Of a DNA stretch of 64,000 nt, positions 1 through 64,000 are shown in pieces. Source of the stretch: Calothrix sp. FI2-JRJ7 (GTDB lineage Bacteria > Cyanobacteriota > Cyanobacteriia > Cyanobacteriales > Nostocaceae); contig JAHHGX010000078.1 in NCBI GenBank assembly GCA_019359675.1, forward strand, positions 1-64,000. The letters run 5' to 3'. The first letter of the stretch is position 1, and the number at the start of each line of letters is the position of its first letter. Made by a program: the position numbers and the translations under genes. The notes beneath the pieces are model-generated. The model saw nothing but the letters and a program-made list of their open reading frames with translations. It did not search any database and had not been told where the DNA came from.

Positions 1-119
1 GTTGGGGAATTTGAGAAGACACCCAGAGTCGTAAAATGCTTATCCTGCAATATGTCTAGTTCTGCCTTCCATGCTTCCCCTGCCTCAAGAAACCCCCAGC
101 GCGCGACTTGTGTGTACAC
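1..119 (-). CDS. possible 5' part of an unknown gene running off the left edge
   Basis: On the minus strand a GTG at 119 opens a frame of 39 codons that stays open to the window edge. An AAGG sequence lies a few bases upstream and could serve as ribosome binding site. The predicted peptide (starting VYTQVARWGF) does not remind me of any family. The frame is also open upstream of the GTG until a stop inside the G-rich repeat at about 131-151, so the start is uncertain. The stretch is short enough to be open by chance. Confidence 0.25.
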   Translation of the reverse strand, partial: MYTQVARWGFLEAGEAWKAELDILQDKHFTTLGVFSNSP

Positions 120-153
120 GGTAGCCTTATTAAGGGGGGCTAGGGGGGATCAA

Positions 154-1260
154 TTAATGATACGTTTGCATCAATGCTTTTTCTATTGACCCCAAACTTT
201 TATATGCTCTTACAAGTTGATGTGCAGGAGTTTCGCGCTTTGACAATAAACTTTTAAGCGGCGCCAGGAACTCAACATCAGAGTCATTATCATTATTAAG
301 AGCAACTTCAGCAGCGTGAATAACTTGAGTTGCGGCGCCGAAAATTTCTTCATTGTCGAATGCTTCTTGGGCAGAAAGTTGATGTAACGCAGCATCGGGA
401 ACAATCGCTCGACCTGATAAAGTTGTGTCTAACACTAAACCCTTTAATAAAGCTAATATCCCAGCATAAATACTAAAATCATCACAGCTATCACAAGCCT
501 TAAATTCAATTCGACCTACTTCTGCTGGCAAACGCGCAATTTTAGTAAGTGCAGGAATACTTGAAATAAGTTGTTCTTGTTCTGCTACAAATACTCGTGT
601 TGCCGCACGCTTTCCTGTACGAATAAACGTTCTTACTGATAATCCTTCCCATAAAGTACCCTCATAAAAAGGAGAGCTATAGCTAAAAGGAACAATATAG
701 GGACTGTAATAAGTTAACTTCTGACCAATCTCAATTACACGCTCTACTGGTAAATCAGCCATTGAGATATTTAAATCTGGTCCATATGAAACCATATATA
801 TATTAACCGTTTGTTCATCTGGATATGCCTGCAACTCACTAATTTCAAAAGCATTTAACGGTGGTTGAGGTTCATATTTTGATTGGTAAGGGTTGTAACT
901 AATTAGAACTGGAGAAAGTCCAAACTTAGACGCAACTTCGCACAGCAAACAGAAACTCTCATTGAGTTCTGTAATAGTATCTTCAATACTAGAGTTAATC
1001 GTAGTGCGTATCTCAATTCCTTTTGGCACGCATTCCACAAACTCCTCAGACTCTGAAAAACGTTCAAACCCTTCAATATACCATCTTTTTTTTCTAATCC
1101 CAGCATCTCCCATATGCAGGTGTAAATAATCATCAGCATACTCTGGTAATGCTTCAATTATCTGATTAAAATCAGCAAACTTTGCACGTGAAAAATCAAC
1201 AAAATTTCCCACACGGTCAACGAAAGCAACCTCATGTTCTATGCCAAAATTAAACATCAT
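154..1260 (-). CDS. glutamate-cysteine ligase-like (GCS2-type) protein
   Basis: The 368-residue protein begins with FGIEHEVAF, the Glu-containing strand typical of the carboxylate-amine/glutamate-cysteine ligase GCS2 fold, and has later conserved segments RTFIRTGKRAA and RIEFKACDSCDD. Family members join an amino acid to a carboxylate with ATP, and the best known makes gamma-glutamylcysteine for glutathione. This is not obviously the main cyanobacterial GshA, so the substrate is open and it may be a paralogue. The start is the first of two adjacent ATGs. The gene stands alone, divergent from the TerB gene at 1653 across an AT-rich spacer. Cytosolic, with no signal peptide or membrane segment. 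Confidence 0.7.
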   Translation of the reverse strand: MMFNFGIEHEVAFVDRVGNFVDFSRAKFADFNQIIEALPEYADDYLHLHMGDAGIRKKRWYIEGFERFSESEEFVECVPKGIEIRTTINSSIEDTITELNESFCLLCEVASKFGLSPVLISYNPYQSKYEPQPPLNAFEISELQAYPDEQTVNIYMVSYGPDLNISMADLPVERVIEIGQKLTYYSPYIVPFSYSSPFYEGTLWEGLSVRTFIRTGKRAATRVFVAEQEQLISSIPALTKIARLPAEVGRIEFKACDSCDDFSIYAGILALLKGLVLDTTLSGRAIVPDAALHQLSAQEAFDNEEIFGAATQVIHAAEVALNNDNDSDVEFLAPLKSLLSKRETPAHQLVRAYKSLGSIEKALMQTYH

Positions 1261-1652
1261 TCACACCTTTAAACATTTGCAACCAAATTCGACGGATATA
1301 ACAATTTACTCCTACTACTTGCCAAACATTAGCAAAGAACTTGTAAACAATACTGTCTACTTAGATACATTGATAACTACAGTAATATTAGTAATCTTAT
1401 ATACATACACTACTCAAATTATTTTTTTAATTAATTAGAAATAATTCTCAATATTTATATAAAAAATTATACTGTAATATTTCGATATAAAGTCTGTCAA
1501 AAATTGATTAAATAATAAAATAAAATACTTAAACTAGAAACAAGTGATAAAAATACCTAATACTAAACCCCTCAATTTCTCAATTTTCACCCTTACTGCC
1601 TTAACTAACCGTTCGCTAGTATGGACATAAATACAGCTTTAGGCATGACTTT
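1261..1652. other. AT-rich divergent intergenic region
   Basis: About 390 bp of very AT-rich DNA separate the ligase homologue (minus) from the TerB/Mo-nitrogenase-C gene (plus). It must hold both promoters, but I see no clear sigma-70 box pair or operator. A 65-codon open frame inside it at 1241-1438 is low-complexity and overlaps the ligase start, so I do not call it. Confidence 0.5.
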
Positions 1653-2339
1653 ATGATGAGTGCGGTAAAATCTCCTTACAGCAGCGAACAAGTGAGTGCG
1701 TGGTTGCGCGGGTTGCTCGCTATTGCTTGGGCAGATGGCGATTTCGATGATCAAGAACAGCAGTTAATTGCTAGCATTACCGAGCAGGAGTTAGCTCCTG
1801 GGCTAGTAATCGAGTCACTAGAAGATATTTCGCCAGACGAACTAGCAATTGTACTAGGTAAAGGTACACCCCTAGCAGAGAATTTCTTACGAACTGCCGT
1901 AATGGTGGCAATTGCCGATGGTACATATACCAAAAGTGAAGAGTACATGCTTCATGAGTTGTGCAAAGCTTTAGGTGAACCAGAAAATATTCTTGAAGCT
2001 TTACGTCACACCCTTGAACATCCAGAACAAATTGACCCAGCAACATCACAAGTAATAACTATAACTCCCGGTCGTCAACACCCAAATGCGCTTCATCCAG
2101 TGCGTGACTGGCTAGATAAGCTCGAAATTCATGACCCTAGAGTTGCACGTTTCTTGTGTAAAATGATTCCCTCGCAATGTCCATTTGAACGTGATGTAAC
2201 TTTATTTAAGCGCAAAATAGTTCATATTCCTCCCCTATGTAAACTCAATCCCATCTACGAACAACTAGTAGGGTTGCGTTTCCGTGCGCTTTCTTACTTA
2301 GCTGATGATTGTGGTGAGGATGTCACTCCGTATATATAA
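1653..2339 (+). CDS. TerB-like domain protein with Mo-dependent nitrogenase C-terminal domain
   Basis: The 228-residue protein has two parts. Residues about 10-130 form a helical TerB-like domain with two acidic signatures (AWADGDFDDQE and AIADGTYTKSEE), which in TerB bind metal. Residues about 145-228 match the cyanobacterial domain called Mo-dependent nitrogenase C-terminal (Mo_nitro_C): HPVRDWLDKLEIHDPRV, a Cys-containing CPFERDV segment and a Pro-Leu-Cys-rich end. That domain is named after nitrogenase clusters but its function is not established. No nif gene is visible nearby. ATG start at 1653. What is seen is the domain fusion; any link to nitrogen fixation is inference only. Confidence 0.7.
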   Translation: MMSAVKSPYSSEQVSAWLRGLLAIAWADGDFDDQEQQLIASITEQELAPGLVIESLEDISPDELAIVLGKGTPLAENFLRTAVMVAIADGTYTKSEEYMLHELCKALGEPENILEALRHTLEHPEQIDPATSQVITITPGRQHPNALHPVRDWLDKLEIHDPRVARFLCKMIPSQCPFERDVTLFKRKIVHIPPLCKLNPIYEQLVGLRFRALSYLADDCGEDVTPYI

Positions 2340-2357
2340 AATAGTGCGCTCGTGGAG

Positions 2358-2477
2358 AGTTCTGAGTGCTGAGTGTAAAGACCGAATTAATTAGGTTAAT
2401 GGTGCTAAGAATATTTATAATAGAAGACTCATGACTCTTAACTTATTACTCAGCACTCAGTACTCAGAACTCAGCAC
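2358..2477. repeat. STRR-type short repeats, inverted pair
   Basis: The strings GAGTTCTGAGTGCTGAGT (2357-2374) and, about 70 bp later, several ACTCAG units (2446-2477) are inverted copies of each other. They resemble the heptameric short tandemly repeated sequences common in heterocystous cyanobacteria. They lie between the TerB gene and obgE and could form a hairpin in the RNA. Confidence 0.6.
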
Positions 2478-2483
2478 TTTTGA

Positions 2484-3524
<1,041 letters not shown>

Positions 3525-3533
3525 TGTACAACA

Positions 3534-4073
3534 ATGTATAAATTTTATGCTGCTGATGAAAAAGAAACCATAGTTTATGGTGCAGCTAAACCCGGTTATT
3601 CAAACGAGGAAGTTAATAACTGGGTACAGTTTATGCAGCAACAAGATATCCAGAAAGTTTGTTGCTTGCTCGCAGATGCTCAATTAACTCGTTATCCATC
3701 AAACCTACTAGAAATTTATTACCTTCGATTTGGTAAAGATAAAGTATGCTCGGCGCCGATTAAAGATTTTCACTTAGCAGGCGCAGAAACATTGACTCAA
3801 ATTATCTTGCCGTTTTTAAACGAGGCTTTTCAAGAAAGCGAAAAAGTAGTTGTGCATTGCGGCGGAGGAATTGGACGCACAGGACATGTACTAGCTGCTT
3901 GGTTAGTACATAGTCGCGGAATATCAAACCGCGAGGCAATTGCTGCTGTAAAAAAAACAGGTAGAGACCCTTATGAAGCAGCATTTGCCGCTCCTTTTTA
4001 CGTTAAAAATCCTTGGAAAGTTGTAACCGAACTAAATGCACTTCTTGATAAATGCCATGACAAACATCAGTGA
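3534..4073 (+). CDS. dual-specificity / tyrosine phosphatase-like protein
   Basis: The 179-residue protein carries the cysteine phosphatase P-loop HCGGGIGRTG, with Cys109 as nucleophile and Arg115 for phosphate binding, matching the CX5R signature. An upstream ADAQL segment could supply the general acid. The family removes phosphate from Tyr, Ser/Thr or small phosphorylated molecules, and the substrate here is unknown. It starts 10 bp after obgE and is probably in the same transcript. Its last 7 bp overlap the end of the convergent LysM gene. Soluble, with no signal peptide. Confidence 0.85.
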   Translation: MYKFYAADEKETIVYGAAKPGYSNEEVNNWVQFMQQQDIQKVCCLLADAQLTRYPSNLLEIYYLRFGKDKVCSAPIKDFHLAGAETLTQIILPFLNEAFQESEKVVVHCGGGIGRTGHVLAAWLVHSRGISNREAIAAVKKTGRDPYEAAFAAPFYVKNPWKVVTELNALLDKCHDKHQ

Positions 4074-4228
4074 TAACCACATTGTAAAGGTATCAACATT
4101 CTGATTCCTGGCATTAGTACAATTACATCTGGATTAGCATCAATAATTAGTTGCCAAAAAACACGATTTCCATAAAACTTCTCTGTGATTTTTAATAAAG
4201 TATCACCTGGTTCGACAGTATAAAGCAT
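4067..4228 (-). CDS. 53-residue LysM-domain protein
   Basis: An ATG at 4228 opens a 53-codon frame that reads MLYTVEPGDTLLKITEKFYG, then a segment with NRVFW, DANPD and a final MPGIRMLIP. This is a nearly complete single LysM motif: the YxVxxGDTLxxI start, a DANP turn and a PGxxLxIP-like end. LysM binds N-acetylglucosamine polymers such as peptidoglycan. There is no signal peptide and no partner domain, so it is either a stand-alone LysM peptide or the remnant of a larger protein. The stop overlaps the last codons of the convergent phosphatase gene by 7 bp. Confidence 0.75.
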   Translation of the reverse strand: MLYTVEPGDTLLKITEKFYGNRVFWQLIIDANPDVIVLMPGIRMLIPLQCGYH

Positions 4229-4330
4229 TACCCCAATCCTTTACATTTTGTAAACTTGAAACGAGCAGCAGCGTAATATCTTTAACTATTGCATTATGTA
4301 GGCAAGGAGAGAATATTCTCTATCCTAGCA

Positions 4331-4353
4331 ACGGCGCCCATAATCATGGGCGC
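4331..4353. repeat. inverted repeat upstream of aroE
   Basis: GGCGCCCA and TGGGCGCG flank a six-base centre (TAATCA), giving a strong GC-rich hairpin in an AT-rich spacer between the LysM gene and aroE, which point away from each other. It could be an operator-like site or an RNA structure. It includes one copy of the GGCGCC palindrome. Confidence 0.5.
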
Positions 4354-4471
4354 GTTAATTACATAAATTTACGAATAGTAAATTCATTTGCTTCTAGTTA
4401 TATAATTAGTAGTAAACTTGTCAGCTTATGCACAAGCATTTATATAACAGTTACCATCAGGGCTACCAAAG

Positions 4472-5335
4472 TTGATTACAGGAACAACCAAGCTTTTAGG
4501 TGTAATAGGATATCCAGTAGAGCATTCGCTATCACCTCGGATGCATAATGCTGCCATCGCCCAGATGGGAATAGATTATGCTTACCTGCCATTTCCAATC
4601 GCACCACAAAATTTACAAGCTGCGTTAGAAGGGTTTGCAGCAATTGGAGTAGTGGGTTTTAGCGTTACCATTCCCCATAAACAAACAATTATTCCCCTAT
4701 TATCCGAAATATCAAGTCTGGCTCAATCTGTCGGTGCTGTAAACACTGTTGTTCGTAAAGATAATCAATGGATTGGTACGAACACCGACGTTGAAGGATT
4801 TATTGCTCCCCTACAATCAACATATAACCGTGATTGGCACAAAACTACAGCAGTTATTTTAGGTAACGGAGGAGCAGCACGCGCAGTTGTTGCAGGATGC
4901 TTTGAGTTAGGTTGTCCCGAAATTCACATAGTAGGACGTAACCTAAATAAATTAGTCGCCTTTCATGAAAGCTGGAACAATTCAACAATAGCTACACATT
5001 TACATGTACATCACTGGGATAAACTACCAAAATATATCCCACAAGCGAATCTCATTGTAAACACAACACCTATTGGCATGTATCCTCATATTGATGAGGC
5101 GCCTTTAACTCCCGAAGAAATAAATAACTTACCAGATGGCGCCATCGCCTATGATTTAACTTATAATCCAAACCCAACAACATTTCTCAAACTAGCACAA
5201 CAAGCCGAAGCCATAACTATAAACGGCTTAGAAATGTTAGTACAACAAGGCGCCGCTGCCTTAAAAATTTGGCTACAACGCGAAACAGTACCCGTCGATG
5301 TCATGCGTCAAACTTTGATACAACACCTACAGTAA
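4472..5335 (+). CDS. aroE: shikimate dehydrogenase
   Basis: The 287-residue enzyme reduces 3-dehydroshikimate to shikimate with NADPH in aromatic amino acid synthesis. Visible signatures are the substrate segment GYPVEHSLSPRMHN (residues 13-26), catalytic Lys70 in TIPHK, Asn91 in GAVNTVV, catalytic Asp106 in NTDVEGF and the nucleotide-binding GNGGAARA loop at 131-138. Length is typical. The start used is TTG at 4472, since the conserved sequence begins immediately after and no in-frame ATG precedes it usefully. It is convergent with the Nudix gene, separated by a palindromic repeat. Confidence 0.95.
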   Translation: MITGTTKLLGVIGYPVEHSLSPRMHNAAIAQMGIDYAYLPFPIAPQNLQAALEGFAAIGVVGFSVTIPHKQTIIPLLSEISSLAQSVGAVNTVVRKDNQWIGTNTDVEGFIAPLQSTYNRDWHKTTAVILGNGGAARAVVAGCFELGCPEIHIVGRNLNKLVAFHESWNNSTIATHLHVHHWDKLPKYIPQANLIVNTTPIGMYPHIDEAPLTPEEINNLPDGAIAYDLTYNPNPTTFLKLAQQAEAITINGLEMLVQQGAAALKIWLQRETVPVDVMRQTLIQHLQ

Positions 5336-5360
5336 AGACGCGACATGTCGCGTCTCTACA
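5336..5360. terminator. GACGCGACATGTCGCGTC palindrome, probable bidirectional terminator
   Basis: A perfect 18-bp palindrome GACGCGACATGTCGCGTC followed by TCTAC lies between the convergent aroE and Nudix genes. It belongs to a dispersed family (AGACGN...NCGTCTCTAC) also found at 9737, 19650, 27152, 30123, 30179 and 50337. Confidence 0.65.
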
Positions 5361-5364
5361 AGTT

Positions 5365-5913
5365 TTAACTTAAAAACTTCCGTGCCAGTAAAAAGCTAGA
5401 AATTGATTTGGCATCAATGGGTTCACCGTCTAAAATGGCGTTCTCTAACTGTTCTGGACTCCAAATTAGCACTTCGATATCTTCATCATCATCTTGTGCA
5501 GGTGGTTTTTCGAGCTTTTCTAAATCAGTTGCCAAAAATGCGTAAATAATTTCATCCGAATAACCAGGTGCCAGAAAAAATTCGCCAAGTTTCTGCCATT
5601 GGTTCGCATGATAACCTGTTTCTTCTTCAATCTCCCGCTTTACTGTTTCTGATGGGTCTTCATTTACTTCAACAGTACCAGCAGGAAACTCAATAACTCT
5701 CCCACTCACCGCAAAACGATATTGACGCACCAGTATGAGTTTACCGTCTGATGTTACGGGTACTGCTAAGGCGCCTCCAGGGTGACGAATACACTCCCAA
5801 TCACCCTCAACTTGATTGGGTAAACGTAACCGATTCACTTCAAAATCAAACTTTCTTCCCTTATAGAATAAGCGCTGTTTTAGTAGCTGCGGTAATTCTC
5901 TACCTAATGGCAT
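5365..5913 (-). CDS. Nudix hydrolase, ADP-ribose pyrophosphatase type
   Basis: The 182-residue protein contains a complete Nudix box: Gly79, Glu85, then REIEEETGY at 93-101, exactly matching GX5EX7REUXEEXGU. The preceding FPAGTVE and the following SDEIIYAFLA segments resemble ADP-ribose diphosphatases, which hydrolyse ADP-ribose to AMP and ribose-5-phosphate with Mg2+. Substrate is inferred from the family. The ATG is at 5913, and folK lies 17 bp upstream on the same strand, so the two are probably transcribed together. Confidence 0.88.
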   Translation of the reverse strand: MPLGRELPQLLKQRLFYKGRKFDFEVNRLRLPNQVEGDWECIRHPGGALAVPVTSDGKLILVRQYRFAVSGRVIEFPAGTVEVNEDPSETVKREIEEETGYHANQWQKLGEFFLAPGYSDEIIYAFLATDLEKLEKPPAQDDDEDIEVLIWSPEQLENAILDGEPIDAKSISSFLLARKFLS

Positions 5914-5930
5914 AATTCAGTTAGTTTTGT

Positions 5931-6401
5931 TTATATTTTGGTACAGTTTACATCTTTAATCAGCTCTTTAATCGTTAGACCTGAAACTGGGTCTACCCAA
6001 TCTGGTGCTATTTCCACAAGTGGCACTAACACAAAAGCACGTTCTCGCATCCGAGGGTGAGGAATTTGTAATTTCGGTGTTTCGATAATTTGGTCTGAGT
6101 ATAATAATATATCTAAATCTAAGGTACGCGCTCCCCAACGCTCACCACGCAGGCGCCCAAACTTATTTTCAATTTTTAACAATACTTCTAGCAGTAATTC
6201 TGGTATCATTTCCACTTGCAATAAAACGCAACCGTTAAGATAATCTGGCTGTGGTGGACCTACCGCTTTGGTACGATACAAACTCGATTGGGAAATTAAT
6301 CTAATTCCCGGCGTTTGCGCTATCGCGTCAATCGCCCCTAATAAAATCGTGTGACTGTCACCAATATTGCTTCCTAAAGCAATCGCTGTATTATTAGACA
6401 A
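5931..6401 (-). CDS. folK: 2-amino-4-hydroxy-6-hydroxymethyldihydropteridine diphosphokinase
   Basis: The 156-residue protein is a standard HPPK, transferring pyrophosphate from ATP to the pterin in folate synthesis. It shows the IALGSNIGD start, the SSLYRTKAVG loop, the FGRLRGERWGARTLDLDILL signature with the Asp pair that binds Mg2+, and the IPHPRMRERAFVL end. Length is normal for a single-domain HPPK. It is the first gene of a likely folK-Nudix unit and is divergent from the penicillin-binding protein gene. Confidence 0.95.
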   Translation of the reverse strand: MSNNTAIALGSNIGDSHTILLGAIDAIAQTPGIRLISQSSLYRTKAVGPPQPDYLNGCVLLQVEMIPELLLEVLLKIENKFGRLRGERWGARTLDLDILLYSDQIIETPKLQIPHPRMRERAFVLVPLVEIAPDWVDPVSGLTIKELIKDVNCTKI

Positions 6402-6614
6402 GCTGTTTTTCCTGCTTACGCTCTATTTCAACAATTCGTATTATTAATGTATTTTATTTTACGAAATTGAATTGAAAAAAATCATACGTAAGTGTTAAAT
6501 AACAGTATATATAATTAAACTCTGATGGAATGTTATACTAACACAAACATAGTGCTTCGATTCAAAAGTTTTGATTATTCGTTAATTAGCAACTGCTTCA
6601 TATGAGGAACTGAC

Positions 6615-9215
6615 GTGGTTAAGTTTACCTCTTGGTTCAAAGACAAAACCAACTTGAGTGATACGCATACAAACAATTCTGAGTTGCCATCGGGCGACGA
6701 TGTTCAACCAACTGTTGAGGTTGACGTTTCAGAATTGACGACTGATTCTGAGAAGCCAAGGAAGCAAGGCAAAGGTAAGCAGTTGCTTAACAAAGTCGGG
6801 AGAGTGTCATCTACAATAGTCTCTAAACTCCCTGGCCACCCAAAACCGCTATACCGTCGGTTCTGGTTTATCGCTTTCTTAGGTCTAGGTGGTGGCGCCA
6901 TTGCGGTGGCTAACACTATTTCCTCTATCGACCGAAATTTACCTCCTACCTCAGAACTCAACAGTTTGGTGCGTGAGCAAACGCTGACTATTAAAGCTGT
7001 TGATGGCACAATTTTACAGCAGTCTGGACCTGCAACGCGCGAACAGCTAGCACTTTCAGAAATTCCCGAAAAACTCAGAAAAGCTTTTATTGCTTCTGAA
7101 GACCGACGCTTTGATAAACATAACGGAGTTGATGCTCAAGGTATCGCTCGTGCTATAGTCAATAATTTGCGCTCGCAAAATGTCGTTGAAGGTGGTAGTA
7201 CTATTACCCAGCAGTTAGCGCGTATTCTTTTCCTGAAGCAAGAAAAAACCATGTTGCGTAAGGTTAGAGAAGTGCGTTTAGCTCAGAAGATGGAAAAAGA
7301 ATTAAGCAAAGATAAGATTTTGGAACGATATTTAAATCTTGTTTACCTTGGTTCTGGCGCCTATGGTGTTGGTGATGCTTCTTGGGTATATTTTAGTAAG
7401 CCAGTTAGCGAACTAACTTTGAGTGAAATGGCTACTATCGCTGGTTTGGCGCCTGCACCAAGTGTGTACGCTCCTGATAAAAACCCCGAAGCAGCAAAAC
7501 AGCGTCGCAACTTAGTTTTAGCGCGAATGCTTGAAGACGGTGTAATTACTGCTGCCGAAAAAGAACAAGCAGTTTCAGAAACACTTACTATTAAATCAAG
7601 CCTACCCAAACGCTTAGAAGTTCAAGCACCTTACTTTACTAGCTTTGTTCAAAAAGAACTGCCGAAGTACGTTTCCCCCGAAGTTATAGAAGCAGGTGGG
7701 TTAACCGTAGAAACAACTCTCAACCCAACGATGCAAGCAGCAGCAGACAAAGCTGTCGCGAAAACATTGCGAAATCAAGGACGTTGGGAAAACTTCAAAC
7801 AGGCAGCATTAGTTTCAATTGACCCCCGCACCGGACAAATTAAAGCGATGGTGGGTGGTAAAGATTTTGGCAAAAACCAATTTAACCGCGTCACCCAAGC
7901 ACAGCGACAACCTGGCTCAACTTTTAAAGGATTTCTTTACGCAACAGCTATTGCTACTGGCATGAGTCCTTATGACAGTTTTCAAGATAGCCCATTAGTA
8001 GTAGACGGTTACGAACCAAAGAACTTCGATGAAGGTTATCGAGGTTCGCTTGATATGCGAACAGCCCTAACTAAATCAATTAATATTGTCGCAGTACGAA
8101 TTTTGATGAAAGTGGGCTTTAACCCCGTCATCGACCTTGCCCATAAAATGGGTATAAAATCTGAACTCCGACCAATGTATTCTTTAGCACTTGGTTCTTC
8201 TGAAGTTAATTTGCTTGAATTAACAAGTGCTTATGGTAGTTTTGCAACTCAAGGGGTTCATAACGAAGTACACGGTATTACCCGTATTCTTAATCGTCGA
8301 GGTGAAGAAATTTGGAAGGCAAATTTTACACCCGTTCGCGCGCTTGATTCTGATAGCGCTAATATTACAACCTGGATGTTAAGAAATGTTGTAACATCTG
8401 GAACTGGTCAACCTGCACAGTTGGGCAATCGTCCAGTCGCAGGTAAAACCGGAACGACCGATGAAGCTCGTGATTTGTGGTTTATTGGATTTATTCCACA
8501 ACTTGTAACTGGGGTATGGTTGGGTAACGATAATAATAATGTTACTTACGGCAGTAGTGCGAGTGCGGCTTACACTTGGCACGAGTTTATGGAAGAAACT
8601 GTAAAGGGAATGCCAGTTGAACAATTTGCCGAACGTCCAAAACTCAACGGTCGTAAAGGCACTATTAAAGCTGAACCAGTCAAAGCTAGACGACTTGTCA
8701 ACCGTTCATTCTCCGATAACGAGCGCTCTGGTAATAATAGTTCTGGTGATGATTCTTCAAGACAATCTCGAAGGCGCCGCAGTAGTCAAGTAAGTTCGGA
8801 CAATAATAACGATAACGATAACAATAACGAACAATCATCAAGAAGGCGCCGACGTTCATTCCAAACCTTCCAGCAAGATAACTCAGATGATAATACGCCA
8901 CGTCGTCGCAGACGGCGTAGTCGAAGCGATAATTCCAATTCGTCGTCAAGTACCACATCAAACAATAGCTCAGATTCTTCCTCCGACTCCCGTCCAAGGC
9001 GCCGACGTAGAAGTTCCTCAGATTCAGATTCGTCTTCTTCCTCGTCATCTCAACCAACGTCTTCGTCGCGTCGCAGAAGTTCAGGATCTTATAAAGATAG
9101 CGGTAGCTCCCGACCCTCACGTTCTCGAAGTTCTGGTTCTGAAGGTTCAAGTAGTAACAACTCCTCACCAAGCACACCATCATGGCGCGAACGTTTAAGA
9201 CCGGATGGTGGTTAG
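6615..9215 (+). CDS. class A penicillin-binding protein (PBP1A family)
   Basis: The 866-residue bifunctional enzyme polymerises and cross-links peptidoglycan. A cytoplasmic N-terminus (1-82) precedes one membrane segment (83-103). The GT51 glycosyltransferase domain follows, with catalytic SEDRRF (161-166) and GGSTITQQLAR (193-203). The transpeptidase domain has STFK (435-438, nucleophile Ser435), SIN (488-490) and KTGTT (611-615). From about residue 690 the protein ends in some 170 residues of Ser, Asn, Asp and Arg, with blocks such as SRRRRRS; this tail is periplasmic by topology and may bind cell wall polymers. GTG start at 6615 with GAGGAA 6 bp upstream. Confidence 0.93.
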   Translation: MVKFTSWFKDKTNLSDTHTNNSELPSGDDVQPTVEVDVSELTTDSEKPRKQGKGKQLLNKVGRVSSTIVSKLPGHPKPLYRRFWFIAFLGLGGGAIAVANTISSIDRNLPPTSELNSLVREQTLTIKAVDGTILQQSGPATREQLALSEIPEKLRKAFIASEDRRFDKHNGVDAQGIARAIVNNLRSQNVVEGGSTITQQLARILFLKQEKTMLRKVREVRLAQKMEKELSKDKILERYLNLVYLGSGAYGVGDASWVYFSKPVSELTLSEMATIAGLAPAPSVYAPDKNPEAAKQRRNLVLARMLEDGVITAAEKEQAVSETLTIKSSLPKRLEVQAPYFTSFVQKELPKYVSPEVIEAGGLTVETTLNPTMQAAADKAVAKTLRNQGRWENFKQAALVSIDPRTGQIKAMVGGKDFGKNQFNRVTQAQRQPGSTFKGFLYATAIATGMSPYDSFQDSPLVVDGYEPKNFDEGYRGSLDMRTALTKSINIVAVRILMKVGFNPVIDLAHKMGIKSELRPMYSLALGSSEVNLLELTSAYGSFATQGVHNEVHGITRILNRRGEEIWKANFTPVRALDSDSANITTWMLRNVVTSGTGQPAQLGNRPVAGKTGTTDEARDLWFIGFIPQLVTGVWLGNDNNNVTYGSSASAAYTWHEFMEETVKGMPVEQFAERPKLNGRKGTIKAEPVKARRLVNRSFSDNERSGNNSSGDDSSRQSRRRRSSQVSSDNNNDNDNNNEQSSRRRRRSFQTFQQDNSDDNTPRRRRRRSRSDNSNSSSSTTSNNSSDSSSDSRPRRRRRSSSDSDSSSSSSSQPTSSSRRRSSGSYKDSGSSRPSRSRSSGSEGSSSNNSSPSTPSWRERLRPDGG

Positions 9216-9298
9216 TCAGGCTAAGTATACTACAATAAAATAATATAAAAGGTTCTCGATTTTCTCAAAATCTGGAATCTCACACCCAATAACTGCAT

Positions 9299-9338
9299 AC
9301 CCGCACAAACAACTTTCATGCTTTTTGCGCGGGTTTTT
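9299..9338 (+). terminator. intrinsic terminator after the penicillin-binding protein gene
   Basis: CCCGCACAAA and TTTGCGCGGG form a 10-bp stem with one mismatch, followed by a T run (GTTTTTTAC). It lies 85 bp after the PBP stop and is the obvious end of that transcript. Confidence 0.75.
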
Positions 9339-9493
9339 TACTACTAATATTTCATTGTATAAAAGGATACTCATCCTCAAGAAATTAAAATCTCCTTCTA
9401 CAGTGCTTTTGACCATTCTCCCTACTGGGAGATGAAGTCAGAGCCGAATTTTTATACGGTCATAAGTAGCGCAGTTAACAAGAGGAAATACTT

Positions 9494-9721
9494 ATGTACT
9501 TATTCATGCAAGCGGCAGGTGCCGTATCTCAAGAGCCTAGTTTTCCAGTAGCTTCAGTTGCAGTATATGTAATTGGTTTCATTGCAGCTACAACAATAGG
9601 TTCCATTGCTTGGTATAACTCAAAACGTCCTGTAGGTTGGGAAGACAAAGAACGTCCAAGTGTTGTACCCAAAGTTGAAAAAGAGGAAACCCCAGGTATT
9701 GGAGAACCCAAAACTGAATAA
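9494..9721 (+). CDS. psb35: small single-span thylakoid protein, Psb35-like
   Basis: The 75-residue protein has a short N-terminus (MYLFMQAAGAV), one hydrophobic segment at about 22-41 ending in SIAWYNSKRP, and a polar tail with GWEDKERPS and Pro/Glu-rich sequence. This resembles the small cyanobacterial photosystem II assembly protein Psb35, which associates with the CP47 module and high-light-inducible proteins; I recall the family from its WYNSKRPxGWE core. The name is less certain than the gene itself. GAGGAAA lies 6 bp before the ATG. Confidence 0.6.
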   Translation: MYLFMQAAGAVSQEPSFPVASVAVYVIGFIAATTIGSIAWYNSKRPVGWEDKERPSVVPKVEKEETPGIGEPKTE

Positions 9722-9736
9722 AAATGACGATTTCGG

Positions 9737-9789
9737 TAGAGACGTGTAATCCGGAGGATTTCCCGAAGGGATTAATCACGTCTCTACAC
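9737..9789. terminator. AGAGACGT...ACGTCTCT palindromic repeat between convergent genes
   Basis: GTAGAGACGTG and CACGTCTCTAC enclose about 30 bp that also pair partly (AATCC...GGATT; TCCCGAAGGGA). It lies between the Psb35-like gene and the convergent TerB gene, so it could terminate both. It is a longer member of the palindrome family first seen at 5336. Confidence 0.6.
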
Positions 9790-9792
9790 ATT

Positions 9793-10224
9793 TTAATTTT
9801 GGATTTCAATCCAACGACGATACAGTTTTTGAATCTGCTTTAGAATAGTGTCCGCTACTGGCTTGTTAGAATCTTTGTGATCAGATAATTTCAACAGCTT
9901 ACTCAATAGCTTCGCTTCTTCACTCGCAACATCACCGTCACTATATATCAACCCACTAATAGACTCAATCAATTTTTGACAATCTTCGTGAGTCGGATGT
10001 TCTCCTAAGTACTCATGTACCCAGTTATAAAACTCGTTTGGTTTCACTGATAAAAATTCATACAGAAACGGTCTTATTTCCGGGTCATTTGTCAAATTAT
10101 TCGCTTGAGCGATTTGATGTAGATATTTACGCTCTTCAGGTTGGATTATACCGTCAATCCATGCGGCGCCTATCAGTATTTTTACTTGTGTTTTTACGCT
10201 CGAATCGGTTCTCATATACTGCAA
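9793..10224 (-). CDS. TerB-family protein
   Basis: The 143-residue helical protein has the TerB pattern of two acidic loops, AAWIDGIIQPEE near residue 20 and LIYSDGDVASEE near residue 93, spaced as in the tellurite-resistance TerB fold, where they bind divalent metal. Its role in cyanobacteria is not known. It contains no other domain. An earlier in-frame ATG (MQYMRT) is used as start; the second Met three codons later is possible. rsmB lies 55 bp downstream in genome order on the same strand but upstream in transcription, so co-transcription is possible. Confidence 0.75.
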   Translation of the reverse strand: MQYMRTDSSVKTQVKILIGAAWIDGIIQPEERKYLHQIAQANNLTNDPEIRPFLYEFLSVKPNEFYNWVHEYLGEHPTHEDCQKLIESISGLIYSDGDVASEEAKLLSKLLKLSDHKDSNKPVADTILKQIQKLYRRWIEIQN

Positions 10225-10278
10225 GACCTTTATGAGTGGATTTCACCTTGATGCAATCCTAACAATACAAGCAAGTAT

Positions 10279-11622
10279 TTACTGAGAATTGTTTGATTTT
10301 CTTAACCGGGTCATGAAAAAACCATCCATATTATGTTGATGCGGCACCACTTTTAACCAGCCTTGCGGCATTATATATTTATTTAGCAATGAATTAATGC
10401 TCGGTGCCTCAATTTTCCAGTCTGAGTTTGCGACTAAAAACGACTCGATAACCGCTTCATTTTCGAGTGGGTGTAATGTACACGTAGCATAGACTAACAC
10501 GCCACCTGGTTTTACATATTTTGCCGTGTTCGACAATAACTCACCTTGAAGCACAGCTAATTCTTCTACACTTTTAGGAGTTTGGCGCCATCGTGCATCT
10601 GCATGACGGTGTAAAGTACCTAGTCCAGAACAAGGAGCATCAACTAAAACGCGGTCGGCAGTATTAATAAACTCTCTTAAACTCCGACTATCTCCAGTAC
10701 AAATTTCTATAGACTTTAACTGTAAACGACGAGCATTCTCTTCAAGTTTACGAAGCCGCGAAGCAGTACGGTCACAAGCCCATATTTTACCTTCATCACC
10801 CATCAGTTCCGCAATATGAGTTGTTTTTCCACCCGGCGCCGCACAAGCATCAATTATCACTTCTCCTGGTTGCGGGTCGAGTAAGTGAGCTACTAGCTGC
10901 GCGCTGCTATCTTGGACACTCCACCAACCTTGTTCATAACCGGGTAAATTTTGGATGGCGCCGTTACTACCAATTAAACGTAAAGCTTGGGGTAAATAAG
11001 TAAGTTTTTCATATTCAATATTACTATCTTGAAAAGCTGTTTCAACTTCTGTGATCGTCGCACGAAGCAAATTAACCCGTAAATCAATTGTTGGTGTTTG
11101 GTTCATCCATTGGCATAATTTTTCAGTTTCTTCTTCACCAAACTGTTTGATCCACACATCAATTATCCAATCAGGAAAACTATATAAAATTCCATTATCA
11201 ATTTCCTTTACCCCTTCCCCCTTTTCTCTTTGACGTATAAAGGAGCGTAACATTCCATTCACAACAGGAGCAAGCTTTACAAAACCATTCTCTTTTGCGA
11301 GTTCAACAGTTGTGTTTACAGCAGCAGAAGCGGGTATGCGGTCTTGGTACATCAATTGGTACAAACCGATATGTAAAATAGTACGCAAGTCCTTTGGTTG
11401 CTGGTGTGCTTTCTTCTTTCCAAGCGAGTCAATAAAATAGTCAAGCGTTCGTTGGCGCCGAACACATCCATAAACCAATTCCGTAACAAGGCGCCGCTCG
11501 TTGTCAGGTAAATTCGATTTTAGATTAAACTTGTGTAACGCACGGTCAAGAGCAACATCAACAAAGGCACCTTTATGGACATCACGCAAAGCAATAAAAG
11601 CAATTTGACGAGCAGAAAACAT
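10279..11622 (-). CDS. rsmB: 16S rRNA (cytosine(967)-C(5))-methyltransferase
   Basis: The 447-residue enzyme methylates C967 of 16S rRNA using S-adenosylmethionine. The N-terminal NusB-like RNA-binding part (1-150) starts SARQIAFIALRDV and contains ELVYGCVRRQRTLD. The methyltransferase part has IDACAAPGGKTTHIAEL (SAM binding), VDAPCSGLGTL with one conserved Cys, and the catalytic VYATCTLHPLENE motif. Length matches the family. The ATG at 11622 is used. It follows the invertase gene on the same strand, with a hairpin repeat between them. Confidence 0.94.
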   Translation of the reverse strand: MFSARQIAFIALRDVHKGAFVDVALDRALHKFNLKSNLPDNERRLVTELVYGCVRRQRTLDYFIDSLGKKKAHQQPKDLRTILHIGLYQLMYQDRIPASAAVNTTVELAKENGFVKLAPVVNGMLRSFIRQREKGEGVKEIDNGILYSFPDWIIDVWIKQFGEEETEKLCQWMNQTPTIDLRVNLLRATITEVETAFQDSNIEYEKLTYLPQALRLIGSNGAIQNLPGYEQGWWSVQDSSAQLVAHLLDPQPGEVIIDACAAPGGKTTHIAELMGDEGKIWACDRTASRLRKLEENARRLQLKSIEICTGDSRSLREFINTADRVLVDAPCSGLGTLHRHADARWRQTPKSVEELAVLQGELLSNTAKYVKPGGVLVYATCTLHPLENEAVIESFLVANSDWKIEAPSINSLLNKYIMPQGWLKVVPHQHNMDGFFMTRLRKSNNSQ

Positions 11623-11639
11623 TAAATACTCATTTTAAT

Positions 11640-11676
11640 TAAGAAACCTGGTTTTTTGAAGAAACCAGGTTTCTAT
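11640..11676. terminator. GAAACCTGGTTT inverted repeat downstream of the invertase gene
   Basis: AAGAAACCTGGTTT and AAGAAACCAGGTTTCT pair over about 12 bp (GAAACCTGG with CCAGGTTTC). It lies between the invertase stop and the rsmB start on the minus strand. A related but longer-looped repeat lies at 25133-25201. Confidence 0.5.
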
Positions 11677-11679
11677 ATA

Positions 11680-13140
11680 TTAATACCGCGCAGTATCAAC
11701 AACACTACCAATTTCAAACTCACATGCACGCGATACAAGTTCCTGCGGTAACTCTTCAAAGCTAACCAAAGGCAAGTGTTGAGGATTCTCAATAAGTTCT
11801 TTAGCAAGTAAAAAGCCAGCAATAGTCCAGGTTTGGTACTTCCGAGCTTGTTTACCAATCAATCTTCCCTTTTTACCGTCATAATACTCAACCCACTCAT
11901 CATTCTTCAAACGAGGGGCAGCAACGGCAATTGCTTTTTTAGCAATGTCAACACGGTTAGTTTTCACAGCAGCAGCAGCCAACATCCACAATAAAACGGG
12001 CCAACTTCCAGCATTGTGATAAGACCAAGGAATATTTTTTGGGTCACATCCAGTGACAATCCTATACTCTTCACCTTCTAAAGCAGGGAAACAAATCTTC
12101 ATCGGCATGTCCCCAACTAAATTATCCCAGCGTTGGTCTACCAAATTCATAATCGCTTGCGATTGCTCTTCAGTAGCTAGTTCCGAAACAATTGCCATCA
12201 AGTTACCAAGTGAGAAGAAGCGTGTATCGAGTTGTGACGGTCCGACATTACCCGCAAGATAACCACCATTAATAGGTAGCCATTTGTCTAGTTCATAATA
12301 AGGAAGCGAATCACTATATATATTAAATAGATTTACTGCCGCCTTTCCATACTCTTCACCCTTAAAACGGTAAATCGCATTGAGACGGTTTATATCAATC
12401 CAGTAGTGCTGGCGAATATGAGCGCACAATAAGGGTAAACGGTTATCGATAGCAGCAACAATATTTTCGTTGTACTCACATACTAATAGTTCTCGTGCTG
12501 CACGTAGTGAAGCATAGAATAAAGCTTGAATTTCTAGGGGGTGACCATAAATTCCCATCCTACGGTCAATCATGCAGGCGCCATCGGGTACCAACAGTGT
12601 TGGGTACATGTCAAAGCGATTTGCCAAGCATAATTCTACAATCAACTTGATACCAGTTTGAAATTCTGGTTGATAAGCGAAACAGAAATCTTTGGTTGCT
12701 ACGACATAAGCGCGTAACAAAATAATCCACCATAAGCAGGAGTCTACTGGTGTGACTCGTGCGATAGCATGTTCACCAAAGTCAGCGTCAAGGTATTCTT
12801 TACCATCAATTGACACAACTTTAAAACTAGCGGGCATTAATCCGCGCGCTGGTTTGTAAGCATCGAGTTCACGTTCTTTAGGTTGCAACTTGAGAGTTTC
12901 TTCTAAGAAGTTACGAACAATATCAGTTCTACCCTTCATTAAAAATATCAGAGCAGATGACACAAAATCGCGTACAAATACTTGGTCATAATTAAGCGCT
13001 TCTGTCGAATTATCAAATGCCGCTACAGTTCCAACTGGGCGCCCTTGATAGTACACAATAGATTTTTCTAAAGCTTCCCAAGCTTCTGCGTCGATATCGT
13101 TGCCTTTTACTGTTGTTGCTGCTAAGTCCTTAAGTTGCAT
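11680..13140 (-). CDS. neutral/alkaline invertase (GH100)
   Basis: The 486-residue enzyme belongs to glycoside hydrolase family 100, which splits sucrose into glucose and fructose in cyanobacteria and plants. Typical segments are [17 protein letters not shown] near the start, [37 protein letters not shown], and [21 protein letters not shown] near the end. The ATG at 13140 is chosen because AAAAGGAG lies 8 bp upstream; an in-frame TTG further upstream would place this ribosome binding site inside the gene. The protein is cytosolic. A long AT-rich region lies upstream. Confidence 0.92.
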
Positions 13141-14898
13141 CGTCAGAAAACTCCTTTTCAATTTTAATGAATTAATGGTAGAAGCGCCTTTTATAAGCTT
13201 GCTATCTTCATATTAACAATAGTGTTTTCTGAAAAAGCAAATCTTATTATCTGCACTTTTAAATGAAAGACTATATTTACTTACTCAAACCGCTATCAAA
13301 TTAACGATTCCTGCTTGTAAACTAACTGTGGATATTGCTTGTTAAATGTAAATTAATACCTGCCTTAAGCTTTTGCTTGTACTACAAATGCTCAAATTTT
13401 ACAAACCCGCACTCTCGCCTATTTAACAAGATACAACTATTTATTTCTACTACCTAGATATTTTATTTCACAAACAAATTCATTAGTTTGACTTATCCAG
13501 GAAATTTTAGGCTTAAGTAGTTTTACCAGTTTTTACGTACAAGATGTTCAAGTTACCAGATATAATTATCTAAATACATATTAATTATAATTTATAACCT
13601 TTTTTCACAATATGCAACATTATTTTCATAATCCACGCATTACACGTATGCTCTAGCAACATAGTTAACCTTAAATAAAATTTGACTAATCAACACAAAA
13701 CCTTGAAACCCTTTACATAATTGCCTTGTACACAAATGCAAAAACTCGCAAACATTTATAAAGTGTTTGCAAAGTGTCATTTTTTACAACTAAAAAAATT
13801 AACAAAATTAATTAATCTCATTATCAATTTAAAGCCAGATTAAATATTTTTGATAATATTAACTTTGCTTTAGCCGTGTCAAGTATCAAAATACACATTT
13901 AGTCTAGCCTTGAGTATTGATAATCAACATGTTAGTTCTGCGTATTCAAGCATTGAGTCGTGTTGACTATTAGGTGAAGGTAAACGAGCTAATATTGTGA
14001 CGATAAAATACTGCATAGCTGAAATAATAAGTGTATGTATAAAATTCTAAAATTGACTAGCAATGGAAATTATTCTAATCATACTTACCAAATTTGGAAA
14101 TTTTTGATATCATAATGTGAATTTACTTTTTTTACATACTAACTTTATTGGTATTAAAAAATTTTAAAGTCTTTATGTTAAATTGCGATTATTGAATTGT
14201 AATATAATTAGACACAGGTTTATTTAGTACAAAGTTTCGCAAAAAACGATTTTTAATACTAAGACAATATAGGTCAGGTTTAATTACTACGCTTACTATT
14301 ATTTTTACTTAAAAAAGCGTAACATCTGTAAACGGTTATACAAAACAAATACATAACAGGGAATTTATAATAAAAACTAAAGTGTCTGGACTGACGAGTG
14401 ACATTACCAAGATATCACCAATGTATATATGTTAGCTAGCCCTAATATACAATTACTTAGTAAATAATCGTGAAATAATCAGCCTTAATTTTAAAGCGAC
14501 TGTAAATTTAAATTTTAGAAACTGGGTTTATGTATATATTTTTATGCGGTTATAAGATATAAACATCCGTCAACTTGCTTAAATATCAAATAAAAATAGC
14601 TACTTGTGTGCATCACTAAAACTACTTAGGTAATAACTCTTATTGAAACTACTATGCCTTACAGTCTAAAGGCGTTTTATTGAAACGTTAAGTTTATGTA
14701 AACTCAAACTAAAAGATTGTTAAATTTCCTACGTATTATCACGTGGACAACATGATATAGTGTTACTCTAATCAATATAGATATTTGTAACATTTTTGTA
14801 ACTATTAATAAGTACTTTGACTTATAAAGATTGTATAAAATTATACAATTGATAATAATTGCATTCAGTACTAATGTGACTGTCCTAGAGAAAAATCT
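13141..14898. other. 1.75 kb AT-rich intergenic region without recognised genes
   Basis: This is the longest non-coding stretch in the window, flanked by divergent genes. It is strongly AT-rich, has no open frame of note on either strand, no GGCGCC site and no clear hairpin terminator. It must contain the invertase promoter at one end and the promoter of the 14899 gene at the other. I see nothing I can name inside it; an unannotated small RNA or a decayed element cannot be excluded. Confidence 0.6.
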
Positions 14899-16014
14899 AT
14901 GCTAAAAACAACTCAAGTTGTAGAAACTCCGCCAGTTGAACGTTTGCTTAACCTCTGGGCACAGCGTTATACACTTGGCATCAATCGAAGTAATAACCAA
15001 AATTCACTTAGTAGTAAGTTGCTTGAGAGTGCATCTTCAAAAGGTCGGGCTTTAACAGCGACCAAGCTGAAAGATAATATACTGACCGTTAACTGCCAAA
15101 TGGGGTGGATACAAACAAAGACACTTTATGCTTATATACCGAATGTGATGGATTTGACGGAAGCACGTCGAATTACACAGTTTGCGTTTCGTGTATACAA
15201 AAAGCTAATCAACGTTTACCAAAAATCCCCCTGTGCAAACGAAGCGCTAACTGACGAATTGTTCTCAAACTTAGAACTACCTGCAATCAAAGAGTTAGCG
15301 TATGAACTTGAACCGACATTACTCGTTTTTCAAGAACAGCATATTGCCTCTAAAGACTGGCGTGCTTTAGGATTTATGACTACGCAGTTAAATTTTACCA
15401 ATAAATTAATTGCTAAAAAGCTTGAGCCAGAAGAAAAAATCCTGCTTGCTCCTTATTTAAAATTCGTTGAAGAGCAAGTAGCAATACCTTGGCAAAGAGT
15501 TTGTGCTGCGAGTGCAAAGTATAGCGTTGATTCTGCTGAGTTTCGCTTAGTCGAAGAAATGCTACTAGCGGCGCCGTCTATTGCCTCTTCAGTTTATAAT
15601 CGACTGTTAGAATTATTTCCCGAATATCGAAGTCGTCGTGGTCACTTGGGTGACGAGGATATAGCTCACTCATGCATTCGCGACTTAAATATGTTTCAAG
15701 CTTACCTTTGGCTATGTCTATTTGAAGGTACCATAGCACCAATACAGCAAGAGTTACTACCTTTGTGCGCGATGGTTGTTCAAGGAGTCAACCTCAAATG
15801 GGAACTAACAGAAAAATGGTGGCAGGTTCTAGAAGAAGAAATTCTAAATCGCATAAATCCCCAAGCACAACAGCTAATACAACCCTACACCAAACAAGTC
15901 CAAGAATTACTGTGGTCCGGGCGCCATCGTCTAGGCTACCCTGAAGACCCCCTGCGTTGTAATAATCACTTCAGTGATTCCAACTCCCCAACTCATTCCC
16001 AACTTAATCACTAA
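14899..16014 (+). CDS. conserved cyanobacterial protein of unknown function
   Basis: I do not recognise this 371-residue protein. It is mostly helical, soluble and Trp/Leu/Glu-rich, with no signal peptide, membrane segment or known catalytic motif. Notable segments are CQMGWIQTKTLYAYIP, DLNMFQAYLWLCLFEG and TEKWWQVLEEE. The coding quality (normal composition, GGCGCC sites at 15570 and 15920) supports a real gene. The ATG at 14899 follows AGAGAAAA. The last 11 bp overlap the convergent nucleotidyltransferase gene. Confidence 0.75.
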   Translation: MLKTTQVVETPPVERLLNLWAQRYTLGINRSNNQNSLSSKLLESASSKGRALTATKLKDNILTVNCQMGWIQTKTLYAYIPNVMDLTEARRITQFAFRVYKKLINVYQKSPCANEALTDELFSNLELPAIKELAYELEPTLLVFQEQHIASKDWRALGFMTTQLNFTNKLIAKKLEPEEKILLAPYLKFVEEQVAIPWQRVCAASAKYSVDSAEFRLVEEMLLAAPSIASSVYNRLLELFPEYRSRRGHLGDEDIAHSCIRDLNMFQAYLWLCLFEGTIAPIQQELLPLCAMVVQGVNLKWELTEKWWQVLEEEILNRINPQAQQLIQPYTKQVQELLWSGRHRLGYPEDPLRCNNHFSDSNSPTHSQLNH

Positions 16015-16831
16015 ACTGATTATTACTACACCCAGAAAACCGCTGCACAGCGAGCATCAAATCACTCGGTGTGCCAATATCCAAATAACTACCATTCTCA
16101 AAAACCTCAGCCTCAACGCGCATACCTTGTTGAATAGCTGCCTGTATCACATTACCAATAGGTAACTCAGGTAGACTCAACAAATCATTTGTTAACTTTA
16201 AATTCGATACGAAAGAATGTAAAAACTCTGTAAATGCAGGTGCCCATACAGCGATAGCCCACATATATCGTAAATTCGATTGTGGGGGTTTCTCAACGAT
16301 GAGCCTAACTTTACCCCTACTATCAAAATCAACCATACCAGCTTTTTGGGGTTGTTCTGTAGGAAATAACCCTAAAACAACATCGGCGCCTTTTGCTTGA
16401 CGTGCGATAATTCGCTGGAACCCATCAAACGGTTCAAATAAAATATCAGGAAAACCCAAAGCCACAATCGCATCTTGAACGAACGGGTACGCCTGGTCTA
16501 ATGTAAAAGGAACACCATGAGGCAATCCCATCATTAAATACCCCAAGTTCATCTCAAGCATTGAACCATCACCAAAATAAGCAGGAATATCCCATTTTCC
16601 AGGTCGCAAAATAAAATACGCCGTCTCAATTCCAGCTAGCCGCATCTTTTCTAGCAAATAATGTGAAACTACTTTAGGGCGTAATTTATTCTCTTTATCA
16701 TTAAAATTGTTTTGATAACAAATATTTTTAACTTGAAACCCAATAGGATATAATTCTTTACTCAGTGGTAAAGGTGAAATACGTGTTGCTTGCCCACCCG
16801 CAGGTAACAATCCTATAATTCGCCGATTCAT
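16004..16831 (-). CDS. nucleotidyltransferase (sugar-phosphate type)
   Basis: The 275-residue protein begins MNRRIIGLLPAGGQATR, a variant of the nucleotide-binding GXGTR loop of glucose-1-phosphate nucleotidylyltransferases. It continues with PLPLSKELYPIG, containing the substrate-binding Lys equivalent, and later has VALGFPDILFEP, IVEKPPQ and GSYLDIGTP, all typical of the family. Enzymes of this kind make NDP-sugars for polysaccharides; the sugar and nucleotide cannot be told from sequence. I use the ATG at 16831; a TTG four codons upstream is a weaker choice. It is convergent with and overlaps the preceding gene by 11 bp. Confidence 0.85.
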   Translation of the reverse strand: MNRRIIGLLPAGGQATRISPLPLSKELYPIGFQVKNICYQNNFNDKENKLRPKVVSHYLLEKMRLAGIETAYFILRPGKWDIPAYFGDGSMLEMNLGYLMMGLPHGVPFTLDQAYPFVQDAIVALGFPDILFEPFDGFQRIIARQAKGADVVLGLFPTEQPQKAGMVDFDSRGKVRLIVEKPPQSNLRYMWAIAVWAPAFTEFLHSFVSNLKLTNDLLSLPELPIGNVIQAAIQQGMRVEAEVFENGSYLDIGTPSDLMLAVQRFSGCSNNQFSD

Positions 16832-17003
16832 ACAGCTTTGCAATTAATTAAAATATTAATATTACAAGTATCACAAATCACTTGAATATTTACGGAAATT
16901 CTGTATGAATTAGTAGATAAATAAATATCCCCTTCTCAAACAAAACTCGTGCTTAAGAAGAGGTTAACTATATATATATCTATAGTTTATGGCTTTGTAA
17001 CGG

Positions 17004-17333
17004 TTACTCAACTGAGACAGCATCCACATCAATCGTCTGTGTCTGTGTATTGGCTTGTGAACTTGTTGTAGTAGTGGTGTTTGTACTATCGCTAACTTCG
17101 GTGTATCCTTTACGCGCTTTAAAGCCCTCAATCACTAACTGAGATACTTCTGATACTAGTAAAGTCAAGATAAAAGCGTCATCGATTTGTCCGACAATAG
17201 GTAAAAAGTCTGGAGCAATATCAAATGGACTAATAAAATACAAAGCTGTACCTAGAATTACCCACCAGCGATATTTGGGGTTGCGTATCAAATCACGGTA
17301 CCATCCGTAAACAGCTTGAATCGAGAATTTCAT
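17004..17333 (-). CDS. YkvA/DUF1232 family membrane protein
   Basis: The 109-residue protein carries the DUF1232 core YFISPFDIAPDFLPIVGQIDD (residues about 32-52), preceded by a hydrophobic segment and followed by a second, LLVSEVSQLVIEGF. The C-terminus is Thr/Gln-rich. Function of the family is unknown; it is usually small and membrane-associated. GAGGC lies upstream of the ATG at 17333. Confidence 0.8.
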   Translation of the reverse strand: MKFSIQAVYGWYRDLIRNPKYRWWVILGTALYFISPFDIAPDFLPIVGQIDDAFILTLLVSEVSQLVIEGFKARKGYTEVSDSTNTTTTTSSQANTQTQTIDVDAVSVE

Positions 17334-17507
17334 ATATCGAGCCTCCTTGTTAGCTTTAATTTTGCACGATATTGCCTTAAACTTCCTGTGGGAATAACCG
17401 CCCTTAATTGTCTGGAAGGTGCGAAAAACTTATTTCTGTAATGGCTGCTGTGTAGCCATAGAGCCTAATAGCTTGCTTGTCGTTTTTAGGAGAGGAAAGT
17501 TAAGACC

Positions 17508-18293
17508 GTGGATATAATAGCTGAATTTAGAAGAGGCGGACCTGCGATGTATCCGCTACTCGCGTTGTCAGTTTTGACGATAAGCGTAGTTTTTGAGCGG
17601 TTATGGTTTTGGCTCCGCATGTTGAACCAAGAGCGTCAAATAGTCGAGCGCGTTTTAGAAGCTGCGCGTGAAAATTGGGGATTAGCTCGTGATATTGCCC
17701 AACGTGCTACTGACCAGCCAATTGGCAGATTTTTATACGCTCCTTTGAGTTTGACAAAAAACGACCCTGAAACTTTTCGACTTGCTTTAGAAGCAACTGC
17801 CGAAGATGAGTTAACTGGAATGCGACGCGGTGAAAAGCTTTTGGAAGCAGTAATTGCCCTGGCGCCACTTTTAGGTTTGTTTGGTACAGTGTGGGGACTA
17901 ATTCAGTCATTGCGCGCGATTAAAATCGGTGATTTAGGAACCGAAGCAACAGCAGGAGTGACTACAGGTATTGGGGAGTCATTAATTAGTACAGCAGCAG
18001 GACTAGTAGTAGCAATGACAAGTTTGGTATTTTACCGCTTGTTTCAGTCATTCATTTTTAACCAAGTTCAGGTATTTCGCAAAGCAGGTAACGAGCTAGA
18101 ACTATTGTACCGCCAGTCACCTCCATCTAACATCAATGACGTAAATACAGAAAATCCAACTTTACTGGCACCAGAAACCAACAGCAACAGAAATTCGGGA
18201 GGAAATTCTCCACGCAAGAGAGGAAAAAATCGGTTTGGCGACCCTTACGAAGCTCCAACGGAACCAAATCCTACTGATTCAGACAATATATAG
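17508..18293 (+). CDS. MotA/TolQ/ExbB proton channel family protein
   Basis: The 261-residue protein has an N-terminal membrane segment (about 12-35), a cytosolic helical stretch with an Arg-rich loop, and two more spans. The conserved core LLGLFGTVWGLIQSL and GIGESLISTAAGLVVAM lies at about 120-175. Together with an ExbD/TolR partner it forms an inner-membrane proton channel that powers TonB-type or Tol-type transport. The C-terminal 60 residues are Asn/Ser/Pro-rich. GTG start at 17508 with AGGAGAGGAA 11 bp upstream. The exbD-like gene follows after 26 bp. Confidence 0.9.
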   Translation: MDIIAEFRRGGPAMYPLLALSVLTISVVFERLWFWLRMLNQERQIVERVLEAARENWGLARDIAQRATDQPIGRFLYAPLSLTKNDPETFRLALEATAEDELTGMRRGEKLLEAVIALAPLLGLFGTVWGLIQSLRAIKIGDLGTEATAGVTTGIGESLISTAAGLVVAMTSLVFYRLFQSFIFNQVQVFRKAGNELELLYRQSPPSNINDVNTENPTLLAPETNSNRNSGGNSPRKRGKNRFGDPYEAPTEPNPTDSDNI

Positions 18294-18319
18294 TCGAACA
18301 ACTAGTTGAACAATGCAAA

Positions 18320-19063
18320 ATGAAAATAAACCTTAATAATTCCAAAGATGAGGCTCAAGTACAAATCATTCCTTTAATAGACGTAATCTTTTGTATCTTG
18401 ACTTTTTTTCTCTTGGCAGCACTACAATTTTCTAGACAACAAGCAATACGTGGTATTAACTTTGACTTAGCACCAGCCAAATCAGGAACAACAATTCCTG
18501 GAACATCTGCACCTGGCTCACCAGCTAACCAAGCAGAAACAAAAGATGGGCAAAGACTAGTACTATATCTCGACGCGCTAGGTCAAATTATTGACATTAG
18601 CACCCCAGCGCAAACTCAAATTCCCAAAGAGCAATTGCGAATATACTTAGAAAATTATGTCAAGCAAAATCCCACAAAACCTTTAGTATTATATGCAGCG
18701 CGTTCAGTAAGCTACAACGATGTAATTGGAACCATAGACTTACTGAGACAAGTTGGTGGCGACCGTGTTTCTTTAGCAGTATCAGCCAGTGGCGCCGACC
18801 AAACATTACCCGGAGCAACACCAGGCGCCATTCCCAACCAAACAATCCCAAATACTGTGGTGCCAAACCCTATTCAACCAATTAACCCTCAAGTTAACCC
18901 ACAAATTAATCCACAAATTAACCCACAAGGTAACATTAATCCTAATTTACCTAATCAAGCTCCGCCAATTCCGGCTCCAGGTCTAACTGTACCTAGTGGG
19001 CAAAATGTTAATCCCGGCACAGTTCCAGCACAACAGCAGGCGCCTAGAACAAATAACAATTAG
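18320..19063 (+). CDS. ExbD/TolR family biopolymer transport protein
   Basis: The 247-residue protein has a short cytosolic start, one membrane segment (about 17-35, IPLIDVIFCILTFFLLAAL) with the conserved Asp that carries protons, and a periplasmic domain with GDRVSLAVSASG. From about residue 170 it becomes a Pro/Asn/Gln-rich tail with NPQ-INPQ repeats encoded by near-identical 12-bp units at 18885-18930. It pairs with the ExbB-like protein upstream in one operon. The periplasmic tail is longer than usual. Confidence 0.9.
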   Translation: MKINLNNSKDEAQVQIIPLIDVIFCILTFFLLAALQFSRQQAIRGINFDLAPAKSGTTIPGTSAPGSPANQAETKDGQRLVLYLDALGQIIDISTPAQTQIPKEQLRIYLENYVKQNPTKPLVLYAARSVSYNDVIGTIDLLRQVGGDRVSLAVSASGADQTLPGATPGAIPNQTIPNTVVPNPIQPINPQVNPQINPQINPQGNINPNLPNQAPPIPAPGLTVPSGQNVNPGTVPAQQQAPRTNNN

Positions 19064-19065
19064 AA

Positions 19066-19113
19066 TAATCCCCCCTAACCCCCTTATAGAATGTTCTGGT
19101 TGGGGGGATTAAT
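19066..19113. terminator. C-rich/G-rich inverted repeat terminator
   Basis: AATCCCCCCTAAC and GTTGGGGGGATT form a strong stem around about 20 bp, right after the exbD-like stop, followed by AATTT. A related G-rich string (TTAAGGGGGGCTAGGGGGGA) occurs at 129-149, so it is also a dispersed repeat. Confidence 0.7.
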
Positions 19114-19281
19114 TTATCAAAAATAAAAATATTTAAAATAGTTCTCTGATAGCGGAATTTATTATTCAAATTTACAAATAATAACTTTCATATTTGATGT
19201 TATTGCTGCGGAAGAATCTTCTTGCAAACGATGACACCATAATAACAAGCCTACGCCATTCACGTTTCAGGGTATGTGGCA

Positions 19282-19644
19282 ATGAATATTACATCAATTA
19301 TGATTGCTTGGTTTGTAACAGCAGCCAGCTTTTTTGCTATCAGTAAACTTCCAATTGGAGTGGATATTGATTCTCCTGACAAAACTTTTACTGCTGCTGC
19401 CGCTCTTGGCATTATAACAGTAATGGTTAAACCGCTTCTTACCTTTGTATTTGCAATACCAAATGCTTTAACTTTTAACTTCTTTCCCGACTTTTTTACC
19501 TTTGTTATCGGAGTTATTTGTTTCTGTTTAGCTGCTTATTTTGTACAGGGTTTTCGTTTACGCTATGGCATCTGGAGCGCAATAATGGGCGCGTTAGCAT
19601 TGTCAATAGTCAGTAACATTATCTACCGCATCGTACCCATTTAA
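19282..19644 (+). CDS. phage-holin-like (superfamily IV) membrane protein
   Basis: The 120-residue protein has four hydrophobic segments. Its conserved core AALGIITVMVKPLLTFVFAIPNALTFNFF matches the family named for a mycobacterial four-span phage holin, which is widespread in bacteria and cyanobacteria without any phage link. Function unknown. I choose the ATG at 19282 since CAGGG lies 9 bp upstream; an in-frame GTG two codons earlier (19276) is too close to it. It is convergent with thf1. Confidence 0.8.
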   Translation: MNITSIMIAWFVTAASFFAISKLPIGVDIDSPDKTFTAAAALGIITVMVKPLLTFVFAIPNALTFNFFPDFFTFVIGVICFCLAAYFVQGFRLRYGIWSAIMGALALSIVSNIIYRIVPI

Positions 19645-19649
19645 TCATA

Positions 19650-19683
19650 AAACGTAGAGACGTTACATGTAACGTCTCTACAT
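19650..19683. terminator. GTAGAGACGTTACATGTAACGTCTCTAC palindrome family member
   Basis: A perfect 28-bp palindrome whose half is GTAGAGACGTTACA lies between the convergent holin-like and thf1 genes. It is the cleanest copy of the dispersed GTAGAGACG family and probably terminates both transcripts. Confidence 0.7.
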
Positions 19684-19690
19684 CATTTTA

Positions 19691-20368
19691 TTATTGTTTA
19701 GCTTTCGCGCGTTCTTCACGCTTTTTACGGTCAGCTTGCAGCATATCAGCCATTACAGCCATAGCTTGCGTCATTTTATCGAGGTTGGAGCGATATAACT
19801 CTAAATCTTTATTGAGTTTGTCGTCAGAAATATTCAAACCCTTAGCAATAGAATTGAGAGCTTCAGTACGACGCTTTTCATCTTTAACGACTTCTGGGTC
19901 AGATGCTTCTAATAGTGTAAATATACCAATAGCAAACAATCTATTATATTTAAACTTCGGATTGTGAGCAATGGCATCAAGTTCAGCTTGTAATTGCGTA
20001 TCGTTTTCTAAACGATTAGTTTGACTCAGCCACGCAATTAAATCATTTACAGGTAAACTCTTGGCAACATTAAGCAAGCGTGTGGCATCTTGATGATACT
20101 GGTCTTCATTTGCCTCAACTGCTTGACAAAGAGCATGAAATATTGATGCTTTATCGCTTTCTGGTTGATAACCTTGCATAAAGCGGTCAAACGCTGTGAC
20201 TACACCCAAGGTGTAAATTGAGTTGTAGCTGAAATCTACATTAACTGATAGTAGATGCATTTCTACCATCAACTCTTCCACCACTCGACGATAAATCGTG
20301 TTTACCGGACGAGTATGAAGTGAGTAGAATGTTCGCTTTGTATCAGAGACAGTACGGACGTTATTCAC
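19691..20368 (-). CDS. thf1: photosystem II biogenesis protein Psp29/Thf1
   Basis: The 225-residue protein is the cyanobacterial Thf1/Psp29, needed for FtsH protease stability and photosystem II biogenesis at the thylakoid. The recognisable start is VRTVSDTKRTFYSLHTRPVN, with VDFSYNSIYTLGVVTAFDRF further on and a long C-terminal coiled coil ending in Lys/Glu/Arg-rich sequence. Length agrees with the family. The start codon is GTG at 20368; no ATG lies close enough to preserve the conserved N-terminus. It is monocistronic by context. Confidence 0.95.
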   Translation of the reverse strand: MNNVRTVSDTKRTFYSLHTRPVNTIYRRVVEELMVEMHLLSVNVDFSYNSIYTLGVVTAFDRFMQGYQPESDKASIFHALCQAVEANEDQYHQDATRLLNVAKSLPVNDLIAWLSQTNRLENDTQLQAELDAIAHNPKFKYNRLFAIGIFTLLEASDPEVVKDEKRRTEALNSIAKGLNISDDKLNKDLELYRSNLDKMTQAMAVMADMLQADRKKREERAKAKQ

Positions 20369-20624
20369 AACAATAGTTCTTTATTAGGACGAAGGAATGT
20401 TTGTTTTCTTGTACTTGAATACGTAGCTTTAAACGCTCTTTAGCTCAGATGCTATCAGAATGGAATATACCCGTATTGCATCTTCAGACACAAGGCTTTT
20501 GTATCCTGCATCTCTATTATTATAGCTGTAGGAGTTATTACATACTCAGGGATACTTAATTTAAGCATCTTTATAATGTGTAACTTCTTCTCAACATAAT
20601 ACAGCATAAATTAATATTACCGAA

Positions 20625-21218
20625 ATGCCCTTCTCATCGCAGCTACTAGCTCTCGCTGAATACCTCACTGGTGAATTTGACAACCAAGAACAAGCACTCC
20701 AAGACCCTGTGTGGTATGTCCACTTGCGCTTGTGGCAGGCGCCTGTACCCATTTGTTTTGAAGACAGCATAACTATATTCGCTGAACAGGCAAATACTAT
20801 TAGCCTTGACAAACCTTATAGACAGAGAATTATGAGGTTACGTGAGACAGGTAACTCAGATACACCCATTACCGTCCAATACTATATGCCTCAAGACCCA
20901 GATGCATTAGCTGGTGGAGGCAGTAACCCAAGCAAAATACAAAGTTTAACCAGTGACAAGTTAGAATTGCTACCCGGTTGTGTACTAAACGTGACCGTAA
21001 AAGAATTAGCACCCAACTGTTACGAATTTTCGGCTGTGCCACCAAAAGAAGCCAAATGCACTTTTACTTACCTTGGCAACACCGTGCAAGTTTCGTTAGG
21101 GTTTGAAGTTACTCAAACAGAACTAAAAACTTACGATAAAGGAATTGACGGAGAAACAGGAAGAGCCACTTGGGGAGCTATCATGGGGCCATTTTGCTAC
21201 ACCAAAGTTAGGAGTTAG
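20625..21218 (+). CDS. cpcT: phycobiliprotein chromophore lyase CpcT
   Basis: The 197-residue protein belongs to the CpcT/CpeT lyases, which attach phycocyanobilin to a Cys of the phycocyanin beta subunit. It shows the LAEYLTGEFDNQEQA start, PVWYVHLRLWQAPVP, the YRQRIMRLRE segment and the end KGIDGETGRATWGAIMGPF. Its last residues (KVRS) and stop codon lie inside a GGAGTTA short repeat, so the C-terminus has been shaped by that repeat. The ATG at 20625 is well placed relative to homologues. No phycobilisome structural gene is nearby. Confidence 0.92.
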   Translation: MPFSSQLLALAEYLTGEFDNQEQALQDPVWYVHLRLWQAPVPICFEDSITIFAEQANTISLDKPYRQRIMRLRETGNSDTPITVQYYMPQDPDALAGGGSNPSKIQSLTSDKLELLPGCVLNVTVKELAPNCYEFSAVPPKEAKCTFTYLGNTVQVSLGFEVTQTELKTYDKGIDGETGRATWGAIMGPFCYTKVRS

Positions 21219-21263
21219 GAGTTAGGAGTTATAATCTATTACTCAGCACTCATTACTCATTAC
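21207..21263. repeat. STRR-type GTTAGGA tandem repeat overlapping the cpcT end
   Basis: Three tandem GTTAGGA heptamers, then GTTATAA, are followed by inverted ACTCAGCACTCATTACTCATT units. The first copies code for the last residues and the stop codon of CpcT. The same family occurs at 2357, 49488 and 50364. Confidence 0.7.
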
Positions 21264-21265
21264 TT

Positions 21266-21640
21266 TTAATTCTGAGGAGTGAGACTGCGAGGTACACCTT
21301 CTAAAGCTTCTTCTTCAGTTTCAAAGATTTCAAATACTGTATCCATCATTGTCACCTCAAAAACAAGCTTGGCTTCTGGGTGAACGTTACAAATACGGAA
21401 GCTGCCTTTAACCTTATCAGCATCACGCATTCCAGCTACTAGAGATGTAAGACCTGAGCTATCGATAAAGTTGACTTGACCCAAATTAACAACAACGTGG
21501 TGGGTAAGTTTGGATATGCACTCCTGTAACTTCAGGCGAAACTGCCAAGCTGTTGTAATATCTAGGCGCCCAGATGGGGTCAGAACGATTACACAATTAC
21601 CGTCTTGAATGCTGTAGCTTCTCTGGTCGATATGAATCAC
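21266..21640 (-). CDS. STAS-domain anti-anti-sigma factor
   Basis: The 124-residue protein is a single STAS domain: a beta strand with PSGRLDITTAWQF, then the phosphorylation-loop motif VNFIDSSGLTSLVAG with the conserved DSSGL serines. Proteins of this type bind an anti-sigma kinase and are inactivated by phosphorylation of that Ser. No kinase or phosphatase gene is nearby. It is closely related in its second half (LVFEVTMMDTVFEIFE) to the second STAS protein at 41417, so they are probably paralogues. Confidence 0.88.
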   Translation of the reverse strand: MIHIDQRSYSIQDGNCVIVLTPSGRLDITTAWQFRLKLQECISKLTHHVVVNLGQVNFIDSSGLTSLVAGMRDADKVKGSFRICNVHPEAKLVFEVTMMDTVFEIFETEEEALEGVPRSLTPQN

Positions 21641-21847
21641 GCTTATCTCTCCCCTGGTACTACGAAATAAAACTAATCTAGTATTTTTTATAACCTTTTA
21701 TGTCGCTAGTATCCAGTCTTTTTTTATGAATAAATACCCACACCATGCCGAAATGACTATGCTGTGGGCATTAGCTACGTACAAATAAAAAGGAATGTTA
21801 CATTTTAGTCAAGCGCATCACTCTTTTTATTTCGTTTTCTTGTCTTT

Positions 21848-22888
21848 TTAGGTATGAGACCAATTTACCCAATCTTGAGGCTTGAGGAAAGTATCATAAA
21901 GTTCTGCTTCTGGAGTGTTTGGTTCTGGCTTAAAGCCATATTCCCAACGCACTAATGGAGGTAGCGACATTAATATCGATTCTGTACGTCCGTTTGTTTG
22001 TAATCCAAAAATGGTTCCTCTGTCGTATACCAAATTGAATTCAACGTAGCGACCGCGACGATAAAGTTGGAAATTGCGTTGGTGTTCACCGTACTCAGTA
22101 TTATGGCGCCGTTCGACAATGGGTACATAAGCAGGTAAGAACGCTCGACCACAGTCTGTAATGAAAGAGAATAATTCTTCCCAAGTGCGTTGTGTGGGTT
22201 CGCCAACTTGTTGACTGTAATTAGCTGCTAGACCGTGGTTATCGGGTCCCCGATACAAGGCACCGCGACCATCTTGATAATCAAAGAACAAACCACCAAC
22301 ACCGCGTGTTTCGTTACGATGTTTTAAATAAAAATATTCATCGCACCAACGTTTAAATACTGGGTAATATTCCGAATGGTGTTTATCACAAGCTTGTTTA
22401 AAAGTTTTATGAAAATGACTTGCGTCTTCGGCAAAAGGATAGTATGGAGTTAAGTCGGCACCACCACCGAACCACCATACAGGGCCAGCTTCAAAATAGC
22501 GGTAGTTTAAATGAACGGTAGGTACATAAGGGTTACGGGGGTGCAACACCATTGATGTGCCAGTAGCGTAGAAACGATGTCCAGCAGCTTCAGGACGCTG
22601 CGTCAAAATTGATGGCGGTAAATGGTCTCCCCACACTTCCGAAAAATTGACACCAGCTTGTTCAAAGATTGCCCCGTCACGTAAAACGCGCGAACGTCCA
22701 CCACCACCTTCGGGACGCTCCCAGCTATCTTGTTGAAACTTACCAACACCATCAACTGCTTCCAAACCGTTAGCAATTTCGTCTTGTAATTGACGCATGA
22801 AAGCACTAACTCGCTCTTTCGCGTTGTCTGGGGGTAAAAATTTTGATGGAGAAGTTTGGATAGCAGGAGAATGCGAGTTTGTCAACAT
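21848..22888 (-). CDS. hemF: oxygen-dependent coproporphyrinogen III oxidase
   Basis: The 346-residue enzyme decarboxylates two propionates of coproporphyrinogen III to give protoporphyrinogen IX, using O2, in heme and chlorophyll synthesis. Signatures are [56 protein letters not shown] and [12 protein letters not shown]. Length is normal. I use the ATG at 22888 (MLTNSHSP); an upstream in-frame TTG would only add three residues. No strong ribosome binding site is visible. Confidence 0.96.
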
Positions 22889-23446
22889 AAGTCTCAAAAC
22901 CTAGATTAAAATTTTCACTCTTTGTTTTTATGGCTTTTAATCCATAGGGTAGTGCAGCTTTATTGCTTGCAAGCGTACAATAAACGCTACTACCACAAGC
23001 CGGACACGTGATATCCCCGATAGTTGACACACAAGCGTCGGCGTAACTTAAGCTATTCTCTCTTAAATTGTGTATCTACTTGTATACGATTTGTTATTTT
23101 AACGAATGCTTAACATCGCATTAAAATGTCCACAATTTCCTTCTGGTAAGCAATACAGCCCAAATAACCCAATATTACTTAATACATAAAAATACACAAA
23201 CAATGGAAGTGCTATTCTTACTACTGGCGCCACCTGAGAATAAACATTTATATTTACTCTTGCAGGTCTTTTCATGGATTCTGATATGCATACTCTCAGT
23301 TTAGCAACAAGTAATGTTGATAAAAATTAATACTTAATAATAAGCGTGTATACGTCGTCAGAAGGAAGACTAATTAGGCTGAGAGATATATGTATGTAAC
23401 GATTACCTAATCTTAGAGAGCGCAAACGCAAGGAGGGTCGAATTCA
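22889..23446. other. intergenic region between hemF and the SRPBCC gene
   Basis: About 560 bp between divergent genes hold their promoters. A 74-codon minus-strand frame (22806-23030) runs into the hemF start and has a single CPACG motif. I see no convincing gene, hairpin or tRNA; one GGCGCC site lies at 23226. Confidence 0.5.
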
Positions 23447-23971
23447 ATGCAAGGTTGGTTATCTAGGTTTATCCACCGCAAACGGCGCCGGATATGCGCT
23501 TCCTTAGTACGAACATACCGAGAAATTAGCTCGGCTTCAGTTGACGAACTTTGGCAGAAAGTTGTTGACATAGCTGATGTTTCTTGGCATCCGCTGTTAA
23601 AAAGTACTAATGTACCTTATGGGTTAGTTCCAAAACCAGGGTTGATATATCAAGCAGTAACGCGCTTATCACCAATTCCCATTCGTATTTTTGTAGAAAG
23701 AGTTAACCCAAGAGAACTATTGAGTATTAGGGTGTTAGCACTTCCAGGTATTGAAGAACGGATAACTTATAAAGTTGAGTCTACAGTTTGCGGCACTTGT
23801 TTGTCATATTCTGTAACATTACGCGGCTGGTTATCTCCGTTAATTTGGTCATTCTCGCGTCCCTACGCAGACCGTGTAGCGCGGGCACTAGTTGAAGCAG
23901 TAGAAGGAACGGCATTAAAAGCAGTGTCAAGGAAGAGAAAACCACGTCAATTTGGTTGCTTCGATTTTTAG
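23447..23971 (+). CDS. SRPBCC-family protein
   Basis: The 174-residue protein has the helix-grip pattern of the SRPBCC (polyketide cyclase/START-like) superfamily. A first strand REISSASVDELWQKVVDIADVSWHP is followed by beta strands and a C-terminal amphipathic helix (YADRVARALVEAVEGTALKAV). Such proteins bind hydrophobic ligands; the ligand here is unknown. An Arg-rich N-terminus (IHRKRRRICA) is unusual. AAGGAGGG lies 8 bp before the ATG at 23447, the best ribosome binding site in the area. Confidence 0.7.
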   Translation: MQGWLSRFIHRKRRRICASLVRTYREISSASVDELWQKVVDIADVSWHPLLKSTNVPYGLVPKPGLIYQAVTRLSPIPIRIFVERVNPRELLSIRVLALPGIEERITYKVESTVCGTCLSYSVTLRGWLSPLIWSFSRPYADRVARALVEAVEGTALKAVSRKRKPRQFGCFDF

Positions 23972-24042
23972 TTAACATCACTCCACCACCATTAACCTTT
24001 AAAATCCGATAGTAGATACAAAAAAATTTTATTGGGGCAGTA

Positions 24043-25134
24043 ATGGTGGAAAAAGCGATGAATCATGTTTTAGATACGCAGTCAGTTTTAGAAGTGTTGC
24101 GACCAGTGCAAGACCCCGAACTTCGTAAAAGTTTGGTGGAACTGAACATGATTCGCAACGTCAAAATAGACGGCTGTAAGGTTAGTTTCACATTAGTGTT
24201 GACTACACCTGCCTGTCCGTTGCGTGAGTTTATTGTTGAAGATTGTCAAAGGGCTGTTAAAAAGCTACCAGGTGTTACTGATGTGGCAGTGGAAGTTACG
24301 GCAGAAACACCAAAGCAAAAAGATTTACCCGACCGTACTGGTATTAAAGGCGTAAAAAATATTATTGCCATTTCTAGCGGTAAAGGTGGAGTTGGTAAGA
24401 GTACCGTAGCAGTTAACGTAGCTGTTGCTTTGGCTCAAACAGGCGCCAAAGTAGGCTTACTAGATGCTGACATTTACGGGCCTAATGACCCAACAATGTT
24501 AGGGTTATCAGACACACCGCTAATTGTGCGCCCATCCGAAAACGGTGAAATATTGGAACCTGCTTTTAATCATGGTGTCAAGTTAGTATCAATGGGTTTT
24601 CTAATTGATAGAGACCAACCCGTGATTTGGCGTGGTCCAATGCTGAATGGTATCATTCGTAAATTTTTATACCAAGTCGAATGGGGCGATATCGATTATT
24701 TAATCGTTGATATGCCTCCTGGTACAGGCGATGCCCAGTTAACATTGACACAAGCAGTACCAATGGCAGGCGCCGTAATTGTCACAACACCACAAACCGT
24801 TGCCTTGTTAGATTCACGTAAAGGACTACGGATGTTTCAACAGCTAAACGTGCCTGTGTTGGGAATAGTAGAGAATATGAGCTACTTTATACCCCCTGAT
24901 ATGCCAGAAAAACAGTATGATATTTTTGGTTCAGGTGGCGGGTCAAAAACAGCACAAGAATTCGATGTACCCTTACTTGGCTGCGTCCCACTAGAAATTT
25001 CCACGCGCGTTGGTGGAGATAACGGTGTGCCAATTGTTGCCGCAGACCCTGACTCAGCAAGTGCAAAAGCCTTACGTTCAATTGCACTAGCCATTGCAGG
25101 CAAAGTATCTGTTGCAGCTCTGAGTTGCTCCTAA
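24043..25134 (+). CDS. mrp: Mrp/NBP35-family iron-sulfur carrier ATPase
   Basis: The 363-residue protein has an N-terminal MIP18/DUF59 domain (residues about 12-85, LRPVQDPELRKSLVELNMI) and a P-loop ATPase domain. The deviant Walker A SGKGGVGKST lies at 112-121, followed by VDMPPGTGDAQ. Mrp/ApbC proteins carry and transfer Fe-S clusters. As in many cyanobacterial forms, I see no CXXC pair in the C-terminal region, so cluster binding may use other residues. ATG at 24043. A long hairpin follows the stop. Confidence 0.92.
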   Translation: MVEKAMNHVLDTQSVLEVLRPVQDPELRKSLVELNMIRNVKIDGCKVSFTLVLTTPACPLREFIVEDCQRAVKKLPGVTDVAVEVTAETPKQKDLPDRTGIKGVKNIIAISSGKGGVGKSTVAVNVAVALAQTGAKVGLLDADIYGPNDPTMLGLSDTPLIVRPSENGEILEPAFNHGVKLVSMGFLIDRDQPVIWRGPMLNGIIRKFLYQVEWGDIDYLIVDMPPGTGDAQLTLTQAVPMAGAVIVTTPQTVALLDSRKGLRMFQQLNVPVLGIVENMSYFIPPDMPEKQYDIFGSGGGSKTAQEFDVPLLGCVPLEISTRVGGDNGVPIVAADPDSASAKALRSIALAIAGKVSVAALSCS

Positions 25135-25201
25135 GAAACCGGGCTTCTTTGTGACAAACTAGAATTTTTAGCATAATTTATAACAAGAAGCCCGGTTTCT
25201 G
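25133..25201 (+). terminator. AGAAACCGGGCTTCT inverted repeat after mrp
   Basis: AAGAAACCGGGCTTCT (25134-25149) is the inverse of AGAAGCCCGGTTTCT (25186-25200), a 15-bp perfect stem with a 36-bp AT-rich loop, starting at the mrp stop. It is probably a terminator and a dispersed repeat related to the one at 11640. Confidence 0.6.
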
Positions 25202-25332
25202 TGTAGGATGTTGCAGCTTTGACATAAAAAAATAAAATATTTTCATTCTGGTTCTCAGGTGATACCTGGGAATACAGATTTTTAGTGGCGACTAAATTTA
25301 AAATCTATAAAGCTAAAGTCTAAAATCGTACA

Positions 25333-26646
25333 ATGTTATTAAAAAAGAGTTCGCGCTCCCAATCACGCTGGAAGTATTGGATTAAACCTTGGCAGCAAAT
25401 CGACTGGCTATTGTTCTTCGTTGTAGTAGGGGTCAGTTTTTTCGGCGGCTTAATGATTCGCAGCACCGAGTTAAGCCAGGGTCTAATTGACTGGTGGTGG
25501 CACTGGTTAATCTCCTTCATAGGCGCCGGCATGGCATTAATTATTGCCCGTGTACGCTACGAAAATCTACTCCAGTACCACTGGTATATATATACCGCAG
25601 TCAATATCAGTCTTGTCGCGGTAATGCTTATTGGTAAAAGCGCAAAAGGGGCACAGCGGTGGATTAGTATTGCTGGTATACCTGTACAGCCGTCAGAATT
25701 TGCCAAATTGGCAATGATTATTACTTTGGCAGCGCTATTACATAAAACAACGGCATCAAGTTTATCTACAGTTGCGCGCGCGATGGCATTCACCGCAATT
25801 CCTTGGGCATTAGTTTTCATCCAACCTGACTTAGCGACATCGTTAGTGTTCGGAGCAATTGTCTTAGGGATGTTGTACTGGGCAAACGCGAATCCAGGTT
25901 GGTTAGTACTAATGGTTTCACCAATTATCGCCGCGATATTATTTAGTATTCAATGGCCCTTTACGATTGTCTTTTCCAAGGATTTGATATTTGGTCCTTT
26001 AGGGTTAATCTGGGCAGTTGCAATGGGTATTATTGGATGGCGGACATTGCCTTGGAGACGATTTGGTGCAAGTGCTATCGGCGCCTGGGCACTTAATATG
26101 CTAGGTGGGGAAATAGGTATTTTTCTTTGGAATCACGTTTTAAAAGAATATCAAAAAGGGCGCTTAACATCATTTTTAAATCCCGACCAAAACCTGTTAA
26201 CAACTGGGTATCACCAACACCAATCACGGATTGCCATCGGCGCCGGAGAGTGGCTAGGATGGGGATTAAACAAGGGTCCGATGACACAGCTTAATTTCGT
26301 GCCTGAACAACATACAGACTTTATATTTTCTGCCGTTGGTGAAGAGTTTGGTTTTATAGGTTGCTTAATATTGCTTTCAGTCTTTGCTTTACTTTGCCTG
26401 CGCTTACTACATATTGCTCAAACAGCCAAAGATAATTTTGGTTCACTCCTAGCAATTGGAGTTTTAGCAATGATTGTTTTCCAGGTGATAGTAAACGTAG
26501 GTATGAACGTTGGATTGGCGCCAGTTGCGGGAATACCACTACCTTGGATGAGCTACGGACGCTCGGCCATGGTAACAAATTTCGTATCCCTAGGTATCGT
26601 CGAATCAGTCGCCAACTTCCGAACCAAAAAGAAATATTGGGGGTAG
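25333..26646 (+). CDS. rodA: rod shape-determining SEDS protein RodA
   Basis: The 437-residue membrane protein has about ten spans and the SEDS signatures KGAQRWISIAGIPVQPSEFAKL (interrupted only by normal variation), ALVFIQPDLATSLV, LTTGYHQHQSRIAIGAGEWLGWG, TDFIFSAVGEEFGFIG and PLPWMSYGRSAM. SEDS proteins polymerise peptidoglycan glycan strands together with a class B penicillin-binding protein. It resembles RodA more than FtsW. The ATG at 25333 is used. It may be a little longer than average because of the basic N-terminus. Confidence 0.93.
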   Translation: MLLKKSSRSQSRWKYWIKPWQQIDWLLFFVVVGVSFFGGLMIRSTELSQGLIDWWWHWLISFIGAGMALIIARVRYENLLQYHWYIYTAVNISLVAVMLIGKSAKGAQRWISIAGIPVQPSEFAKLAMIITLAALLHKTTASSLSTVARAMAFTAIPWALVFIQPDLATSLVFGAIVLGMLYWANANPGWLVLMVSPIIAAILFSIQWPFTIVFSKDLIFGPLGLIWAVAMGIIGWRTLPWRRFGASAIGAWALNMLGGEIGIFLWNHVLKEYQKGRLTSFLNPDQNLLTTGYHQHQSRIAIGAGEWLGWGLNKGPMTQLNFVPEQHTDFIFSAVGEEFGFIGCLILLSVFALLCLRLLHIAQTAKDNFGSLLAIGVLAMIVFQVIVNVGMNVGLAPVAGIPLPWMSYGRSAMVTNFVSLGIVESVANFRTKKKYWG

Positions 26647-26706
26647 GGTGTGTGATGCCATTAATAATTTCAAAACGAAGCGAGCATCTAATGGCATCAC
26701 GCACCA
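26646..26706 (+). terminator. GGTGTGTGATGCCATTA inverted repeat after rodA
   Basis: GGTGTGTGATGCCATTA (26647-26663) pairs with TAATGGCATCACGCACC (26689-26705) with one mismatch. The 17-bp stem directly follows the rodA stop and is probably a terminator or dispersed palindrome. Confidence 0.6.
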
Positions 26707-26778
26707 TACTAACCGTCACGCTCCGCCTAACAAGTATTAAGCTATATAAAGGAAACCAACCATAAAAGAGTAAAAGCT

Positions 26779-26973
26779 ATGATTCTGCCTGGAGCAACCG
26801 TTCGCGTCAAAAACCCCGCAGATACCTACTATCGCTTTGAAGGATTAGTTCAACGAGTCAGCGATGGTAAAGTTGCCGTTTTGTTCGAGGGTGGTAATTG
26901 GGATAAATTAATCACATTCCGTTTATCGGAATTAGAAGCCGTTGAAACCGCAAGTCGTAAAAAAGGAAAATGA
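26779..26973 (+). CDS. ndhS: NAD(P)H dehydrogenase-like complex subunit NdhS
   Basis: The 64-residue protein is NdhS, the SH3-like subunit of the thylakoid NDH-1 complex that binds ferredoxin for cyclic electron flow. The whole sequence is characteristic: [29 protein letters not shown], and [19 protein letters not shown]. The C-terminus is Lys-rich. ATG at 26779 after AAAGAG. It is small, with no membrane segment, as expected for the peripheral subunit. Confidence 0.93.
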
Positions 26974-26975
26974 TA

Positions 26976-27080
26976 CTGTAGGGGCGGGTTAACCGAGATT
27001 TCCGTTATTAATCACGATATCGCTAAACCCGTCCCTAAACCCGTCCCAATCAGAACCCGCCCCAATCACAGGCGCCAAAT
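26976..27080. repeat. GGGCGGGTT / AACCCGCC repeats
   Basis: GTAGGGGCGGGTTAACC is followed by AAACCCGTCCCTAAACCCGTCCC and AGAACCCGCCCC. Together they can form alternative hairpins downstream of ndhS. The segment ends with a GGCGCC site at 27071. A related inverted pair lies at 36207-36234. Confidence 0.5.
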
Positions 27081-27151
27081 TAATATATAAAAAACCAAAA
27101 CATCTGTATTAAATTAGAAATATAAGATGTTACGGTTTATATTTATAATTC

Positions 27152-27178
27152 TCAAGACGTGATAAATCACGTCTCTAC
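27152..27178. repeat. AGACGTGATAAATCACGTCTCTAC palindrome family member
   Basis: AGACGTGATAAATCACGTCT is a near-perfect palindrome of the GTAGAGACG family. It lies immediately upstream of the HAS-barrel gene, and contains an apparent GTG start in frame with that gene that is probably not used. Confidence 0.6.
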
Positions 27179-27182
27179 AACT

Positions 27183-27836
27183 ATGCGCCTTCCTTTACCA
27201 CAATTCAATCGTAGTAACCGTGATGAAAATCACATCGCCGAAGTCATAGAGACAACAACCACAGAATTTTTAGCTCAGTGTTTAGAACCAGATGATTTGA
27301 GCTTTCCCCCAATGCCCCCATTTGGTAGCTGGGTAAAATCACAAGATGAAGAATCTGGCAATCAAGTTTACGCTGTTGTTTATCACGCCACCACCATGCC
27401 AATAGACTCAGTGCATCGTGCGCGCGCTTTGGGTATGTCACTCGCTGATTTACGTGAGGAACAACCCCAAATTTTTGCTATGCTTAAAACAGAGTTTCGT
27501 GCCGCAATTATCGGGTTTGAGCAGCCAAAAACTAATAATTCAAACGGTGCTGTCTATCAGTACTTACCACCTCGTCCTCCACAAATTCATCAGGCTGTTT
27601 ATCGCTGCGAATCCGATGCGATAATACGATTTTCAGAGGAAATGGACTTTTTACGAACTCTTTTAACTATAAACGGCGCCCCTATCGATTCTTTGACGGC
27701 AGCGGCGATTCGCGAAGTGTTTCAACTACGCAAGGCTGACCGTGAATGGTTAGTTAAAGCTGGTCGGACTTTAAGTATACTACTCAAAGACGATTACGAC
27801 CGTTTAAAATATATATTGAGCCAAATTCATATATAA
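27183..27836 (+). CDS. HAS-barrel domain protein
   Basis: The 217-residue protein resembles the cyanobacterial HAS-barrel proteins. Its N-terminal part (FGSWVKSQDEESGNQVYAVVYHATTMPIDSVHRARALG) matches the small barrel found in HerA-type and F1 ATPases, and the rest is helical (LRTLLTINGAPIDSLTAAAIREVFQLRKADREWLVKAGR, seen in parts). Function not known. I use the ATG at 27183, because the upstream in-frame GTG lies inside a palindromic repeat. Confidence 0.7.
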   Translation: MRLPLPQFNRSNRDENHIAEVIETTTTEFLAQCLEPDDLSFPPMPPFGSWVKSQDEESGNQVYAVVYHATTMPIDSVHRARALGMSLADLREEQPQIFAMLKTEFRAAIIGFEQPKTNNSNGAVYQYLPPRPPQIHQAVYRCESDAIIRFSEEMDFLRTLLTINGAPIDSLTAAAIREVFQLRKADREWLVKAGRTLSILLKDDYDRLKYILSQIHI

Positions 27837-28001
27837 GCAATAAATAACTGCGGTTATCATATCGGGCGCCAATTGTTATAAAAAATACTATTTCCTTATA
27901 TAAAAAATATAAAAGCAACAATACTCATTAAAAAAGCGTCAGCTTTGTAATTAGGAAAATACTCCCTGCTTTCTTGTTTCACTCCTGCCAAACACCAACC
28001 T

Positions 28002-30125
28002 ATGGAACTAATATCCCAAGTACTTGCACCAACATCTCAAGGTCTTGGCAAGGAGCCAATTGTTCCTTTTGCTATTTTACTGCTAGTTATTTTGGTTGTT
28101 CCAATTGTATTTGAACGACTGCGGCTACCTGGAGTAGTAGGTTTACTATTGGCTGGGATGGTACTAGGTCCACATGGCTGGAATTTTTTACAAGATAAAT
28201 CGCAAACGATGAACCTGCTATCAGATATTGGGTTAGTGTACCTAATGTTTGTAGCTGGACTTGAGATTGAAATTGATCAGTTTCGCCACACTGCAAATCG
28301 CTCATTGGGTTTTGGTAGTTTCACATTTGGTGTACCGATGATTGTCGGTACCGCTGTTGGAAGAAGTTTTGGGTTTGATTGGAACGCTGCAATATTAATT
28401 GGCTCATTATTTGCCTCCCATACTTTGCTCGCTTATCCGATTATTAATCGTTTGGGCGTAGCTAATAATGAAGCTGTTACAGTCACAATGGGCGCCACTG
28501 TTTTTACTGATATTAGTGCCCTATTGCTACTCGCTGTATGCATAGCTGTTCACACAAGTCAACTCAACGTTTTTAGCTTAATTACTCTAATTGGCTGGTT
28601 AACTATATATGCAACAGTAGTTTTAGTCGGATTTGATTGGGCAGGTAAGGAATTTTTTCGACGCTCACGTGAAGACGAAGGACATCAGTTTTTATTTGTA
28701 CTATTGGTAGTATTTCTTGCTTCGGCTGGTGCCCAGTTAATTGGTATAGAAAAAATTGTCGGAGCTTTTTTAGCAGGTTTGGCAGTTAATGAAGCTTTAG
28801 CAGACGGCCCAGTTAAAGAAAAAGTCGTGTTTGTCGGTAGTGTATTATTTATACCGATTTTTTTTGTTGACTTAGGGTTACTAGTAGATTTGACATCGTT
28901 TACTCGAAACATAACAACTCTACAACTACCTGCTTTTATCATTGCGGGTTTAATCTTGAGTAAATTCGTTGCGGCAATACTAGCAAAATTTTTATATCAA
29001 TATAACTGGCGAGAAGCAATCACAATGTGGTCATTATCCTTACCACAAGTAGGCGCCACCGTTGCAGCAACACTCGTAGGCTATCGAGCAGGCTTACTAC
29101 CTCCATCTATATTTAATAGTATTATCCTTTTGATGCTCGTAACTTCAACAATTGGCCCACTAATTACGAGTAGAGCAGCAGTAGGTTTAAATACATCTGT
29201 TGCAAAAAAACGCTTACCTGCACCCGTTTATCCACCTGTCAATCAAAATAATAATCCGTTTACAATTGTAGTCCCCGTATATAATCCCCACACTCAGCAA
29301 CACTTAATTGAAATGGCGGCATTATTGGCTTCTCAGGCAAATGGTAAAATAATTCCTTTAGCAATTGCAACAGCTGCCGCGCAAATGGATGCACCACGTT
29401 TAGAAGCATCATTAGAGCGCAGTGAAAGATTATTAGCCAAAGCAAGTGCTGTTTCAAAAGCTCTTAACGTCGAGTCTGAACCACTACTTCGTATTGACGA
29501 TGCTTTTGCACAAGGAATAAGTAGAGCTGCACGCGAGCAAACTGCCAGTTTAATAGTAATGGGATGGGGTAAGCGTACTGGTATAAGAGCAAAACTATTT
29601 GGAAATGTCATAGATAACGTGCTTTGGGCATCACATTGTCCTGTTGCCGTCACCCGCTTAGTTGAATCACCAAGAAAAATTCAGCGTATATTAGTACCAG
29701 TCGAAAATTTAATGGCGCCTGTACTACAACCCGTGCATTTCGCGCACATTTTAGCAGAAGGTTTGCAAGCGCAAGTAACTGTGTTAAACGTATGTGAACG
29801 CCGTACAAGTTCAAGCAAAATAGCATCATTACGTTCACAGTTAGGACTTATCGTATCCAAACTATCACTATCAAATCCACCAGAAGTCCAAATCCTCGCC
29901 CACGAAAACGTCGCACAAGCAATTCTTCAAGCCGCGCGACTTTACGATTTAGTTGTACTACCTTTTATACGTAATCATACAATACCAGGCGGTTTAGGCA
30001 TCAGCGACGTTACAACACAGTTAGCACGTCAACTAACATGCTCAATAGTCATGCTCGGAGAACCACAACGCGGTATTGAGGCAACGGCAACTGCTAGTGT
30101 GGCAAGTAAAACCGCCGTAGTGTAG
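28002..30125 (+). CDS. CPA2-type cation/proton antiporter with universal-stress domains
   Basis: The 707-residue protein has a membrane part of about 12 spans (residues 20-415) typical of CPA2 Na+(K+)/H+ antiporters, with LPGVVGLLLAGMVLGPHGW, GLVYLMFVAGLEIE and the ion-site region TVTMGATVFTDISAL. This is followed by two universal-stress-protein-like domains (about 425-560 and 570-700), with IVMGWGKRTG and a second IRNHTIPGG region. It exchanges cations for protons, with the cytosolic domains probably sensing nucleotides or stress. ATG at 28002. Confidence 0.88.
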   Translation: MELISQVLAPTSQGLGKEPIVPFAILLLVILVVPIVFERLRLPGVVGLLLAGMVLGPHGWNFLQDKSQTMNLLSDIGLVYLMFVAGLEIEIDQFRHTANRSLGFGSFTFGVPMIVGTAVGRSFGFDWNAAILIGSLFASHTLLAYPIINRLGVANNEAVTVTMGATVFTDISALLLLAVCIAVHTSQLNVFSLITLIGWLTIYATVVLVGFDWAGKEFFRRSREDEGHQFLFVLLVVFLASAGAQLIGIEKIVGAFLAGLAVNEALADGPVKEKVVFVGSVLFIPIFFVDLGLLVDLTSFTRNITTLQLPAFIIAGLILSKFVAAILAKFLYQYNWREAITMWSLSLPQVGATVAATLVGYRAGLLPPSIFNSIILLMLVTSTIGPLITSRAAVGLNTSVAKKRLPAPVYPPVNQNNNPFTIVVPVYNPHTQQHLIEMAALLASQANGKIIPLAIATAAAQMDAPRLEASLERSERLLAKASAVSKALNVESEPLLRIDDAFAQGISRAAREQTASLIVMGWGKRTGIRAKLFGNVIDNVLWASHCPVAVTRLVESPRKIQRILVPVENLMAPVLQPVHFAHILAEGLQAQVTVLNVCERRTSSSKIASLRSQLGLIVSKLSLSNPPEVQILAHENVAQAILQAARLYDLVVLPFIRNHTIPGGLGISDVTTQLARQLTCSIVMLGEPQRGIEATATASVASKTAVV

Positions 30126-30303
30126 AGACGCTCCCTATCGCGTCTCCTCTCCACAGATTTCATTGATGGCGCCACAACAGACGTGATATATCACGTCTCT
30201 ACATTGTCAATCACATTCTTACATCTTGCACCTTGCGCTTATTGAGAATAAAAGAGCTTGTAACCTTTATTTTTGCGTAGGGTGGGCACTGCCCACCTTA
30301 CCC
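30123..30303. repeat. cluster of three palindromic repeats after the antiporter gene
   Basis: Three dispersed palindromes lie in a row: GTAGAGACGCTCCC...GCGTCTCC (30123-30147), AGACGTGATATATCACGTCTCTAC (30179-30202) and GTAGGGTGGGCACTGCCCACCTTAC (30277-30301). A GGCGCC site lies at 30167. The remaining bases up to 30600 show no gene; the minus-strand frame at 30410-30859 overlaps the UXS start and looks spurious. Confidence 0.65.
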
Positions 30304-30616
30304 TTGTTGAGAAGGTGCAAGATGTCAGTTTTGGCATTTATTTATCGTTAGTTCAGCATATAGTAGAAGTTAAGTTTTTTTGAAGATTGTGTGAATCTTT
30401 AATTTTTCTTTATTTATACCGAGCTATATTTGTTATTTTGCAAGTGGCATTTACAACCAGTGGATAGACACGTCTAAATCTCACTTGGCAGCAAATATTA
30501 GCTAGAAAAGCGAAAAATACTGACAAAATTTTGTTAGTGATGAATTTTTGGGTTGTTGCTGGGTACCCTAAATACAAGCGCATCTTGAAGTGAATATCTC
30601 TAAACACAGGAAAAGT

Positions 30617-31555
30617 ATGAGAATTTTGGTGACGGGCGGAGCTGGGTTTCTTGGTTCCCATCTTATCGACAGACTTATGACCGCTGGGCATGAAGTCATT
30701 TGTTTGGATAATTTTTACACGGGCAACAAGCGCAATATCCTGCAATGGTTGGATAATACTAACTTTGAACTCATTCGCCACGACATCACAGAACCAATTC
30801 GGTTGGAGGTAGACCAAATTTACCACTTGGCTTGTCCTGCATCTCCTGTACATTACCAATACAATCCCGTGAAAACCGTGAAAACGAATGTCATGGGTAC
30901 TCTAAATATGTTGGGACTAGCAAAGCGCGTTAAAGCAAGATTTTTCTTAGCTTCAACTAGCGAAGTTTACGGAGACCCTGATGTACATCCACAAAGCGAA
31001 GAGTACAGAGGTAATGTTAACCCTATCGGTTTACGCGCGTGCTATGACGAAGGTAAGCGTATTGCTGAAACATTAGCATTCGATTATTACCGTCAGAATA
31101 AAGTTGATATACGAGTCGTTCGTATTTTTAACACATACGGTCCACGTATGTTAGAAAACGATGGTCGTGTTGTTAGTAACTTTATTGTCCAGGCATTACA
31201 GGGTAAACCTTTAACCGTATACGGTGATGGTTCTCAAACTCGTAGTTTTTGTTACGCTTCAGATTTGATTGAAGGGTTTATTCGCTTAATGAACAGTGAC
31301 TATGTTGGTCCTGTAAATATTGGTAATCCCGGAGAATATACGATTTTGCAGTTAGCAGAAGCGGTGAGAGACATGATTAATCCAAATGCAGAGATAATCC
31401 ACGAACCTTTACCTTCTGATGACCCACGTCGGCGCCGTCCTGATATTACTAAAGCTAAAACATTGCTTGATTGGGAACCTACTGTGCCTCTTGCGGAAGG
31501 ATTGAAACTAACAGTGGAAGATTTCCGTAAACGCATGGGCGATGCGACTATTTAA
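30617..31555 (+). CDS. UDP-glucuronate decarboxylase (UDP-xylose synthase)
   Basis: The 312-residue extended short-chain dehydrogenase has the NAD-binding [10 protein letters not shown] at residues 7-16, [23 protein letters not shown], the catalytic YDEGKR (Tyr-X3-Lys), and NTYGPRM. This set is typical of UXS enzymes, which turn UDP-glucuronate into UDP-xylose. The UDP-glucose dehydrogenase gene that makes its substrate follows after 66 bp. The ATG at 30617 is preceded by AGGAAAAG; an upstream in-frame start is less likely. Confidence 0.9.
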
Positions 31556-31621
31556 GGTTAAAACAGCTTTAAATATTACCTCACTTTCATTGTACAAAAT
31601 TAAGATAGGAATTGAACTAAA

Positions 31622-33007
31622 ATGCGTGTTTGTGTAATTGGTACTGGTTATGTTGGCTTGGTTACAGGTGCTTGTTTAGCACATATTGGTCATGATGTTG
31701 TGTGCATCGACAATAACGAAGAAAAAGTCAAAATTATGAAAGCCGGTCAGTCTCCGATATTTGAACCGGGACTTTCCGAAATCATGCAAGGTGCAATTCA
31801 ATCAGGAAGAATTGAGTTCAGCACCGACATTGCCGCTGGTGTTGCACACGGTGAAATTTTATTCATTGCAGTCGGTACACCTCCACTACCTAATGGTGAA
31901 AGTGATACCCGTTATGTAGAAGCAGTTGCCCGCAGCATAGGCACCAATTTAAATGGTGGTTACAAAGTAATCGTTAATAAATCAACAGTACCCATTGGTT
32001 CAGGTGACTGGGTGCGAATGATTGTTCTTGATGGTCTTGCTGAACGTCAAAAACAACTAGTTACAGCAGGTAGCGGCCCCGCAGAAAGGTTGCCCGAAGT
32101 TGCAGACTTCGATGTTGTTAGCAACCCAGAATTCTTGCGCGAAGGTTCCGCTGTTTATGACACCTTCAACCCCGACCGAATTGTACTTGGTGGTAATAGT
32201 ACTAGAGCAGTCGCATTGATGAAGCAACTTTATGCTCCTATTGTCGAGCGTCAGTTTGCTGAAAATAAAACTGCTGCCCCTGTTCCTGTTCTCGCAACAG
32301 ACCTCAGTTCAGCAGAAATGATTAAATATGCCGCTAACGCCTTCTTAGCAACCAAAATTAGCTTTATTAACGAAGTTGCTAACATTTGTGACCGCGTAGG
32401 CGCCGATGTTACTCAAGTTGCGAAAGGTATTGGTTTAGATTCACGTATTGGTAGCAAGTTCCTCAATGCTGGTATCGGTTGGGGTGGTTCCTGTTTCCCC
32501 AAAGATGTTAGTGCGCTTATTCACACTGCTGACGACTACGGTTACGAAGCTCAACTCCTCAAAGCTGCTGTTAGCGTTAACGAACGTCAGCGTTTAATTG
32601 CATTAGAAAAACTACAACAAGCTCTGAAAATTCTTAAAGGTAAAACTGTAGGATTACTCGGCTTAACATTTAAGCCTGATACAGATGACTTACGCGATGC
32701 ACCTGCACTAAATTTAATCGAGCAACTCAATCGTCTTGGCGCCAAAGTTAAAGCATACGACCCAATCGTTTCTCAAACCGGAATGCGTCATGGTCTTTCG
32801 GGCGTATTAGTAGAAACTGACGCTGAACGTCTTGCAGATGGTTGTGATGCTTTAGTACTAGTTACAGAATGGCAACAATTCAACACCTTAGACTATAACA
32901 AAATGGCTAAGTTGATGAGCCACCCTGTAATTATTGACGGTCGTAACTTCCTCAACCCTGAAGATATGGAAAAAGCTGGTTTCCAATATATCGGTGTCGG
33001 ACGGTAA
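31622..33007 (+). CDS. ugd: UDP-glucose 6-dehydrogenase
   Basis: The 461-residue enzyme oxidises UDP-glucose to UDP-glucuronate with two NAD+. Signatures are MRVCVIGTGYVGLVTGACLA at the N-terminal NAD site, NPEFLREGSAVYD, the catalytic Cys segment GIGWGGSCFPKD, and LTFKPDTDDLRDAPAL in the C-terminal domain. Length is normal. Together with the UXS gene upstream it forms a two-step route from UDP-glucose to UDP-xylose for exopolysaccharide. AGGAATTGAA precedes the ATG. Confidence 0.95.
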   Translation: MRVCVIGTGYVGLVTGACLAHIGHDVVCIDNNEEKVKIMKAGQSPIFEPGLSEIMQGAIQSGRIEFSTDIAAGVAHGEILFIAVGTPPLPNGESDTRYVEAVARSIGTNLNGGYKVIVNKSTVPIGSGDWVRMIVLDGLAERQKQLVTAGSGPAERLPEVADFDVVSNPEFLREGSAVYDTFNPDRIVLGGNSTRAVALMKQLYAPIVERQFAENKTAAPVPVLATDLSSAEMIKYAANAFLATKISFINEVANICDRVGADVTQVAKGIGLDSRIGSKFLNAGIGWGGSCFPKDVSALIHTADDYGYEAQLLKAAVSVNERQRLIALEKLQQALKILKGKTVGLLGLTFKPDTDDLRDAPALNLIEQLNRLGAKVKAYDPIVSQTGMRHGLSGVLVETDAERLADGCDALVLVTEWQQFNTLDYNKMAKLMSHPVIIDGRNFLNPEDMEKAGFQYIGVGR

Positions 33008-33014
33008 AAAATTT

Positions 33015-33042
33015 GGTAGGGTGGGCTGAAGCCCACCATTAC
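33015..33042. terminator. GTAGGGTGGGCTGAAGCCCACC hairpin between convergent genes
   Basis: GGTGGGCTGAAGCCCACC is a GC-rich hairpin placed exactly between the ugd stop and the stop of the convergent DUF2993 gene. Related copies lie at 30277 and 40154, so it is a dispersed family that probably terminates from both sides. Confidence 0.7.
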
Positions 33043-33837
33043 TTAACCAGTTTGCGGAATTCTTTCAATTTCCGCATAACCACTAAAAATTAAAGTTTTG
33101 CCTTCGGTTTCCAAACGGTTTAACCGCATTTTGACGCCATCCAAGTCAAAGCGGTCTAAATCAACCATATTATCTAAAATCTCCGCCAGTACTAATCCCA
33201 AAGTCTTTGAAGAATCCTTTTGTTCTTCTGATACTGTCTGTAGCTCTATTTCTGGATTTTGAAACGAAACACGGCGCCGTTTTTGAATACCAATAGTAAC
33301 GGTCATAATAATAGGTATGAGTTCGCCTGAGTTAAAATCAGCTTTTGCAATAATCTTCAAGCGGTTCTCTGGTAAAAGTTCCACCTGAACATCTTTAAAC
33401 GAAACAGGATTACCACCTGATAGCTCAGTTAATTGTGGTAATGATAGATTGTCTAAACGCTTTGTGACAAGTTCGGCGCCAAAAGCCTGATTAATACCAG
33501 CTTCAGATAAAACAACTTGGGCAACAGCTTGTGTTGGTTGCTTGAGTTTTAGCTTTCCACTCAGTACCGAACTAAAATCAATTGCGACTGCATCAGTTTC
33601 AAATGACATCTCCTCGACAGCAAAGTCGCGACGAATCATTAAACCTCGTCCGCTCATCTTAAAGCTGTCAATACTACCTTGCAATAACTTGCTGCTTGGA
33701 AAGCAACGCACAGAGACTTCGACAGACTCGCTTTTTGTAAACAAATGGCGAATAGTCTGACTCGCTACTGTGTTGAGCATACGCTCTCCCCAGTCAGTGC
33801 CTTTTGGATCTGTTAAACCACTTAGTCCGCCGAACAT
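33043..33837 (-). CDS. DUF2993 family protein
   Basis: The 264-residue protein carries the cyanobacterial/actinobacterial DUF2993 fold: VEVSVRCFPSSKLLQGSIDSF, repeated beta strands, and a C-terminal DLDRFDLDGVKMRLNRLETEG segment. The family resembles lipid-binding LEA/TULIP-like domains, but no function is established. I use the ATG at 33837 (MFGGLSGL); an upstream ATG at 33882-33888 would add a Lys/Tyr-rich stretch unlike homologues. No signal peptide. Confidence 0.75.
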   Translation of the reverse strand: MFGGLSGLTDPKGTDWGERMLNTVASQTIRHLFTKSESVEVSVRCFPSSKLLQGSIDSFKMSGRGLMIRRDFAVEEMSFETDAVAIDFSSVLSGKLKLKQPTQAVAQVVLSEAGINQAFGAELVTKRLDNLSLPQLTELSGGNPVSFKDVQVELLPENRLKIIAKADFNSGELIPIIMTVTIGIQKRRRVSFQNPEIELQTVSEEQKDSSKTLGLVLAEILDNMVDLDRFDLDGVKMRLNRLETEGKTLIFSGYAEIERIPQTG

Positions 33838-33927
33838 TTGCGTTTGGTATTTATACTTCCATGTATTTTTGTAACAAAATATGAACAATACAGCAAGTCA
33901 GTATATCCGTCTAAAACGACTAAGCAA

Positions 33928-34614
33928 TTACAGACGCTGCAATAAACTTAAACCATGTGTATCAGTACCGCAGGTAGCGTACAAACCATATTGGTCTGCA
34001 AGACGAAGCACTTGTTCAGTTTCAATCGTGCTGGGTTTCCAAGGTTTAGGGTTGTTATAAGCATAAAAAGCCTCTACCGCGTCGATTCTCAGCCTAGCGA
34101 CTTCCGGAATTAATTCAAACAACGGTCTTCGGTAGCGCGCTGGGTGGGCAAGTACTGCTAGTCCCGAAGCTTCGTGAATAGCGGCAATTACATTTTGCGC
34201 TTCATAATCATCACCAGTCACACATCGTCGCTGGATATATGGCTTCATGCTTGGGTGTTCAACATCAAACGCATAACCTAGAATATGAACTTCGCCGCCT
34301 AATAAATTGGCGTTAATTTCCACACCACTCCACAAATGTGGTGTTTTACATCCTTGGTTCTTCCATTTCCAATCTTCAAGCCATAACATCGCAGTTTCAT
34401 AACCACCAATTGCGTGGTGGTCAGTAATTGCTAGTCCCTTCAAACCATAAGCAATTGCTTGTTCCATCAATGCATCTGGCTGCAACTTCCCATCTGAATA
34501 AACCGTGTGCAGGTGAAAGTTATAAAATTGAGGGCAAGATGAAGCATTAATATTTTGGAATACTTCCTTTAAAAGCTCTTTAGATGCAACAGCGCGAGCA
34601 AAATTTACAGTCAT
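33928..34614 (-). CDS. PHP-domain phosphoesterase
   Basis: The 228-residue protein has the four PHP metal motifs: HLHTVYSDG (His-X-His), AITDHHAIGG, LAHPARYRR and CGTDTHGLS. PHP enzymes use a trinuclear metal centre to hydrolyse phosphoesters. Its size is in the range of stand-alone YciV/TrpH-like members that act on small nucleotides or 5'-ends of RNA; the substrate is not determined. ATG at 34614. No neighbour suggests a pathway. Confidence 0.85.
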   Translation of the reverse strand: MTVNFARAVASKELLKEVFQNINASSCPQFYNFHLHTVYSDGKLQPDALMEQAIAYGLKGLAITDHHAIGGYETAMLWLEDWKWKNQGCKTPHLWSGVEINANLLGGEVHILGYAFDVEHPSMKPYIQRRCVTGDDYEAQNVIAAIHEASGLAVLAHPARYRRPLFELIPEVARLRIDAVEAFYAYNNPKPWKPSTIETEQVLRLADQYGLYATCGTDTHGLSLLQRL

Positions 34615-34860
34615 AACCTCTTCTATTTAAGTTAAATAGTATTTATTTTTACTTTTTAGATACACCTTCTATGATTTTTGTCACATTCAGCACTATTTTC
34701 TAGTGTCAACCGTGATTTTGTAATAATGTGTGGCAAAATTTTGCAATATGTTAAGACTACGTTAGCAAATTTAAAAGCTTATAGTCATGAGTATTTTCGA
34801 TTGGTCATATTAAATAAACCCGGTAACTTCTACGAAACCGAGCTGCTTTTAATACAAATA

Positions 34861-35886
34861 TTAAGTAGGTATACCTATTAATTCACCGGCGCCAGAAACG
34901 ACTTCTCCAATCGTGAAAGCTGTAATGTTATGTGAAGCAAAGTAACTAATTGTTTGCTCTGCCTGCTGTGGTGGCACTATCACAACAAATCCAACACCCA
35001 TATTAAAAGTGTTGTACATTGCAACTCGACCAACATCACCTGTTTGTGCGAGCCATTCAAACACAGGTGGAATAGTCCAATTCAATTCGATTTTAATTGC
35101 CTGACCTGCACCCAGACAACGTGGTAAATTTTCTGGCAACCCACCACCTGTAATATGTGCCATCCCGTGAATTTCTAGCCCTGAAGCGCGCGCTGCTAAT
35201 ATTGGCTGAACGTAAATTTGTGTCGGAGTCAAAAAAGTTTCACCTAAAGTTTTCCCACGAAGTATATTTGGTTTATCATCCCATGCCAAATTATTATCGC
35301 TAATAATTTTTCTTACCAAGCTATAACCATTACTATGAACACCAGTGCTTGGTAGTGCGATAGCAATATCTCCAATGTGTACCTGTGAAGTATCGAGCAA
35401 AAGACTTTTTTCAACAATTCCTACACAGAAACCAGCCAAGTCATACTCACCAGCTTGATAAAATCCTGGCATTTCAGCAGTTTCACCACCAAGTAACGCA
35501 CAACCTGCTTGCTTACATCCCGAAGCAATACCTGCTACGACTTGAGTTAGTTGTTCGGGTTCTAACTTTCCTGTTGCGACATAATCTAAAAAAAACAAAG
35601 GTTCGGCGCCGTTGGTCAATATATCATTAACGCACATCGCAACTAAATCAATACCGACTGTATCGTGACGGTTGAGCATATGCGCGATTTTGAGCTTCGT
35701 TCCCACACCATCGGTACCCGACACAAGTACAGGTTCCTTATAGCCAGAAGGTAATTGAAAGCAACCGCCAAAACCACCCAATCCACCCAGAACTTCAGGT
35801 CTAAACGTGCTATGAACCAAATTGCGAATTTGATTTACAAAAGCTCGACCAGCCTCAACATCAACTCCAGCCTCGCGGTAATCCAT
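34861..35886 (-). CDS. purM: phosphoribosylformylglycinamidine cyclo-ligase
   Basis: The 341-residue enzyme closes the imidazole ring of purines using ATP (AIR synthase). It shows [13 protein letters not shown] at the start, [23 protein letters not shown], the metal-binding [37 protein letters not shown] and [14 protein letters not shown]. Length is normal. It is monocistronic by context, with an AT-rich spacer downstream. Confidence 0.96.
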
Positions 35887-35974
35887 GTCGTCAAAACACC
35901 GTTATCAATCCAACGACTTACTAGGCTATCATCACACGAATACAAATTTTTATTTTTTTTTAACAAAGCTAATA

Positions 35975-36181
35975 TCAAAAAACTTCACTTTCTCTTCCAC
36001 GCCACCACTCACCAAGTTTCATCATATCTTGGTGAATATCTTCTAATTCTTTTACATATTCTTCGTGAGAAATTTCCGCGCGACGCTCTTGCAGCTTTTT
36101 GACTCGTAGTTGAACCAGCAGCCACGGTTTAGAGGCGCCGTTTGTAATATTGATGTAATGGGCTATATCTTTACTATCCAT
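35975..36181 (-). CDS. small conserved protein of unknown function
   Basis: The 68-residue protein is charged and helical (KPWLLVQLRVKKLQERRAEISHEEY, then DIHQDMMKLGEWWRGRE), with a probable coiled coil and no membrane segment. A GGCGCC site lies in it at 36134 and codon use is ordinary, which supports a real gene. I do not recognise the family. It follows sodB on the same strand, separated by an inverted repeat. Confidence 0.6.
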   Translation of the reverse strand: MDSKDIAHYINITNGASKPWLLVQLRVKKLQERRAEISHEEYVKELEDIHQDMMKLGEWWRGRESEVF

Positions 36182-36206
36182 TTGCTTGGATTTTATGTAT
36201 AAGCAG

Positions 36207-36234
36207 AAGGGTGGGTTTACTTTAACCCGCCCTT
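36207..36234. terminator. GGGTGGGTTTACTTTAACCCGCCC inverted repeat after sodB
   Basis: GGGTGGGTT and AACCCGCCC pair over 9 bp with a G-T pair around TACTTT. It lies just downstream of the sodB stop on the minus strand and probably ends that transcript. Confidence 0.6.
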
Positions 36235-36239
36235 ACAAA

Positions 36240-36839
36240 TTATGCTGCCAAGTTGTGAGCGACGAAATCCCAGTTAACTAGTTTATCGAGGAAATTTTTG
36301 ATAAACGCAGGGCGAGCATTTTTAAAATCTATATAGTATGCGTGTTCCCATACATCGAGAGTTAATAATGCTTTTTTGCCGTGTGCAAGTGGGTTTTCGG
36401 CGTTTGGTGTTTTCATGATAGAAAGCTTGCCACCATCATCAACCAACCAGGCCCAACCGCTGCCAAACTGGGTTGCAGCAGCATTTGAGAATTCTTCAGC
36501 GAACTTATCATAGCTACCAAAGTCTTTCTCAATTCGAGCGCTGAGGTCACCTGTAGGGGCGCCGCCACCTGAGGGTTTCAAACAGTTCCAAAAGAATGTA
36601 TGATTCCAGACTTGGGCTGCATTATTGAAAACGCCAGCTTTGGAAGGGTCTTTGAAGGAGATTTGAATTACCTCTTCAAGTGACTTGTTGGCTAAATCAG
36701 TACCATCAACCAACTTGTTGAGATTATCTACATAAGCTTTGTGATGCTTACCATAATGATATTCAAAGGTTTCGGCTTTCATGCCGTATGGTTCGAGCGC
36801 ATCTTTTGCAAAGGGGAGTGGTGGTTGTTCAAATGCCAT
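36240..36839 (-). CDS. sodB: iron superoxide dismutase
   Basis: The 199-residue enzyme converts superoxide to peroxide. It begins AFEQPPLPFAKDALEP and has the metal ligands in YHYGKHHKAYVDNL, WNHTFFW and DVWEHAYYIDF. The residues AAQVWNHTFFWNCL and GSGWAWLV fit the Fe form. I use the ATG at 36839, with GAGAGGA about 9 bp upstream; a longer frame continues upstream without homology. Cytosolic, with no signal peptide. Confidence 0.95.
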   Translation of the reverse strand: MAFEQPPLPFAKDALEPYGMKAETFEYHYGKHHKAYVDNLNKLVDGTDLANKSLEEVIQISFKDPSKAGVFNNAAQVWNHTFFWNCLKPSGGGAPTGDLSARIEKDFGSYDKFAEEFSNAAATQFGSGWAWLVDDGGKLSIMKTPNAENPLAHGKKALLTLDVWEHAYYIDFKNARPAFIKNFLDKLVNWDFVAHNLAA

Positions 36840-37048
36840 TGTGTGAAATCCTCTCTTTACCGTTTTTAGTTTAGAGCTTTGAGCGCTTGTTATAAAACTT
36901 AATATTCTGATTTTACAAGTAAATGTGCTTTTGGAGCGGCAATTTTGACGTTTACACAAATAACGTCACACATTTAGCAGATTTTTGGAATGTATCTTTG
37001 GCATGAAAATTTTTCTATAGTGGCATTGTGGTGATATTGTGGTGGCAT

Positions 37049-37759
37049 TGTAGCACAGGCATCCTTGCCTGTGTGCCCATGTACTTTTTACGACAGAGAA
37101 CACAGAGAACACAGAGAAAGGAGATAGCTATTCAATATGTTACGCAAAATCAAATTTCTTGGTACAGAGCTTATTTAACTGATTATTAATAGTTTAATAA
37201 TATGCCTCTAATTCAATATTGAACTAACTTAAACTCATTGCCGTACCGTAAAAATAAGAGTTTCGTACCACAAAAAAGGCTAATTTCGTACCAAAAACAG
37301 CGTGATAAATGGTACAGTCGCAAAAACAAGGAAAAAACGTACTTTACTGCTTTACCCCGCCCAAATTAGTCCCATAATTTTAGAATTTTTCTTTGTTTTT
37401 GGTACGATTTTTGTGTCTCGTACCCTAAAAGTTGGTACGAAATATTTTTTTGTACCATTCACAGCACCATTGTAAGTATAAAGCGGTACCAATAATTTTT
37501 TGGTAGTTAATTTCCAGTTTGATTTAATATAAATTAGACTCAAATATTGCTGCTCGTTATTTTTTAACCTGCAAACATTAATGATATAGACTACTATTTG
37601 TTCTATGTCATAAAATTTGGGCTGCTGTATGTGAGGCATAGCCCTACTTACTATTAATTTTGGGGAGTTGATATTCTCTTACTCTCTTCTCTGTGTGAAC
37701 TCTCGTGCTCTCTGTGGTAAAAGATATATTACCACACAGGCAAGGATGCCTGTGCTACA
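37049..37759. repeat. island with inverted arms around a GTACC/GGTAC site array
   Basis: A 27-bp sequence starting TGTAGCACAGGCATCC at 37049-37075 is repeated in inverted orientation at 37733-37759. Next to it, on the inner side, both arms carry related CACAGAGAACACAGAGAA-type sequence (37093-37121 and about 37680-37717). Between the arms, GTACC or GGTAC occurs nine times within 250 bp (37243-37490), several as TTTCGTACCA or TTGGTACGAAA. No gene is convincing inside it. It could be the remnant of a mobile element or a protein-binding array. Confidence 0.65.
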
Positions 37760-37795
37760 ACCTATCAAAATTAATGATAATGGAGAGCTAGGATG

Positions 37796-38836
37796 TTAGG
37801 TGTTGGAAAATTCGATTGTATCGATGAATGCTAGTATATTTGCTTTCATCGTTTCGGCTTCGATTTCGATAGAGTCGGGAGTTTCACCATTAAAGAAGCA
37901 GCGCTGACTAGTAACTATGTATATAAAATCATGTTGTTGAAATGCGATGATGCCACGAAATGCATCTAGTCTTTGTGGATGACCGTTATTTTCTTGTTTG
38001 GATATTGTACAGCCACCAGGCATGTTCACCAAAGCAAAATAGGCGCCTTGCATTTCGTTCGGTAAAAATTCAGTATATTCCACAGAAGCAGAAGATAAAT
38101 TAGCGACTATTGCTTGAGGAATATATTTATTGAGTAGAACAGATTCAAAATATTGTTCACGAACAGAATAATCAATTTCGGCTCGCTGGGATAGGGGAAT
38201 GACGTAATAATCGATTCTTAGTAAAGTTCCGTAATCATCAGAAAAACTTACCATCCCTTCAGAAGTCTGGATTTTTCCACCTGCATCAGGAGTAACTAGA
38301 ATGGAGACAGTAAAATTACCTTCGGGAGACGAGTAAACGTCTTCTTCAAAATCAGTTGTATCATCACCTAAAATATCTTCGTCAACTTCCTCAAACGCAT
38401 TTAAAACTTCTTCGATAACTTCGTTTGCTTCTTCGTCTTCAACTTCTAACACAAATTGTAACTGCTTGAGTAAAGGCATTTTCGCTTTCGGAATATCAAT
38501 ATCATCCTCCGATACTAAAACGCTAACTGCTGCCGCAAACCCATCCAGAACTAGTTCGTCAGTAAGGAACTCCAACGCAGCGTTAAATAAAGCACCTAAC
38601 CCATCAGTCTCCGCAATTGAAATTAATTTACTAATAATTTCAGAAAGTGCATTGTCGTCATACTGCTCAAATACCTCAAAACCCCAGAGGATATCAACAA
38701 GCATTTCGATATCTACATTTTCAAGCGTTACATCTGCTGCTGTTGTGACAACGGCAATAGCAGCAACTGCTTCTTCTGGACTTAGCTCCTCTTGAGATAC
38801 ATCGTCCGATTGAAAAATTTTATCGTACTTACCCAT
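37796..38836 (-). CDS. acidic TerB-like domain protein of unknown function
   Basis: The 346-residue protein is very acidic. Residues about 17-150 are helical and follow the pattern of a cyanobacterial TerB-like domain (LSPEEAVAAIAVVTTAADV, LGALFNAALEFL, LDGFAAAVSVLVSEDDID), but the acidic metal loops are degraded. The C-terminal 180 residues form a separate domain (GNFTVSILVTPDAGGKI, FIYIVTSQRCFFNGE) that I do not recognise and that looks beta-rich. No signal peptide. It lies next to the GTACC repeat island and is divergent from argG. Function unknown. Confidence 0.7.
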   Translation of the reverse strand: MGKYDKIFQSDDVSQEELSPEEAVAAIAVVTTAADVTLENVDIEMLVDILWGFEVFEQYDDNALSEIISKLISIAETDGLGALFNAALEFLTDELVLDGFAAAVSVLVSEDDIDIPKAKMPLLKQLQFVLEVEDEEANEVIEEVLNAFEEVDEDILGDDTTDFEEDVYSSPEGNFTVSILVTPDAGGKIQTSEGMVSFSDDYGTLLRIDYYVIPLSQRAEIDYSVREQYFESVLLNKYIPQAIVANLSSASVEYTEFLPNEMQGAYFALVNMPGGCTISKQENNGHPQRLDAFRGIIAFQQHDFIYIVTSQRCFFNGETPDSIEIEAETMKANILAFIDTIEFSNT

Positions 38837-38948
38837 GTTTACACCTTTATGTCAGCTATCCACTATCTATTCTTCCTTATCTATATCCCCCATTTGCTAA
38901 ATCATCAGATAATATAGACCTCGGTATTGCTGCCAATTGGAGAAACGA

Positions 38949-40148
38949 ATGGGTCGCGCAAAGAAGGTTGTTTTGGCATATTCTGGTGGGGTAGATACTT
39001 CGGTATGTATTCCCTACCTCAAACAAGAATGGGGTGTAGAAGAGGTAATTACTCTCGCTGCTGACTTAGGACAGGGTGATGAATTAGAGCCTATTCGCGA
39101 AAAAGCATTAAAATCGGGTGCTAGTGAATCACTAGTTATGGATGTAAAAGATACTTTTATTAAGGATTATGCTTTTGGCGCCATTCAAGCGAATGCTTTA
39201 TATGAGAACCGTTATCCTCTAGGAACTGCGCTCGCACGTCCACTAATTGCAAAAATATTAGTAGAGGTTGCAGAAAAATATGGTGCAGACGCCATCGCAC
39301 ATGGTTGTACGGGTAAAGGTAATGACCAAGTACGTTTCGATGTTTCAACTGCTGCTTTAAAGCCAGACTTAAAAATTTTGGCGCCAGCACGCGAGTGGGG
39401 AATGAGTCGAGAAGAAACAATTGCTTACGGTGAGCGTTTCGGCATTCCAGCACCCGTCAAAAAATCTTCCCCTTATAGTATTGACAAAAACCTACTTGGT
39501 CGGAGTATAGAAGCGGGGGTGTTAGAAGACCCAGCAATGGAACCTCCCGAAGAAATCTATGAAATGACCAAGGCAATAGCTGACACTCCTAACGAACCAG
39601 AATATATTGAAATTGGATTTGTAAGGGGTATTCCAACAACCATCAACGGTGAATCAAAAAATCCTGTTGAATTAATCGAAACGCTGAATAAAACAGCAGG
39701 CAACCACGGTATTGGACGGATTGATATGATTGAAAACCGTCTTGTTGGAATTAAATCGCGGGAAATCTACGAATCTCCAGCAATGGTAGTTTTAATCAAT
39801 GCCCATCGTGATTTAGAAAGTTTGACGTTAACTGCTGATGTCACCCAGTACAAAAGGGGAATTGAGCAAGCTTATACCCAAATAGTCTATAACGGCTTAT
39901 GGTATAGCCCATTAAAAGCTGCACTCGATGCTTTTATTCAAAAAACCCAAGAGCGCGTATCTGGAACAGTACGTTTAAAGTTATTTAAAGGCAACGCCAC
40001 AATTGTTGGGCGCCGCTCTGAAAATACTTTATATACACCTGACCTGGCAACATACGGCGCCGAAGACCAGTTCGACCATAAAGCTGCCGAAGGCTTTATT
40101 TATGTTTGGGGACTGCCAACCCGCGTTTGGTCACAAACAGGACAATAA
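38949..40148 (+). CDS. argG: argininosuccinate synthase
   Basis: The 399-residue enzyme joins citrulline and aspartate with ATP in arginine synthesis. It has the ATP-binding [14 protein letters not shown] at the start, [28 protein letters not shown], and [19 protein letters not shown]. Length is typical. The ATG at 38949 is preceded by GGAGAAACGA and gives the usual MGRAKK start; an in-frame TTG at 38937 lies upstream of it. It is convergent with the dedA-like gene across a hairpin. Confidence 0.97.
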
Positions 40149-40151
40149 ATA

Positions 40152-40181
40152 GTAGTAGGGTGGGCAGTGCCCACCTTACTC
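40152..40181. terminator. GTAGGGTGGGCAGTGCCCACC hairpin between convergent genes
   Basis: GGTGGGCAGTGCCCACC is a nearly perfect GC-rich hairpin between the argG stop and the convergent DedA stop. It is the third copy of the GTAGGGTGGGC family (others at 30277 and 33015). Confidence 0.7.
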
Positions 40182-40183
40182 TC

Positions 40184-40813
40184 TTACTCTCCGGTGCCAA
40201 TTTTTTCTTGCCGAGATTCAAGCCATAAAGGAATAAATATAACGGCCGCTAAAATTAACAGGGCTAAAAGTGCAAACTGACTAACCCAAGCAACCAGTTG
40301 TTCTAACGAAACAACTTTACCTGCGAAATAAGCTAGCGTTACCATTACACTGCCCCAAATACTTGCTCCTGCAATATTAACTAGAAAGAATTTACCGAAC
40401 GGCATACCAACAATACCAGCGAGCGGCGCCAAGAAAATTCGCAGTAAAGCAAAAAATCTACCAAAAAATACGGTTTTGACGCTGTTTTCACTAAATTTAT
40501 CTTTAATACTTAAAAGTCGTACTTCCGAAATACGCAACAGTTGCCCAAACTTGACTAATAACGGCCAACCACCTGCACGTCCTATCCAGTAACCGCAAAT
40601 TCCACCTATCGTGGCGCCTGCTACTGCATCAAATAATACAAACCAATACCTTAGTTCATTACTACCAGCAAGGAAACCTCCAACTAACGTTACAGTTTCC
40701 CCTGGAATTGGGATGCCTAAATTTTCTAATAATATACCCACAAAAATTGCCAAATACCCATAGTGGTGAGCAATCTCTTGGATATTCTCCAGCGAGATAA
40801 ATTCTAACGACAT
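40184..40813 (-). CDS. DedA family membrane protein
   Basis: The 209-residue protein has about five membrane segments and the DedA signatures ENLGIPIPGETVTLVGGFLAG, GATIGGICGYWIGRAGG, and FFGRFFALLRIFLAPLAGIVGM with the conserved Arg and Gly/Pro residues. DedA-family proteins move lipid carriers or other lipids across membranes and support proton-motive force. The exact substrate is unknown. Start ATG at 40813. Confidence 0.88.
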   Translation of the reverse strand: MSLEFISLENIQEIAHHYGYLAIFVGILLENLGIPIPGETVTLVGGFLAGSNELRYWFVLFDAVAGATIGGICGYWIGRAGGWPLLVKFGQLLRISEVRLLSIKDKFSENSVKTVFFGRFFALLRIFLAPLAGIVGMPFGKFFLVNIAGASIWGSVMVTLAYFAGKVVSLEQLVAWVSQFALLALLILAAVIFIPLWLESRQEKIGTGE

Positions 40814-41416
40814 TTGTTACCGCTATATTTACATTTGTTTACTTTTACATCTATCTTGACGCTTTTTGAGACTTAGTGTCAAATTTGGTAAGAAGTACTA
40901 AAGTACTTACAACGTAAGAAATATCTTATTGTTATTATTGGAAATACCTATATTTACTATTCCCAAAATTAGGGGTAATTATTAATTCAAATAGAACGGT
41001 AATTTTACTGTTCTAATTCAAGTACTAGCAGATGACATTATCAAAAGCAAATAAAATTTATTTTATTTTTGAATGTAAATAATTTTACTTGTTTAAATGT
41101 TTTTTACTTAGACGTAGACTATACCAGCAGTTTTACATAAAGATTTCATGATATATTTATAAAAACTTCACAAATGTATAGATAAATTATAAAAAGTCTG
41201 TAAAAGATACGAACGCTACTAAATTTATGGTTATCTTATGCGTATATTGGGATAGTTAATACAATTTATACGGCATGAATACTGATGTTCTTCGACTAAA
41301 CCAAATTGCAGCGCAACTCAGAGTTTCTGAGTAGTGTAGTAGTTTATGGTTAAGAAGAATTTGTTATTTGTGTCATTTTTGTGTTTTTTGCCTGTTACAA
41401 CTACCTGATTAAATTC
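40814..41416. other. AT-rich intergenic region upstream of the second STAS gene
   Basis: About 600 bp without a gene. A 19-codon frame starting ATGAATACTGATG at 41276 is too short to call. I see no hairpin terminator or known RNA; this region presumably holds the promoters of the divergent dedA-like and STAS genes. Confidence 0.5.
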
Positions 41417-41776
41417 ATGACTAATTCATCCGAGTCCCAAGTAGTTTTGTTCCAACCTAGTGAACGCATTGATTCACAAACTGGAATTGATTTGAACCAA
41501 AAGATAAGTCAAATTACCCCAAGTGCTAACCAGCTTTGGGTAATCGACTTAGCTAAGGTAAATTTCATGGACAGTTCTGGTCTAGTTCCACTGGTAAATG
41601 GTTTAAAAGCTGCACGTCAACATGGTTGTCGTTTAGTTCTTTGCAATGTTCAAACTCCTGTTCGGTTGGTTTTAGAGCTTACCCAACTTGACTCTGTGTT
41701 TGAAATTTATAGCTCCTATGAAGATGCAGTTCTAACTGCTGACAATGACGAAGCTTTTTTAGCTGCAACACGCTAA
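41417..41776 (+). CDS. STAS-domain anti-anti-sigma factor (second copy)
   Basis: The 119-residue protein is a single STAS domain with the motif VNFMDSSGLVPLVNG holding the regulatory serines. Its C-terminal part (RLVLELTQLDSVFEIYSSYEDAV) is closely similar to the STAS protein at 21266. It should bind an anti-sigma or partner-switch kinase, none of which is encoded nearby. The ATG at 41417 is preferred over an upstream in-frame start that would add a Cys/Tyr-rich stretch. Confidence 0.88.
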   Translation: MTNSSESQVVLFQPSERIDSQTGIDLNQKISQITPSANQLWVIDLAKVNFMDSSGLVPLVNGLKAARQHGCRLVLCNVQTPVRLVLELTQLDSVFEIYSSYEDAVLTADNDEAFLAATR

Positions 41777-42108
41777 AAAATACATTTAAACCTTCAATGC
41801 TTTAAGCTGATTTTGCCGAGATTTTATTTACAAGCAACTATTGAGCAATACCTATACCTATATAGTCCGAGCGCTCAATCGTAACCTTTCAAAAAGGCGC
41901 CGTAGTATGGTCCTGCTTCTGTGTTAGTAACTGATTGCAAGAGCGCAAACGACCATTACTCACGGCTTGCTTGGATGAATAATGTAATGTATTTATGTGT
42001 GTAAGTAAGTAAATATAGATGCGTGCATCGCTAAATTATTAGTCGAATTTTAGTTTTAATTTTTTAGCCTAATTCTAAGCTTATCCCTCAACTATTTATA
42101 TATTTAGT

Positions 42109-42669
42109 TCATACATTTGGAACAGTTGACATATTTCCATCTGGAGATGACAAACGCGGAAAATTTGGTAAATCTATACCACTGTGCGTTGCCGTGCGAG
42201 TTTTTAAAGCTAGACGGTAACTAACGCTTTGCAGTTCTGCTTGTAATTGTCTATTTTCGCGTTGCAATGTAGCCACTTTCTCACGAACTGGCGCCATTCG
42301 CTCCTCAAATTTACGACGGTAAATTTGCGGAAGTTCTTGTACAACTTGCTCTAACATTCGACTACGGTCTGTCAGTTCTTGAACTGTTTGCCGCAGTTGA
42401 TATATTTCTGTATCACGAGATGTGATTTGGTCTTGATAAAATGTGACTTGTTGCTCAACTGCTTGTAGCTGCTCACGCAGTGCTATGAGTTGAGTTTGAT
42501 GACGCTCTGAAACTTCCGGACCAGGCATAAAGTTTGTATTGCCTTTAACCAGTCGAAACAATTCTTGCGAAAGTTGTTGTACGAGCTGGTCACGAAGTTG
42601 CAATTCTTGACGCAACTTCGACGCTTCCGTAGAGAGAGCTTGAATTGTGGAGTTATCAGTTTGGCTCAC
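42109..42669 (-). CDS. coiled-coil protein of unknown function
   Basis: The 186-residue protein is mostly a Gln-rich coiled coil (residues about 10-160, with LRQELQLRDQLVQQLSQEL and long heptad stretches), ending in a short Pro/Ser-rich tail. It has no membrane segment and no catalytic motif. I do not recognise it beyond resemblance to cyanobacterial coiled-coil proteins. One GGCGCC lies inside (42289). ATG at 42669. Confidence 0.7.
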   Translation of the reverse strand: MSQTDNSTIQALSTEASKLRQELQLRDQLVQQLSQELFRLVKGNTNFMPGPEVSERHQTQLIALREQLQAVEQQVTFYQDQITSRDTEIYQLRQTVQELTDRSRMLEQVVQELPQIYRRKFEERMAPVREKVATLQRENRQLQAELQSVSYRLALKTRTATHSGIDLPNFPRLSSPDGNMSTVPNV

Positions 42670-42771
42670 AGTATGTTTACGCTCCCATTACAAAGACTTT
42701 ACCACCATTAGGTATAACAGCGTCATCCCGGAGACGGCAAGTAACTGCTAATGTAGCATATGTATAAAGAT

Positions 42772-42823
42772 ACTGGGTACAAAGTGCGACACACTCTTAT
42801 TAAGAGGTGGACTTTGTACCCAG
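42772..42823. terminator. perfect 14-bp inverted repeat downstream of rpsF
   Basis: ACTGGGTACAAAGT (42773-42786) and ACTTTGTACCCAGT (42807-42820) are perfect inverted copies, with an imperfect stem also inside the loop. It lies about 40 bp after the rpsF stop on the minus strand. There is no long T run, so it may be a processing or regulatory structure as well as a terminator. Confidence 0.6.
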
Positions 42824-42860
42824 TGCGCGTACCTACTTACTAAATTTATTTAAGTAAAGT

Positions 42861-43190
42861 TTATGCGACTTCTTCTGTAATTTCTTCAGCAGGCACCAAC
42901 TTGACTTCTTGTTTAATGGTTAGGTAACGGATTACTTCTTCGCTCAAACGCATCGCGCGCTCAACTGGTGCAATTGCTTTTCCACCATTTTTGTAGTTCA
43001 TTTGTACGTAAACTCCATCGCGGTGCTTGCCAATTTCATATGCGAGGCGCCGCTTGCCACGATTTTGAATTTCGATGTCTTCTGCACCTTGTTCTTTGAG
43101 CAGGTTTTCGTATTTGCTAATGTTTTGCTCGACTTGCTCGTCTCCAAGGTCAGGACGAAGAATGTACATTGTTTCGTAAACGGTTTGCAT
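42861..43190 (-). CDS. rpsF: 30S ribosomal protein S6
   Basis: The 109-residue protein is ribosomal S6, with the start [16 protein letters not shown], the central [24 protein letters not shown] and the end [10 protein letters not shown]. Length and sequence fit the cyanobacterial form. AGGA lies before the ATG. It stands alone here, not in the common rpsF-ssb-rpsR group, as in other cyanobacteria. Confidence 0.96.
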
Positions 43191-43460
43191 GATTAAATAG
43201 TAATCCTTTTGGACAAAATGGCTGCACTGTCGTGCTTCGATTCAAACTGACTCGTCAGTTGAATGGCTTTATAGACAGTTTTTCAGCAAGGAACTACCAT
43301 CATATCAGCTTTTATCTCAAATGAATGAGTTTTATGGAACCCGTGGTAATCTTACATAGAGTAAGCTTTGTCGTGAGTTCCCTTGAAATAAACGAAAAGC
43401 CAATAGCTGTTTGCCTTTATAACGAGATACTACGACTGGTGAGAAGCAAGGATATTAGTT

Positions 43461-44237
43461 ATGGCACAGCGCTACGTGCGAGTTCAAAATCAAGAAGGGC
43501 AGATTTTTTATGGTTTGCTCCAGTTATCGCTTGATGTGGTTGTATTAGATGCACCTCCTTGGATGCAAGGTCAACCCACAGATTTAACGTTGGCGCCAGA
43601 TAGTTATCACATTCTTGCTCCTTGTGCGCCATCTAAAATTGTAGCGGTTGGAAAAAACTATGCGGATCATGCTGAAGAAATGGGTACTTCTGTACCAACA
43701 GAACCGCTAATATTTATGAAGCCACCAACAACGGTTATTGCCTATAAAGAAAACATCATGTATCCTCCTCAATCGCAGCGTGTAGATTATGAGGGAGAAT
43801 TGGCGTTAGTAATAGGTGCCCCTACAGTTGGTTGTACACCTTCTGAAGCGACTGATAAAATATGGGGTTACACAATTGCCAATGATGTAACCGCACGAGA
43901 TTTGCAGTCAAAAGACGGACAATGGACGCGAGCAAAGGGATTTGACACTTTCTGTCCTATTGGTCCTTGGATTGTACGCGAAATCAATCCTGGCGCCCGC
44001 TTGCAAACTTTTCTAAATGACGATACCAAACCAGTACAATCGGCATGTATCGACCAAATGGTGTTTTCGCCAGATTATTTAGTGTCATATATAAGTCAAG
44101 TGATGACGCTATTACCTGGAGATGTCGTGTTGACAGGTACACCACTTGGAGTTGGGCCACTTAGATTAGGAGACCGCATCCGTGTTGAAATTGAAGGAAT
44201 TGGTCGTTTAGAAAATGTTGTAGTAGCGCGCTCTTAA
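43461..44237 (+). CDS. fumarylacetoacetate hydrolase family protein
   Basis: The 258-residue protein has the FAH fold signatures KIVAVGKNYADHAEEMG, PLIFMKPPTTVIAY, the metal-binding DYEGELALVIG, NDVTARDLQSKDGQW, and DVVLTGTPLGVGPL. Relatives hydrolyse or decarboxylate 2-oxo acids such as oxaloacetate or acylpyruvates with Mg2+; which one is not clear here. ATG at 43461. It stands alone, convergent with the Tic20-like gene. Confidence 0.88.
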   Translation: MAQRYVRVQNQEGQIFYGLLQLSLDVVVLDAPPWMQGQPTDLTLAPDSYHILAPCAPSKIVAVGKNYADHAEEMGTSVPTEPLIFMKPPTTVIAYKENIMYPPQSQRVDYEGELALVIGAPTVGCTPSEATDKIWGYTIANDVTARDLQSKDGQWTRAKGFDTFCPIGPWIVREINPGARLQTFLNDDTKPVQSACIDQMVFSPDYLVSYISQVMTLLPGDVVLTGTPLGVGPLRLGDRIRVEIEGIGRLENVVVARS

Positions 44238-44262
44238 CGATGAAAGCTATTTACGGCTATTA

Positions 44263-44754
44263 CTAACGAACTTGCATATAGACTGCATCTGAAATTGCTG
44301 GAATTTCTGCGTAACGTCCAAGTATTGATTGCACAATCGAATACGCAGATGCGACAACAATGCCAAGAAAAATTGTTGTGGCTAAGGTAGAGAGCGCGAA
44401 CCCATTACCTGTAATACCAATCAACTCTAGTACTATAGTGCATAAAATAATCACAATATCTAAAAGAATTGCCTGCATCGTGTTAAAACGAATAAAGTGA
44501 GGCACTCTTTCATTTCGGACTACTAGCATAAATAAGGCAAAAAATATAATCAACCCACCCAGCCCAAACGGGAAGCTGCGAGCGATTGTATTATAGACAG
44601 CTGATACTGCGAACAGAGGACTAAATACTACCGCGAGAGGTGGGAACTCTGACAGTAAAGGTCTACCAAAATTTGATACCTCAATCAAAGGAAGTAAATA
44701 AGGTAAACAAGCAAAAATACGGTCTTTGACGGTTGTCGAGCCGCGCCAACTCAT
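44263..44754 (-). CDS. Tic20 family membrane protein
   Basis: The 163-residue protein has four hydrophobic segments and the Tic20 signature VKDRIFACLPYLLPLIEV at the N-terminus and VPHFIRFNTMQAILLDI in the middle. Tic20 is part of the chloroplast inner-membrane import channel; in cyanobacteria the homologue is a plasma or thylakoid membrane protein of unclear role. GGAG lies before the ATG. Confidence 0.9.
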   Translation of the reverse strand: MSWRGSTTVKDRIFACLPYLLPLIEVSNFGRPLLSEFPPLAVVFSPLFAVSAVYNTIARSFPFGLGGLIIFFALFMLVVRNERVPHFIRFNTMQAILLDIVIILCTIVLELIGITGNGFALSTLATTIFLGIVVASAYSIVQSILGRYAEIPAISDAVYMQVR

Positions 44755-44833
44755 GCTACGTTCTCCTATGCCTAACAGTAACGTTGTGTATATCTAGGAT
44801 AACGTAGTAATCGCTGCTTGGGATTGCATAGGC

Positions 44834-44880
44834 ATTTCACAGGCGCCAACACATTTCACAGGCGCCAACACATTTCACAG
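44834..44880. repeat. 20-bp tandem repeat containing GGCGCC
   Basis: The unit CACAGGCGCCAACACATTT occurs twice in tandem, with a further CACAG and a nearby TGCCTGTG that could pair with the CACAGGC strings. It lies between the Tic20 and RsfS genes. Confidence 0.75.
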
Positions 44881-44966
44881 TTCGTATGCCTGTGCCACAG
44901 TTATAATAAATAATATGAAGTTTGTACGGATATTTTAGTGTAAATCTTTATTGATGCTGCAAAATG

Positions 44967-44975
44967 TGGTATAAT
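44967..44975 (+). promoter_or_regulatory. extended -10 promoter TGGTATAAT
   Basis: TGGTATAAT is a perfect extended -10 box. A transcript starting near 44982 would either be the leader of rsfS or a separate small RNA ending at the T7 run at 45063-45069. The leader contains GAGGCGAAACG and no clear ORF. Confidence 0.45.
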
Positions 44976-45190
44976 TTGCGATTTGGTGAACAGAGGCGAA
45001 ACGTAGGATAAAGCTGGAAAAAGAGTTTTAGAAAAGGCGTGAATCCCTAACATGGGCACGTGTTTTTTTGTTAGTATTCAAAAAAAACCATGATTGTCAT
45101 GCCATTGCTTTTTACGAGGCAATTGTAAGTAATTGTAAAGAATACTTGAAACGAGTAATTAAAACAATAGTAAATCTCAAACCAAACTGA

Positions 45191-45628
45191 ATGTCGGATT
45201 ATTCTCAAGAAAACTTCCCATTACGGTCTGTAGCAGTGACAAATAGTCCGTTTAAAGCCACTCAATTAAACAGCGATGATGCCAGTGCCCGACTTGCTTT
45301 TTCAGCAGCAGAGGCAGCATCTGACCGCAAAGCAGGAGACATAGTGATACTTAGGGTCGCGGATGTTTCTTACATTGCAGACTATTTTGTGGTGACAACA
45401 GGCTTTTCACGTGTTCAGGTTCGAGCAGTTGCGGATGCGATTGAAGACAAAATCAAAGAGGATTTGCAACGTGTTCCCCTGCGGATAGAAGGGAAATCAG
45501 AAGGAAATTGGGTGCTGTATGACTACGGTGATGTCATAGTTCACGTTATGATGCCTAAAGAGCGCGAATTTTATAATTTGGAAGCTTTTTGGGGTCATGC
45601 GGAACGTATCGATTTTACAAATGAGTGA
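45191..45628 (+). CDS. rsfS: ribosomal silencing factor RsfS
   Basis: The 145-residue protein is RsfS (Iojap family), which binds ribosomal protein L14 and blocks subunit joining when nutrients are scarce. The core [40 protein letters not shown] and [12 protein letters not shown] is characteristic. The N-terminal 45 residues are less conserved. ATG at 45191. The CGLD27 gene follows after 23 bp and the asparaginase gene a few bases later, so the three may form one unit. Confidence 0.94.
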
Positions 45629-45651
45629 AGCTTGCCTGTGCGGAGTGAGCC

Positions 45652-46149
45652 ATGACTAAGTCTTCTGTTTCATGTCCAGTGCCAACCGAGCAACAACCCG
45701 TCAACGAATATGAACAGTTGAAATCGGCTTGGTTGTTTCGCGATTGTACTGCCTCTATACGGGAGTACACAATTAGAATCGCTTGGATTTACGGTTTGTC
45801 CTGGCTAATTGCTGGTCCATTGTCTGCTGCTAGTTTTCCTCCTCACAAGTTCATTGCTCAGTTTGCTCTTAGTGCTGCTGCTGGAGCTAGTATTGGCGTT
45901 GTACTTGTATTGGTGCGATTGTACTTGGGGTGGTCATACGTGCGCGACCGTCTTTTCAGCCCGGTAATATTTTATGAAGAGTCGGGATGGTATGACGGTC
46001 AAACTTGGGCAAAGCCAACAGAAATACTAACGCGCGACCGTTTGATAGTCACGTATCAAATTCAACCAATTTTGCGGCGCCTGCAACTAACGTTTGCCCT
46101 TATGTTGGTGTTGTACATTGCTGGTACTATAGTTTGGCAGATTATATAA
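45652..46149 (+). CDS. CGLD27 (DUF1230) family membrane protein
   Basis: The 165-residue protein has two membrane segments (about 45-65 and 72-95), then a conserved cytosolic part YVRDRLFSPVIFYEESGWYDG and ILTRDRLIVTYQIQPIL, and a final hydrophobic segment. This is the CGLD27 family, conserved in cyanobacteria, green algae, plants and diatoms; a role in iron or photosynthetic function has been suggested for the plant form. It lies between rsfS and the asparaginase gene. Confidence 0.88.
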   Translation: MTKSSVSCPVPTEQQPVNEYEQLKSAWLFRDCTASIREYTIRIAWIYGLSWLIAGPLSAASFPPHKFIAQFALSAAAGASIGVVLVLVRLYLGWSYVRDRLFSPVIFYEESGWYDGQTWAKPTEILTRDRLIVTYQIQPILRRLQLTFALMLVLYIAGTIVWQII

Positions 46150-46173
46150 AAAGTATTGAGCAGAAACGCAGCA

Positions 46174-47121
46174 ATGGCAAAAAGAACTCAAGCCGCAGCA
46201 TTGGAAGTCAGGTTGCTGCGTGAAGGTATTATTGAATCTCGACACACAGTACAAGCTGTGGTGTCAGATGAACGAGGCAGAATTTTATCAGTTGCAGGCA
46301 ATGCTGAAACTGCTACATTTGTACGTTCGGCACTTAAGCCGTTTCAAGCACTTTGTGTGACGACAACAGGAACTCTCGAACGTTATGACTTGAGTGATAA
46401 AGATTTAGCTATTATCACTAGTTCGCACAAAGGCAGTATTGAGCAGGTGCGGCAAGTTTTTAATATTCTCTGGCGGGCAGATATTGATCCTACTGCACTG
46501 CAATGCCCAGTTCCTGAAGGTAAACGAAGTCGCTTAGAATACAATTGTTCTGGAAAACATGCTGGAATGCTCGCGGTTTGTCAACAGCGACATTTCCCTT
46601 TACATAGCTATTTAGACCGTAAACATCCAGTTCAGCAAATAATCATAGGTAAGGTAGCGGAATTGCTACGAATGCCAGCGGATGAATTTATTAGCGTTCA
46701 TGATGACTGTGGAGTTCCAACATATTTATTACAGCTAGCGCAAATGGCACATTTGTACGCCAAACTTGCCGAGCGTAGCAATTTAGATATGGAGAGAATT
46801 GTACGCGCGATGACGCATCATCCGGTGATGGTGGCTGGAGATGGAGAGTTTGACACCGAATTAATGCGCCATTGCCCAGGAGAACTCGTTAGTAAAGCGG
46901 GAGCAGAAGGTGTGCAGTGTATTAGTAGACTCGGCGAAGGTATGGGACTGGCGATTAAAGTTATAGATGGAGCAAAGCGAGCCAGAAATGCCGCCGCAAT
47001 TCATTTACTCCAGCAAATGGGGTGGATTTCTCCTTCTACTGCCCAAGCAATGGCTGAAAAATTTATGAACCTCGGTCAGTATAAGCGTTTGGAAGTTATT
47101 GGAGAATTATCAATTTTATAG
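46174..47121 (+). CDS. L-asparaginase II family protein
   Basis: The 315-residue protein belongs to the asparaginase II family (distinct from EcAII), with IIESRHTVQAVVSD, the FVRSALKPFQAL segment, ITSSHKGSIEQV, the YNCSGKHAGMLA motif and HDDCGVPTYLL. It should hydrolyse asparagine to aspartate and ammonia. I use the ATG at 46174; an in-frame start at 46156 is possible. It follows the CGLD27 gene closely. Confidence 0.88.
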   Translation: MAKRTQAAALEVRLLREGIIESRHTVQAVVSDERGRILSVAGNAETATFVRSALKPFQALCVTTTGTLERYDLSDKDLAIITSSHKGSIEQVRQVFNILWRADIDPTALQCPVPEGKRSRLEYNCSGKHAGMLAVCQQRHFPLHSYLDRKHPVQQIIIGKVAELLRMPADEFISVHDDCGVPTYLLQLAQMAHLYAKLAERSNLDMERIVRAMTHHPVMVAGDGEFDTELMRHCPGELVSKAGAEGVQCISRLGEGMGLAIKVIDGAKRARNAAAIHLLQQMGWISPSTAQAMAEKFMNLGQYKRLEVIGELSIL

Positions 47122-47162
47122 TTGCCAAATTTAGAACTTGAGTATATACTATAAAAAGACGA

Positions 47163-47239
<77 letters not shown>

Positions 47240-47242
47240 ATT

Positions 47243-47279
47243 AAAAAACTCTGTAGTTAATACTTACAGAGTTTTTTTA
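47243..47279 (+). terminator. terminator after tRNA-fMet
   Basis: AAAACTCTGTA and TACAGAGTTTT form a perfect 11-bp stem with a 9-base loop and a long T run. Confidence 0.85.
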
Positions 47280-47368
47280 TGTCTATACGTTTTTAAAGTC
47301 TAAGAATAGGTAGACTAAAAGCTGCTTTTCGACTTATTATTATTGATTGTGAGTTTTTCGATAAAACA

Positions 47369-47731
47369 ATGAACGCTCAAGAAATTATCCGCTCAATAGA
47401 AGCGGAGCAGCTAAAATCAGACTTGCCTGACATATACGTCGGCGATACAGTCAAAGTCGGTGTAAAAATCAAAGAAGGCGAAAAATTTCGCGTTCAGCCT
47501 TACGAAGGTGTAGTAATAGCCAAGCGTAATGGTGGCATTAACGAAACTATTACTGTCCGTCGTGTATTCCAAGGCATTGGTGTTGAACGAGTTTTCTTGC
47601 TTCATTCTCCCCGTATTGACAGCATTAAAATTATTCGTCGTGGTAAAGTTCGTCGTGCAAAACTTTACTATCTACGCGACCGTGTTGGTAAGGCAACCCG
47701 CATTAAACAGCGGTTTGACCGTTCTTTGTAA
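47369..47731 (+). CDS. rplS: 50S ribosomal protein L19
   Basis: The 120-residue protein is L19, with the signatures [36 protein letters not shown], and [22 protein letters not shown]. It lies just upstream of tRNA-Trp, secE and nusG, the usual cyanobacterial order. A GCGGC...GCCGC terminator lies about 30 bp after the stop. ATG at 47369. Confidence 0.97.
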
Positions 47732-47762
47732 ACAAACCACATCGGGGAAAATGTTTGTAATA

Positions 47763-47784
47763 GCGGCTTTTGCCGCTTAGTCTT
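47763..47784 (+). terminator. terminator after rplS
   Basis: GCGGC-TTTT-GCCGC followed by TTAGTCTTTT, downstream of rplS. Confidence 0.75.
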
Positions 47785-47890
47785 TTCCCAAGAGCAAAAT
47801 TTTTATTTTTTATAAAAATATTGCCTATTGCCCGCGTTGCGTTATAATGGTGAAAGTTCAGCGTTTGGGACTGAATTCAAGACATTACAA

Positions 47891-47963
47891 GCGCTCTTAG
47901 TTCAGTTGGTAGAACGCAGGTCTCCAAAACCTGATGTCGGGGGTTCAAGTCCTCCAGGGCGCG
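47891..47963 (+). tRNA. tRNA-Trp (CCA)
   Basis: 73 bases give a cloverleaf with acceptor GCGCTCT/AGGGCGC, a D arm with AGTTGGTAGA, anticodon loop TCTCCAAAA (anticodon CCA) and a T arm with GGTTCAAGTCC. The discriminator is G and CCA is not encoded. It lies upstream of secE, a placement common in bacteria. Confidence 0.96.
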
Positions 47964-48192
47964 CTCTCAATAGAAGGATTGCAACCCGAAAGATTTCAAA
48001 AATCTTGTAGTATTAACCACAAGACAAGAAAATTTCGGGTAGAATCTTATTAACTATTATTTACAGTTCTTGCTTCGAGTTGTTGAAATCAGGAGCTTGA
48101 TCTGTAAGTTGTTGACTGGATGTATGAATCTCGTTAAGAATTGATTATTCTTAGCGGCAGGCACTTTTGATAGTGAAAAGGGAGGTGAAACC

Positions 48193-48417
48193 GTGAGCAA
48201 GAAAAACGAAGCTGAAATAGCAGAAACTTCGGGTGGGTTCAGCGTCAACAAATTTGTTGAAGGAACTAAAGAAGAGTTCGAGAAAGTTGTTTGGCCCAGT
48301 CGCAAGCAAGTAATTAGTGAGTCAGCGGCTGTATTGTTAATGGTGACACTTTCAGCAGCGTTGATTTTTTTAGTTGATAAACTCTTTACGTGGGGCGCCC
48401 AACAGGTATTCGGATGA
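48193..48417 (+). CDS. secE: preprotein translocase subunit SecE
   Basis: The 74-residue protein has a charged N-terminus with FVEGTKEEFEKVVWPSRKQV, the SecE signature, and one membrane segment (about 46-66). It is the small essential subunit of the SecYEG channel. GTG start at 48193 with GGGAGGTGA upstream. Its TGA overlaps the nusG ATG by 2 bases (ATGA). Confidence 0.95.
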   Translation: MSKKNEAEIAETSGGFSVNKFVEGTKEEFEKVVWPSRKQVISESAAVLLMVTLSAALIFLVDKLFTWGAQQVFG

Positions 48418-49055
48418 CTTCTGTAACAGACTCTGGTTACAACGAACAAGCTTTGCACTCTGACGAAACCGGGCAAGATAATGCTTCCTCAAAGGTTTCT
48501 CGCTGGTATGCAGTGCAAGTAGCATCGGGTTGTGAAAAGCGTGTTAAAACAAACTTGGAGCAGCGCATTCAAACATTTGATGTAGCTGATAAAATACTTC
48601 AAGTGGAAATACCACACACACCCGCCGTCAAAATCCGTAAAGATGGTAGTCGCCATCAAACCGAAGAAAAAGTCTTCCCCGGTTATGTGCTGGTGAGGAT
48701 GATCATGAATGATGATGTCTGGCAGGTAGTACGCAACACCACCCATGTAATTAACTTCGTGGGGGCAGAGCAAAAACGCGGAACAGGTAAAAGTCGCGGT
48801 CACGTTAAACCCGTACCGTTGAGTAATTCTGAAGTCGAGCGAATCTTTAAGCAGACTACCGAACAGCAAGAAGTCGTCAAGATTGATATGACGACGGGTG
48901 ATAAGATAATTGTGCTTTCTGGTCCATTTAAAGATTTTGAAGGTGAGGTGATTGAAGTTAGCCCAGAGCGGAGTAAACTTAAAGCCTTACTATCAATATT
49001 TGGACGAGATACACCGGTCGAACTAGAATTCAATCAGGTAGAGAAACAGAGCTAA
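48414..49055 (+). CDS. nusG: transcription termination/antitermination factor NusG
   Basis: The 213-residue protein has the NGN domain (WYAVQVASGCEKRVKTNLEQ, KVFPGYVLVRM) and a C-terminal KOW domain (TTGDKIIVLSGPFKDFEGEV). It binds RNA polymerase and promotes elongation, or termination with Rho. The ATG at 48414 overlaps the secE stop, showing translational coupling; the N-terminal 35 residues before the NGN domain are variable, as in other cyanobacteria. rplK follows after 6 bp. Confidence 0.96.
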   Translation: MTSVTDSGYNEQALHSDETGQDNASSKVSRWYAVQVASGCEKRVKTNLEQRIQTFDVADKILQVEIPHTPAVKIRKDGSRHQTEEKVFPGYVLVRMIMNDDVWQVVRNTTHVINFVGAEQKRGTGKSRGHVKPVPLSNSEVERIFKQTTEQQEVVKIDMTTGDKIIVLSGPFKDFEGEVIEVSPERSKLKALLSIFGRDTPVELEFNQVEKQS

Positions 49056-49061
49056 AACAAA

Positions 49062-49487
49062 ATGGCGAAGAAAGTTGTAGCGGTTATTAAGTTGGCACTT
49101 AACGCAGGTAAAGCCAACCCAGCACCGCCTGTAGGTCCCGCGCTTGGTCAGCACGGTGTTAATATCATGATGTTCTGCAAAGAATATAATGCTAAAACAG
49201 CCGACCAAGCTGGGATGATTATTCCTGTAGAAATATCGGTATTTGAAGACCGGAGTTTTACATTCATCCTCAAAACTCCTCCAGCTTCGGTACTAATTAA
49301 AAAAGCGGCAAAAATCGAAACAGGGTCGAATGAACCGAATAAAAAGAAAGTTGGTTCAATTACGACAACCCAGTTACGTGAAATAGCCCAAACAAAAATG
49401 CCCGACTTGAATGCCAACGATATTGATGCAGCAATGAACATCATCGCTGGTACCGCAAGAAACATGGGTGTTACAGTTACAGATTAA
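49062..49487 (+). CDS. rplK: 50S ribosomal protein L11
   Basis: The 141-residue protein begins [24 protein letters not shown] and contains [13 protein letters not shown] and the C-terminal [16 protein letters not shown]. It binds 23S rRNA at the GTPase centre. It follows nusG by 6 bp in the conserved secE-nusG-rplK-rplA order. A short GAGTTATGAGTT repeat lies directly after the stop, between rplK and rplA. Confidence 0.97.
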
Positions 49488-49524
49488 AGAGTTATGAGTT
49501 GTGAATTATGAGTTATGAGTTATA
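49488..49524. repeat. STRR-type GAGTTAT repeats between rplK and rplA
   Basis: GAGTTATGAGTTGTGAATTATGAGTT and related heptamers follow the rplK stop. The rplA ribosome binding site lies further downstream. Confidence 0.65.
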
Positions 49525-49620
49525 AAACAACTCGCTCTCAAGTTCTAGCTCTGCTCCTAAAGTAAAAATTTTATCGGGGGAGAGGCTAATTGCTTCGTGT
49601 TGACCCCAGGAGACTAAAAA

Positions 49621-50334
49621 ATGGGAAAAAAAGTATCACGTCGAATGCAGGCTTTGCTTGCGAAAATAGAAGATAGAGATTATGCACCGCTAGATGCACT
49701 AGCTTTACTTAAGGAAACCGCAACAGCAAAATTTCCAGAAGCAGCAGAAGCTCATATTCGTTTAGGAATTGACCCAAAATATAGCGACCAGCAACTGCGA
49801 ACAACTGTTGCATTACCTAAAGGAACAGGTAATGAAGTTCGTGTAGCAGTAATCGCGCGAGGCGAAAAAGTAACAGAAGCTACTAACGCAGGCGCCGACA
49901 TTGTTGGTTCAGAAGAACTAATCGACGAAATCCAAAAAGGCATGATGGATTTCGACAAATTGATTGCAACACCCGATGTAATGCCACAAGTTGCAAAGCT
50001 TGGTAAATTACTTGGTCCAAGAGGGTTGATGCCTTCACCAAAAGGTGGTACTGTTACTTTTGATTTAGTCAGCGCAATTTCTGAATTCAAAGCTGGTAAA
50101 TTAGAATTCCGAGCAGACAGAACTGGTATTGTTCATGTTATGTTTGGTAAAGTGACATTTGCGCCTGACGATTTATTAATTAACTTAAAGGCGTTGCAAG
50201 AAACTATCGACCGTAACCGTCCAAGTGGCGCCAAAGGTCGTTACTGGCGAAGTATGTACGTTGCTTCAACAATGGGACCCAGTATCCGTATTGACATCAA
50301 CGCACTTCGTGACTTAAAAATGAACGAAGCCTAA
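49621..50334 (+). CDS. rplA: 50S ribosomal protein L1
   Basis: The 237-residue protein is L1, with [59 protein letters not shown] and [17 protein letters not shown]. It is the stalk L1 protein and a translational repressor of its own operon in many bacteria. The sequence AGGAGACTAAAAAATG at the start is repeated exactly before rplL. Confidence 0.97.
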
Positions 50335-50336
50335 AG

Positions 50337-50412
50337 TAGAGACGTGATTAATCACGTCTGTACAGAGTTAGGAGTTATAACTTCAAACTTATAACTCAGC
50401 ACTCATAACTAA
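50337..50412. repeat. AGACGTGATTAATCACGTCT palindrome and STRR units after rplA
   Basis: A perfect palindrome AGACGTGATTAATCACGTCT (50340-50359) follows the rplA stop, then GAGTTAGGAGTTATAA and inverted ATAACTCAGCACTCATAACT. The former belongs to the GTAGAGACG family. They separate rplA from the L10 leader and may terminate part of the transcripts. Confidence 0.65.
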
Positions 50413-50650
50413 ATATAGTAGCCAGAGACAGCAGGTGCAAAATGCTTAATATCCTGCCGAGGTTTACGTCTTAGTATTTATAACTTGGTTTCACAGCTGG
50501 AAAAGTGTGAAATTAATTTTACTGGATGTAATACGATTTTAGAAATCGACCTTGATGTAAAACCCTGGCTCTTAGCAAGCTGGGGTTTATTGTTTTTAGC
50601 GCACTAATCTATTCATTGTCGGAGACAAATCTAAAATCCTCCAAGGGGGT
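50413..50650 (+). promoter_or_regulatory. L10 leader region with hairpin
   Basis: The 240-bp leader of rplJ contains GCCAGAGACAGCAGGTGC, followed by several pairing segments and a hairpin AAACCCTGGCT/AGCTGGGGTTT with a trailing TTTTTAG (50560-50599). The first motif and position fit the bacterial L10 leader, where L10(L12)4 binds its own mRNA to control rplJL translation. The hairpin with T run may attenuate transcription. Confidence 0.6.
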
Positions 50651-50658
50651 GAAGCGGA

Positions 50659-51225
50659 ATGGGAAGAACAGTTGAGGGTAAAAAAGAGATTGTCAGTGAA
50701 CTCAAACAAACTTTGGGTGAGTCAAGTTTGGCACTAGTAATTGATTATCAAGGACTAACAGTTGCTGAAATTACTGACTTACGGCGCAAATTACGTCCAA
50801 GTGGCACGATTTGCAAAGTAACAAAAAATACTCTAATGGGCATTGCCATTCAAGATGACGAAAAATGGCAACCACTATCAGAATTGCTCAAGGGTTCTAA
50901 TGCCTTTTTGCTGGTAAAAGAAGATTTTTCATCGGCAATTAAGGCATACCAAGAGTTTCAAAAAGCCACCAAGGATAAAACCACACTTCGTGGTGGTGTA
51001 ATGGAAGGCAAGCTGCTGAAAGAGGCAGATGTCAAAGCATTGGGAGATTTACCTTCCAAGGAACAACTTATCGCGCAAATTGCAGGCGCCATCAACGCAG
51101 TGGCTACCAAAATTGCCGTTGGTATCAACGAAGTACCAAGTTCGTTGGGACGTGCTTTGCAAGCTTACGCTGACAAGGACAAAGAAGGTGCCACCGAAGG
51201 CGCCGCAGAAACAGCTGCCGAGTAG
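50659..51225 (+). CDS. rplJ: 50S ribosomal protein L10
   Basis: The 188-residue protein is L10, base of the L7/L12 stalk, with [32 protein letters not shown] and [18 protein letters not shown]. Its C-terminal region ends in an Ala/Glu-rich tail. CAAGGGGGTGAAGCGGA precedes the ATG. rplL follows after 39 bp. Confidence 0.96.
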
Positions 51226-51264
51226 GCATTATCAACAATTAACACATTATTAGGAGACTAAAAA

Positions 51265-51657
51265 ATGTCCGCTACAACTGATGAAATTTTAGATAAATTG
51301 AAAGGTCTTACACTTCTCGAAGCATCTGAACTCGTTAAGCAAATCGAAGAAGCTTTTGGAGTTAGCGCTGCTGCACCTGTTGGTGGCATGATGATGATGC
51401 CTGGTGTTGGTGCTGCTGCTGCTGCTGAACCAGTTGAAGAGCAGACCGAGTTCGACGCAATTCTTGACTCAGTACCTGCTGATAAGAAGATTGCAATTCT
51501 TAAGATTGTTCGTGAATTAACTGGTTTAGGCTTGAAAGAAGCTAAAGACTTAGTAGAAGCGGCGCCTAAAGCATTATTTGAAGGAGTTGCAAAAGATAAA
51601 GCTGAAGATGCTAAGAAGCGCGTCGAAGAAGCTGGTGGTAAAGTTACCGTCAAGTAA
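51265..51657 (+). CDS. rplL: 50S ribosomal protein L7/L12
   Basis: The 130-residue protein is L7/L12, with the N-terminal dimer part ([19 protein letters not shown]), an Ala-rich hinge, and the C-terminal domain [31 protein letters not shown]. It recruits translation factors to the ribosome. It is the last gene of the cluster before a strong terminator. Confidence 0.97.
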
Positions 51658-51725
51658 TTTCACTTTTACCTCAATGTTTTAGAAATCTGTGGATTTGTTG
51701 CTTCACCCTCATAAGTGAAGCTAAA

Positions 51726-51755
51726 CTAAGCCTGTTAAAAACAGGCTTTTTTTAT
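51726..51755 (+). terminator. terminator after rplL
   Basis: AAGCCTGTT-AAA-AACAGGCTT followed by seven Ts ends the secE-rplL cluster. Confidence 0.9.
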
Positions 51756-52349
51756 TTACAAACTTTCTTGCAGAGCAGTCTTGTGTCTTGTGGAGCGGGC
51801 ATCCCTGCCCGCCCCTACATCTGAAACTACATCTGGGACGGGCAAGAGAAAGCCCATCCCACAAGAGTTTTATTTATAGTAGCCCAACAAAAAGCTAGTA
51901 AGTTAATTTACAGATAGTGGGACAATTTTAATTCTATATATTTACCTTATTAGCCGCAGAGCGGCACAGAAAAGAAAGGAAGAGATATTTAAGATTGGCG
52001 CCTACCAAAATTAATCACATAAACCAATAGTGAAGCCAACGAATAATTTTTTATCTCATCAGAGTAATAAAAGAGAATTAATATCTTAATTTGGGAACGC
52101 CTGATTTAAAATAAAGAATATTTTTAAAATTTTAAATCTTAAATTTAAAAATTCAACTTTTGCCCAAACAGTATTCTAGCATTACTGATTTTCCATTAGA
52201 GAAGAAACCGAAAATTGAATTAATTCCTAAAACATTTAATGCACTAGAAAATATTTGATTAATTTTAGATTTTTTTTACACAAACTATAATTTTTGCTAG
52301 AACTGACTAGAACGACACTTATAAATCTGATTTTTAATACCAATCTTCA
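51756..52349. other. intergenic region after the ribosomal cluster
   Basis: About 590 bp, at first with a GAGCGGGCATCCCTGCCCGCCCC hairpin-forming string (51791-51813) and a TGGGACGGGC copy, then AT-rich DNA with no open frame of note. One GGCGCC site lies at 51998. I see no RNA gene. Confidence 0.5.
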
Positions 52350-52590
52350 TATGCTCAATCAAGAAAATTATACCGCTAAGACTAGTGAAAAGACTTACAT
52401 TGAACTGCGTTCGCAGGGTAAAGTTTTACAATTTGAACTCAATTTTACCACAGCATCTGTTTAAACTGATAATCATTGTGATAAAACGTTGGTAGTTATT
52501 TAGAAGCATCTACGTTTTGTCACATTACGATTCCTGAAGAAAAGTGGAATTATATCCTGAACTTCATTGACGAAGCGGCATTTTTTTAAA
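52350..52590 (+). pseudogene. possible decayed small gene
   Basis: An ATG at 52350 opens 37 codons (MLNQENYTAKTSEKTYIEL...). After its stop, another frame reads GSYLEASTFCHITIPEEKWNYILNFIDEAAFF to a stop at about 52590. The two parts could be one small frameshifted gene. No homology is recognised; chance is possible. Confidence 0.25.
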
Positions 52591-52612
52591 ATCTATTTGG
52601 CAAAGCTATTGT

Positions 52613-53227
52613 TTAAGCCTGAAAGATCTGTTCAGCAGTTAAATCTAATTCTGGAAACGCGCGCGATACAACCTTATCAGAACCTCGATAAGCGTTAACT
52701 TGGTAGTTTCCATTTTCATCAAGTAAATAAACAAACACGGTAGGAACTTTAGGATTACCTAAGTAGTTTCGACTTGCTAGTGCTAAATAATCTACAATCC
52801 AATACTCAGAAATCTCTAAACGTTTGTACTCGTCTAATTTATCAACATAGTCGTCTTCCCAATTAGTTGATACAACTTCTACTGCTATGAGTAAAGGGTC
52901 AAGTAATGTAGAATATGCTGCACGATTTGCTTCCCAAAGGGTTTTATCTACGACGCTAACATCTGGAAGGCGCCCTTGTTGAGTTCCATCTGCTGTTATT
53001 GTTCTAATTGTGATTCGATTTGAGATTCGGTAGTTTAAATTTAACCTTTCTGACTCTCTATCAAATTTTCGTTGAATAAAATCAGCAACGTCTTCGTGTT
53101 GCCTCGTTCCTAAAATCCTCAGAATTTCCCCATTTATTAGTTCATGACGTCCATCATCATCGGGTAGTTGTTCGATGAATTGCTCGAAAGTTAGCTTTTG
53201 ATTGATTTTGACGATGTTGGTAGTCAT
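52613..53227 (-). CDS. Uma2 family (DUF820) putative endonuclease
   Basis: The 204-residue protein belongs to the Uma2/DUF820 family, very common in cyanobacteria and related to the PD-(D/E)XK nuclease fold. Motifs are HELINGEILR, LPDVSVVDKTLWEANR, LLIAVEVVSTNWEDDYVDKLDEY and ISEYWIVD, holding the expected Asp, Glu and Lys-like residues. Function in vivo is unknown. I use the ATG at 53227, with GAGG upstream; a longer frame runs into the P450 gene. It lies 10 bp downstream of the P450, likely in the same operon. Confidence 0.85.
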   Translation of the reverse strand: MTTNIVKINQKLTFEQFIEQLPDDDGRHELINGEILRILGTRQHEDVADFIQRKFDRESERLNLNYRISNRITIRTITADGTQQGRLPDVSVVDKTLWEANRAAYSTLLDPLLIAVEVVSTNWEDDYVDKLDEYKRLEISEYWIVDYLALASRNYLGNPKVPTVFVYLLDENGNYQVNAYRGSDKVVSRAFPELDLTAEQIFQA

Positions 53228-53237
53228 CGCTGTATCC

Positions 53238-54551
53238 TCATCTGTTAACACTAAATCGAACTTTAAACCCGTCTTTTGGTCGTGTGGTTGGAACGCGCAC
53301 AACTTCTAAGCTTTGGTTTGGTAATATTTCCCAGTCGTAATTACGCAGTAGGTGCGCGGCAATTATTTTCATTTCCATTTTGGCAAATGCTATCCCGATA
53401 CAAACGCGGGGACCACCACCAAAACCAATTAAACTGAAGGGTCGTTTATTTTCTTTGCGCTGTGGGTTAAATCGTTCTGGGTCGAAGCGTTCGGGTTCTG
53501 GATAAATTTCTTGGATACGATGAGTTTGTAATATTGAGTAAAGTACTTGCCAACCTGCGGGTATGTGGTAGCCTTTAAATTCAAAGTCTTTTACTACACC
53601 GCGAAAACCTCCTCCAACAGGTGGGTACAAGCGTTCAACTTCGGATAAAACCTGTTCTAGATACGGCATTTGTCCGAGTTGGTCGAGATTTAATTCTCCC
53701 TGTTTTGCTAGTTGTAGTTGTTCGGAACTAGCACGCTGCTTGACTTCGGGGTGGCGAGCTAGTTCGATGCATAGCCAAGTTAACATTGAGGTTGTTGTTT
53801 CGTGTCCAGCAAAGAGTAATAGGACGGCTTGGGCAACGAGTTCTTGTTCGGTTAGACTATTACCATCTTCGTCTCTGGCTTGAATTAGTAAAGATAGTGC
53901 GTCTTTGGTAGGATTTTCTCGACGTTGGCGAACAACTGTAGTTAAATGTTCGAGTATTTGATTCCTTGCTGCTATGGCTTTTCCGTATTGGGTAAATGGT
54001 AATTTTAATGGGTTTATTGTTATTAAACCGTCTGTTAGTGTTGTAAATAGCTGACTTAGACGTATAGAATCTGTACCAGTTTTTGTACCTAATAATAGTT
54101 CGCTGGCAATATCAAAGGTTAGTTGTTTGAATTCTTCAAACCAAGTAAATTCATGTTTAGTTACCCATTTGTTTAGATAATTTTGGGTTATTTGCTCCAT
54201 TGTGGCGAAATAATCTGCTAGTGCTGGTCCGTGCATTGCTGGCATTATCAGGCGCCTTTTTTGCCGATGTTCTTCACCGTCCATTAAAAATAGTGATTCT
54301 CCTAGTAGTTCTTTGAAGTTATTGGGCCATCCTTGGCGCCAGGAGAAATGCTCTATGTGGCTGGAAAGTACGAATTCGACTGCTTCTGGCCCAACCATTA
54401 CTACTGTTGGTTTACCTATTAAGTTGGTTCGGAATATGGCGCCGTGTTGTTGGTAGCGTTTGGCGATGTAATTGGCATCGAAGACGAATGATAGGGTTTC
54501 TCCAAGTATTGGTAAACCGTTGCTGCCTGGTGGGAGTTGATTGGCGGTCAT
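53238..54551 (-). CDS. cytochrome P450, CYP120-like
   Basis: The 437-residue protein is a complete P450: I-helix AGHETTTSMLTW, K-helix EVER, PERF segment and heme loop FGGGPRVCIGIAFAKME with the Cys ligand. The N-terminus LPPGSNGLPILGETLSFV and ending RPKDGFKVRF resemble CYP120, known in cyanobacteria as a retinoic acid hydroxylase. No membrane anchor. I use the ATG at 54551. It starts 22 bp after the TPR-CHAT gene and ends 10 bp before the Uma2 gene, so the three probably form an operon. Its redox partner is not encoded nearby. Confidence 0.9.
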   Translation of the reverse strand: MTANQLPPGSNGLPILGETLSFVFDANYIAKRYQQHGAIFRTNLIGKPTVVMVGPEAVEFVLSSHIEHFSWRQGWPNNFKELLGESLFLMDGEEHRQKRRLIMPAMHGPALADYFATMEQITQNYLNKWVTKHEFTWFEEFKQLTFDIASELLLGTKTGTDSIRLSQLFTTLTDGLITINPLKLPFTQYGKAIAARNQILEHLTTVVRQRRENPTKDALSLLIQARDEDGNSLTEQELVAQAVLLLFAGHETTTSMLTWLCIELARHPEVKQRASSEQLQLAKQGELNLDQLGQMPYLEQVLSEVERLYPPVGGGFRGVVKDFEFKGYHIPAGWQVLYSILQTHRIQEIYPEPERFDPERFNPQRKENKRPFSLIGFGGGPRVCIGIAFAKMEMKIIAAHLLRNYDWEILPNQSLEVVRVPTTRPKDGFKVRFSVNR

Positions 54552-54572
54552 GATATGAAGCAATATTAATAA

Positions 54573-57500
54573 TTAGTCTAGGTTGCCATGAATTTTGAAG
54601 GCTGCCCAGTAGTAGGGATGGTTATAGAGTTTTTGGTTGGTTGGGATGGTGCTGAGTTTTTGGAGTTGTTCTGCGACTGGCGCCTGTATTTTAGTTCCTC
54701 CAAGGGGCGATTTTCGTAAGTTATCTTCGTACCATTTCTTTAATTCACCTGCGGTTAGTTCTTTTAACCATGCGGTTGCTTCGTTTAAAGCAGTAGGGGC
54801 AGGTTTTCCTAGTTTGAGTCTTCGATAAAATTCGGTCATTACAAGTGCATTAGCACTATTGTCAACCATCCATTGTGTTGTTAATACATGGTTAACACCT
54901 GCTTTCATTAGTTCGCTGACTATGCCCGCATATTCTGTGGTTATTGTTTGGTCTGTGGTGATTGTTGTTTGACCTGAAAGTGTTATTAATGAATAGTTAC
55001 AGAGAATTCGCGCATTAATTTCTTCTAACGAAAGCTTTTCTTCTTCTGCTAGTAATAGTTGTGATTGTTTGGAGTTGTTTGGGTTGTCGCTTGTGTAGCC
55101 TGCAAAATGCAGGATGCTATGGTTACTCAGTGCGTTGAGTACTTCTTGCTTTGTTGCTTTTGCTGCCTGAATTCGTTTGACTTGATTAAATAGATTGGTA
55201 ATACCTTCTGTTTGTATTTTTACTGATTCTAGTAATGGATAATTTTTAGTCGTTGGTGCCTCTATACTTAGTAATGATTGTGTTTCGACAGGTTGCGATG
55301 TTTGGTTTTTCAGTGCTAATGCTAGTTCGGCAGTTGGAAAATATGTGATTGTTTTGATGCTGGGTAGTAAGAATAGGGCATGAAGTGGATATTTAAATAA
55401 ATCGCGATGAGGTATTAATATTAACTTTGTAATGCCTTCGAGTTCTTGTTCGATGGCGCCAATACTTAAAATTTCACGAAGTTTGAGCAGTCGCGCTTGC
55501 ATGAAAGGCACCCAAGATTCGTCTGCATTCTGGTTCCATTCGGTTGCCCAGTCTTCAAATGCTGTTAAATTTACAATTACTTCGGGTACTGGTATTTCGT
55601 TCATTTCACCAATGTTCAACATTGGTGTAAATACAAGCATTGGTTCTGGATGGTTTGTTTTGATGATAAAGCTTCGTAAACCAGAAGGACTGATGTGCCA
55701 GTATATAATGGCTGTTGTGGAATTGACTAAATTTTGTATTGATTTGTAGCTGGGAGAATAGAAGTTGTCAACAAAACCAAATTGTTGCCAATTTAAACAA
55801 GCATTTTTACCAAATTCGGCTAGTTCTAAAGCTTGGAGTAGTTCACCTGATTGTACGGCAATATCTACTGCTAGTTGTCCGATACCAGCAAATTTTAATG
55901 CGAAATCTTTTTTGCTGTCATTGTCGCGCTGTGAGTCGTTTAAGGTATTTGATAATAAGGTCGCTGCATAAGTTTGAAATTGTTGTGCCTGTAAAGTATC
56001 ACCGAATCCTAGTAAAACTATAATGATGTTTTGTAAAACTTCTAAATGCAACGAGAGAAATTGTGTACTATTAACAGCCGATAATGCTTGATTATAAGCG
56101 TAAATAGCTTGTGACCAATCATCTGAAATGTAAGTGTAGCGCTTGCCTCTATCGTAGTAAGCATTACCAAGTGCTATATGTAATTTACACCAAACTTCGG
56201 GTTGAGTATCTTTATTTATGTAGTTAACAGCTACTGCATAAGTCGCTAATTTACCTTCCAAACCGCGCGCGTTTAATGCCGGATTTTCATTTGCAATTGA
56301 ACTATGCGAACTTAAGTAATAATCGAAATCCGCAGATTTTTCTACGGTATTCGCACGTGCTATCCATGCTTCAGTGCTGTCGCTTTGTAGTTGAATTGCG
56401 TAGTCGAATGATAAAATTGCGTCTTCATATTTTTCTGAAGCTGCTAGTAGTAAACCTCGGTTGTACCAAGCTGCAAATATATTTGGCTCTCTATCAACCG
56501 TTTGGTTATAGCATATAAGCGCTTGATATGAGTCTCCCAGTTGCTCCCAAGCGATGGCTTTGTTGAACCAAGCTAAATATACATTGGGGTTAATATCAAG
56601 CGCTTTATCCCATGATGCTATTGCTTGATGCCATTCTCCTAGACTTGCTTGAAGTACACCTCGGTCTATCCAAATTTCATAAAATTCTGGGTTGAGTGCA
56701 AGAGCATTATCATAAGACTCAACGGCATCTTCGTGTCGATTACATTTGTCGAGCGCTACTCCACGCAGGTACCAAAGTTCATAAGAGCCTGGTTGCGATT
56801 TTAGGGCTTTTTGATATGAAATAACCGCTTCTTCCCATTGCTCTAATTGTGCCATAGCTAACCCACGTTGATACCAGGCGGCTGAGTGTTGCGGTTGTAT
56901 TTCCACGGCTTCACTAAATGACGTGATAGCTTCGGAATATTGTTTGTTTTGCGACAGTGCAATTCCGCGATAATACCAATTTTCTGGATCCATTGGTTCG
57001 AGTTGTGTGGCACGGTCATAGCAGCTAATTGCTTCAGATATTTGCCAGAGTTTTAATAATGCTAATCCTTTACCTGCCCACGCATCGCCATAGTCTGATT
57101 TAATTTCAATCGCTTTATCAAATGACGCTATTGCTTCTGAGTATCTTTCAAGCTCACCTAAACTGGCGCCTCGATTAAACCAAGCTTTGTAATAATCGGG
57201 TTTAATGGCAATTGCATTTTCATAACTGACAATGGCTTGAGGCAAGTTTTTCAAGTGGAACAGGGCTAAACCTCTATTAAACCAGTATTCATAAGCATCA
57301 GGTGCCAAAGCAATTGCTTGGTCATACGAAAAAACAGCAGCTGATAAATTTCCGGCTTTAGTTTGCGCTAAAGCTTGATAGAACCATGCTTGTGCTTCTA
57401 GTTGCTTAGATGCTTGGTTGGGGATATCAACAAAAATTTGCGAGGTACTACCGGAAGAAAGTAACCCAGATGCTAACTGTTCAACTAAATTTGCACTTTG

Positions 57501-58943
57501 TTGTAACCGCACCCAAAGTTCGTCAAGCGTTACTGCGACGGTTGGGGACATCTCAGTAAGTGCATCGTCTAAGTTTTGGTGTATCGATAAAACGCTTGGA
57601 CGCTGAACTGGAATTACTGGAGAATCTAAATCGATTTCTTCTTCAACTGTTTCACTAGGCGCCTCTGGTGCAATAAACTCAATATAATTTTCGTCTATTA
57701 TCCGCGCCCACTGTTCGCCTGTGGTAAATTCTTCAACAACAGTAGGAGAAGGCGCCGCAATTTCAACTTCTACCTCTGCGTCTGTACCCCATAAATCGTC
57801 TCCTAGCTCAGTAATTAGATATTGCCCTGGAGTATTTAATAATGCAGGAGTAATTTCTTCTTCTACTGTGGTAGGAGAAGGCGCCAAATTTTCGTTGACT
57901 AATTCATTAGTTAAATTAGATTCGTATATTACTGGTTCAAGAAGCGCCGCAGGCTCTGAATCCCATAATTCCTCTCCGTACTGGCGTAATAGTTCTTCTT
58001 GCTCAGGAGTATCTGTAATTTCTTCTTCTATTTCGACATTTTCTACTTCGATATTTTGGATATTTTGGATATTTTCTACTATTCCTACATTATTAATATT
58101 ATTTTCTGTTGTAGAAATTAAATCATTATTTGATTCGTTAATATAATTTGTTACTTGTGTTGAATATTGTTCTTGTATTCCCCACAAATCTTCACCGAAC
58201 TGACGCAGTAAGTTTTGTCCTGGAGTATCACAAAAAACGCTATCAACATCTTCAGTTACTGATGTTATCGCTGTGTTGCTAATTAAATCTGAATAGTAAA
58301 TTGAATCAGGTTGAGAAGTTGACTGCTCAAACTCTTGTAAATCTTCACTATATATATCGAGCAAATCTTGCCCAGATAATTCTTTAGGTAATTCAAAATC
58401 AGCAGTTGGGGAATTATCGAAATCTAAATCTTGAGATTCTGTATTAGATAAGGAAATGGCAGATTCGTAGTTTGGATTAGGGACGATTATCTCGATGCTT
58501 CCTTCGGTAACTTCGTCGTTACGAATATCTTGCCATGAAACACCTGTATTACGAGCAAGCAGTCGCATTCCTATGTCGTGAGCAAAGTCTCCGATAGTGC
58601 CAATTTCTAACTCTCCTAATTGCACCAGTCGAAACGCTAGCTCTTCATTTGGTGCAGGAGAAGCAAGCAATCGCTCGCCAAAAATTTGCAACCACTCTAA
58701 CCAGCGTTGTGTACTTATACGATTGGACATTCGTTCTAAGTATTTGATTGCCCAAGTTTGCCCACGTGCTTGACTGACACCTTCTAGCAACTGGGTAAAC
58801 AAATACTCTAAATCGGCATTAGTTAACATCGGTGGTGATTGCACCACAGTCTGTTGCGTTACCAATGCCCTCGAACGCTCTTTCTTCTTACCAAACAGTT
58901 GCTGGAAAAACTTTCTAAGCAATTTTACTAACCGCCTGAGCAT
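54573..58943 (-). CDS. large TPR-CHAT domain protein with degenerate CHAT active site
   Basis: The 1456-residue protein has four parts. Residues 1-135 form a helical module shared with the protein at 59216. Residues 150-450 are an acidic, probably disordered linker with four related motifs (GQDLLDIYSEDL at 191, GQNLLRQFGEDLWG at 242, EELLRQYGEELWD at 316, GQYLITELGDDLWG at 373). Residues about 515-960 hold at least ten 34-residue TPR units. Residues about 1070-1456 are a CHAT (caspase-like) domain with HFAGYTSDN at 1279 and TLSGQTTIT at 1321. Active CHAT proteases have His-Gly and a Cys in those places (as in LSACET); here they are Tyr and Gln, so proteolysis is unlikely. Probably leads the P450-Uma2 operon. 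Confidence 0.85.
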   Translation of the reverse strand: MLRRLVKLLRKFFQQLFGKKKERSRALVTQQTVVQSPPMLTNADLEYLFTQLLEGVSQARGQTWAIKYLERMSNRISTQRWLEWLQIFGERLLASPAPNEELAFRLVQLGELEIGTIGDFAHDIGMRLLARNTGVSWQDIRNDEVTEGSIEIIVPNPNYESAISLSNTESQDLDFDNSPTADFELPKELSGQDLLDIYSEDLQEFEQSTSQPDSIYYSDLISNTAITSVTEDVDSVFCDTPGQNLLRQFGEDLWGIQEQYSTQVTNYINESNNDLISTTENNINNVGIVENIQNIQNIEVENVEIEEEITDTPEQEELLRQYGEELWDSEPAALLEPVIYESNLTNELVNENLAPSPTTVEEEITPALLNTPGQYLITELGDDLWGTDAEVEVEIAAPSPTVVEEFTTGEQWARIIDENYIEFIAPEAPSETVEEEIDLDSPVIPVQRPSVLSIHQNLDDALTEMSPTVAVTLDELWVRLQQSANLVEQLASGLLSSGSTSQIFVDIPNQASKQLEAQAWFYQALAQTKAGNLSAAVFSYDQAIALAPDAYEYWFNRGLALFHLKNLPQAIVSYENAIAIKPDYYKAWFNRGASLGELERYSEAIASFDKAIEIKSDYGDAWAGKGLALLKLWQISEAISCYDRATQLEPMDPENWYYRGIALSQNKQYSEAITSFSEAVEIQPQHSAAWYQRGLAMAQLEQWEEAVISYQKALKSQPGSYELWYLRGVALDKCNRHEDAVESYDNALALNPEFYEIWIDRGVLQASLGEWHQAIASWDKALDINPNVYLAWFNKAIAWEQLGDSYQALICYNQTVDREPNIFAAWYNRGLLLAASEKYEDAILSFDYAIQLQSDSTEAWIARANTVEKSADFDYYLSSHSSIANENPALNARGLEGKLATYAVAVNYINKDTQPEVWCKLHIALGNAYYDRGKRYTYISDDWSQAIYAYNQALSAVNSTQFLSLHLEVLQNIIIVLLGFGDTLQAQQFQTYAATLLSNTLNDSQRDNDSKKDFALKFAGIGQLAVDIAVQSGELLQALELAEFGKNACLNWQQFGFVDNFYSPSYKSIQNLVNSTTAIIYWHISPSGLRSFIIKTNHPEPMLVFTPMLNIGEMNEIPVPEVIVNLTAFEDWATEWNQNADESWVPFMQARLLKLREILSIGAIEQELEGITKLILIPHRDLFKYPLHALFLLPSIKTITYFPTAELALALKNQTSQPVETQSLLSIEAPTTKNYPLLESVKIQTEGITNLFNQVKRIQAAKATKQEVLNALSNHSILHFAGYTSDNPNNSKQSQLLLAEEEKLSLEEINARILCNYSLITLSGQTTITTDQTITTEYAGIVSELMKAGVNHVLTTQWMVDNSANALVMTEFYRRLKLGKPAPTALNEATAWLKELTAGELKKWYEDNLRKSPLGGTKIQAPVAEQLQKLSTIPTNQKLYNHPYYWAAFKIHGNLD

Positions 58944-59215
58944 CTACCGTTATACTCTGGATGTGCCTCATTGATTCTAGCGATACTCATGAATTTAGGG
59001 AATCGCTATATGTTCGCTTAGTTACAAATATTTTAATGAATATTTAATCAAAATACATGTTTTAACAGGCGAATAGATTTTCTTGAGAAACAAAAGATAC
59101 AATACCACTCATTCGATTTATACGCTATATTTCTGCTGCCAATAATTAATTAACTTTACCTAATTTTTATTTTCCTACCCCCTTGCCAAATTTGGTTTCA
59201 TTTAGTACAATTGCA
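58944..59215. other. AT-rich spacer between the two paralogous genes
   Basis: 270 bp separate the TPR-CHAT gene from its companion on the same strand, with no hairpin terminator and no open frame. It probably holds the promoter of the TPR-CHAT gene. Confidence 0.45.
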
Positions 59216-59926
59216 CTAAATGGATGAGTCTTGGGGATTAGCTTGAGATTCAGCTTGAGATTCAGCTTGAAACTGGTCAACTAACGCTTGGATAATCACG
59301 TCTGGGTCATCACTTTCTATACCAACTTGTTGAGCAATAGAAGCACGCAGGTTAGTATCCTGATGCATCAGTTCGTAGAGTTGGTCAAGAGTAATAGTTT
59401 GAAATTCACCTTCTTCGGGTGAGTTTTCTGGCTGTTGAAGTGTTGAATGCTGTTCTGAGGTATCGGTATCGGTATCGGGTATTAACTGCGTAACGTCGGG
59501 TCCACTGTATTCCCAAATTGGTTCGGTTTGATTGCGAGTTAGTAGTTCCATTCCTATATCATAAGCAGTGTCTCCAACCTCGCCAACTTCCAACTCACCA
59601 AGTTGAACGAGTCTTGCAGCTAATTCATTATTTGGCACCGTTGATGCCAGCAGTTTATCACCAAACTTATTTAACCATTCTAACCAACGTTCAGTAGAAA
59701 CACGGTGTTCGATGTTATGCAGCCATTTCAGTGCCCACGCTTGACCGCGCGCTTGGTTAACTCCTTCCAAAAGCTCGGTAAACAAGAATTCCAAATCTGT
59801 GTCGCTGAGGGGAGGAGCGGGTTTTTTCTCAACCGAACTGACAATTTTGGATTTGGGCTTTGTCGTGTTACCACCGAACAAAGCTTGGAAAAAGTTTTTC
59901 AGCCACTGAATAAGCCTTTTGAACAT
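59216..59926 (-). CDS. companion protein sharing the N-terminal module of the TPR-CHAT protein
   Basis: The 236-residue protein is closely similar over its first 130 residues to the start of the TPR-CHAT protein: LRRLVKLLRKFFQQLFG there matches FKRLIQWLKNFFQALFG here, then DLEFLFTELLEGVNQARGQ, RWLEWLNKFGDKLLAS and VQLGELEVGEVGDTAYDIGM. An amphipathic, basic start helix could attach to membranes. The second half is acidic with a helical end (LYELMHQDTNLRASIAQQVGI), then QAESQAESQAN encoded by a 12-bp tandem repeat at 59240-59270. Function unknown; I infer that the shared module lets both proteins bind the same partner or each other. Confidence 0.75.
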   Translation of the reverse strand: MFKRLIQWLKNFFQALFGGNTTKPKSKIVSSVEKKPAPPLSDTDLEFLFTELLEGVNQARGQAWALKWLHNIEHRVSTERWLEWLNKFGDKLLASTVPNNELAARLVQLGELEVGEVGDTAYDIGMELLTRNQTEPIWEYSGPDVTQLIPDTDTDTSEQHSTLQQPENSPEEGEFQTITLDQLYELMHQDTNLRASIAQQVGIESDDPDVIIQALVDQFQAESQAESQANPQDSSI

Positions 59927-60195
59927 CTACATGCACCTTTATTTGCTTGGTGTGTACCCGTTTATTGTAGCTATGGCGCTGCACTTTAGTGGTGTATCAA
60001 TTAAATAAAATCTACAGGAAAAATTTGTATTAGTTTAACTAATCTATATAATATTTAAATTTTATGAATGTAGAAAAATGTTCACAGGGTGAGATTTTGC
60101 ATTCCCTAGTGCTTAAAATATATATTCTCAGCTAGTCCCACCTAGGGCACTTGTGTAATTTCAACGCCTCATTCGGCATCAAAATCACCAATACC

Positions 60196-62358
60196 ATGTC
60201 TTACGAACCCTTACATCACAAGTACCGTCCAAAAAGCTTTAAAGAGCTGGTGGGACAATCTGCTATAGCAACAACTCTTACTAATGCTATCAACACGTCT
60301 CGTATTGCGCCTGCGTATTTATTTACTGGCCCGCGTGGTACTGGTAAAACATCGAGTGCGCGTATTCTCGCCAAATCGTTAAATTGCCTTAGCGGCCCAC
60401 ACCCAACAGCTACACCGTGTGAAAAGTGCGACGTTTGCCTAGGAATTACCAAAGGTTATACCGTCGATGTTATTGAAATAGACGCAGCAAGTAACACAGG
60501 TGTCGAAAATGTCCGCGACATCATCGAAAAAGCTCAGTTTGCCCCCGTCCAGTGTCGATACAAGGTATATGTGATCGACGAATGTCACATGTTATCAGTA
60601 CAGGCGTTTAATGCGCTACTTAAGACGCTAGAGGAACCACCTAAGCATATTGTCTTTATACTCGCTACAACTGACCCGCAAAGAGTACTGCCTACAATTA
60701 TTTCACGTTGCCAAAGATTTGATTTTCGTAGAATACCATTAGATGCGATGGTATCTCATTTAACTGATATAGCGATAAAAGAAAATATAAATATTACAAC
60801 CGAAGCGATTACTTTGGTGGCACAGTTGTCACAGGGTGGGTTGCGCGATGCGGAAAGTTTACTCGATCAGTTGAGTTTACTGCCTGAGCAAGTTAATCCG
60901 TCGAATGTTTGGGATTTGGTAGGTACTGTTAGCGAACATGATTTGTATTGGTTATTTAAGGCTATCGCTGCTGATAATGCCGAAGAATTAATTGATACTA
61001 CCCGTCAAATTTTGGATAGAGGACGCGAACCACTAACTATTTTACAAAACCTTGCTGGTTTTTACCGAGATTTGCTGATTGCCAAAACAGCTTCTAACCG
61101 TGGTGACTTGGTTGCTTGTACTCAAGAAACTTGGCAAGCTCTTGTTGAATTGGTAAAAAACATTGATATTCATGGAATTTTGGCAGGACAGCAGCACTTA
61201 CGAAACGCTGAAGTTCAACTTAAAAATACTACTCAACCGCGTTTGTGGTTGGAAGTTACGCTTCTTGGTTTACTTCCATCTGCACTTTCTCAAGTGGCGC
61301 CAAGTTTTAATAGTCCTAATATAAGTGTTCAAGCGGCGCCCATATCTACCCAGCAGCCACATAACAATAACTTATCTACCAATGGTAAGGCGCCCATACA
61401 ACCAATAAATTCACCAATAAATCCATCAATAAATCCACCAATAAATCCACCAACAAATAATCACCAAGCGCAAACCCAGTCTCAACCTGTTAATAACCAA
61501 CCAGTAGTACACCCGGAGGCGCCGCCTGCTAATAATCAACCAGTAAATAACAATCCAAATAACGATTTAGCACAAACTTGGCAGAAAGTACTATCTCATC
61601 TTGAACCTATATCAAGACGTGAAATGCTGCGTCAAATGTGTAATGTGATTGAAATTCGCTCTGAATTTGCTCGACTTGGTGTTAAACAAGCTTGGCATAA
61701 ACGGGTTCAAGAAGACTTGCCAATTATTCGACGAGCTTTTAAAGCTACTTTTAATCGCGAAATTACTGTAAATCTAGAAGTTCTTAACTCAGGTTCAAAT
61801 CTTACTAAAGAAAACGGTGTAGCTTATACGACGACTGAGGAACCTCCCCCGACAACACATGTAGAACCTGACCCTGTTATATCGAGTAATGGTAACAAAA
61901 CTACCCAAAATGGAAATAATCTACAAAATACGACATCATACTTAAATAAAGAAACTTTACAAAATAAAGAACAAAATAATGTACAAGAGAATTCTGTACA
62001 AAATGGTAATGGCGCCCAAAACTATTTAAATAATACGGCACCAAAATATATTCCCCAAGATGCTCAGGTACAAAAACCTGTAGACGAAACACCTGTACAT
62101 AAATCTGATGTATCTAATTTATCTTATGATGCACTTACAGAAGAGGCGCCGACTAACGAAGAAGTTTCGCCGACACTGTCCATACAACAATCAAGCACAA
62201 TATCAAGTGTGGATGTTGAGAAGGTTTGGTATGCTGCCGAACGTTTAGCACAGTTTTTTGATGGACAAGTAATTGGCTATAACGAAGATGCAGCAGAATT
62301 TGGGGACTCTGCTGCATCGTCTGATTTGATTGATGTGGTTGAAACTGATGATGAATAA
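60196..62358 (+). CDS. dnaX: DNA polymerase III subunit gamma/tau
   Basis: The 720-residue protein is the clamp-loader ATPase. Domain I has Walker A GPRGTGKT (45-52), a zinc-binding Cys set (Cys64, 75, 78, 81) and the DECH box (128-131). Domain III follows (to about 370). A Pro/Asn/Gln-rich linker with NPSINPPINPPTNN repeats leads to a C-terminal tau-like helical region and a long Asn/Gln/Glu-rich tail. Some cyanobacterial dnaX genes carry an intein; none is present here. I use the ATG at 60196, which gives the usual SYEPLHHKYRP start. Confidence 0.95.
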   Translation: MSYEPLHHKYRPKSFKELVGQSAIATTLTNAINTSRIAPAYLFTGPRGTGKTSSARILAKSLNCLSGPHPTATPCEKCDVCLGITKGYTVDVIEIDAASNTGVENVRDIIEKAQFAPVQCRYKVYVIDECHMLSVQAFNALLKTLEEPPKHIVFILATTDPQRVLPTIISRCQRFDFRRIPLDAMVSHLTDIAIKENINITTEAITLVAQLSQGGLRDAESLLDQLSLLPEQVNPSNVWDLVGTVSEHDLYWLFKAIAADNAEELIDTTRQILDRGREPLTILQNLAGFYRDLLIAKTASNRGDLVACTQETWQALVELVKNIDIHGILAGQQHLRNAEVQLKNTTQPRLWLEVTLLGLLPSALSQVAPSFNSPNISVQAAPISTQQPHNNNLSTNGKAPIQPINSPINPSINPPINPPTNNHQAQTQSQPVNNQPVVHPEAPPANNQPVNNNPNNDLAQTWQKVLSHLEPISRREMLRQMCNVIEIRSEFARLGVKQAWHKRVQEDLPIIRRAFKATFNREITVNLEVLNSGSNLTKENGVAYTTTEEPPPTTHVEPDPVISSNGNKTTQNGNNLQNTTSYLNKETLQNKEQNNVQENSVQNGNGAQNYLNNTAPKYIPQDAQVQKPVDETPVHKSDVSNLSYDALTEEAPTNEEVSPTLSIQQSSTISSVDVEKVWYAAERLAQFFDGQVIGYNEDAAEFGDSAASSDLIDVVETDDE

Positions 62359-62409
62359 CACAATAGTTAAAAGCTAATGATTAAATATTAGCTGAGACGT
62401 GCCTCAGTC

Positions 62410-62508
62410 TTACACCATAGCGGTACTCCGCTTGGTGTTAAGATGAATGCGAGGTAAAAAAGAAACCTGGGAACTATCAAATTTCTGCTCCGCAGGAAAA
62501 GATAGTTT
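62410..62508. repeat. two hairpins between dnaX and the IscB remnant
   Basis: TCTTACACCA-TAGCGG and CCGCT-TGGTGTTAAGA (62410-62444) form a strong imperfect hairpin; CTGC-TCC-GCAG inside CTATC...GATAG (62476-62508) forms another. The first could terminate dnaX or represent an end of the mobile element that brought the IscB gene. Confidence 0.5.
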
Positions 62509-62609
62509 CGCTATGCTTGAGTTTTTACTAAAGTATTTATTAACGAAAATCGATGTGAATTTATTCAAACTTCTTCATATAGGTATTTAAAACCTCATCT
62601 AGAGATGCG

Positions 62610-63113
62610 TTATTTGTTTCGGATTGAAGTTTTAATTTTTTGAATGTCAAAGTTTGCTGTTTCAACAATGATTTTTGTTAATGGTAATCTAGATGTAATT
62701 CTTTCAACAATCTTTAAATGAGCATCAAATTTATGTTGAATTGATGGAGCTAACCACCCCGAGCTACGTACACGATTATCAAATTTTGGCGCACGATGTC
62801 TTAATCTACTTCTTCTTTGCCTACGATACTTTGAACGTTCAGTAAGGCGTTCTGATACTCCGTCTAATAATTCTAATTCTCCGCCAATCAATTCTTCTTC
62901 GTCAGTAATTGCACTAAAACCGATATGCTGATAACCAGCATCAATCCCTAGTGTTACTTCTTGTTTGTAACCGCTAGAACCGTAGTTTAATTGGATTGTA
63001 AAAGGGTCATGTCCGACAATTTTAGCTTTTCCGGATTCCAAAAGTAATCGAGCTTTTCGAGGTGATGTGGGCATTAACGGTTGACCGTGTTTGTTGATAA
63101 CTAAGACTTTCAT
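62610..63113 (-). pseudogene. iscB: truncated IscB (OMEGA nuclease), RRXRR part only
   Basis: The 167-residue product is the N-terminal part of IscB, the RNA-guided nuclease related to Cas9. It has the PLMP motif (QPLMP, residues 11-15), RuvC-I LGIDAGYQHIGF with Asp58, the Arg-rich bridge helix (ERSKYRRQRRSRLRHR, 92-107), WLAPSIQHK, and RuvC-II IIVETANFDIQKIK with Glu151. It then stops after KTSIRNK. Full IscB proteins continue with an HNH and RuvC-III part to about 400-500 residues; nothing like it follows in any frame over the next 200 bp. So it cannot be a complete nuclease; it is either a remnant or a short RNA-binding derivative. Confidence 0.85.
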
Positions 63114-63121
63114 TGTTTTGT

Positions 63122-63400
63122 TGTTATTGAACTAATAAAAAGTTCATCCCTTACGGGTGGTTTTCTTTGTCAATGTTTTTTTGAGCTTTTAAAGTAGCAA
63201 CACTTTGTCCTTAACTCCAGAACTATGTTTAATCACTACCCGCAGTGTTCAATGCTAGAAAACGGCTTACCAGACCTACACATTGAAGTGCCTATATATT
63301 CTCAAAAAACCTAGTAACTCTGGTATAACGAGCTACTCAGACTAATGACACGCTTCTTAATTGCTTAAGAAGCCTACACTGTACCCCGAAGGGTGTCAGT
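63122..63400 (-). ncRNA. candidate HEARO / omega RNA upstream of the IscB remnant
   Basis: The 290 bp before the IscB ATG, read on the minus strand, are rich in pairing segments. They include GGCTTCTTAAGCAATTAAGAAGC (63352-63374, perfect stem), GAGTAGCTCG...GAGTTACT (about 63302-63340), a GGTCTGGTAAGCC segment (about 63260-63280) and CACCCGTAAGGGATG near the start codon (63145-63159). HEARO RNAs, now known as omega RNAs that guide IscB, sit at this place and begin with such a hairpin. The guide would be the bases just outside the first stem (about 63375-63390). Confidence 0.6.
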
Positions 63401-63402
63401 GT
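63375..63402. repeat. ACACTG...CAGTGT hairpin at the end of the glycosyltransferase gene
   Basis: TACACTG-T-ACCCC-GAA-GGGTG-T-CAGTGTA is an imperfect hairpin just after the stop of the glycosyltransferase on the minus strand. It may terminate that gene, or be the left-end hairpin of an IS200/IS605-like element that carried iscB. Confidence 0.55.
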
Positions 63403-63411
63403 ATGGAGTTG

Positions 63412-64000
63412 TCACCCTTTGCCTTGGTGTAATGTTTTTACCCACTTCAACCTTTTGGGTCGTACAGACATACGCGCCGTAGCACTGCTAATTACGATTA
63501 ACCAGTGGAGCATGTATATAGTGCCGCGAAGGGTTTGAAGCAAGATTAACAAATACGCGGAGACTCTAAATTTTTTATCTTTACGTATTCGCGATAATCC
63601 AACGAACATTCCTGTCATCGACATGCTAACCGCAATGCCCGTAACTGGAGCTAGCATCGGTGGACGATGGCGAATTAATGCCATTAATAAGTCTGGTACT
63701 GCTGCTGTTGGCACAATATACTGTGTCAAGAGAAATACCAACATATCCAGCGTTTTGCGGGCGCCAAGGCGATTCCGAAAAAGCAAATCCCAATAATCTA
63801 GATACCTTTGGTATCCACCTTCTGCCCATCGGTTACGTTGATGCCAAAGTGCTAGTGCATTTGTGACACCCTCTTCTTTTACCGACGGGTCAAATACACA
63901 CTCAATATTCCATTTGTCAAGATGTAATCGTAAAGTTAAATCTAAATCGTCAGTGATAGTCTCTTCATTCCAACCACCACAACGCTTTAAAGCTTGACGA
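63412..64000 (-). CDS. family 2 glycosyltransferase, membrane-bound, 3' part only
   Basis: The gene runs off the right edge; about 195 C-terminal residues are visible (codons in phase from 63999). They include TITDDLDLTLRLHLDKW (acidic catalytic motif), QRNRWAEGGYQRY (the QXXRW motif of processive beta-glycosyltransferases), and then several membrane segments (LDMLVFLLTQYIVPTAAV, SMSMTGMFVGL, AYLLILLQTLRGTIYMLHW). It resembles cellulose synthase or N-acetylglucosaminyltransferase types, which make and export beta-linked glycans. The N-terminal nucleotide-sugar part lies outside the window. Confidence 0.85.
   Translation of the reverse strand, partial: RQALKRCGGWNEETITDDLDLTLRLHLDKWNIECVFDPSVKEEGVTNALALWHQRNRWAEGGYQRYLDYWDLLFRNRLGARKTLDMLVFLLTQYIVPTAAVPDLLMALIRHRPPMLAPVTGIAVSMSMTGMFVGLSRIRKDKKFRVSAYLLILLQTLRGTIYMLHWLIVISSATARMSVRPKRLKWVKTLHQGKG

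What the first reader, a model, noticed from the sequence alone, without database searches (positions are those of the whole stretch)
62410..63402. IscB remnant with its own candidate omega RNA, bounded by hairpins
A 167-residue frame contains PLMP, RuvC-I, bridge helix and RuvC-II of IscB but stops before HNH and RuvC-III. Upstream, 290 bp look like a HEARO/omega RNA. The unit is flanked by hairpins at 62410-62444 and 63375-63402, as in IS200/IS605-like elements. Retaining an intact reading frame for exactly the RNA-binding half with the RNA next to it raises the question of a dead or regulatory RNA-guided protein. Decay is the simpler explanation.
Basis: partly seen in the sequence, partly recalled or inferred. 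Interest (0 to 1): 0.7.

Follow-up and report, generated by a model that had tools for sequence, protein, structure and literature searches.

The report
Internally deleted IscB mobile element
This is a copy of a known bacterial jumping element that has lost most of its RNA-guided DNA-cutting gene by an internal deletion but kept its guide-RNA part; it looks like ordinary decay rather than a new kind of protein.

Summary
Window 63415-62392 (minus strand) is a 1,024-bp IscB/HEARO element with an intact-looking omega RNA (Rfam HEARO, 74.6 bits, E 7e-15) and a 167-codon frame whose first 161 codons are IscB.

The same genome carries a full-length relative (1,933 bp, 441-aa IscB, 90% identical DNA). 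Against it, the window copy has a net internal loss of 909 bp: HNH, RuvC-III and the whole C-terminus are gone. The last six codons and the stop are junction sequence.

Two close relatives have the precise empty site without target duplication, so the insertion is recent. No other copy found has this deletion. One distant copy breaks four codons earlier but has lost its right end. Broken IscB frames in the family end at many different places.

The remainder is not "exactly the RNA-binding half": published IscB/IsrB structures place RNA and DNA contacts in the missing C-terminus. The frame is probably open because the deletion is young. Codon changes on its branch resemble those on the intact copy's branch, so selection on the fragment is neither shown nor excluded.

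Most likely an inert deletion derivative whose omega RNA might still serve the intact IscB in trans (untested).

The parts
62392..63415 (-). Whole element, 1,024 bp, from GTGAC (left end, 63415) to CAG (right end, 62392)
   Evidence: Empty sites in L086/L087; length
63155..63415 (-). Omega RNA (HEARO) scaffold
   Evidence: RF02033 74.6 bits, E 7.2e-15; 62 of 64 consensus pairs
63375..63403 (-). Left-end hairpin, also the first hairpin of the omega RNA; C-G to T-A double change against 9 of the 10 relatives aligned
63416..63431 (-). Host sequence that would be the 16-nt guide (last codons of the glycosyltransferase gene)
   Evidence: Position directly 5' of the scaffold; guide role inferred from published IscB
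62631..63113 (-). IscB codons 1-161: PLMP, RuvC-I, bridge helix, RuvC-II
62610..62630 (-). Six codons (TSIRNK) and stop read from junction sequence, not from IscB coding sequence
62602..62629 (-). 28-nt junction stretch of unresolved origin; the full copy has 940 bases here
62406..62601 (-). 3' non-coding tail shared with the full copy (89%)
62410..62442 (-). Right-end hairpin
62392..62407 (-). Second small hairpin at the right tip, in place of the GGCTTCT motif of five other copies
62388..62391 (-). CTAA flanking the right end (host sequence, probable target/TAM)
63412..63999 (-). Glycosyltransferase gene (part in window) whose stop codon is now supplied by the element

Best explanation
A single-copy, internally deleted (non-autonomous) IscB element. 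A full-length element, or its already shortened form, inserted precisely between the convergent glycosyltransferase and dnaX genes (insertion shown; order of events not shown). A deletion removed about 0.9 kb from after RuvC-II into the 3' non-coding region; the reading frame then ran into junction sequence and stopped (shown; that the place is accidental is inferred). The protein fragment keeps the RuvC residues D58 and E151 but lacks HNH, RuvC-III and the C-terminal WED/TI part, and is most likely non-functional (inferred). The omega RNA is intact in sequence and predicted fold (shown) and could still be made and loaded in trans into the 441-aa IscB on contig C8 (not shown).
For: Full-length copy in the same genome, 90% identical in the left part and 89% in the right tail, net loss 909 bp. 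No HNH match in the window protein, HNH present in the full copy. Precise empty sites in 2 of the 6 other genus genomes; in the other 4 the flanks lie too close for the element and no IscB is found. Neighbouring gene differs from the empty-site relatives by dS 0.027, so the insertion is young. 15 of 17 same-subfamily rows of the protein search have frames of 442-495 aa. Broken frames vary: 30 of 150 listed rows under 400 aa, from 108 to 374. Window branch 18 synonymous / 9 non-synonymous, intact copy's branch 20 / 9 with G063 as outgroup. Omega RNA keeps 62 of 64 pairs.
Against: No test of expression or activity was possible. The branch test cannot tell a recent truncation from a truncated protein under selection. 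With G060 as the only outgroup the window branch has more non-synonymous changes than the intact one (12 against 6). The other short same-subfamily frame, in G198, breaks at residue 157, four codons from this one, which is either coincidence or a weak hot spot. The maintained left hairpin cannot be dated relative to the deletion.
Confidence: 0.86

Rival explanations
1. The shortened element is a guide-RNA donor: its omega RNA, carrying the local guide, is loaded into the full-length IscB from C8, which cuts chromosome copies that lack the element and so keeps this non-autonomous copy in place by repair from the filled copy.
For: Omega RNA intact, close to the C8 scaffold, with a compensatory change in its first hairpin. 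A 441-bp copy in G062 keeps ends and omega RNA without IscB, and 11 of 25 HEARO matches in the genus show no IscB nearby. The empty allele would read guide plus CTAA.
Against: No expression or cleavage data. No other site with up to 2 mismatches to guide plus CTAA in the genome, so no present target is seen. No promoter-like site above the omega RNA stands out.
Confidence: 0.2
2. The 167-aa fragment is a functional RNA-binding regulator or trans inhibitor of IscB.
For: Frame open; PLMP and bridge helix kept. In IsrB the PLMP domain contacts the terminal hairpin with the Shine-Dalgarno sequence (PMC9581776, passages). Codon changes on its branch look constrained overall. A second copy elsewhere breaks within four codons.
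Against: RNA and DNA contacts of the WED/TI part missing. Deletion found in one genome only. R35H changes a residue shared by the eight relatives compared. Tail residues are junction sequence.
Confidence: 0.03
3. The deletion is an assembly artefact.
For: A related copy exists on another contig, and draft assemblies can merge repeats.
Against: Both parts differ from the C8 copy by about 10% and the junction holds 28 nt found in neither neighbour; flanks fit the relatives' empty site.
Confidence: 0.03

Closest known systems
IscB / HEARO elements of the IS200/IS605-like superfamily
   Same: Omega RNA 5' of the gene, PLMP, RuvC-I, bridge helix, RuvC-II, hairpin ends, insertion without target duplication
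   Different: HNH, RuvC-III and the C-terminal WED/TI part deleted; 1,024 instead of 1,933 bp
IscB-less, omega-RNA-only derivatives (e.g. L027, 441 bp, in G062 of the same genus)
   Same: Left end, omega RNA and probable right end kept, nuclease lost
   Different: Here 161 IscB codons remain
IsrB nickase
   Same: PLMP and RuvC without HNH
   Different: IsrB keeps RuvC-III and the TAM-interacting domain (about 350 aa); this does not
TldR-type nuclease-dead TnpB regulators (seen only in a search listing; the rest recalled)
   Same: Nuclease-defective relative of an RNA-guided nuclease
   Different: TnpB-derived and conserved, with the target-binding body kept (recalled); this fragment lacks the TAM-binding part and is not conserved

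Membership tests
IscB (OMEGA nuclease) | PLMP motif, RuvC-I, bridge helix, RuvC-II | tested here: met
IscB (OMEGA nuclease) | HNH domain | tested here: not met
   No Pfam HNH in the window protein; full copy has it at 193-235
IscB (OMEGA nuclease) | RuvC-III catalytic residues and C-terminal WED/TI | tested here: not met
   IscB sequence ends at codon 161 of 441
IscB (OMEGA nuclease) | Adjacent HEARO omega RNA | tested here: met
   E 7.2e-15; below the gathering score but above an intact relative
IscB (OMEGA nuclease) | RNA-guided DNA cleavage | not testable with these tools
   Needs bench work
IsrB | No HNH, but RuvC-III and TI domain present, about 350 aa | tested here: not met
   Frame and alignment; definition from passages
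IS200/IS605-like insertion | Subterminal hairpins at both ends | tested here: met
IS200/IS605-like insertion | Precise insertion without target duplication next to a fixed short sequence | tested here: met
   Fixed by empty sites for the window and C8 copies, both followed by CTAA. Six further right ends also show CTAA, but they were located with a pattern that contains it, and 2 of 10 copies examined gave no such end
IS200/IS605-like insertion | Y1 transposase in the element or in trans | tested here: inconclusive
   None in the element. 5 Y1 matches in the genome: two with internal stops, one about at the cut-off, one REP-associated and one REP-associated-like below that model's cut-off; none with similar ends
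Multi-copy MITE-like family | Several copies of the shortened form | tested here: not met
   One copy in the genome plus a 35-bp left-end fragment
Nuclease-dead RNA-guided regulator | Same form conserved across genomes | tested here: not met
   Not found in other genomes (with the limits given in the report)
Nuclease-dead RNA-guided regulator | Guided DNA binding without cleavage | not testable with these tools
   Needs bench work; the TAM-binding part is missing

The most novel reading that the evidence does not exclude
The 167-aa PLMP / RuvC-I / bridge-helix fragment is made and binds omega RNA, its own and that of the full-length element, and acts as a trans inhibitor or translational regulator of the intact IscB: a half-nuclease regulator born by one deletion.
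Probability: 0.03. Interest if true: 0.6.

Novelty: new member of a known kind. Interest (0 to 1): 0.2.

Why it matters
Mostly as a clear worked case: full copy, empty site and deletion derivative together fix the ends of this IscB subfamily and show how non-autonomous copies that still carry an omega RNA arise. If the omega RNA is used in trans, such derivatives would live off the RNA-guided nuclease of an intact relative.

Tried and rejected
Default Rfam scan: HEARO not reported, being below the gathering score; found with the E-value threshold. Junction stretch as diverged 3' non-coding sequence: its similarity was no better than shuffles, 682 of 2000, so its origin and any microhomology stay unresolved. 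Clustering of truncation points after RuvC-II: suggested by short frames; on fetching 14 stretches they proved mixed. L183 has a run of N in the frame; L181, L182, L184, L188 and L192 keep IscB sequence further on beyond a stop, frameshift or disrupted stretch; L191 runs to near a contig end; L185 lies near a contig end; L179, L180, L186 and L189 show no further IscB match; L187 is an internal deletion resuming at residue 403; L190 is the full-length G198 copy. An N-terminal query then gave frames spread from 108 to 374 aa (30 of 150 listed rows under 400; capped list, frame lengths typed by hand, not corrected for gaps or contig ends). AlphaFold2 of the fragment: mean pLDDT 47.9, only the first 40 residues above 70; the full-length control with the same 12 sequences gave 43.4, so the test is uninformative and no fold search was run. 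Promoter-like sites: 6 against 3.6 +/- 2.2 in shuffles. Guide plus CTAA in the own genome: 8 matches with up to 3 mismatches against 7 for the reversed control; only the locus itself had 2. Plasmids: one weak match; phages: none. Paper searches on truncated, non-autonomous, trans-acting or nuclease-dead IscB: in the titles and abstract starts listed I saw no half-IscB of this kind; only listings were read, and most subscription papers are not held. One search was useless.

Full report
WHAT IS THERE. The frame at 62610-63113 minus has 167 codons and is IscB by Pfam RRXRR (E 8.6e-55) and NCBIfam guided_IscB (202.1 bits, cut-off 175, profile 1-166 of 314). Directly upstream, HEARO RF02033 matches end to end at 63155-63415 minus (74.6 bits, E 7.2e-15). 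It is below the curated score of 83 and so absent from the default scan. A low score is not a sign of decay here: an intact relative (G063, 448-codon IscB) scores 70.5 and the full copy in the same genome 86.8.

THE FULL COPY. The genome (8.66 Mb in 91 contigs) holds one close full-length relative, on contig C8, with a 441-aa IscB. BLASTN joins the window copy to it at 708 of 787 columns (90%) and, for the 3' non-coding tail, 175 of 196 (89%); between the two parts the full copy has 940 bases and the window 28. The window element is 1,024 bp and the full copy 1,933 bp, a net loss of 909 bp. Codons 1-161 are IscB; the tail TSIRNK and the stop are read from the junction, whose origin I could not resolve. 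Similar divergence on both sides and the private junction stretch speak against an assembly chimera.

ENDS AND TARGET. In G061 and G062, two of the six other genomes of the genus, the flanks are contiguous...GGCAAAAG|CTAATATTT or ...GGCAAAAG|CTGATATTT. In the other four the flanks are also only tens to about 310 bases apart, and none of the six stretches has an IscB match. The C8 copy has its own empty site in G061 and G063. No target duplication is seen at either site. Window and C8 copies are both followed by CTAA. Six more right ends (five IscB copies and the IscB-less 441-bp copy L027) also show CTAA, but I located them with a pattern that contains CTAA, so that count is partly circular; L051 and L190 gave no such end. 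The element sits between a glycosyltransferase gene (PF13632) and dnaX (NF011510), which converge, inside a short palindrome (AGCTAAT...ATTAGCT) visible in the G061 empty site, and it supplies the glycosyltransferase's stop codon (GGG TGA instead of AGC TAA). The right tip differs from the full copy: GGCTTCT is present there in five of eight copies and missing here, in L050 and in L027. Whether this copy can still move is doubtful (inference).

THE OMEGA RNA. In an alignment of 11 scaffolds the window keeps 62 of 64 pairs of the RNAalifold consensus, against 60 to 64 in the others; the consensus was computed from the same alignment, window included. One pair is changed on both sides (C-G to T-A, columns 13 and 61) in the first hairpin. 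With G063 as outgroup, 7 changed columns fall on the window branch and 10 on the C8 branch.

THE PROTEIN FRAGMENT. [quoted passage not shown] It lacks HNH, RuvC-III and everything C-terminal. [quoted passage not shown] The PLMP domain and bridge helix, which are kept, also contact the RNA. In IsrB, removing PLMP or the TI beta-7 strand abolishes nicking, and the scaffold contacts all parts of the protein but the HNH linker (PMC9581776, passages). So the retained part holds some, not all, of the RNA-binding surface. Structure prediction did not help: fragment and full-length control were both of low confidence.

SELECTION OR YOUTH. Over 161 codons window and C8 differ by dS 0.50 and dN 0.054. 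With G063 as outgroup, 18 synonymous and 9 non-synonymous changes fall on the window branch, 20 and 9 on the C8 branch. Other outgroup sets give window 22/12, 18/10 and 15/10 against C8 15/6, 17/9 and 19/8. Most of the divergence therefore arose under constraint. The adjacent gene differs from the empty-site relatives by only dS 0.027. If the deletion is no older than the insertion, my rough estimate is six or seven neutral substitutions in the 483 bases since then, too few to expect a stop. Four window residues differ where the eight relatives compared agree (R35H, I90L, R110K, K140T), against one in C8 and 2 to 12 in the others: no strong sign either way.

IS THE TRUNCATION SHARED? A DNA search of 217 family genomes gave matches in 32, own genome included, and none besides the own one shows the window's arrangement; only two candidates per genome were scored in that search. 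Among loci read (26 from genome contigs, 13 from viral contigs, and those fetched until then) same-subfamily copies run 439 to 460 codons apart from the window's own; a few distant ones are shorter (for example L068 with 117 codons, L008 with 139). The protein search of 208 genomes matched 134 (capped list). Of its 17 same-subfamily rows 15 have frames of 442 to 495 aa; the two short ones are the window's and one in G198. The G198 copy breaks at residue 157, four codons from here, which I count as a result against pure scatter. But it has no similarity to the element after the break, right end included, so it is a different event. An N-terminal query of another IscB clade listed 150 rows, 30 with frames under 400 aa, from 108 to 374. 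In the genus, 25 HEARO matches (7 genomes, E up to 0.01) comprise 13 with a frame of 372 codons or more, this one, and 11 with no IscB match within about 1.5 kb by tblastn with the C8 protein.

MOBILISATION. No transposase lies in the element. Of five Y1 transposase matches in the genome two contain stops, one is about at the cut-off, one is REP-associated (171.2 bits, cut-off 80) and one resembles that family below its cut-off (64.7 bits). None is flanked by similar ends. A published survey also found only a few HEARO nucleases with TnpA (PMC9755519, passages).

CONCLUSION. Best read as a young, single-copy deletion derivative of an IscB element with an intact omega RNA. Use of that RNA in trans by the C8 IscB is plausible and testable. 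A function of the half-protein is unlikely but not excluded.

Noticed in passing
L027 1501-1941 (G062): A 441-bp IscB-less element of the same kind with left end, omega RNA and a probable right end before CTAA: a guide-RNA-only derivative.
   Followed up: partly
G000 contig C81 119231-119265 (L011 832-866): A lone 35-bp left-end fragment of the same element between two genes; no right end found in the stretch.
   Followed up: partly
L118, L123, L126, L130, L133 (genus genomes): HEARO RNAs of 86-121 bits with no IscB match within about 1.5 kb: candidate stand-alone guide RNAs.
   Followed up: no
L179 (G198:C259), minus strand: Another IscB copy of the subfamily cut at residue 157, four codons from the window's break, without a right end.
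   Followed up: partly
window 62392-62407: The right tip is a small hairpin in place of the GGCTTCT carried by five of the eight copies compared.
   Followed up: partly
G102 contig C1: Ten listed IscB matches with identical score in one genome: apparently a recent burst of an IscB element.
   Followed up: no
window 50404-50600: Ribosomal protein L10 leader (RF00557, 65 bits) elsewhere in the window.
   Followed up: no
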